From Rhodocyclaceae bacterium (lineage in GTDB: Bacteria > Pseudomonadota > Gammaproteobacteria > Burkholderiales > Usitatibacteraceae): a DNA stretch of 32,209 nucleotides. Numbering within the stretch: the stretch's first letter is position 1; every line of letters starts with the position of its first letter. The notes under the pieces were generated by a model. It did not search any database, was not told the DNA's origin, and saw only the letters and a list, made by a program, of their open reading frames with translations. This document shows positions 1 through 32,209 of the stretch, one piece after another. The stretch lies in NCBI GenBank assembly GCA_020247395.1, contig JADCJC010000037.1, forward strand, positions 1 to 32,209, given 5' to 3'. Position numbers and translations under genes: made by a program.

Positions 1-207
1 GCTAAGAAGCCAGCAGCGAAGAAAGTCGCTAAGAAGCCGGCTGCGAAAAAAGCGGCTAAGAAGCCTGCTGCAAAAAAAAAAGTAGCTAAGAAGCCCGCAA
101 AGAAGCCCGCTGCAAAAAAAGCAGCCCCTAAAAAGGCAGCCCCTGTAGCAAAGCCCGCACCAATGGTGACCCCAGTCATCACGCCGCTCATCAAACCAAT
201 GGGCTAA
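1..207 (+). CDS. histone H1-like lysine/alanine/proline-rich protein, C-terminal part
   Basis: The frame is open from base 1 and ends at TAA 205-207, giving the last 68 residues of a protein whose start lies outside the window. The sequence is a low-complexity tail of AAKKP and KKPAAK-type repeats ending in a non-basic stretch, VTPVITPLIKPMG. Tails like this occur in the histone H1-like nucleoid proteins of betaproteobacteria and in AlgP-like proteins, where they bind DNA through charge. The repeats are near-identical 12 to 15 base units at DNA level, so the copy number is probably unstable between strains. The N-terminal domain is not visible, so the exact family cannot be fixed. Confidence 0.75.
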   Translation, partial: AKKPAAKKVAKKPAAKKAAKKPAAKKKVAKKPAKKPAAKKAAPKKAAPVAKPAPMVTPVITPLIKPMG

Positions 208-230
208 CCGGGCCCAGCGCTTCAGTCAAT

Positions 231-291
231 CTCAATCCGGTAGGGTGTGACGTCTTACCCGTGCACCCCAACCGGATTGAGACATTTAGCG
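231..291. terminator. long inverted repeat after the H1-like gene, possible bidirectional terminator
   Basis: The left arm CTCAATCCGGT (231-241) pairs perfectly with ACCGGATTGAG (281-291). The pairing continues inward as AGGGTG against CACCCC with one offset base. The loop is about 25 bases. There is no clear T-tract on either side, so this may be a terminator without a U-run, an mRNA 3' stabiliser or a dispersed intergenic repeat. It lies between the plus-strand H1-like gene and the convergent minus-strand operon. The rest of 292-452 shows nothing I can assign. Confidence 0.45.
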
Positions 292-452
292 GACCAAGCG
301 GTCCACAGATGTTTCCAAATTTTGCGGATATAGGAAAAGGTCGGCAGCCCGTCCGCAAACGTCAAACGGATCGGCGCTATCGTTAAGAAAGCGGCATCAT
401 CCTCGGAGTCCCAATCGATACACGAAGCTATTGGGAGCTAGCAGGGCGATCG

Positions 453-809
453 TTATCCTTTCCCGCCAGCCCCGACGCCCCGGTGAATCTGGGCAAAAAT
501 GGCCGCTGCCGTCAATACATACAAGATTGGTGTGATGACAATTAAATCGATGCGGAACAATCCGATGCCGGATACTTGTTGCGCGCCAAATACGGCACCA
601 ACCTGCAATTCGTAGAGATTGAATATTATCCAAACTATTCCAGCGAGCGCGGCTGAATGCCGAAACCAATCCCGATTAAATGGGCCGCGGAGCCGCAACG
701 TCTGGATTGCCTGTCCTGCCAACAAAGTTCCTCCGACGAGAAATCCTGCATAGGACAACAGCGCGATAAGCTTCGCTGGCCCGAAGAAAATCCAGCTCAG
801 TAGTTCCAT
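453..809 (-). CDS. small three-helix membrane protein, unknown function
   Basis: The predicted protein has 118 residues, starting MELLSWIFFGPAK. The open frame extends further upstream, but this ATG was chosen because it lies 10 bases after the mtgA stop codon and has a GAGG-type sequence just before it. Three hydrophobic segments are visible, roughly residues 5-32, 45-68 and 75-103, with short loops and a glycine-rich C-terminus. I do not recognise a family. It is the last gene of the aroE-mtgA-orf unit. Since MtgA works at the cytoplasmic membrane on lipid II, the neighbour may also act at the envelope, but that is only inference from position. Confidence 0.6.
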   Translation of the reverse strand: MELLSWIFFGPAKLIALLSYAGFLVGGTLLAGQAIQTLRLRGPFNRDWFRHSAALAGIVWIIFNLYELQVGAVFGAQQVSGIGLFRIDLIVITPILYVLTAAAIFAQIHRGVGAGGKG

Positions 810-819
810 TCTGGAGGCC

Positions 820-1530
820 TCATGGCAATTGCGCGAGATGCATGCGTTGCTTGATGCCTTCGGCCCGCCTAGCCAAATATGGGGAATCGCGGTTTTTGTC
901 GAAAAAACGCGGTCGCGGCAGCATTGCCGCAAGGCGCGCCGCCTGTGATGCGTTAAGCTGGGCCGCACTCGTCCCAAAGTAGTGAAGGGCCGCCGCCTCT
1001 GCGCCAAAAACGCCATCTCCCCATTCAACGACATTTAGATAAATCTCGAGGATGCGCTCTTTATCCATCACGCTCTCCATCATGACCGTAATAACGGCTT
1101 CTTGGCCCTTGCGAACAAACGAGCGCTCACCCGAAAGGAATAAATTCTTTGCAAGTTGTTGAGAAATTGTCGAGCCGCCAGCAACGACCTTCCCACGCCG
1201 TTCGTTTTTCTCCAGCGCCTTTTGAATACCCTCCCAATCAAAACCGTCGTGGTCAACAAATTTATCGTCTTCAGACGTCAGCACAGCACGCTTGAGATTT
1301 TCAGAAATCTTGCCATAGGGAATCCATACAAAAAACAGCTTTGCGGAGGGCGTAGTTTGACGCATCAAGGATAAGCGCGACTCCATAAAGGCGGTCGTGG
1401 TTGGATTGTGGCTGCGCCACCAAATGAGACTTGCAAACAGGTAGGCTTGGAAGGCTGCAACGATGAAGATAAAGACAACAAACGCACTGATGAGTGTTTT
1501 TTTGATGCGTTTCGTCGCAGACGCCTTCAA
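820..1530 (-). CDS. mtgA: monofunctional biosynthetic peptidoglycan transglycosylase
   Basis: This is a GT51 glycosyltransferase that polymerises lipid II into glycan strands at the cytoplasmic membrane. One N-terminal transmembrane helix (the ISAFVVFIFIVAAFQAYLF stretch) is followed by the GT51 motifs: EDDKFVDHDGFDW with the catalytic Glu, GGSTISQQLAKNLFL, RKGQEAVI and KERILEIYLN. There is no penicillin-binding domain, which fits MtgA. The chosen start is a TTG at 1530 whose bases overlap the aroE stop codon (TTGA), giving 236 residues, close to the family norm. An in-frame ATG at 1587 would give 255 residues but would overlap aroE by 61 bases. The family call is firm; the start is not. Confidence 0.9.
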   Translation of the reverse strand: MKASATKRIKKTLISAFVVFIFIVAAFQAYLFASLIWWRSHNPTTTAFMESRLSLMRQTTPSAKLFFVWIPYGKISENLKRAVLTSEDDKFVDHDGFDWEGIQKALEKNERRGKVVAGGSTISQQLAKNLFLSGERSFVRKGQEAVITVMMESVMDKERILEIYLNVVEWGDGVFGAEAAALHYFGTSAAQLNASQAARLAAMLPRPRFFDKNRDSPYLARRAEGIKQRMHLAQLP

Positions 1531-2360
1531 AGTGCGGCCCGAATGGATGTGATGACTGGCTGCGTGTCTGGTCGAGCACCGCGCCATACAAAAAAGGCCT
1601 CGGCCGCTTGCTCTACCAACATGCCGATACCGTCAGCGATGGTTGCCCCAGCAATTTCCGCCAACTGGAGAAATGGCGTGATGCCCCTCGCGTAGGTCAT
1701 ATCGTAGGCCAAGCTATTTGGCGCGAAGCATGACGCGGGAATCGCCAGTGGAGACGATAAGTCGGCTGAAGTTGAGTTAATCACAATGTCGAAGCTGAAG
1801 CGGTCAAGTTGGTTAGACTCGATCGCCAAGATTGAGCCCCTCGAAACCGCGGCGGTGAATTGCTTTGCTAGGGTAGCGGCCTTGGCAAACGTCCGATTCG
1901 CGATTGCAAGCTGTGCGGGATTTGCATCGGCCAAGGCACCGATCACCCCGCGTGCAGCACCGCCGCCCCCAAGAAGCAGAATACGCTGTCCACTGAGCTC
2001 GCGCCTGAGGTTCTTGCGGAGGTCATTAACCAAGCCGACGCCGTCGGTATTGTCCGCGTAAATCGAAGAACGAACAACGCCACCATGGAAACAGAGTGTG
2101 TTTGCAGCGCCGGCAACCCTAGCTCGGAGGGAGGATTCGGTAGAATATGCGAATGCCTCAAGTTTGAACGGAGCAGTGACGTTCATTCCGCAGCCCCCGC
2201 CAAGACGAAACTCTTCAGCGACTTTAGTAAAGTCGCCAATCGGTGCCTCAATGGCAAGGTAGCTGAGGCGATGCCCGAGTTGGCGGGCAAATGCGGCATG
2301 AATTTCTGGCGACCTAGAGTGGCTGATCGGGTTACCCACCACGGCATATTGATCAATCAT
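1527..2360 (-). CDS. aroE: shikimate dehydrogenase (NADP+)
   Basis: This enzyme reduces 3-dehydroshikimate to shikimate in the aromatic amino acid pathway. The 277 residues match the family length. Visible motifs are SHSRSPEIH near the N-terminus (substrate binding), NVTAPFK with the catalytic Lys, DNTDG with the catalytic Asp, the Rossmann loop GGGGAARG, and ANRT, which reads the NADP 2'-phosphate. The ATG at 2360 follows a GGGGGAAGA sequence that can act as a ribosome binding site. It is the first gene of the minus-strand unit; its stop overlaps the likely mtgA start, so the two are probably translationally coupled. It is divergent from glnA. Confidence 0.96.
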   Translation of the reverse strand: MIDQYAVVGNPISHSRSPEIHAAFARQLGHRLSYLAIEAPIGDFTKVAEEFRLGGGCGMNVTAPFKLEAFAYSTESSLRARVAGAANTLCFHGGVVRSSIYADNTDGVGLVNDLRKNLRRELSGQRILLLGGGGAARGVIGALADANPAQLAIANRTFAKAATLAKQFTAAVSRGSILAIESNQLDRFSFDIVINSTSADLSSPLAIPASCFAPNSLAYDMTYARGITPFLQLAEIAGATIADGIGMLVEQAAEAFFVWRGARPDTQPVITSIRAAL

Positions 2361-2403
2361 TCTTCCCCCAAATCAGCAATGTCGGAAAAATACAGATACA
2401 CAA

Positions 2404-2420
2404 CGCACCAATTTGATGCT
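2404..2420. promoter_or_regulatory. distal NtrC-like site upstream of glnA
   Basis: The 17-mer CGCACCAATTTGATGCT is an imperfect dyad (GCACCA against TGATGC) and fits the NtrC consensus TGCAC-N7-GTGCA at most key positions. It is centred about 138 bp before the predicted sigma-54 start site. In enteric glnA the strong NtrC sites lie at about -140 and -108. The call is based on motif and position only. Confidence 0.6.
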
Positions 2421-2446
2421 CCATCACGAGGCGCGTTTCGGCACGA

Positions 2447-2463
2447 CGCACCAAAATAGCGCA
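2447..2463. promoter_or_regulatory. proximal NtrC-like site upstream of glnA
   Basis: The 17-mer CGCACCAAAATAGCGCA shares the GCACCA half with the distal site, but its second half is weaker (TAGCGCA). Its centre is 43 bp from that of the distal site, about four helical turns, so two NtrC dimers could sit on the same DNA face. It lies about 95 bp upstream of the predicted start site. Confidence 0.5.
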
Positions 2464-2523
2464 GAGAAACACAAAATCCATTTTTAATAGCAACTCTTCT
2501 AGAGGGCACCGCAAATTCACGCG

Positions 2524-2539
2524 TGGCATGTTTTGTGCT
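2524..2539 (+). promoter_or_regulatory. sigma-54 (RpoN) promoter of glnA
   Basis: The sequence TGGCATGTTTTGTGCT carries the invariant GG (2525-2526) and GC (2537-2538) separated by exactly 10 bases, as in the -24/-12 promoter class (consensus TGGCACG-N4-TTGCW). The predicted start of transcription is near 2550, about 78 bases before the glnA ATG. Two NtrC-like sites lie upstream at the usual enhancer distance, and NtrB and NtrC are encoded just downstream, so nitrogen control of glnA is well supported. Confidence 0.75.
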
Positions 2540-2627
2540 GATTAGTCAAAAGCGCACGTACCCCGGCTAAGTCTGGGGCGTAGCGTCTGGTCTCAGGTTT
2601 TCCGCATACCTTAAACAGGAGAGTCTC

Positions 2628-4037
2628 ATGGTTGTCGCAGATGTAATGAAGTTGGTAGAACAAAACGAAGTCAAGTTTATCGATTTCCGTTTTACCGATA
2701 CAAAGGGAAAAGAACAACACGTTTCAGTGCCGGTAAAGTCATTTAACGAGGCTAAGTTTACAGAGGGTCATGCGTTCGATGGATCCTCAATTGCAGGTTG
2801 GAAAGGTATTGAAGCGTCTGACATGCTGCTAATGCCCGATCCGCGCACCGCAGTTCTTGATCCTTTTTTTGATGAGCCCACCCTGATCTTGACCTGCGAT
2901 GTAATTGAACCCTCCACCGGCAAAGGATACGATCGCGACCCGCGCTCCCTCGCCCGCCGGGGAGAAGCCTATCTGAAGGCGAGCGGTATTGGCGACGTGG
3001 CGTATTTCGGTCCGGAACCAGAGTTCTTCATTTTTGACTCTGTCGAGTGGAATGTGGATATGTCGGGAAGTTCATGTAAGGTGTTTTCCGAAGAAGCCGC
3101 ATGGTCTACCGGAGAGAAGTTTGAAGGCGGCAACCTTGGGCACCGCCCTCTGGTCAAAGGCGGTTACTTTCCCGTCCCTCCAGTGGATCAACTACAGGAT
3201 ATTCGTTCTGCCATGTGTATTGCGCTCGAAGACATGGGCGTCGAAGTTGAAGTGCACCATCATGAAGTTGCAACTGCCGGTCAGTGCGAGATCGGAACCA
3301 AATTTGCCCCACTCGTACAGCGTGCCGACTGGACCCAAGTACTTAAGTATGTCGTGCTCAATGTGGCACACAGCTATGGCAAAACAGCGACCTTCATGCC
3401 GAAACCGATCGTCGGTGACAACGGATCCGGGATGCATGTACACCAATCAGTTTGGAAAGATGGGAAGAATCTGTTTGCTGGGAATGGCTACGCTGGCCTG
3501 TCAGAGTTCGCCCTTTACTACATAGGCGGCATCATCAAACACGCAAGAGCGCTAAACGCCATCACCAACCCGGGGACCAACTCCTACAAACGGCTCGTAC
3601 CCGGTTTTGAAGCCCCAGTCAAACTAGCCTACTCGGCACGCAACCGCTCGGCGTCGATTCGTGTGCCATATGTGCAATCTGATAAGGCTCGTCGCATTGA
3701 AGTTCGCTTCCCCGACCCAACGGCAAACCCATATCTTGCCTTCACCGCAATGATGATGGCTGGGCTCGATGGTGTGCAAAATAAAATCCACCCCGGCGAC
3801 CCATCAGACAAGAACCTCTACGATTTGCCGCCGGAAGAGGACGCAAAAATCCCGACCGTGTGTTCGTCGCTCGACCAAGCCCTAGAGCATCTTGATAAGG
3901 ATCGCGAGTTCCTGACCCGTGGTGGCGTGTTCTCTAATGAGATGATCGACGCCTACATTGAATTAAAAATGGCCGATGTCACGCGCTTCCGCATGACAAC
4001 GCATCCAGTCGAGTACGATATGTATTACTCATCCTAG
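2628..4037 (+). CDS. glnA: type I glutamine synthetase, adenylylation-controlled
   Basis: Cytosolic dodecameric enzyme joining ammonia to glutamate with ATP, the main entry point for ammonia at low nitrogen. The 469 residues match GSI-beta enzymes. Visible motifs are the DGSSIAGW latch loop (51-58), the metal-binding GPEPEFFIF (128-136), the ATP-site [12 protein letters not shown] (259-270), the [10 protein letters not shown] glutamate loop (314-323) and NRSASIRVP (339-347). NLYDLPPEE contains Tyr398, equivalent to the tyrosine adenylylated by GlnE. An AGGAGAG ribosome binding site precedes the ATG. It is controlled from a sigma-54 promoter with NtrC-like sites and ended by its own terminator. 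Nothing is missing. Confidence 0.98.
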
Positions 4038-4074
4038 TCGAAAATGCCTGTGCTGAACAAAGCAAGAACTAAAG

Positions 4075-4099
4075 GGCGGCTTTACAGCCGCCTTTTTTT
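4075..4099 (+). terminator. intrinsic terminator of glnA
   Basis: A seven-base perfect stem (GGCGGCT 4075-4081 with AGCCGCC 4086-4092) and a four-base loop are followed by seven T residues. It separates glnA from the following gene, so the ntr genes need either readthrough or their own promoter. Confidence 0.92.
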
Positions 4100-4242
4100 G
4101 CCCGACAAATCGTACGGCAACCCTATAGGTAGTGACCACCCCAGTGAATTTCGCTATCCATTGGATTGAAATAGTCGGACTTCAGACGCAAACTACGGTT
4201 CCTCGTATGACTTCTCAGCCTTGGTAAAACGCTGCTATCTGT

Positions 4243-5112
4243 ATGAATCTCCTGCGCCCTTTCTTGCTGCTCTCGTTGGCTCCCGGGGTATTCGGCGCAT
4301 CAAGCGTGTTAGCGCAGGGTCTTAGTGTGTACAAACATGTCGATCCAATGGGCAGGACGACCTACTCCAACCTGCCCATCAAAGGGGCTAAGGTTGTCGA
4401 CCTGAGTCCCCTGACCGTATTGCCAAAGTCACAGACGGTCACGATTGCTACCGCCCCCCAGGTGGCATCAGTGGACGCGCGGCCAAACCCACCCACTCTT
4501 AGCGAAGCAGGGGCGCGTCAACCTAGCGTATTGTCCCAGAGGTCTTTTGAGACCTCAGCCGCTCAAGCCGAAACACTGCAGCAAATCGTACCAAACCTAT
4601 CGGCGATTGGCCCTCCTCCGGCAGCGGCCTCTGCGCCACAGAAGGCCACATCAAGCGACTCTCGGCGTACTCTTGGCACCGCAACCCATGGGAGCGCGGA
4701 CACTGTTATTGCAACACAACGGCGACGTGAAGAAGTTCGCCGCCGCATCATTGAGGCGGAGATTGATGCTGAAGCGCAATTGCTTGGTGAGGCGCAAGCT
4801 TCTCTCCAGCGAGAGCAAGCGAAAAGCGTCGCAATGCGCTCTTTGCGTGCCGCGATCATCCTTGAAGAGCGCGCGGTCGCTGGAAAGCAGACACTCGGCG
4901 ACGATATCGCTGCTACAAAGATGGTCGTGGAACGACATTTCGAGCGGGTTCGAGAACTACAGGATCGGGTGCTAACCCATGAGGAAAATCTTGCCGAGCT
5001 TACAGCGCAATTGCGGGCACCTGCCCGATCTGCCGTCCTGAAGACGGCTGGCACAGCGCGCCCAACCGCAATTTTGTCGACGGCGCAACTTGGTGGCCTC
5101 GGAGGCAACTAG
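4243..5112 (+). CDS. secreted DUF4124-like protein with long coiled coil
   Basis: The protein has 289 residues. Residues 1-25 form a signal peptide ending in VLAQG. Residues 27-52 (VYKHVDPMGRTTYSN and what follows) match the short DUF4124 pattern, a small beta domain common in betaproteobacterial envelope proteins. A Pro/Ala/Thr-rich linker covers about 55-150. From about 160 to 260 the sequence is charged and heptad-like (RRREEVRRRIIEAEIDAEAQ...), a likely coiled coil. Its position between glnA and ntrB is familiar in this class, but its role is unknown and nothing in it points to nitrogen sensing. No good ribosome binding site is seen before the ATG. It is closed by a terminator. Confidence 0.8.
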   Translation: MNLLRPFLLLSLAPGVFGASSVLAQGLSVYKHVDPMGRTTYSNLPIKGAKVVDLSPLTVLPKSQTVTIATAPQVASVDARPNPPTLSEAGARQPSVLSQRSFETSAAQAETLQQIVPNLSAIGPPPAAASAPQKATSSDSRRTLGTATHGSADTVIATQRRREEVRRRIIEAEIDAEAQLLGEAQASLQREQAKSVAMRSLRAAIILEERAVAGKQTLGDDIAATKMVVERHFERVRELQDRVLTHEENLAELTAQLRAPARSAVLKTAGTARPTAILSTAQLGGLGGN

Positions 5113-5154
5113 CAAAATCAGACTCCTTTCGATTGGTTTGTCCGATCGAAGTTG

Positions 5155-5190
5155 AACGCCGAAGACCGAACGATCTTCGGCGTTTTTTTT
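5155..5190 (+). terminator. intrinsic terminator after the DUF4124-like gene
   Basis: An 11-base perfect stem (AACGCCGAAGA 5155-5165 with TCTTCGGCGTT 5174-5184) and an eight-base loop are followed by a continuous T run to 5190. It is a very strong terminator immediately upstream of the predicted ntrBC promoter. Confidence 0.93.
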
Positions 5191-5232
5191 GGCGATTGGC
5201 GTACTGTTTACATATGCATCCTGGCCAGCTGC

Positions 5233-5248
5233 TGGCAAGGAACTTGCT
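5233..5248 (+). promoter_or_regulatory. near-consensus sigma-54 promoter of ntrBC
   Basis: TGGCAAGGAACTTGCT matches TGGCACG-N4-TTGCW with one mismatch in the -24 block; the GG (5234-5235) to GC (5246-5247) spacing is exactly 10. It lies in the short gap between a strong terminator and ntrB. The predicted start of transcription (about 5258) leaves a leader of only about 11 bases before the TTG start codon, so either the leader is very short or ntrB starts further in. I found no clear NtrC dyad just upstream. Confidence 0.65.
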
Positions 5249-5268
5249 ATGGACGGAGAGGGTGAAAC

Positions 5269-6384
5269 TTGAAACAACAAAATCGACAACAACTACGCAA
5301 TGCCTCGCCATTGAATAACTATCAAGGTCTCGATCTCATTGCCACAGCAGTGATGATAGTGGATGGAAAACTTCGATTGATGCATGCGAACACTTCGGCT
5401 GAATACTTGTTTGCATTTAGCCGAAGGAACGCCATTGGCTCGCCGTTGGGCAGGGTGATTCAGGACAATAGACAAGATGGCGGAGTCTTTACGCTGCTAG
5501 GCCAAGTACAGATGTCTGAATCTGGTTTTGGCGAATCCAGCCTTTCTGTCGTAACTTCAGCTGGTCAAACCCTCCATTGCTCGTGTGTTGCAACACCAAT
5601 AGACACCGGTCAAATCGTACTTGAATTCAAGCCGCTCGACCAACACCTGAAGATTGCTCGAGAAGAAAAACTGTTGGAGCAGCAAAAACTGCATCGGGAG
5701 CTAATCCGCAATCTTGCACATGAAATCAAGAATCCGCTTGGGGGCATTCGAGGAGCAGCGCAGCTACTCGAGCGCGAGCTACCGGATGATACTTTTTCGG
5801 AATACACACAAGTCATCGTCAAAGAAGCTGACCGCTTACAGTCCCTCATGGACCGGTTACTAACACCCCACCGGCTTCCCAAAATAGAGCCGGTGAACAT
5901 CCACGAGGTTCTTGAGTACGTGCGTTCACTGCTGATTGCCGAGTTTCCAGAAACGTTGTTTATAGACCGTGATTACGATACCAGCATGCCGGAGCTGCTT
6001 GCAGACCGAGAGCAGTTAATTCAGGCGATGCTAAACATCGCGCGTAATGCCGCGCAGGCGACTGGCGGCGTTGGAAGGATTCGATTTCAAACCCGTATCG
6101 CGCGACAAGTCACAATCGTTCGCGAACGGTTTCGTTTAGCCATTGAGATTCGGATTTGTGATTCGGGTCCTGGGATACCGGAGAAGCTCAAAGACACCGT
6201 CTTCTATCCACTCGTTACGGGACGCGAAGGCGGTACGGGCGTCGGCCTATCGCTGGCGCAAAATTTCGTGAATCAGCATGCCGGCGTCATCGAGTTCGAT
6301 AGCGCTCCGGGCAATACGCAGTTTGTCGTGACAATTCCAGTGAGAAGCAAAGAGCAATTGAAAGAAGTACGACCGACGTCGTGA
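5269..6384 (+). CDS. ntrB: nitrogen regulation sensor kinase NtrB (NRII)
   Basis: Soluble histidine kinase/phosphatase that, with PII, sets the phosphorylation of NtrC. The 371 residues contain an N-terminal PAS domain (about 22-120), the H-box RNLAHEIKNPLGGIRGAAQ with phospho-acceptor His151, and a HATPase domain with the N-box (ARNAAQAT), DSGPGIP and GGTGVGLSLAQ. No transmembrane helix is present, as expected. The start is TTG at 5269, preceded by GGAGAGGG; no upstream in-frame ATG exists. A second in-frame TTG at 5311 is an alternative. The gene is 54 bases upstream of ntrC and probably co-transcribed with it from the sigma-54 promoter. Confidence 0.96.
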   Translation: MKQQNRQQLRNASPLNNYQGLDLIATAVMIVDGKLRLMHANTSAEYLFAFSRRNAIGSPLGRVIQDNRQDGGVFTLLGQVQMSESGFGESSLSVVTSAGQTLHCSCVATPIDTGQIVLEFKPLDQHLKIAREEKLLEQQKLHRELIRNLAHEIKNPLGGIRGAAQLLERELPDDTFSEYTQVIVKEADRLQSLMDRLLTPHRLPKIEPVNIHEVLEYVRSLLIAEFPETLFIDRDYDTSMPELLADREQLIQAMLNIARNAAQATGGVGRIRFQTRIARQVTIVRERFRLAIEIRICDSGPGIPEKLKDTVFYPLVTGREGGTGVGLSLAQNFVNQHAGVIEFDSAPGNTQFVVTIPVRSKEQLKEVRPTS

Positions 6385-6438
6385 ACCGAGCTTCGTAGCC
6401 CGTTCGGACACGGCACGGCAACAAACAAAGGATTCGTA

Positions 6439-7848
6439 ATGAAACCGGTGTGGATTATTGATGACGATAAGTCGATTCGATGGGTGATTGAAAAGGCGCT
6501 CACGCGCGAAGGCATCGAGTACAAGTCGTTCGCAGCAGCACATGAAGGGCTGGAGGCCCTCGACGACGAACCGCCGCAAGTTGTCATTAGCGACATCAGG
6601 ATGCCCGGAACATCCGGGCTTGACTTCATGCAAAAGCTGAAACTGAAGCTGCCGACGACGCCCGTCATCATCATGACGGCTTACTCGGATTTGGAAAGTG
6701 CCGTGGCCGCATTCCAAGGGGGCGCGTTTGAGTACCTGCCGAAGCCGTTTGATATCGACCACGCAGTCGAATTGATCCGACGAGCGATAGATGAGTCTCG
6801 CCATGTTAGTCCGCAATCAGACTCGGACAAAGTGGAGACTGCGCCCGAAATACTGGGTTCCGCCCCCTCTATGCAAGAGGTGTTTCGGGCGGTTGGGCGG
6901 CTTTCGCAATCGCACGCGACGATACTCATCACCGGTGAGTCGGGGAGCGGCAAAGAGCTGGTGGCGCACGCGCTGCATCGTCACAGTCTGCGCGCAGCCA
7001 AGCCGTTTATTGCAATCAATACTGCAGCAATCCCAAAGGATCTATTGGAGAGCGAGCTGTTCGGGCATGAGCGAGGTGCTTTTACCGGCGCAGCGACGAC
7101 AAGGCGCGGTCGATTTGAGCAAGCGGAGGGGGGCACGCTGTTCTTGGACGAAATTGGCGACATGCCGGCGGAGTTGCAAACGCGCCTGCTAAGAGTGCTG
7201 TCTGACGGACAGTTTTACCGTGTTGGCGGACACCTGCCCTTGACCGCCAACGTGCGTGTTATTGCGGCCACGCACCAAGACCTAGACCAACGTGTAAAAC
7301 TTGGTTTGTTTCGCGAGGACTTATACCACCGGCTCAATGTCATTCGACTCAGGCTGCCTGCCCTGCGCGAGCGGCGCGAAGATGTCCCCTTACTAGCAAA
7401 ACATTTTTTGACAAAAAGTGCACACGAACTTGGCGTGGATGTGAAGCGGCTGTCGGACGCTGCGACAGCATATTTGACCGGGCTGGAATTTCCGGGCAAC
7501 GTCCGTCAACTGGAAAACATCTGTCACTGGATCACCGTCATGGCGCCAGGTCAGCAAGTCGAGATAGCAGACTTGCCCCCCGATGTACGGGTCAACGACA
7601 AGACCGTTGTGACAGATTCAAACTGGCAGCGGGCGCTGGAACGTGAAGTTGCAGCGTTGCTGGCTCGCGGGGATCGCAACATTTTTGACGGCTTGAATCG
7701 GGCGTTCGAGACCGCGCTGATAGTGAGGGCGCTGGAACATACCGCAGGCAAACGAATTGAAGCGGCGACCCTGCTCGGCATTGGCCGAAACACGCTCACC
7801 CGAAAAATCGCAGAGTTGAATCTTTCGGCGGAAAGCAAGGAGGAGTAA
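6439..7848 (+). CDS. ntrC: nitrogen regulation response regulator NtrC (NRI), sigma-54 activator
   Basis: Enhancer-binding protein that activates sigma-54 promoters when phosphorylated by NtrB. The 469 residues show a receiver domain with acceptor Asp52 (ISDIRMPG) and KPF near 102, and an AAA+ domain with Walker A GESGSGKE (166-173), the sigma-54-contacting GAFTGA loop (213-218) and the Walker B region GGTLFLDEIG. A C-terminal Fis-type helix-turn-helix ends in AATLLGIGRNTLTRKIAEL. An AAAGGA sequence lies before the ATG. Its probable targets in this window are the two sigma-54 promoters, glnA (with NtrC-like dyads) and its own operon. Confidence 0.98.
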   Translation: MKPVWIIDDDKSIRWVIEKALTREGIEYKSFAAAHEGLEALDDEPPQVVISDIRMPGTSGLDFMQKLKLKLPTTPVIIMTAYSDLESAVAAFQGGAFEYLPKPFDIDHAVELIRRAIDESRHVSPQSDSDKVETAPEILGSAPSMQEVFRAVGRLSQSHATILITGESGSGKELVAHALHRHSLRAAKPFIAINTAAIPKDLLESELFGHERGAFTGAATTRRGRFEQAEGGTLFLDEIGDMPAELQTRLLRVLSDGQFYRVGGHLPLTANVRVIAATHQDLDQRVKLGLFREDLYHRLNVIRLRLPALRERREDVPLLAKHFLTKSAHELGVDVKRLSDAATAYLTGLEFPGNVRQLENICHWITVMAPGQQVEIADLPPDVRVNDKTVVTDSNWQRALEREVAALLARGDRNIFDGLNRAFETALIVRALEHTAGKRIEAATLLGIGRNTLTRKIAELNLSAESKEE

Positions 7849-8080
7849 CGCCTTTCAGGCAAAAATCCGTGAAAGCCTCCGTCAATGCTAGGGTTTGATC
7901 TTTGAGCTGACGGCTAGTCGAGTAGCCAACCTTTCCTCCCGCTGGCGAACCCGTTGGAAATGCTAGTTTGGTGTCAAACTCGACAAAGATTCGAGCGTGG
8001 CTCACTGCTACGCCTGCGAGGCTCGTTCCGAGAGCGCGTGTAGTCGAGCCAATTGTGCCTAAGCCAAGCCAAGGTGTCAT
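7796..8080 (-). CDS. possible small hypothetical protein
   Basis: A 94-residue open frame starts at an ATG preceded by GGGGAGCG, a good ribosome binding site, in the gap between the convergent ntrC and HMG-CoA lyase genes. It begins MTPWLGLGTIGSTTRALGTS and overlaps the ntrC 3' end by 53 bases. I recognise no domain or signal. Base 7849-8137 holds no other candidate. The overlap and lack of recognisable features make it doubtful; the ribosome binding site is the only positive argument. Confidence 0.25.
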   Translation of the reverse strand: MTPWLGLGTIGSTTRALGTSLAGVAVSHARIFVEFDTKLAFPTGSPAGGKVGYSTSRQLKDQTLALTEAFTDFCLKGVTPPCFPPKDSTLRFFG

Positions 8081-8137
8081 GATCGCTCCCCGGTTCCCGG
8101 ATATTCGGGCAATGTTCTAGTTTGTGTGCAGTGTTCG

Positions 8138-9100
8138 TCAGGCCGTATACAGCTGCGCGGGTATCTGATGCAGGTGCATGGTTTTGCCAGCCTTCATCAC
8201 CTGCCCAGGGACTTCGTGGCCGACGATGGATGGAATTTTTACGGCCACGGCCAGTAACCGGTCAATATCGACGCCGCTCTCAAACCCCATGTCGTCGAGC
8301 ATATTGACCAAATCTTCTGTGCAGATATTGCCAGTTGCTCCCGGCGCGAACGGACAGCCGCCCAACCCGGCAATTGAACTGTCAAAACTGGTGATCCCCT
8401 CTGAAATACCAGCAAGGACGTTCGCCAGTCCCATGCCTCTGGTGTTGTGGAAATGCAAAGTGATCTCGACGTCGGGGAAACGGTGTTTGGTGCCGCGCAT
8501 CATCCGGCCCACTTGTGTGGGGTTCGCCATACCGGTTGTATCGGCAAAGGTGAGGCTATCGAATCCGATCTCCAGATATTGCTCTGCAAAACCCATGACT
8601 CGAGCTTCGTCGACCCGACCCTCAAAGGGGCAGCCAAAAGACGTTGAGACACAGCCGTTGAGCTTGATTCCCGCCGCTTTTGCCATTGGTACCATAACTC
8701 TAAACTCAGCGAGCGACTCCGATGTGGAGTGCTTCACGTTAGCCATGTTGTGCGTTTCCGAGGCAGACATAAACAGGTTCATTTCATCGATTCTGCCTCC
8801 TGAGGTGTGGACACCAATAGCGCGCTCCATTCCTTTGATGTTGGGAGTAATTGCGGTGATCAAGACCCCCTCGCGGCGCACGATCTCGCGGAGCACCACT
8901 TCTGCGTCGGCCATGTTTGGTACAAGTTTTGGGTGAACGAACGAGGTAACCTCAACTTTTGCGAGGCCGGTTGCAGTCAACTGGTCGATGAGCGAAATCT
9001 TCGTTTCGGTCGGAATAATCGTCTTTTCGATCTGGAATCCATCTCTTACGCCGACATCGTTGATGTGAATCCGGCCGCTATTTTTTTGCATGGAAGGCAT
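8138..9100 (-). CDS. hydroxymethylglutaryl-CoA lyase family protein
   Basis: A DRE-TIM metallolyase of 320 residues. HMG-CoA lyase cleaves 3-hydroxy-3-methylglutaryl-CoA to acetyl-CoA and acetoacetate in leucine or isovalerate breakdown. Visible are the N-terminal DVGVRDGFQ (15-23), whose Arg-Asp pair binds metal and substrate, the metal-binding HFH (216-218), and the family signature GLGGCPFAPGATGN (245-258) with the likely catalytic Cys249. The first motif differs from the classical VGPRDGLQNE, so a relative acting on another 3-hydroxyacyl-CoA, such as citramalyl-CoA, is possible. No other leucine-degradation genes lie nearby. Two starts nine bases apart (9100 and 9091) are possible and neither has a strong ribosome binding site. 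Confidence 0.88.
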   Translation of the reverse strand: MPSMQKNSGRIHINDVGVRDGFQIEKTIIPTETKISLIDQLTATGLAKVEVTSFVHPKLVPNMADAEVVLREIVRREGVLITAITPNIKGMERAIGVHTSGGRIDEMNLFMSASETHNMANVKHSTSESLAEFRVMVPMAKAAGIKLNGCVSTSFGCPFEGRVDEARVMGFAEQYLEIGFDSLTFADTTGMANPTQVGRMMRGTKHRFPDVEITLHFHNTRGMGLANVLAGISEGITSFDSSIAGLGGCPFAPGATGNICTEDLVNMLDDMGFESGVDIDRLLAVAVKIPSIVGHEVPGQVMKAGKTMHLHQIPAQLYTA

Positions 9101-9447
9101 TGTTAAATCTCGAGGGGGTTATTACGCTGAACGGAGCGGGCGAGGCAATTCGACAGGGGCGGATAGGCAAATTTTTTCGTTTCTGCAAAAGCTCATCGGT
9201 TGGCTGGGCCCTGAGTTGAACGCTCTCATTGTGCGCCATGGAGAAATTTGTGGTGACAAAAGAACCTTACAAAAGAACCTTACATTTCATGCGGTTACAC
9301 AAAGAATATTTATGCTTAACCATGGTGCGCCGCCGCATTTTGGTTTGACTTGAAATTCTACTCGCGCTTATAATCGTTTGGCTTTGCATTTGAAACTATC
9401 AGTGTTTTCGCTCGGGATCGGCCATTGGCGGCCTAGAAACATGCAAC
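9101..9447. other. divergent intergenic region between the lyase gene and the atp operon
   Basis: The region holds no convincing gene. It contains a perfect tandem duplication of the 13-mer ACAAAAGAACCTT (9256-9268 and 9269-9281) and, at its right side, the atp operon promoter. Any promoter for the minus-strand lyase gene should lie in the left half, but I see no clear -35/-10 pair there. Confidence 0.6.
9345..9374 (+). promoter_or_regulatory. sigma-70-type promoter of the atp operon
   Basis: TTGACT (9345-9350) and a perfect TATAAT (9369-9374) are separated by 18 bases. It lies about 75 bases upstream of the atpI start with no competing gene between. The match suggests strong constitutive expression, as expected for ATP synthase. 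Confidence 0.85.
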
Positions 9448-9819
9448 ATGCGCACATCGTTTTTGGAGCCGGATGTTCGGCGAGTGCTGATATTTCAAGT
9501 TGCGTCTGCAGCGCTTGTGTCGTCTGTGGCATTAGCCAGTAGCGGCCAGACTGCTGCAATCTCCGCCTTAGTCGGCGGGGGAGCAGTGATTACTGGCAAC
9601 TTGGCATATGCAATGATCGCTAGGCCATCGCGGGTGAAAGCTAAGTCCGGTGCCGCCGTGCTAACGGTTCACGTAGCCGCGCAGGCGGCGAAGACGGCTT
9701 TGGTTTTGCTTTCGCTGCTGGCTGCGTTTGCATCGGGGAAGTTCGCAGCCGGATCACTAATCATTGGTACTGGAGTCGCGCTTCTCGCGCATTGGTTATC
9801 GTTTTTGTTTCACCGTTGA
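9448..9819 (+). CDS. atpI: ATP synthase subunit I (AtpI)
   Basis: The 123-residue membrane protein has four predicted hydrophobic segments, about 12-31, 37-57, 68-92 and 99-121, with an Arg-rich loop (IARPSRVKAKSG) between the second and third. AtpI proteins help assemble the c-ring and are the first gene of many proteobacterial atp operons. The sequence is weakly conserved in this family, so the call rests on size, topology and being directly upstream of atpB under the operon promoter. The ATG at 9448 was taken; no strong ribosome binding site is visible. Confidence 0.85.
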   Translation: MRTSFLEPDVRRVLIFQVASAALVSSVALASSGQTAAISALVGGGAVITGNLAYAMIARPSRVKAKSGAAVLTVHVAAQAAKTALVLLSLLAAFASGKFAAGSLIIGTGVALLAHWLSFLFHR

Positions 9820-9834
9820 ATTCGCTACCGATAG

Positions 9835-10635
<801 letters not shown>

Positions 10636-10711
10636 TCTGGTTTTGTCTTTGAATTTGGCTAGGTAATTTTTATATTAACTACTTGTGGCGTGTACTCGAA
10701 AGGAAACATAA

Positions 10712-10975
<264 letters not shown>

Positions 10976-11022
10976 CTCCTTTTGATTCGGAATAGTCAAC
11001 TCAGAACAGGAAAGGTACCGTC

Positions 11023-11493
11023 ATGAATATCGGCGGAACGTTAGTTGTTCAAGCGATAGGTTTTGCGATCTTTATTTGGTTTACGTGGAAGTTCGTGTGG
11101 CCACCGATCGATCTGGCTATTGAGACGCGCCGGAAAAAGATTGCAGAAGGTTTGGCCGAAGCCGAAAAGGGTAAAGCGGCACTCGCCGATGGTGAGAGGC
11201 AGAAGTCGCTGATCCTGAAAGAGGCTCGCGATCAGGCAGGTGAATTCAAGGCGCTCAATGAAAAGCAAGCGCAGTCGCTGATCGATGAAGCGAAGGCGCA
11301 GGCCAAGTTGGAAGCGGATCGAATCATTGCCGCTGCGCAAGCGAGTGCCGCGACCGAATTGCAAAAAGCCCGTGAGCAGCTCCGCGAGCAAGTCGCAGTA
11401 TTGGCCGTCGCCGGTGCAGAGAAGATCCTGAAGCGCGAAGTGGACGCAAAAGCGCACGCCGATATGCTGAATCAATTGAAGGCGCAGCTGTAA
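11023..11493 (+). CDS. atpF: F1Fo ATP synthase subunit b
   Basis: Peripheral stalk subunit of 156 residues. One N-terminal transmembrane helix (about 5-27, ending WKFVWPPI) is followed by a long charged alpha-helical coiled coil rich in Ala, Glu, Lys and Gln. The length is that of E. coli b (156). An AGGAAAGG ribosome binding site lies before the ATG. The stop overlaps the atpH start as TAATG, so translation is probably coupled. Confidence 0.97.
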
Positions 11494-12026
11494 TGGCGGA
11501 GTTGACAACAGTTGCCCGACCCTACGGCGAGGCGGTGTTCCGTGCGGCCGTTGAGGCGGGCAGTATTCCTGCTTTCGGTGATGCGTTGGCCGTGCTAGGC
11601 GCCGCGGCGTCAAATCCGCAAGCCCTCGCGATCCTCGGCAACCCGAAGGTTAGCGTCGCCGAAAAGGCAGCAGTGCTTTCTGCGCCGGCTGGCAGTCTGG
11701 CACCGGCAATCTCGTACTTGCTCACGATGTTGATCGAGGGTGGCAAGGCATCGCTGTTGCCGTTTATTGCAGAGCATTTCGCAAAGCTGCAACGCCAGCA
11801 TGAGGGTGTGATCAAGGCGACCATTACCAGTGCGATGCAGTTGTCGGACGCAGAAAAATCCAGCTTGATCGACGCGCTGTCTCGCAAGTATGGCAAGCAG
11901 GTCGAAGCGGTGGTAGTCGTGGATGCAGATCTGATTGGTGGTGCGCGAATTCAGGTCGGCGATGATGTCATCCATGCGTCGGTTCGCGACACGCTGGACC
12001 AAATGAAGCAAGCGCTGACGGCATAG
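11493..12026 (+). CDS. atpH: F1Fo ATP synthase subunit delta
   Basis: A 177-residue stator subunit linking the top of F1 to subunit b. The N-terminal helical domain begins TTVARPYGEAVFRAA, the usual delta start. The C-terminal part contains VDADLIGGARIQVGDDVIHASVRDTL, the best conserved stretch of the family. Its ATG shares a base with the atpF stop. Confidence 0.97.
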   Translation: MAELTTVARPYGEAVFRAAVEAGSIPAFGDALAVLGAAASNPQALAILGNPKVSVAEKAAVLSAPAGSLAPAISYLLTMLIEGGKASLLPFIAEHFAKLQRQHEGVIKATITSAMQLSDAEKSSLIDALSRKYGKQVEAVVVVDADLIGGARIQVGDDVIHASVRDTLDQMKQALTA

Positions 12027-12074
12027 CCAGCGCCAACGAACTTTTTTATTTACTAGATTAACTAGGGTACGAAG

Positions 12075-13622
12075 ATGCAAATCAACCCGGCAGAAATCAG
12101 CGAACTCATTAAATCGAAGATCCAAGGCCTTCCCGCCGCAGCTGAAAAACGCTCCGAAGGTAACGTGATCTCGGTGACGGACGGCATTTGTCGCGTACAC
12201 GGCTTGGCAGATGTAATGCAGGGCGAGATGCTTGAGTTTCCCGGCAACACGTTTGGTTTGGCGCTCAACCTCGAGCGCGACTCCGTGGGCGCGGTGGTGC
12301 TAGGCGAGTATCAGCACATCAAGGAAGGCGATACCGTCAAATGTACGGGGCGTATTCTCGAAGTTCCGGTTGGCCCAGAGCTGCTTGGCCGCGTGGTCAA
12401 TTCTCTCGGCGCGCCAATTGACGGCAAAGGTCCGATCAATGCAAAGTTGACTGACGTGATTGAAAAGGTTGCGCCGGGCGTTATTGCGCGTAAGTCGGTT
12501 GACCAGCCTGTGCAGACGGGTTTGAAGGCCATCGATGCCATGGTGCCGGTCGGCCGTGGTCAGCGCGAACTGATCATTGGTGACCGTCAGACGGGTAAAA
12601 CTGCTGTTGCGATCGACACCATCATCAACCAAAAAGGCAAAGACATGTTCTGCGTCTACGTGGCAATTGGTCAGAAAGCCTCGACCGTTGCAAACGTTGT
12701 CCGCAAACTCGAAGAGAGCGGTGCTTTGTCCTATACCATCGTTGTTGCCTCGACAGCTTCCGAGTCGGCTGCAATGCAGTACATCGCAGCGTACTCCGGC
12801 TGTACGATGGGCGAGTACTTCCGCGACCGTGGCCAAGATGCTTTGATCATCTATGACGATTTGTCCAAGCAAGCCGTCGCGTATCGCCAAGTGTCGCTGC
12901 TGCTGCGCCGTCCACCCGGTCGTGAAGCGTACCCGGGTGATGTGTTCTACCTGCACAGCCGCCTCCTCGAGCGCGCTGCGCGGGTGAACGCTGACTATGT
13001 TGAAAAGTTCACTAACGGTGCTGTCAAAGGCAAGACCGGCTCGCTGACCGCGTTGCCAATCATCGAAACACAAGCGGGCGACGTTTCGGCGTTCGTCCCG
13101 ACCAACGTAATTTCGATTACTGACGGCCAGATCTTTTTGGAAACTGATTTGTTCAACGCTGGTATCCGTCCCGCGATTAATGCGGGTATCTCGGTATCGC
13201 GCGTGGGCGGCGCCGCACAGACGAAGATCATGAAGCGTAAAGATACTGGGGCAGGGGTTCGTTTGGCACTCGCGCAGTACCGCGAGCTTGCCGCGTTCGC
13301 ACAATTTGCTTCCGATCTTGACGACGCAACCCGCAAGCAGTTGGAGCGCGGCAAGATGGTCACCGAGTTGATGAAGCAGCCGCAATATCAGCCGCTGCAG
13401 GTTTGGGAAATGGCCTTGATTCTATTCGCAGTCAACAACAACTACATGGATGATGTGGACGTCAAGAAGGCCGCCGCGTTTGAAAAAGCACTACGCGATT
13501 TCATGAAGTCTAAATACGGTGCGCTAGTTGATTCGATAGCAAAGGCGGCAGCGCTGTCCGGCGACGACGAAAAGGCGCTGCATGCTGCGGTTGCCGACTT
13601 CAAGAAAACAGGCGCGTACTAG
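12075..13622 (+). CDS. atpA: F1Fo ATP synthase subunit alpha
   Basis: Non-catalytic nucleotide-binding subunit of the F1 hexamer, 515 residues. It has the N-terminal beta-barrel, the Walker A loop GDRQTGKT (169-176), the Walker B region [12 protein letters not shown] and the alpha-subunit signature around [13 protein letters not shown] with the arginine finger. Length and motifs match the E. coli subunit (513). It follows atpH by 48 bases. Confidence 0.99.
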
Positions 13623-13671
13623 AAAGTAGGGCGTATTGGTAAACGTCTTAGCCGAATCGAAAGATTAGAGA

Positions 13672-14535
13672 ATGGCCGGTTCAAAAGAAATTCGGAACAA
13701 GATCAAGAGCGTTGAAAACACGCGAAAGATCACCAAGGCGATGGAAATGGTCGCGGCGTCAAAGATGCGCAAGGCGCAGGAACGTATGCGTGCCTCTCGA
13801 CCGTATAGCGAGAAGATTCGCAGTGTTGCCGCGAATTTGTCGCACGCAAATCCTGACTATAAGCATGTGTTTTTGCAGAAGCGTGATGTGGTGAGGAATG
13901 TCGGGGTGATTATGGTTACGTCCGACAAGGGCCTCTGCGGCGGCCTTAACACCAATGCGATGCGCATGATGGTCACGAAGATCAAAAAGTGGGAAGGTGC
14001 GGATGCAAAGGTGCAGGCCACGGCGATAGGCAATAAGGGCCTCGGTTTCTTGATGCGCTACGGAATCCCCGTGACGTCGCAGGTGATCGGCCTGGGTGAC
14101 AAGCCGCATCTCGAAAAAATGATCGGCCCCGTTAAGTTACAGCTAGATCAATTTGCCGATGGCAAAATTGACGCCCTTTATCTCTGTTATACGAAGTTCA
14201 TTAACACCATGAAGCAAGAGGCGATGTGCGAGCAATTGTTGCCATTGTCCGGCGACAAGCTCGGTGCGCCTGATTCGTCTTGGGACTATCTGTACGAGCC
14301 GGACGCCAAGGCAGTGCTGGACGAATTGTTGGAGCGTTACATCGAATCGATCGTATATTCGGCCGTGGCTGAAAACATTGCGTCCGAACAGTCGGCGCGG
14401 ATGGTGGCGATGAAGTCGGCGTCGGATAACGCCAAGAAAGTTATCGGTGACCTGAAGCTGACCTACAACAAAGCACGTCAGGCGGCGATCACCAAAGAAT
14501 TGTCGGAGATCGTTGGCGGTGCAGCGGCCGTTTAG
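13672..14535 (+). CDS. atpG: F1Fo ATP synthase subunit gamma
   Basis: Central rotor shaft of F1, 287 residues. The N-terminal helix [20 protein letters not shown] and the [10 protein letters not shown] segment are family hallmarks. [11 protein letters not shown] marks the Rossmann-like middle domain. The C-terminal helix (residues about 245-287) ends in [15 protein letters not shown]. No insertions of the chloroplast redox type are present. Confidence 0.98.
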
Positions 14536-14563
14536 GATCCTGCAGCGATCAGTCTTCAGTTAG

Positions 14564-16018
<1,455 letters not shown>

Positions 16019-16125
16019 CCCCGTTAGGGCCTGTTGCTTGTTTTGAGCACCCAACGTATTGAAGCCTTGGCGCGGTAGCGATGAAGTATGGATACCCGTC
16101 TTGAGCTGAACAACCGAAAGCATTT

Positions 16126-16536
16126 ATGGCAACACTCCACGTCAATATTGTGTCTGCAGAACAATCCATCTTTTCAGGTGACGCTGAGATGGTCGTCGTG
16201 CCTGGTGAGTCCGGTGAGCTAGGCATTCTGCCTCTGCACACGCCCCTGCTCACGCGCATCAGGCCGGGCACGGTCAAAGTCAAGCTTGCCGGGGGCAACG
16301 AGGAGTTGGTTTTTGTGTCAGGCGGTATCCTTGAAGTCCAGCCGAAAGCACTCACAATTCTTGCCAACACGTCAATTCGTGCAAAAGATCTTGACGAGGC
16401 CAAGGTTATGCAAGCAAAGCAAGCCGCGGAGGAAGCGCTCGCTAACCGGCAAAGTGGCCAAGAGCGGGCAGTTGTCCAAGCGGAGTTGTCACAACTCGCT
16501 GCGCAGCTGGCCGCCATAAGAAAGTTGCGTAAGTGA
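16126..16536 (+). CDS. atpC: F1Fo ATP synthase subunit epsilon
   Basis: Rotor subunit and ATPase inhibitor, 136 residues. The N-terminal beta-sandwich contains [20 protein letters not shown], the conserved signature. The C-terminal two-helix region (about 88-136, [18 protein letters not shown] and onward) is the part that can extend and inhibit. Last gene of the operon, followed by a terminator. The 107-base gap after atpD holds no other gene. Confidence 0.98.
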
Positions 16537-16593
16537 GCAAACTTTGATACCATTGACCTGCCGTAACGGTTTAGAGGCGCAGTAAAAACTTCA

Positions 16594-16622
16594 GGCAGTG
16601 GGGGTTCTCCACTGCCTTTTTT
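16594..16622 (+). terminator. intrinsic terminator of the atp operon
   Basis: An eight-base perfect stem (GGCAGTGG 16594-16601 with CCACTGCC 16609-16616) and a seven-base loop are followed by six T residues. It separates the atp operon from glmU. Confidence 0.93.
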
Positions 16623-16676
16623 ATTGTGGCCAGAGTGGCCCATGATGGTGCTGTATATCTATTGCAAGTACTTAAT

Positions 16677-18053
16677 ATGCCATCATTAGCAATCGTTATC
16701 TTAGCAGCCGGCCAAGGTAAGCGCATGAAGTCCGCGCTACCAAAAGTGCTGCACGCTATCGGCGGCATTCCGATGTTGCAGCGAGTTGTTAATGTCGCCG
16801 AGGCGCTATCACCCGACAAAGTTGCGATCGTCTATGGACACGGCGGAGAGACGGTGCGCGCTGCAGTTTCATCGAACACAGGTCTCGTCTGGGTGAAACA
16901 AGAACCCCAGCTCGGCACTGGCCATGCTGTCCTCCAAGCAATGCCGTATGTTGCACAAACACAAACAACGCTTATCCTGTACGGGGACGTTCCGTTGATC
17001 GGCGAAGCGACGCTCAACAACCTCGTCGAGATTGCAGCGCAAGGTGGAGTGGGTTGGCTGACAAACGTGGTGTCGAACCCAGAGGGTCTCGGGAGGGTAA
17101 TACGGGATGCTAGCGGTGCGGTGATGGCAATCGTCGAAGAGCGGGACGCAACCCCTGCCCAACGAGCTATCTGCGAAATCAATACGGGGTTCTTAGCATG
17201 CCCGACCGCAAGCTTGGCGCGCTGGTTGCCGATGTTAGGCAATCGCAATGCACAAGGCGAATATTATCTTACCGATATTCTCGGGATGGCAGTTGCTGAG
17301 GGAATAAAGGTCACCACGCACACGCCCAAGCATAGTTGGGAGGTGATCGGAATCAACAGCAAGGATCAGCTCGCGTCGTTGGAACGCCTCTACCAGCAGG
17401 AGAACGCTAGAAGACTGATGGCGAGTGGCGTAACGCTTCTAGATCCGACACGCCTTGATATCAGGGGTGAACTAGTATGCGAAACTGATGTGACTGTCGA
17501 TGTCAACGTCCTTGTTGAAGGGCAAGTATGGCTGGGGCGCAACGTTTCAATTGGTGCCAATACAGTACTCAAGAACTGTCACATCGGCGAGGGCACCACC
17601 ATACTTCCATTCACCCACATTGACTCCGCGATCATCGGTGCCAATGTTCGCATCGGACCATACGCCAGAATCCGTCCGGACACCAAGCTTGCGGATGGTG
17701 TGCACATCGGAAATTTTGTGGAAGTGAAGGCCAGCCAAATCGGCGCTGGTTCAAAGGCAAACCACCTAAGTTACATCGGCGACTCAACAGTGGGTTCCAG
17801 CGTCAACATTGGCGCGGGAACAATTACCTGTAACTATGACGGTGCGAACAAACATCGAACCGTTATTGGCGACAATGTTCACATCGGTTCGGACGTGCAG
17901 CTGATCGCCCCAGTTACCATCAACACAGGTGCCACGATTGGAGCGGGGACCACAATCTGGAAAGACGTCGCCGCAGCTTCCCTCACCGTCAACCCCAAGA
18001 CGCAAGCGGCAACTCCGAACTGGCAGCGCCCCACCAAGAAAACAAAAAACTAG
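16677..18053 (+). CDS. glmU: bifunctional N-acetylglucosamine-1-P uridylyltransferase / glucosamine-1-P acetyltransferase
   Basis: This enzyme makes UDP-GlcNAc, precursor of peptidoglycan and LPS, in two steps. The N-terminal pyrophosphorylase domain carries [18 protein letters not shown], followed by GTGHAVLQA and the metal-site YGDVPLI. The C-terminal half is a left-handed beta-helix of hexapeptide repeats (from about 250) with the acetyl-CoA-site region [25 protein letters not shown]. The start chosen is ATG 16677 ([12 protein letters not shown]), giving 458 residues. A GTG at 16626 is in frame but lies at the atp terminator, so it is unlikely. It is two bases upstream of glmS and operonic with it. 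The ribosome binding site is weak. Confidence 0.97.
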
Positions 18054-18055
18054 CC

Positions 18056-19912
18056 ATGTGCGGAATTGTGGGAGCAATCTCTTCACGCGACATCGTGCCC
18101 ATTTTGACCGAGGGTTTAAAACGTCTTGAGTATCGGGGATACGACTCGTCAGGGTTGGCGGTCATGTCTGCCGGGTCTGAAGAGATAGCGCGCGTCAGAC
18201 GAGTTGGCCGGGTCGCAGAAATGGAACGTGCAGTAGCCGCGAAAAAATTAACTGGTCGAATTGGAATCGGCCATACTCGTTGGGCAACACACGGAGGTGT
18301 AACTGAACCGAATGCACATCCACACGTTTCGCAGCGCGAAATTGCCGTGGTTCACAATGGCATTATTGAAAACCACGAGACGCTCCGTGCACTGCTCAAG
18401 CAACGCGGTTATGTGTTTGAGTCCCAGACTGATACAGAAGTCATCTCACATCTGGTTCATTACTATTTTCAACTCTCTGGGGATTTTTTCAGAGCTGTAC
18501 AGATCGCAGTCAGAGAAATGCATGGTGCCTATGCAATCGGGGTTATGGCGCGGTCGCACCCGGAACTGCTGATTTGTGCAAGAGTGGGCTGTCCGCTCTT
18601 GATCGGCGTCGGCAAGGTTGGACATAGCGGTACCATGACTGAGAATTTTATTGCCTCAGATGTTTCCGCCATCTTGCAAGTTACGCGCAACGTCATGTAC
18701 CTTGAGGAAGGCGATGTTGCCGCGATTACCTGTGCCTCGATTTCGGTGGTGAATCGCCAGGGAAGCCCGGTTGAGCGTGCCATCCACGTTTCCGAAGTAA
18801 GCGATGATGCAAACGATCTTGGACCGTACACCCACTTTATGCAAAAGGAGATCCACGAGCAGCCGAGGAGGATCGCCGACACCCTAGAGGCGGTTCTTAC
18901 TAACGGTATTGATGTTGCCCAATATGGAGCTAAGGCTGAATCCTATTTTGCAGGTGCGACCAGTGTACTCATACTCGCATCAGGTACCAGCTACTACGCA
19001 GGTATGGTCGCAAAGCAGTGGATCGAGTCCATTGCCCGAGTCCAGTGCCAAATCGAGTTGGGCCATGAGTACCGCTACCGCGATTCGCTGCCAGATCCGG
19101 GTCAGCTTGTCGTCACCATTTCGCAATCCGGCGAAACGCTTGACACGATGGAGGCGTTAAAGCGCGCAAAGCAGCTCGGCCACAGTGCGACTTTGTCTAT
19201 TTGCAACGTGAGAGAGTCGGCAATTCCGCGTGCGTCAGCAATGGCGTTCTACACGAGGGCTGGTACGGAGATTGGCGTTGCGTCAACCAAGGCCTTTACC
19301 ACCCAGCTCGCCGCGTTGTTCACCTTCGCGGTATCACTCGCGAAATCAAAGGCTCGCCTAAGCGTAGAACAGGAAACTGCCTATATTGAGCAATTGCGCT
19401 TTGTGCCGGGAAGCGTGCAGCATGCGCTGAATCTTGAACCGCAAATACAATCATGGGCCGAGCTGTTTGCGCAGAAAAATCATGCGCTGTATCTTGGGCG
19501 CGGATTGCACTATCCCATTGCGCTAGAAGGCGCGCTTAAACTAAAGGAAACTTCATACATCCACGCCGAGGCATATCCTGCCGGCGAACTTAAACACGGC
19601 CCACTCGCACTAGTCGACAGCAATATGCCGGTTGTCGTTGTCGCCCCAAACGATGTACTGCTTGAGAAGGTGAAGTCGAACATGCAAGAAGTGCGTGCGA
19701 GAGGCGGCGAACTATTTGTGTTCTCCGACGCAGACAGCCACTTTCACGAAAGTGAAGGCATACATGTCATCCGCACTCCTCGTCACGCAGGACTGCTTTC
19801 CCCTATCATCCACGCCATTCCAGTCCAGCTGCTTGCGTATCACACCGCTCTTAAACGTGGAACCGATGTGGACAAGCCACGAAACCTCGCAAAATCTGTG
19901 ACGGTGGAGTAA
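18056..19912 (+). CDS. glmS: glutamine-fructose-6-phosphate aminotransferase (isomerizing)
   Basis: Makes glucosamine-6-phosphate from fructose-6-phosphate and glutamine, the first step to UDP-GlcNAc. The 618 residues start MCGIVGA, with the N-terminal nucleophile cysteine exposed after Met removal; [20 protein letters not shown] and VVHNGIIEN complete the glutaminase domain. Two SIS domains follow ([11 protein letters not shown] with [11 protein letters not shown], then [19 protein letters not shown] and [12 protein letters not shown]). The C-terminus [11 protein letters not shown] is the strictly conserved segment whose DNA is bound by TnsD, so this gene end also works as an attTn7 target. 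A Tn7-like element lies just downstream. Confidence 0.98.
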
Positions 19913-19913
19913 T

Positions 19914-19935
19914 AATTCATCTTTAAGGATGAATT
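19914..19935 (+). terminator. hairpin after glmS, T-tract displaced by insertion
   Basis: AATTCATC (19914-19921) pairs with GATGAATT (19928-19935) around a six-base loop. It begins two bases after the glmS stop codon. The bases that follow (GTTTCTT) are only partly T-rich and already belong to the transposon end, so the original T-tract may have been replaced. Its efficiency as a terminator is uncertain. Confidence 0.55.
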
Positions 19936-20013
19936 GTTTCTTGAGAATAAAGTCTAGAACTCAGTAATAAAGTCTAGAACTTCTCGGTGAACATCGGGAA
20001 TAAAGTCTGGAAC
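19935..20013 (+). repeat. right-end-like TnsB site array (glmS-proximal)
   Basis: Three direct copies of the 15-mer AATAAAGTCTAGAAC are seen: 19946-19960 and 19966-19980 (identical) and 19999-20013 (one change, CTGG for CTAG). The spacings are 20 and 33 bases. Dense same-strand sites starting 11 bases inside the terminal TGT are the design of the Tn7 right end, which is also the end that faces glmS. A second TGTTTCTT occurs at 20019-20026, meaning unclear. Confidence 0.75.
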
Positions 20014-20050
20014 AAGTCTGTTTCTTAGCGCGCCGACTCTTGCAAGTAGT

Positions 20051-20257
20051 TCAGTAATACTGACGGATATACCCGTAAGCCTTCTCAAATAGCTCCTCGT
20101 CCGCGTGCAGCTTGTACTTAAAAAGCGCCTTTCTAAGGGCCATCTTGATCTGGCGCTCCCCCGCTAATGTCCCCTGCCAGCCAGGAAACCGCACTAAGCG
20201 AACGATCTCGTCAATATCCTTCACCACGCGCTCCACGATGATCGGTGTCTCGGTCGT
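20051..20257 (-). pseudogene. hsdR: 3' fragment of a type I restriction enzyme R subunit gene
   Basis: The translation reads TPIIVERVVKDIDEIVRLVR, then FPGWQGTLAGERQIKMALRK and ALFKYKLHADEELFEKAYGY, ending IRQYY and a TGA. This resembles, from memory, the extreme C-terminus of HsdR proteins (pattern IVERVV.DID.IV....F.GWQ, then LRK.L.KYKLH). The frame stays open only to 20311 and shows no helicase or nuclease domain; full-length HsdR has about 1,000 residues, so this is the last 6-7%. The GTG at 20236 could start a 61-residue peptide, but I see no reason to believe in it. It lies just inside the glmS-proximal transposon end, so it is probably the leftover of restriction-modification cargo after an internal deletion. 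Confidence 0.7.
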
Positions 20258-20325
20258 CTTAACTTCTGACCCTATGCGTGCTTGGCGGTAGGGAACAAAA
20301 TGTTTCGTAGGTTAGGTTAGACCAC

Positions 20326-20706
20326 ATGGCAAAGACCCAATACTGCTGGCGATGCAAAATGCCCTTGCCGATGCTCGACGAACATGAATGGGAACTGATT
20401 CATCCACTTCTTCAAGATGCAATTGAGGATGTAAAACGCTATCGTGAGGCGCATGGCGCTTCCATAGAAGAGGCAAAAGCAGATGGTTACGGGCTTGCAG
20501 CACTGGCGCTCTATCAGCCAATAACTGGAATTGCGGAAACAAACCCCGATGCAATTTGGCATCACCGCCTCAGTCTTTTTGGTCCTCCCTGTGCTGCTTG
20601 CGGAAAACCCTTGCGTACTCCTGAAGCGCGCATGTGCGCTGCGTGTGGCACAGGTAGGTCTAACTCGTCACTCCACACATACGCTTCAACAGCGGAGCGT
20701 CCGTAA
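20326..20706 (+). CDS. conserved hypothetical protein with three CxxC knuckles
   Basis: The 126-residue soluble protein carries CWRC at 7-10 at its N-terminus and a second pair, CAAC at 89-92 and CAAC at 104-107, that would form a zinc ribbon (PPCAACGKPLRTPEARMCAACG). The middle is helical and acidic (MLDEHEWELIHPLLQDAIED; EETNPDAIW-like segment near 70-78). Proteins of this pattern are, as far as I recall, scattered among proteobacteria without an assigned function. No strong ribosome binding site is seen before the ATG. It lies inside the Tn7-like element and is therefore probably cargo. The last 18 residues after the zinc ribbon look less conserved and may be replaced. Confidence 0.65.
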   Translation: MAKTQYCWRCKMPLPMLDEHEWELIHPLLQDAIEDVKRYREAHGASIEEAKADGYGLAALALYQPITGIAETNPDAIWHHRLSLFGPPCAACGKPLRTPEARMCAACGTGRSNSSLHTYASTAERP

Positions 20707-20801
20707 GCTAGGTCGTGAAGGGCTCGCTATCAAAAAAATAGCTGGTAGATTACGTATGATGTTTTCGGCCAATAGCTGACGTATCAACAATCGCCTCCAA
20801 T

Positions 20802-21152
20802 ATGCACCCTCATCCGTTGCCACTGATTAGTCATCAACGCTGGAAACTTCGTCTCGCCTTCGCAGCCCTCCTGATGAGCGGCGCCGCGATGATGTTTGAC
20901 AAACAGCTCTCGGCCGTAATGTCGGTTCAGACATACGTACCTACACTAATTGGCACAGCAGTCGGACTCGCTGCAATGGTTTTTTCGGTCATCGCAGTTC
21001 GCTGCCCCCAGTGCGGAACCAGCCTTGCTTGGCTTGCCATTTCGCAGAAGTCCTCATCGTCGTGGCTGGATTGGCTCCTAGACGTCTCCGTTTGTCCAAA
21101 GTGTGGTCATTCGAGCATCAAAGAGCAAAGTGATCAAAAGAACGCGCTGTAA
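20802..21152 (+). CDS. hypothetical membrane protein with C-terminal zinc ribbon
   Basis: The 116-residue protein has two hydrophobic segments (about 17-32 and 46-66), followed directly by a zinc-ribbon pattern, CPQC at 68-71 and CPKC at 98-101, and a polar tail. The topology would place the ribbon in the cytoplasm or periplasm next to the membrane; which side is unclear. I do not recognise the family. It is the second zinc-knuckle protein inside the Tn7-like element. No clear ribosome binding site; an in-frame start further in is possible. Confidence 0.55.
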   Translation: MHPHPLPLISHQRWKLRLAFAALLMSGAAMMFDKQLSAVMSVQTYVPTLIGTAVGLAAMVFSVIAVRCPQCGTSLAWLAISQKSSSSWLDWLLDVSVCPKCGHSSIKEQSDQKNAL

Positions 21153-21400
21153 CTATCGGCAAGCTGAGGCCGCTAAGCCGCGACATCGAATGTCGGCTTT
21201 CGGGTAATCGCCATGTCAGCTATGGGTCAACAGCGACGGTTCCTGCCGGAAAAAAGCGGTCATTCGATCTAGCCGCCGCCACACTTAACCAAAGATGTTT
21301 GCGACGGATTCAAGTAGTATGGTTTCTGGTCACCAAATCGATTTGGTCATAGGCAGAAAGTTAGTGGTGCGAGATGAACCGAATTCGCCCGCGCATATTT
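21153..21400. other. non-coding part of the Tn7-like element
   Basis: No convincing gene. Short inverted patterns such as GACATCGAATGTC (21181-21193) and repeated ATGTC/GGTCATTC words are present. A 75-residue frame from 21295 runs through the distal end repeats and has no ribosome binding site, so I do not call it. Confidence 0.4.
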
Positions 21401-21569
21401 GTTCTCGACTTTATTGCGCAACCCGTCTAACAAAAAAGCAAGAATTTGCTGTAGTTCTCAACATTGCAGATTCGATTGTCGGAAATTGGGTTCGGTTTTT
21501 AAGCCGGCTTACTGGGAAGTGAATTAAAAATTGATTGAAAAATGTTCTCGACTTTTTTGTTACGAAACA
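21401..21569 (-). repeat. left-end-like TnsB site array (glmS-distal)
   Basis: Inverted relative to the proximal end: GTTCTCGACTTTATT at 21401-21415 (14 of 15 bases match the complement of the proximal repeat) and GTTCTCGACTTTTTT at 21544-21558 (13 of 15). A weaker copy lies at 21454-21468 (9 of 15). The outermost copy is followed by 11 bases ending in ACA. Widely spaced sites over about 170 bases are characteristic of the Tn7 left end, which in attTn7 lies away from glmS. Confidence 0.7.
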
Positions 21570-21841
21570 AAAACGTTCTGCCTTGGGTTCCATCTACGTT
21601 TGCTGATGGTGTCGAGGTTAAGAATCTTGGAAAAGCGAACGGGCGAGCGTTTCAACTAGTTCGCTTTCAGGCTGGTGCTTCAAATCCATCACACATTCAT
21701 AATTACTGTGAATTCATCTACGTTCTGGAAGGTGAGGTATTCCAGAACGGACGGCGACTAACAGTTGGCTCGTCTACGGATGCTTCGGCGGGAACTATTG
21801 ACGAGACTGCTGAATTGCGCTTTGACTTGAACCAAAATTAG
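21542..21841 (+). CDS. cupin-domain protein, probably truncated at both ends
   Basis: The open frame has 99 residues. The cupin motif 1 pattern is clear: GASNPSHIHNYCEFIYVLEGE gives HxH, then Glu and Gly at the expected spacing, as in ChrR-like anti-sigma/cupin proteins. Motif 2 (the second metal-binding His) is absent, since the protein ends soon after the VGSSTDASAGTIDET segment with an unrelated-looking tail. The ATG and the first nine codons lie inside the distal end of the Tn7-like element, so the native N-terminus has probably been replaced. Whether it still makes a stable protein is doubtful; a pseudogene is a fair alternative. Confidence 0.5.
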   Translation: MFSTFLLRNKNVLPWVPSTFADGVEVKNLGKANGRAFQLVRFQAGASNPSHIHNYCEFIYVLEGEVFQNGRRLTVGSSTDASAGTIDETAELRFDLNQN

Positions 21842-21994
21842 CCGAAACTTGCGCGCTGCACTGAAGCGCCCGGAACACGTGATCGCAATGATGTTTCACG
21901 GTTTTCCGGTCGAAGTGCGGGTCATTTCCCGGTGCAATTGGGGGGGTCAATTTTTAGCGCAACTGCACACGTTGAGCCTCGCCGGGGCGCAACA

Positions 21995-23146
21995 CTAACG
22001 GAACTGCCGCCGGAACCGAGCCGTTCCCAGCGCCAGAAACGCCAGCCCCAGCATCACCATGAGGGCCGCTGGCTTGGCCACGGCCGCCAGATCGGCCCCC
22101 TTAAGCAGTACGCCGTAGGTGATGTCAACAAAGTAGCGAAGCGGCGACAAGTCAATGGCTACCTGCAGCCACCCCGGCATGCTTTCGCGCAGATTCCAGG
22201 TGCCCGAGAGCATGGTGATCGGCATTACCAACAGCAGCACGATCAGCCCGACTTGGCCGGAGCTGCGCGCGAAGGTCGCCGCCACGACACCAAGCCCCGA
22301 AGCCGTCATCGCATACAGCGCCACCAGCGAGAAGAACAGCAGCGGGCTTCCGGCGAACGGTACGCCGAGCAGCCCATGCATCACAAGGCCCACCGCCACC
22401 GTAGAGCCGACCAGCACCACGCCCGCCATTGCCACCACCTTGGCTAGCACGATCTGCAGCGGTGATAACGGCGATACCAGCAGCTGCTCGATGGTGCCGC
22501 GCTCCTTCTCGCGCACCATCGCCGCCGCTGGCAGTAGTATTGACGCCACCGTGATCATCGTCAGTAGCTCGGAGATGGTTGCGTACCACGCCTCAGTCAG
22601 TGCGGGGTTGAAACGGTAGCGCGCCTGCAGCTGCACCTCGGGCAGCACTACCGCCGTGCGCGCCAGCGAGTATTCAGCCGCCAGCGTCGCTAAGATTCGC
22701 TCGGTGTAGCTTGCCACTAAGTAGCCGAGGTTGGAGTCGGCCGCCTCGACCACGAGCTGTACCTGCGCCGTCTCGCCGCGCACAAAAGCGCGCTCAAAGT
22801 CGTGCGGAATGGTGAGCACTGCGCGTAGTTGCCCGCGTTCGAGCTGGCGCGCCACCTGCGCTTCGTCGTCGGCGACGGCGCGCACGTCGAAGTACGGTGC
22901 CCGCAGGCGTCCGGCCAGCTCGCGCGAGGCGACGCTGCCGTCGCGGTCGATCAGACCGATCGGCGCACTGCGCAGATCGAGTTCCGGCGCGCCGGCGGCA
23001 ATTAGGATGTCGAGGGTGAAGATGAACACTACGAAGCCGACCAGCGCGGTGTCGCGTAGCAACTGGCGCCATTCCTTGCCCACCAATGCTGCCACCTGCC
23101 GCAGCCAGCGGCCCGCGCCTCGCGCAAACCGGGAGAGGCCACTCAC
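21995..23146 (-). CDS. ABC-2 type transporter permease (YhhJ/YbhR-like), second of two
   Basis: The 383-residue membrane protein has the ABC2_membrane_3 layout: one N-terminal helix (about 33-52), a large extracytoplasmic domain (about 53-175), then five to six helices in the C-terminal half. The coupling segment AAAMVREKERGTIEQLLVSPLSP is diagnostic, since the REKE..T.E.L..SP pattern is typical of export permeases. It is the last gene of the operon and should pair with the permease upstream as a heterodimer energised by the fused ATPase. Substrate unknown; relatives export drugs, ions or lipids. GC-rich like its operon. Confidence 0.92.
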   Translation of the reverse strand: MSGLSRFARGAGRWLRQVAALVGKEWRQLLRDTALVGFVVFIFTLDILIAAGAPELDLRSAPIGLIDRDGSVASRELAGRLRAPYFDVRAVADDEAQVARQLERGQLRAVLTIPHDFERAFVRGETAQVQLVVEAADSNLGYLVASYTERILATLAAEYSLARTAVVLPEVQLQARYRFNPALTEAWYATISELLTMITVASILLPAAAMVREKERGTIEQLLVSPLSPLQIVLAKVVAMAGVVLVGSTVAVGLVMHGLLGVPFAGSPLLFFSLVALYAMTASGLGVVAATFARSSGQVGLIVLLLVMPITMLSGTWNLRESMPGWLQVAIDLSPLRYFVDITYGVLLKGADLAAVAKPAALMVMLGLAFLALGTARFRRQFR

Positions 23147-23204
23147 ACGACTACCCTCCGCGCCGACAGCCGCAGGACGGGGGCTTCAGAACGACCGTGC
23201 GCTC

Positions 23205-24353
23205 TCATGCGGTCGTGCGCTTGTGAAACAGCGCGTGTGCCAGCGCCAGCACCAGCACTGCGTAGGCCGCCAGTGCGAGCAGCTCGGGCCAGAATATGTC
23301 GATGCCGGCACCGCGCAAGTACATGCCGCGCACGATGGCGAGGAAATCGGCGGCAGGAAATAGCCGCGCCAGCGCGCGATTGACAGGGCTAGCCGTTTCC
23401 AGCGGTGCGAACATGCCGGCAAACTGGGTTGCGACAATCACAGCAGTGATGGTGGTGATGATGATGGCCGCCTGCTGGGTGCGCACGGCCGCCGACACCA
23501 GCAATCCGAGGCCAGAGGTGGCCAGCACGTATAGCACGATGGCCAGCGCAAACTGCGGAACGCTGCCGCGAAACGGCACGCTGAACCACACGATCACCAC
23601 CACCCAAAGCAGCAGCCCGTTGGCCACGCCGATCACCACCACCGGGATCAGCTTGCCGAGCAGGAATTCCAGCCGAGTGACCGTCGAGCTGGCGATATTG
23701 AAAATCGCACCGCTTTCCTTTTCGCGCACCACGCTCACCGCGATCAGCAGCGGCGGCACCAGCAGCAGCACCAGCATCAGCAGCGACGGTGCCACCGTGA
23801 CCACGCTGCGCAGCTCGGGATTGTACAAAAAGCGTGTCTGCAACTGCACCGGTGCGACCAGCCCTGCGCTGGGCGTGCGTGCGCCGCCAGCGGCCATCGT
23901 TTCGGTTCGCAGTTCGGCGTTGGTCTGCGCGTTGATCGCTTCAAGATAGCCGTGGATGGTGCGCGCCGAGGTGGTGAAGGCACCGTCGATCTGTGCTAGC
24001 ACCTCCGCCGGACGACCGGCGTTCAGATTGCGCTCGAAGTGGGGGCCGATCCACAGCACCACGCGCGCGCGTCCGTCGATCAGCGCGGTTTCGCCCCGCG
24101 CAGCGGCTGCGTCGGCACGGGCGTGCACGAAGTGGCGGGTCGACAGAAAGCCTTCCGCATATCGGCGGCTGGTCGGGGTGCCGTCCTCATCGATCACCAC
24201 CAGGCCGATGCCCTCGACGTCGGTGGTCATGCCGTAGGCGAACACCACCAGCAGGATCAGCGGCAGCGCGAAGGCCAGCAGCAAATACAGCCTGTCGCGC
24301 CGCACTTCGCGCGCCTCCTTGCCCGCTAGCGCCAGCACGCGCGCGAGGTTCAT
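23205..24353 (-). CDS. ABC-2 type transporter permease (YbhS-like), first of two
   Basis: The protein has 382 residues. The start is ATG 24353, overlapping the stop of the ATPase gene as ATGA, so the two are translationally coupled. The frame is open much further upstream, but that part is the shadow of the ATPase gene. It has an N-terminal helix (LYLLLAFALPLILLVVFAYG), an extracytoplasmic domain (about 45-175), then several helices with the coupling pattern SVVREKESGAIFNIASSTVTRLEF. It shows the same architecture as the neighbouring permease but is clearly divergent, as in YbhS/YbhR. Confidence 0.92.
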   Translation of the reverse strand: MNLARVLALAGKEAREVRRDRLYLLLAFALPLILLVVFAYGMTTDVEGIGLVVIDEDGTPTSRRYAEGFLSTRHFVHARADAAAARGETALIDGRARVVLWIGPHFERNLNAGRPAEVLAQIDGAFTTSARTIHGYLEAINAQTNAELRTETMAAGGARTPSAGLVAPVQLQTRFLYNPELRSVVTVAPSLLMLVLLLVPPLLIAVSVVREKESGAIFNIASSTVTRLEFLLGKLIPVVVIGVANGLLLWVVVIVWFSVPFRGSVPQFALAIVLYVLATSGLGLLVSAAVRTQQAAIIITTITAVIVATQFAGMFAPLETASPVNRALARLFPAADFLAIVRGMYLRGAGIDIFWPELLALAAYAVLVLALAHALFHKRTTA

Positions 24354-26413
24354 GCTGCAGCCCGCGCCAGCGCTGCAGCTTCGAGGGCGAGCACGCGGTG
24401 GATGAACACATCTTCCATCGTCAGCGTCTGCGATGTGATGCGCGCCGCCGCCAGCCCGGCGGCGGCGAGCGCGGTGTCGATGCGCGTGCCCGCTTCTGCC
24501 GCGTCGTGCGCCAGAACGTGCAGGCGTCGACCATGTAGCACCGCCTCGGCGAAGCCGCCTGCGCGCAGTGCCGCCAGTGCAGCCAGCGGGGGCTCGGCGC
24601 TCACCTCGAGCAGTTGCCCGCGTTCTGCAGTCAGCTCCGCTTTCAGTTGCGCCGGGGTGGCATCGGCGACCACCCGACCGGCGAACATCAGCGCGATGCG
24701 GTCGCACAGATCGGCCTCTGCCATGTAATGCGTGGTGAGCAGGATCGCCACACCCTGTTCGCGTGCCAGCCGACGTAGCGCACCCCAGAAGCGGCGGCGA
24801 CCGATCGGATCGACACCCGAGGTAGGTTCGTCAAGAAACAGCACGCGCGGCTGGTGTAGCAGAGCACAACCCAGCGCCAGCCGCTGGCGCAGGCCCATCG
24901 GCAGACGGCCCGCTGGCTCGCGTTCATGGCCGTGCAGGTCGCCAAGCGCCACAGCCCACTGCGCGCGGCTGCGCGCCTGCTCCCGGGTAAGTCCGTAGAC
25001 GCCGGCAAACAGCAGCAGGTTTTCCATTACGGTGAGGTCCGTGTACAGTGAGAACGCCTGCGACATATAGCCGATGCGCTCCTTGATCGCCTGCCCGGCT
25101 TGGCGCATGTCCGCACCGGCGACGCGACCGATGCCGGCCGAGGGGGGTAGGATTCCTGTCAGCATCTTGATTGCCGTGGTCTTGCCCGCGCCATTCGCCC
25201 CAAGTAAGCCGAAGATCTCGCCGTAGCGCACGATGAAGCTGGCGCGGTCGACTGCGCGAAACCCGCCGAAGTCGCGGGTCAGGCTCTGCGCGTCGATCGC
25301 ATGCGTGCCGCCGTTGTACTCGGATGGCGGCGCGCTGCCGCGTTCGCTGGCGGGCGCTGGTCGTTGATTCCTGTTGGGCTTGAACCGGCCATCCGCGTCC
25401 GGAGCGGGCCGTGTCGTAGCGGCACCGTCGAGTGCCTGTAGCCTAGCGACGAACAGGTCCTCTAAGTCGGGAGGCGTGATCACGATCTTTGGCACCGGGT
25501 GTTGGTCGCTACCGAGTGCGGCGCGCACCGCCGCTGCGGCCGACTCATCGTCGTCGGCGGTCACGACCACGCGCCCAGCACCGGCGGTCTGCTCGGTCTG
25601 CGCGAAGTGCGCCGCCAATTGCGCCAGCGCGGCAGGTTCGGCCTGCACTTGCGCCACACGAAGGCCGGCGGCGGCCACCAGCTCGGCAGGCTCACCCTCG
25701 GCTAGCACGCGACCGACGTGCATCAGCGCCAGACGGTCGAAGCGGCTCGCCTCGTCCAGGTACGCGGTGGACACCAGCGCCGTCAGCCGCTGAGCGTCGA
25801 TCAACTGCGCTAGGATGGCCCAGAAGTCGCGGCGCGACACCGGGTCCACCCCGGTGGTTGGCTCGTCCAGCACGATCAGCTCGGGCGCGTGGATCAGCGT
25901 GCACACGAGTCCGAGCTTCTGCTTCATGCCACCGGACAGGTTTTTTGCGGCGCGGGTGCGGAATGCCGCCAGCCGCGTCATCTCCAGCAACTGCTGCTTG
26001 CGCGGTGCCAGCTCCGCCGCCGACACTTGACGCAGCCGCGCAAAGAAGTCGATGTTCTCCTCGACCGATAGCTCGGGGTAGAGGTTCAGCCCCAGGCCCT
26101 GCGGCATGAAACCCAGACGCGCCTTCACACGCTCGGCCGCGCGCTCGGAGTCGATACGTACGCCGAACACCTCGACCGTACCGCAGTCGTGTGCCAGCAC
26201 ACCGGCCACCATCTTCATCAGGCTGCTTTTGCCAGCACCGTCGGCACCGATCAGCCCGTACAGTTGCCCCCGCTCCACTTTCAGCGAAACATCATCCACC
26301 GCCAACATGCGGCCGTAACGCTTGCCGATGCCAGCCAGCGCCACCACGGGCGCATTGATTGTGCTCACTGCGGCAGGCCGCACGGCAGCGACACTGGTAT
26401 CTGTGCCGGGCAA
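24350..26413 (-). CDS. ABC transporter ATPase with two fused nucleotide-binding domains (YbhF/RbbA-like)
   Basis: The protein has 687 residues. The first domain has Walker A GADGAGKS (56-63), signature LSGGMKQKL (159-167) and Walker B VLDEPTTGVDP, but STAYLDEA (215-222) has Ala217 where the H-loop histidine is expected. The second domain has GANGAGKT (405-412), an altered signature LPMGLRQRL (504-512), LDEPTSGVDP and THYMAEAD with His562. This gives one degenerate and one more complete ATP site, as in YbhF. The linker (about 330-375) is Pro/Arg/Asn-rich. The start is uncertain: TTG 26413 or GTG 26368. It energises the two permeases encoded downstream. Confidence 0.93.
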   Translation of the reverse strand: MPGTDTSVAAVRPAAVSTINAPVVALAGIGKRYGRMLAVDDVSLKVERGQLYGLIGADGAGKSSLMKMVAGVLAHDCGTVEVFGVRIDSERAAERVKARLGFMPQGLGLNLYPELSVEENIDFFARLRQVSAAELAPRKQQLLEMTRLAAFRTRAAKNLSGGMKQKLGLVCTLIHAPELIVLDEPTTGVDPVSRRDFWAILAQLIDAQRLTALVSTAYLDEASRFDRLALMHVGRVLAEGEPAELVAAAGLRVAQVQAEPAALAQLAAHFAQTEQTAGAGRVVVTADDDESAAAAVRAALGSDQHPVPKIVITPPDLEDLFVARLQALDGAATTRPAPDADGRFKPNRNQRPAPASERGSAPPSEYNGGTHAIDAQSLTRDFGGFRAVDRASFIVRYGEIFGLLGANGAGKTTAIKMLTGILPPSAGIGRVAGADMRQAGQAIKERIGYMSQAFSLYTDLTVMENLLLFAGVYGLTREQARSRAQWAVALGDLHGHEREPAGRLPMGLRQRLALGCALLHQPRVLFLDEPTSGVDPIGRRRFWGALRRLAREQGVAILLTTHYMAEADLCDRIALMFAGRVVADATPAQLKAELTAERGQLLEVSAEPPLAALAALRAGGFAEAVLHGRRLHVLAHDAAEAGTRIDTALAAAGLAAARITSQTLTMEDVFIHRVLALEAAALARAAA

Positions 26414-26504
26414 GTTCGCTCTGCGCGCGAGCGGTATCCGTGCGGCGGGTCGGCTCCCGGTACCGCGCGAGCGTTGGCCGCACCCCGCGGCATGTTAAGG
26501 CGGC

Positions 26505-27638
26505 TCAGTGCCGCGGCCGTTGCCACGCGGCGGCCTCATCGTAGCGGATCATGCCGTCGGCGGGCTGGCCGGGCAGTAGCTTGCCCGCCGGATCGGCTAG
26601 CGGATACAGTCGTACCTCGTAGACGAGCTTGGTGCGCTCGTCGCGCGTCTGCACTTCCTTTGGCGTGAACTGGGCACGCGCGGCAATGTAGCCGACGCGC
26701 GCTTCGAATGGTGCCTCGGGCCACGCATCAGTCCAGATTTGCGCGGCTTGTCCAAGGCGAATGCGGCCGATCATGGGCTCGGGCACATAGCCCTTCAGGT
26801 ACACGTTCGTCAGATCGGTCAGGCCGAATATCGGCGTGCCCGCAGCCACCACTTCGCCCGCGTTGGCGTAGCGGTTGGAAACCCGCGCTGTCAGCGGCGC
26901 GCTGACCGAGAGGTCGGCGCTCTGGCTGGCCGCCTCGCGCACGCGTGCTTCGGCGACTGCTGCCTGCGCCCGCGTAGCCGCTGCTTCTGCTAAGCGGGCG
27001 CGCACCCGTTGCGGTCCGAGCTCAGCATCGCGCAGCGTTTGCTCCGCGCGTGCCAGCGCGGCCTGCGCAGCGGCCTGCTGCTCGCGGGCGCTGCGCAGCG
27101 CTAGCTCGCCGCGCTCAACCGTTTGTACCCCAAGGAAACCTTTGGCGGCCAGGTCGCGAGTGCGTTCGAGATCCCGCTCCTCCTGTAGCGTCGCGGCTTG
27201 CGCGCGACCGAGATCGGCCCGCGCCGCCGCCAGACCGGCTCGCGCGGCGGCCTGCTGCACCGCAGTTTCGGATCGTAGCAGATCGGCCGAGGTGTCGAGT
27301 GCGAGTGCCTGCGCCCGCTGCGCTGCGGCACCAGCCTGCGCCTGCGCCTGACGCGCATCGACCGCCTCGTCGGCCAGAATGGCCAGCGACTGGCCGACTT
27401 TGACCTCATCGCCCTCGCGCGCGAGCAACCTGACAATGCGGCCAGCGGCTTTCGGTGCCGCCATGATCTGATCACCTTCGATGCGACCGTTGAGCTGCAG
27501 CAGGCCAGTCGGCGTGGCCTGTCCTGTCCACCAAGTCCAAGCACCAGCGGCCACGGCAATGGCGACACTGGGCGACCCGACCCAAAGCAAGATGCGCCGT
27601 TTGCGCGGCGCGGGCTCCGCAGGCGAAACGGTGGTCAT
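26505..27638 (-). CDS. HlyD/MFP-family periplasmic adaptor (YbhG/YhiI-like)
   Basis: The protein has 377 residues. The cytoplasmic N-terminus is followed by one membrane anchor (about 15-38) and a split biotinyl-lipoyl domain (NGRIEGDQIMAAPKAAGRIV ... SAPLTARVSNRYANAGEVV). A long alanine-rich helical hairpin lies at about 90-235, and a beta-barrel domain reaches the end. It connects the inner membrane exporter to an outer membrane channel; no TolC-like gene is in the window, so a channel encoded elsewhere is assumed. Its ATG overlaps the stop of the preceding ORF (ATGA) and has no ribosome binding site of its own, which suggests coupled translation. Confidence 0.92.
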   Translation of the reverse strand: MTTVSPAEPAPRKRRILLWVGSPSVAIAVAAGAWTWWTGQATPTGLLQLNGRIEGDQIMAAPKAAGRIVRLLAREGDEVKVGQSLAILADEAVDARQAQAQAGAAAQRAQALALDTSADLLRSETAVQQAAARAGLAAARADLGRAQAATLQEERDLERTRDLAAKGFLGVQTVERGELALRSAREQQAAAQAALARAEQTLRDAELGPQRVRARLAEAAATRAQAAVAEARVREAASQSADLSVSAPLTARVSNRYANAGEVVAAGTPIFGLTDLTNVYLKGYVPEPMIGRIRLGQAAQIWTDAWPEAPFEARVGYIAARAQFTPKEVQTRDERTKLVYEVRLYPLADPAGKLLPGQPADGMIRYDEAAAWQRPRH

Positions 27639-27964
27639 GCGGGTTGCTGAAGGGCTGTTCGTGTGGCTTGAGTCGGGTGCCGATCAGCCCGCATGATGCT
27701 GCGCTGGCTCGCGTACCTCGCGTACCAATTCGCAGCGTCAACCGGTTTTTGCGAGCTCGCTGCGGACCCGACACCGGCCCGGGTGGCGAGCCGGACGTCG
27801 ATCTCAAGGCCGAGCGGGGCAAGGGCGAATCGATCGGCGCGCGGCGAGCCTCGCTGACCAATCTGCGCACACGCCAGATGGCTATGTTGATAACGGCGGG
27901 TTTGCTGTGCGCCTTCTGCCGCTGCCGGCACCTGGGCTAACTGCCGCACGACCGTACTAAACAT
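27635..27964 (-). CDS. possible small leader ORF of the exporter operon
   Basis: The 109-residue frame starts MFSTVVRQLAQVPAAAEG. A perfect GGAGG lies six bases before the ATG at 27964, and the stop overlaps the adaptor gene start as ATGA. The protein has no recognisable domain: it is rich in Arg, Ala, Gln and Ser and looks unlike a folded protein after residue 20, so it may be a frameshifted or decayed regulator, or a leader whose translation delivers ribosomes to the adaptor gene. The longer in-frame version from 28174 lacks support. Confidence 0.45.
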   Translation of the reverse strand: MFSTVVRQLAQVPAAAEGAQQTRRYQHSHLACAQIGQRGSPRADRFALAPLGLEIDVRLATRAGVGSAASSQKPVDAANWYARYASQRSIMRADRHPTQATRTALQQPA

Positions 27965-28358
27965 CGCCATCCTCCGGTTGTTGTTGCGATTGCACTCAAA
28001 GAATAAATTGTCCCACAGGCGTTTGTGACCTGCCAAGTGATTTTGTGATCGCGCGACCGTCTGGTTCATTACTGGCCCTAACCACCCAGATCGACCAGCA
28101 CGGATTACTACCTCAAATGGTGTGCGAGCGGCCTGCCCTAGCGTGACTATTGCACGGATCGCCCGCTCACTCACTGGCTTTCAAACACCGCCCGGTGAAA
28201 TTTTCTAACTAGCTAACGGCTGACAAGGGTCGGATAGTGGCTGGTGCGTATTGTTCGCAGTGGGTTACGAGGCGGTTTAAACAGAGCCGTTTGTACCGTG
28301 GGTTCCGCTCCGCGTGAACGTAGTCAAGACGAGATGAAAACGACGATGCAACAGAACT
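27965..28358. other. intergenic region upstream of the exporter operon and downstream of the response regulator gene
   Basis: No gene or RNA recognised. The minus-strand promoter for the exporter operon should lie here, and 27980-28060 is AT-richer than the operon. A TTGGCA-like hexamer and an AT-rich block are visible but do not make a convincing pair. I see no terminator with a T-run for the response regulator gene. The base composition returns to mid GC here. Confidence 0.4.
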
Positions 28359-29009
28359 TTAGAGGTAACCACGGTCAATCGCCTTGAGTACCGCACGCAC
28401 GCGATCGCGCACCCCAAGCTTTGCCAACACATTTGACACGTGATTTTTAATCGTACCCTCGCTGGTACCGAGTGAATCGGCAATCTCACGGTTGCTGAGC
28501 CCCCCTGCCATGAGTGCGAGTATTTCAATCTCGCGAGGGGTGAGATGCTCCAAGCCCTCAAGTGGTCGTGTATCCGTGTGATCTGCAATCTCATTGGCCA
28601 GCGAACGTTCGACCCGTTCGCTGAGCGCCGGCCGAAACATGGTGCCGCCTGTGGCGACTTTGCGTATCGCCTCGCACAAGCGCTCGAACGAGATGTCCTT
28701 CAGCAAATATCCCTTGGCGCCAGCGCGCAGACTCCGCAAAAGTGATTCATCATCATCGAACGTGGTCAACATGATGGCGGGTACCGCAATGCACTGTGTG
28801 CGCATGCGCTCCAGTAGCTCCACGCCCGTTTCACCGGGCATACGGTTGTCGAGCAACATGATGTCGTATGCGCGCTGCTGTAAGGCCTGCATCGCCGAAG
28901 CAGCATCGGCCGCCTCTGCAACGACGCGGATGTCGACCGACAGCTCCAACAGCCCGCGGATACCGCTGCGCACCAGCGTCTGGTCGTCGACGAGTAGGAC
29001 AGAGATCAT
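28359..29009 (-). CDS. NarL/LuxR-family response regulator
   Basis: Cytosolic DNA-binding regulator, 216 residues. The receiver domain begins MISVLLVDDQ, has acceptor Asp54 (IMLLDNRMPG), a conserved Thr (MLTTFDD) and Lys (LLKDI). The C-terminal LuxR helix-turn-helix is LTPREIEILALMAGGLSNREIADSLG with TIKNHVSNVLAKLGV. The order kinase then regulator, two bases apart, makes it the partner of the kinase encoded upstream. Targets are unknown; the adjacent exporter operon and the divergent peptidase gene are reasonable candidates by position only. Confidence 0.95.
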   Translation of the reverse strand: MISVLLVDDQTLVRSGIRGLLELSVDIRVVAEAADAASAMQALQQRAYDIMLLDNRMPGETGVELLERMRTQCIAVPAIMLTTFDDDESLLRSLRAGAKGYLLKDISFERLCEAIRKVATGGTMFRPALSERVERSLANEIADHTDTRPLEGLEHLTPREIEILALMAGGLSNREIADSLGTSEGTIKNHVSNVLAKLGVRDRVRAVLKAIDRGYL

Positions 29010-29011
29010 AC

Positions 29012-30265
29012 TTAATCAGCCAATGTTTGCGACGCAGGCAGGTCGGCGGTGAGGGGAAGAATTACCTCCACGAGTGCGCCTCCTGTTTCACGATTACGAA
29101 TCGTCAGCGTACCCGAAAGCAGTGCGGCACGTTCGGCGAGTCCGCGTAGTCCGTTGCCGAAACGGGTTTGGTCGATGCCGATGCCGTCGTCTTTCACTTG
29201 CGCGGCAACATGCCCCCCGGCTATTGCTATGTTCACGTCGACATGCGATGCATGTGAATGCTTTGCGCAATTGGTCAATGCTTCCTGTACAAAGTGGTAG
29301 AGCGTGTGAAGATGCGCTGGCGGTAGGGCGTTGATTTGTGCATCCACATGTAGTCGGTGTTCGGCGTTGGGCATGCCCGTACTAAGAGCCTCCAGGCTGC
29401 GTCGCAAGTCGAATGCTTCGGCCTGCCGTTCTTTTGCAACAACGGTGCGTATCTGTTCCAAGGCTTGCGCGGAGAGATTCCGCGCTATTTGGAGCGATGG
29501 ATCGGGCGCTATTTGCCGCCGTGTGGCTAAATCGAGATGCAGCTTCAGCGCAGTCAAGTGGTGGCCAACGGCATCGTGCAGATTGCGCGAGATGCGCAGC
29601 CGCTCAGCTTCTCCCGCAGTCCGTTCCAGCATGATATGGCTGGCCTCAAGTCGCGCCTTTGCGGCGGCTAACTCAAGGCGCATGCTTTTTTCCCGCGCCA
29701 TCAAACGCCCTACACTGAAAGCTATAGTTATCATTAGGGTCATCATGATCAATTCCACAAGCCATGTTCGATGTTCTGAACGAAAATGAAAAACAAAAGC
29801 TTCCATGGCCCGTGCGCACCAAATCCCCAGCAACAGTACTAGAAAGTAAGCAAGCGCTGGCCGAAGGGGTAGCAGCACGGCGATAGCGAAAGCCGTCCAG
29901 TACCCCAAGTCCAGCCGACATACCCAGATCAATACAAACTGTGTGAATAACAGTGCCAACGGCCTCCAGTCAGCCGCGCGCTCCCGGATCTGGGTGAATG
30001 TCCAGAATGCCAGCGCATAGACCGCATGGCCGACAAATTCTGTCACCAAATAAATCTTGACCGTCGTCGGACTCGACGCGTTCAACGCGTTCGCGCTGAG
30101 CCAGTTGCTGATATGCGTAGTGATGAATGAGAGTAGATATGTTCCGTCGACGCTGAACTGCGAATAGCCCCAGCCCTGGACGATCAATAGGACGGCCGTC
30201 GCCATGCTGGGCACCACCCCAATCCACCCAAGCCAGTTGATTTGTTTGTTCAATTGGACGCGCAA
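29012..30265 (-). CDS. DesK/NarX-type membrane sensor histidine kinase
   Basis: The protein has 417 residues. Several hydrophobic segments fill the first 185 residues (about 12-30, 70-90, 104-118, 123-153 and 168-187), followed by a helical linker and the HisKA_3 box RISRNLHDAVGHHLTAL with His230. A short HATPase domain follows (FVQEALTNCAKHSHA; KDDGIGID; GNGLRGLAERA). No PAS or other sensory domain is evident, so the membrane part is the likely sensor, as in DesK, which detects membrane state. The start codon taken is TTG 30265; ATG at residue 21 would remove half of the first helix. It is divergent from the S41-like gene. Confidence 0.93.
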   Translation of the reverse strand: MRVQLNKQINWLGWIGVVPSMATAVLLIVQGWGYSQFSVDGTYLLSFITTHISNWLSANALNASSPTTVKIYLVTEFVGHAVYALAFWTFTQIRERAADWRPLALLFTQFVLIWVCRLDLGYWTAFAIAVLLPLRPALAYFLVLLLGIWCARAMEAFVFHFRSEHRTWLVELIMMTLMITIAFSVGRLMAREKSMRLELAAAKARLEASHIMLERTAGEAERLRISRNLHDAVGHHLTALKLHLDLATRRQIAPDPSLQIARNLSAQALEQIRTVVAKERQAEAFDLRRSLEALSTGMPNAEHRLHVDAQINALPPAHLHTLYHFVQEALTNCAKHSHASHVDVNIAIAGGHVAAQVKDDGIGIDQTRFGNGLRGLAERAALLSGTLTIRNRETGGALVEVILPLTADLPASQTLAD

Positions 30266-30522
30266 CGTTGGTCTCGATTCGGATGTGCGGACTCGGCATC
30301 GAAGATGCGACTGGGAGCGCGGCCTTGTTTGCCAAACGGCTAGCCGCTGAACCCGCGATTTTTCGCGCCTAGTTTATCCGCATCGATTCACAGGCGACCG
30401 TGCCAAAAGTCATGTATCAGCAGCATGACCAAGAGCACATGCGTAAAGCGCGAGGGCTGGATAGTATCTGATCTACCCGCTATGCGTACTGAACAGAGCG
30501 TAACGAATAAGAAAGGAAATCT

Positions 30523-31824
30523 ATGGACGGCACTTCCCCTGTGAGACGAAAACTTGTCGCTGGTGCATTGGCGTCTGCCACCACACTATTTTTGACGCGT
30601 TGCTCTGCAGGCGGCGGAAATGGCAGTATTGGTGTCGGCCTTCCCAGCGGCCCGAGCGCAGCAAACTCTTGGGCAGAAGACTTGGCAGCGATGGCGAACA
30701 ACATCCGCAATACCCACCCGGACCCTAATGGAATTACGCGCAGCACCACTTGGAACAATACGGTCAGCAGTATCACCGCCGATGCAAACGGCAAGTCTGC
30801 CAAGGAAAATTTAATCGCCGCGATCCGGCTCGCCGCGCTGATGCAGGATGAGCACACGGGAGTGAGTACCACACCGGTCGTATTAGCAGGAACTCCTATC
30901 CGTTTTGCAACAGCGAGTGACGGCCCTTGGGTGCAACAAATAACCGCGTCGCAAGTCAATAGCCTCGGAGCCCGTCTTATTGCCATAGACGGCATCGCCA
31001 TTGCTGAAATTTCGACCCGCCTGCGCGCCTATATCTCGGCGGCGACTGCTGAGGGTTACGCCTTCAACACGCCGCCAATGCTGCATCAGTGCGAGTTGCT
31101 TGCACTAATCGGTGTCGGGCGCAGCGCCACGCAGGCGACATACACGCTTCGGTCATCCAGCGGTGCCGAGTTCGCGATCACCCTGCAGGCCAATGACACA
31201 TCTGCTCGGCAATCGATCTATGGCCGATCTGACGGGCCGGCCGCGCCCCTATGGCTATCGCAACCTGATCGCAACTACTTCATGGTGCCTCTGTCAACCA
31301 GTCAGAGTGTCTACCTGCGGTATTCGCGTTGTGCGCTGGACGCCGCTGCGCCGATTGATCCGGTCTTCGATTCGGTGGCGAACGCATTGGCGGCGCTTGA
31401 CCAACCTAGGCTGATCATCGATCTTCGCAATAATGCCGGCGGGGACTCTTCCATTTTCTCAAACGCGATGATTCGTTTATCCAACGCATTCCCGCGCCTA
31501 TTGCAGACACGCGTTGTAGTACTGATCAACAATGGCGTGTTCTCCTCGGCAACATTAAATCTCTATGATTTGTTGAGGTACCCAAACGCCACCACCATCG
31601 GCGAGCCGCCCGGCACCCCACCGAACCATACAGGTGAAGTGCGTAGTTTCACCCTAGCCCGAACCGGTCTGGGCCATACAAGCTCGACCAAGGTGTTTAC
31701 CCTCGACTCGTCGCTGGGAAGCCGAAACTACACGCCAAACATCTTGGTTGCGCCGAGCGTGGACGACCGCGCCAATGGGCGAGATCCGGTGCTGGCCCGC
31801 GCGGAAGCGTTTTTGATGAATTGA
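30523..31824 (+). CDS. secreted S41-like (C-terminal processing peptidase family) protein
   Basis: The protein has 433 residues. The N-terminus VRRKLVAGALASATTLFLTRCS is a signal sequence with a twin-arginine-like pair and a cysteine (Cys27) that may be lipidated, although Arg before it is unusual for a lipobox. The helical MQDEHTGV (108-115), the PDZ-like RLIAIDGIAIAEI (151-163), IIDLRNNAGGDSS (298-310) and LINNGVFSSATLN (334-346) follow the S41 order, with Ser341 or Ser342 as candidate nucleophile. The lysine expected about 25 residues on is not seen: GEPPGTPPNHTGE has none. It may therefore use another base or be inactive. An AAAGGAAA ribosome binding site precedes the ATG. Its 5' end is duplicated downstream. 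Confidence 0.82.
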   Translation: MDGTSPVRRKLVAGALASATTLFLTRCSAGGGNGSIGVGLPSGPSAANSWAEDLAAMANNIRNTHPDPNGITRSTTWNNTVSSITADANGKSAKENLIAAIRLAALMQDEHTGVSTTPVVLAGTPIRFATASDGPWVQQITASQVNSLGARLIAIDGIAIAEISTRLRAYISAATAEGYAFNTPPMLHQCELLALIGVGRSATQATYTLRSSSGAEFAITLQANDTSARQSIYGRSDGPAAPLWLSQPDRNYFMVPLSTSQSVYLRYSRCALDAAAPIDPVFDSVANALAALDQPRLIIDLRNNAGGDSSIFSNAMIRLSNAFPRLLQTRVVVLINNGVFSSATLNLYDLLRYPNATTIGEPPGTPPNHTGEVRSFTLARTGLGHTSSTKVFTLDSSLGSRNYTPNILVAPSVDDRANGRDPVLARAEAFLMN

Positions 31825-31861
31825 AGCATATGCCTTCCATTGAAGCGTAAACCCGCAAACG

Positions 31862-32125
31862 TGCTAAGAGAGGAAATATATGGACGGCGCTTCCCCTGTA
31901 AGACGAAAACTCGTCGCTGGTGCATTGGCGTCCGCCACCACATTATTGTTGACGCGTTGCTCTGCAGGCGGCGGAAATGACAGTATTGGCGTCAGCCTTC
32001 CCAGCGGCCCGAGCGCAGCAAACTCTTGGGCAGAAGACTTGGCAGCGATGGCGAACAACATCCGCAATACCCGCCCGGACCCTAATGGCATTCCAAAGGG
32101 TAACCCGCGTCTCGGTAACCCATGA
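31862..32125 (+). pseudogene. truncated duplicate of the S41-like gene (first 71 codons only)
   Basis: From about 31862, including the ribosome binding site, to 32092 the DNA repeats the start of the preceding gene. By hand I count 11 mismatches in the 213 bases from the ATG. The frame starts at ATG 31880 and gives the signal sequence and the first part of the mature protein (MDGASPVRRKLVAGALASAT and onward to RPDPNGI). The similarity then stops abruptly and ten unrelated codons lead to a TGA at 32123-32125 that overlaps the next ATG. The peptide has no catalytic part. It could be a decay product or a leader that couples translation to the sigma factor gene. Confidence 0.85.
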
Positions 32126-32209
32126 CTTCGCCACCTGCGCAGTCGGATCACGAGCTGATTGCCCGCGTCATCGCGCGGGGCGATCAGTTCGCCTTTTCCG
32201 AACTCGTCA
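32122..32209 (+). CDS. ECF-type RNA polymerase sigma factor, N-terminal start only
   Basis: The frame opens at ATG 32122 and runs off the window after 29 codons: MTSPPAQSDHELIARVIARG, then DQFAFSELV. The pattern D.ELI.RV..GD..AF..LV is the start of sigma-70 region 2 in ECF sigma factors. The ATG overlaps the stop of the truncated duplicate (ATGA). With only 29 residues the family is likely but not proven. Confidence 0.75.
   Translation, partial: MTSPPAQSDHELIARVIARGDQFAFSELV

Follow-up and report, generated by a model that had tools for sequence, protein, structure and literature searches.

We identified, directly behind the glmS gene of a Rhodocyclaceae bacterium, a 1.6-kb stretch that is probably an internally deleted, decayed Tn7-like element of the tnsABC-tnsD kind at attTn7. 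It spans positions 19935-21569 of the window, by which we mean the whole analysed stretch of 32,209 nucleotides, contig C65 of the source genome (G000; 3.9 Mb in 133 contigs). Its ends, the offset of its outermost repeats, its asymmetry and its place all point to a Tn7-type origin. The element is not an intact Tn7-like transposon: the 5-bp target duplication and the tns genes were both looked for, and the borders carry no duplication (TGAAT on the left, AAAAC on the right), nor does the interior contain tnsA, tnsB, tnsC or a target selector. An attTn7 insertion with no transposase genes inside had been proposed in the first-pass annotation of this DNA, and that description holds.

The 3' end of glmS is the attachment gene of Tn7. 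In the window, glmS (18056-19912, plus strand) encodes 618 amino acids with SIS (1.5e-51) and GATase_6 (3.3e-17) domains; its stop codon ends at 19912, and the TGT of the element begins after a spacer of 22 bp (19913-19934), which is the same point as the earlier reading of a first base 23 bp after the stop. The glmS-proximal, right-type end (19935-20013, plus strand) starts with the terminus TGTTTCTTGAG at 19935 and carries three direct copies of a 15-mer, AATAAAGTCTAGAAC at 19946 and 19966 and the variant AATAAAGTCTGGAAC at 19999 (0, 0 and 1 mismatch), at spacings of 20 and 33 bp. About 1.4 kb away, the distal, left-type end (21401-21569, minus strand) holds two inverted copies, AATAAAGTCGAGAAC at 21401-21415 and AAAAAAGTCGAGAAC at 21544-21558, bringing the total to five, and its terminus reads TGTTTCGTAAC inward from 21569. 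Both termini begin with TGTTTC and share 21 of their 26 terminal bases by hand count, and at either end the outermost 15-mer lies 11 bp inside the terminus. The two ends are asymmetric, with three sites in 68 bp at the right-type end, which faces glmS, and two over 158 bp at the left-type end. The 15-mer arrays, which stand in inverted orientation at the two ends, are putative TnsB-type sites, and the inverted TGT ends, the repeats in the TnsB-site position and the right/left asymmetry that had been noticed beforehand were each confirmed. According to a large survey, arrays of sites at both ends are a criterion for Tn7-like transposons, and the distance from terminus to outermost site has a median of 12 bp (PMC8649781).

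When the whole source genome was searched at up to 2 mismatches, the 15-mer was found at seven places, five of them within the element; the two outside matches, with 2 mismatches, are each a lone site. A reversed control pattern occurred at six places in 3.9 Mb, corresponding to about 0.0025 expected per 1.6 kb. A weight-matrix scan of positions 19900-22000, with a matrix partly derived from the element's own five sites, recovered those five with scores of 21.3-26.7 (maximum 26.7) and no further site above a low threshold at which shuffling predicts 0.9. The ends of the element are single-copy in the source genome at up to 2 mismatches.

The interior consists of a gene fragment and two small ORFs. 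Beside the right-type end lie the last 70 codons and stop of an hsdR gene (20051-20263, minus strand), an in-frame tail of a type I restriction subunit that matches the C-terminus of long ORFs in genomes G054 and G032. Its hand-read translation matched no Pfam family (best 0.11). The tail keeps its native stop and is cut on its 5' side, the remainder of the gene being gone, and this truncation points to internal deletion. The ORFs of 126 amino acids (20326-20706, plus strand) and 116 amino acids (20802-21152, plus strand) are possible cargo, each with a weak zinc-ribbon match below the cut-off. Two plasmid records match the former with 41-43% identity, and the latter had no match among plasmids. 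Just beyond the element is a cupin ORF (21542-21841, plus strand), the called start of which overlaps the distal terminus; at the DNA level, this flank had no counterpart here in the other 12 genomes of the genus. It is followed by a chromosomal gene for what looks by eye like an ABC-type permease (21995-23146, minus strand).

Two further species of the genus, G003 (Betaproteobacteria bacterium UKL13-2, CP012157.1) and G008 (contig C317, JAJTHU010000251.1, labelled Nitrosomonadaceae), have similar ends behind glmS. As DNA, the right end was present in 3 of 28 family genomes (G000, G003 and G008). A search for paired sites with as many as 3 mismatches covered 399 genomes sampled from the order and found the pattern in three of them (G000, G003 and G405). 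The distance from TGT to glmS stop is 22 bp in all three genomes of the genus, and the spacers, equal in length, are unrelated in sequence, with 7/21, 8/22 and 11/22 identical positions in pairwise comparison (33-50%). For the same pairs, the last 1600 nt of glmS are 69.5-70.7% identical and the first 138 bp of the element 80.4, 82.2 and 88.1% identical over aligned positions. With the 15-mers removed, identity of the ends is 78.3% (65/83), 76.9% (60/78) and 87.2% (68/78, G003/G008), which is clearly higher than that of glmS just for G003/G008 (P 0.0005) and not clearly so for the other pairs (60/78, P 0.13; 65/83, P 0.075); the end is non-coding DNA, for which the spacers are a better yardstick than glmS. 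Since unrelated spacers are joined to similar ends, a site-specific mover is indicated rather than inherited intergenic DNA, and we conclude from these alignments that the same kind of end came separately to the same distance from glmS in the three genomes. The right end of G008 has the same site spacing as that of the window, and that of G003 has two sites and is without one 20-bp unit. The G003 DNA match reaches about 95 bp into the hsdR tail; that of G008 covers just about 12 bp of it and then meets an insertion, IS110-like by eye, which together with the contig end breaks up the G008 remnant.

A different remnant was found in G009, the glmS of which is 96% identical to that of the window and is followed by the same permease (92% amino acid identity). 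There the TGT lies 19 bp after the glmS stop, a left-type end faces glmS, and about 2 kb separate it from the permease gene. In reverse orientation, the glmS-proximal end of G009 aligns with the distal end of the window element over 93 bp at 75% identity. Apart from the terminal ~25 bp, which are common to both kinds of end, nothing in G009 matches the window's right end, its hsdR tail, its ORFs or the cupin gene at the DNA level. Inherited intergenic DNA was accordingly rejected, on the unrelated spacers and the different content of G009. The remnants of G003, G008 and G009 resemble that of the window in their attTn7 position, in the 15-mer and in the lack of tns genes in the stretches read, whereas their inner contents differ. 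It is clear that one genus took several Tn7-like insertions behind glmS, at least three of which are now short and without movers (G000, G003 and G009).

Several further observations concern these relatives. In G003 (L044, 2453-4534) a second right-type end follows 2056 bp after the first, preceded by CAGAT where the other has CAAAT, and looks like the result of two successive attTn7 insertions. The same remnant contains an ORF resembling a HigA-type antitoxin by eye (L044, 3400-4320), as well as a short ORF. Behind the latter stands an imperfect inverted repeat of 35 nt, GCCTAAC...GTTAGGC, which resembles an integron attC site. In G001, a tnsD fragment (PF15978, 1.8e-17) lies near a frame that looks HsdR-like (C228; L197, 2482-3364). 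That genome also has a single site resembling an end (TGTTTTTCGCC then AATAAAGTCGGTCAC; 4 mismatches), which is of another type.

The region was compared with 61 genomes, loci were obtained for 30 places, and 27 of these are glmS loci other than that of the window. Within 400 bp behind the glmS stop, no 15-mer at up to 4 mismatches was present in 24 of the 27, including four of the genus (G004, G010, G011 and G012); G003, G008 and G009 make up the remainder and do have sites. This count is without the genus members G001, G002, G005, G006 and G007, four of which had no region match, the match of G005 extending up to the glmS stop. Empty attTn7 sites in relatives had been named as a check on the insertion, and sister species do have glmS loci without the element; none was found with exactly the window's two flanks, and the other genomes of the genus gave no match to the cupin flank.

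Other bacteria have elements with transposition genes, some of them directly behind glmS, in which the sites differ from the 15-mer of the window by one to three bases, and thus the window's sites fall within the range of Tn7-type sites. The closest is in G405, of the same order, where the terminus TGTTTCGTGAC is followed by AATAAAGTCTTGAAC twice and AATAAAGTCTTGAAT once, sites 1-2 bases different from those of the window at the same spacings of 20 and 33 bp. The element then continues with DncV-like, patatin, ThiF and JAB genes (CBASS-type cargo), and 26 kb on there are ORFs aligning with the TnsA (25%) and TnsB (23%) of G132, together with TniQ (2.1e-12) and TnsD (5.1e-26) matches and one ORF that by position occupies the place of TnsC. 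Its terminus and three right sites are like those of the window element; its transposition genes, its length of tens of kb and its place behind an ammonium-transporter-like gene are not. A left end was looked for in G405 and none was found. This region (C7, 312266-355760; L132, L133 and L144) has two TniQ/TnsD proteins and, 43 kb on, a second right-type stretch. A tns-bearing element with the same ends had also been suggested as a check, and G405 supplies one with nearly the same ends.

In G132, AATAAAGTCTTAAAC follows glmS within a partial copy and recurs 1.2 kb further along, ahead of TnsA (3.1e-22), TnsB and TnsD (2.7e-25) genes; we take this element to be Tn7 or close to Tn7. The first 1.2 kb behind glmS (L179) is a partial element copy, made up of a right end and part of tnsA, ahead of an element with tnsA to tnsD. 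As read in G132, Tn7 shares with the window element its place behind glmS, the right end towards glmS and the 11 bp from terminus to first site, and has tnsA, tnsB, tnsC and tnsD where the window element has no tns genes. Its first terminus lies 25 bp after the stop with sites about 20 bp apart, compared with 22 bp and spacings of 20 and 33 bp in the window. The right sites are identical at 13 of 15 positions, closer than the 15-mer is to the Tn7 site cited in the first-pass annotation. That annotation had argued for an own, divergent TnsB; the 15-mer does differ from the Tn7 site then compared, but the divergence was overstated, since tns-bearing elements have sites only 1-2 bases away. In Bacillota, AAAGTCGGGAAC stands directly behind glmS, and the downstream genes encode TnsA (3.4e-25), a Mu_C-type TnsB (1.7e-8) and TnsD (9.9e-114) in G416, and TnsB (8.3e-9) and TnsD (3.1e-99) in G418. 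G415 has AATAAAGTCGGGAAC twice and AATAAAGTCAGGAAC once adjoining a TnsB gene and a TniB/TnsC gene, and G054 has AATAAAGTTTTGAAC three times (spacings 20 and 44) with a TnsB gene 11 kb on (3.1e-77 to the TnsB of G405).

In the stretches fetched around 14 TnsB genes (G054, G020 and 12 more), clear sites were found in G054 and G132 and weaker ones (3-4 mismatches) near glmS in G082, and the other 11 had no clear site. A scan of genome contigs with the end pattern gave 45 stretches, many of which look by eye like repeats, tandem or coding; we inspected the surroundings of every stretch and the ORFs in 11. Five of them (L065, L071, L094, L053 in G008 and L057 in G003) stand close behind glmS, at no more than about 60 bp. 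In G417, to which L094 belongs, PF09299 had no match; this profile misses the TnsB of G132. Viral contigs gave six stretches matching the pattern, judged unrelated by context, and none in two narrower scans; phages gave none. Among plasmids, the right end had just one 37-bp match, in Leptospira, with an E value of 0.1, which was taken as chance.

We also searched for a partner transposase in the source genome and in the genus. No TnsD was found in the source genome with PF15978. Given that PF09299 misses the known TnsB of G132, and that the TnsA and TnsB of G405 are without a Pfam match at 0.01, a search with PF09299 is no proof of absence, and protein searches were therefore added. In the source genome, an assembly of 133 contigs in which a gap could hide one, these detected neither a G405-type nor a G132-type TnsB, and G003 and G008 gave no TnsB match. 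TnsB-like genes were found in G002 and G009 (24% identity), and the same two genomes have TnsA-like genes over the cut-off. In the source genome, contig C34 has an ORF with rve and Mu_C domains that runs off the contig, C7 has a TniQ match below the cut-off adjoining an AAA protein, and C104 has a TnsA-like match below the cut-off in a 946-aa ORF. None of the three could be linked to the 15-mer, and the contig of the TnsB-like ORF on C34 has no 15-mer site above chance level. The TnsA/TnsB/TniQ genes on C3 of G009 were likewise rejected as a partner, since the 80 kb that were read contain no site within 2 mismatches. By eye, the C34 frame (L131, 1200-3869; 890 aa) has a TnsA-like N-terminal part before its rve and Mu_C domains and is perhaps a TnsAB fusion. 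The C7 locus (L142, 3222-6274) combines an AAA protein, a weak TniQ and what looks by eye like a transposase C-terminus, and appears to be another Tn7-like or Tn5053-like element.

Taken together, these findings make internal deletion and decay the most probable history: the tns genes are missing, hsdR is cut, the borders lack a duplication and the element is single-copy. In this account, a Tn7-like transposon of the tnsABC-tnsD kind would have entered attTn7, its three-site right end facing glmS as in Tn7 and at least a type I restriction gene lying beside that end. Judging from the family, the 15-mers would have been bound by its TnsB and the end of glmS by its TnsD. An internal deletion would then have removed the transposition genes and most of the cargo, leaving both ends, the 70-codon hsdR tail and the two small ORFs, and the element could now move only if a compatible TnsABCD came into the cell. 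The ends, the position, the relatives and the absence of tns genes are observations from which we infer the kind of transposase lost and the order and cause of the losses. Several points count against this history: there is no target duplication, no empty site with exactly these two flanks was found, the right and left ends could stem from two insertions, the ends without their 15-mers clearly exceed glmS in identity for G003/G008 only, and the G008 match reaches just about 12 bp into the hsdR tail. Moreover, independent decay alone would hardly be expected to leave one genus with three or more short insertions that have no tns genes.

The latter point would fit better with a non-autonomous mini-element with small cargo, moved in trans by the TnsABCD of visiting Tn7-like elements as a Tn7 counterpart of a MITE, an account that we consider unlikely. 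Both ends look usable (right sites with 0, 0 and 1 mismatch; two left sites), the ends arrived independently, and G003 and G009 have short stretches with such ends at this point, each without tns genes and with other contents; the former runs about 2.05 kb to the second right-type end and the latter about 2 kb to the permease gene. Like a MITE, the window element is short, with two ends and no transposase. Unlike one, it is single-copy and has no partner transposase found in its genome; moreover, its right end is restricted to 3 of 28 family genomes, no TnsB match was found in G000, G003 or G008, the TnsB on C3 of G009 has no such site in 80 kb, and just G000 keeps both ends in good shape. It is similarly doubtful that the genus hosts a family of ~1.5-2-kb cargo-only mini-Tn7 elements with shared ends, arriving repeatedly at attTn7 from outside and moved in trans by passing TnsABCD. 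The first-pass annotation had offered a compact cargo-only or decayed element; decay agrees with the cut hsdR and the absent tns genes, and mobility in trans finds no support, given the single copy, the searches of the genome that yielded neither a TnsD nor a G405- or G132-type TnsB, the missing duplication and the truncated hsdR.

Borders without a duplication would also be explained if the two ends came from two successive attTn7 insertions and the interior were a leftover of both. The second right-type stretches of G003 (2056 bp on) and G405 (43 kb on) are in keeping with such a composite, but the window holds just one right-type and one left-type end, and we regard this history as improbable. 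That the pattern is no transposon at all, and merely a dispersed intergenic repeat or a chance arrangement behind glmS, has almost nothing to recommend it beyond the two other genome places that match at 2 mismatches. Both are single sites, with about 0.0025 expected in 1.6 kb, the 22-bp spacing recurs in G003 and G008, and tns-bearing elements carry like sites. The whole-genome site count against the control led us to reject this reading, and the 15-mer, with five of its seven places inside the element, is not the unrelated dispersed repeat that it might have proved to be.

An internally deleted element of this kind would escape searches that begin with the transposase. The large survey of Tn7-like elements started from tnsB, so transposase-less elements were invisible to it (PMC8649781). 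A search based on ends behind glmS reveals Tn7-like remnants without tns genes in one genus. No description of transposase-less mini-Tn7 elements was found in the literature searched; most subscription journals were outside its scope, so one may exist. If the short forms were mobile, Tn7-like elements would have their own parasites.

Two other features of the window were recorded. DNA matching positions 21179-21265 recurs in contig C25 of the source genome and in G003 (four places), G009 (two) and G011 (one), and the stretch represents a dispersed repeat of the genus. At 30523-32125, two frames of close similarity stand in tandem, one of 433 aa and the other, near the contig end, of 81 aa; they are probably the result of gene duplication.
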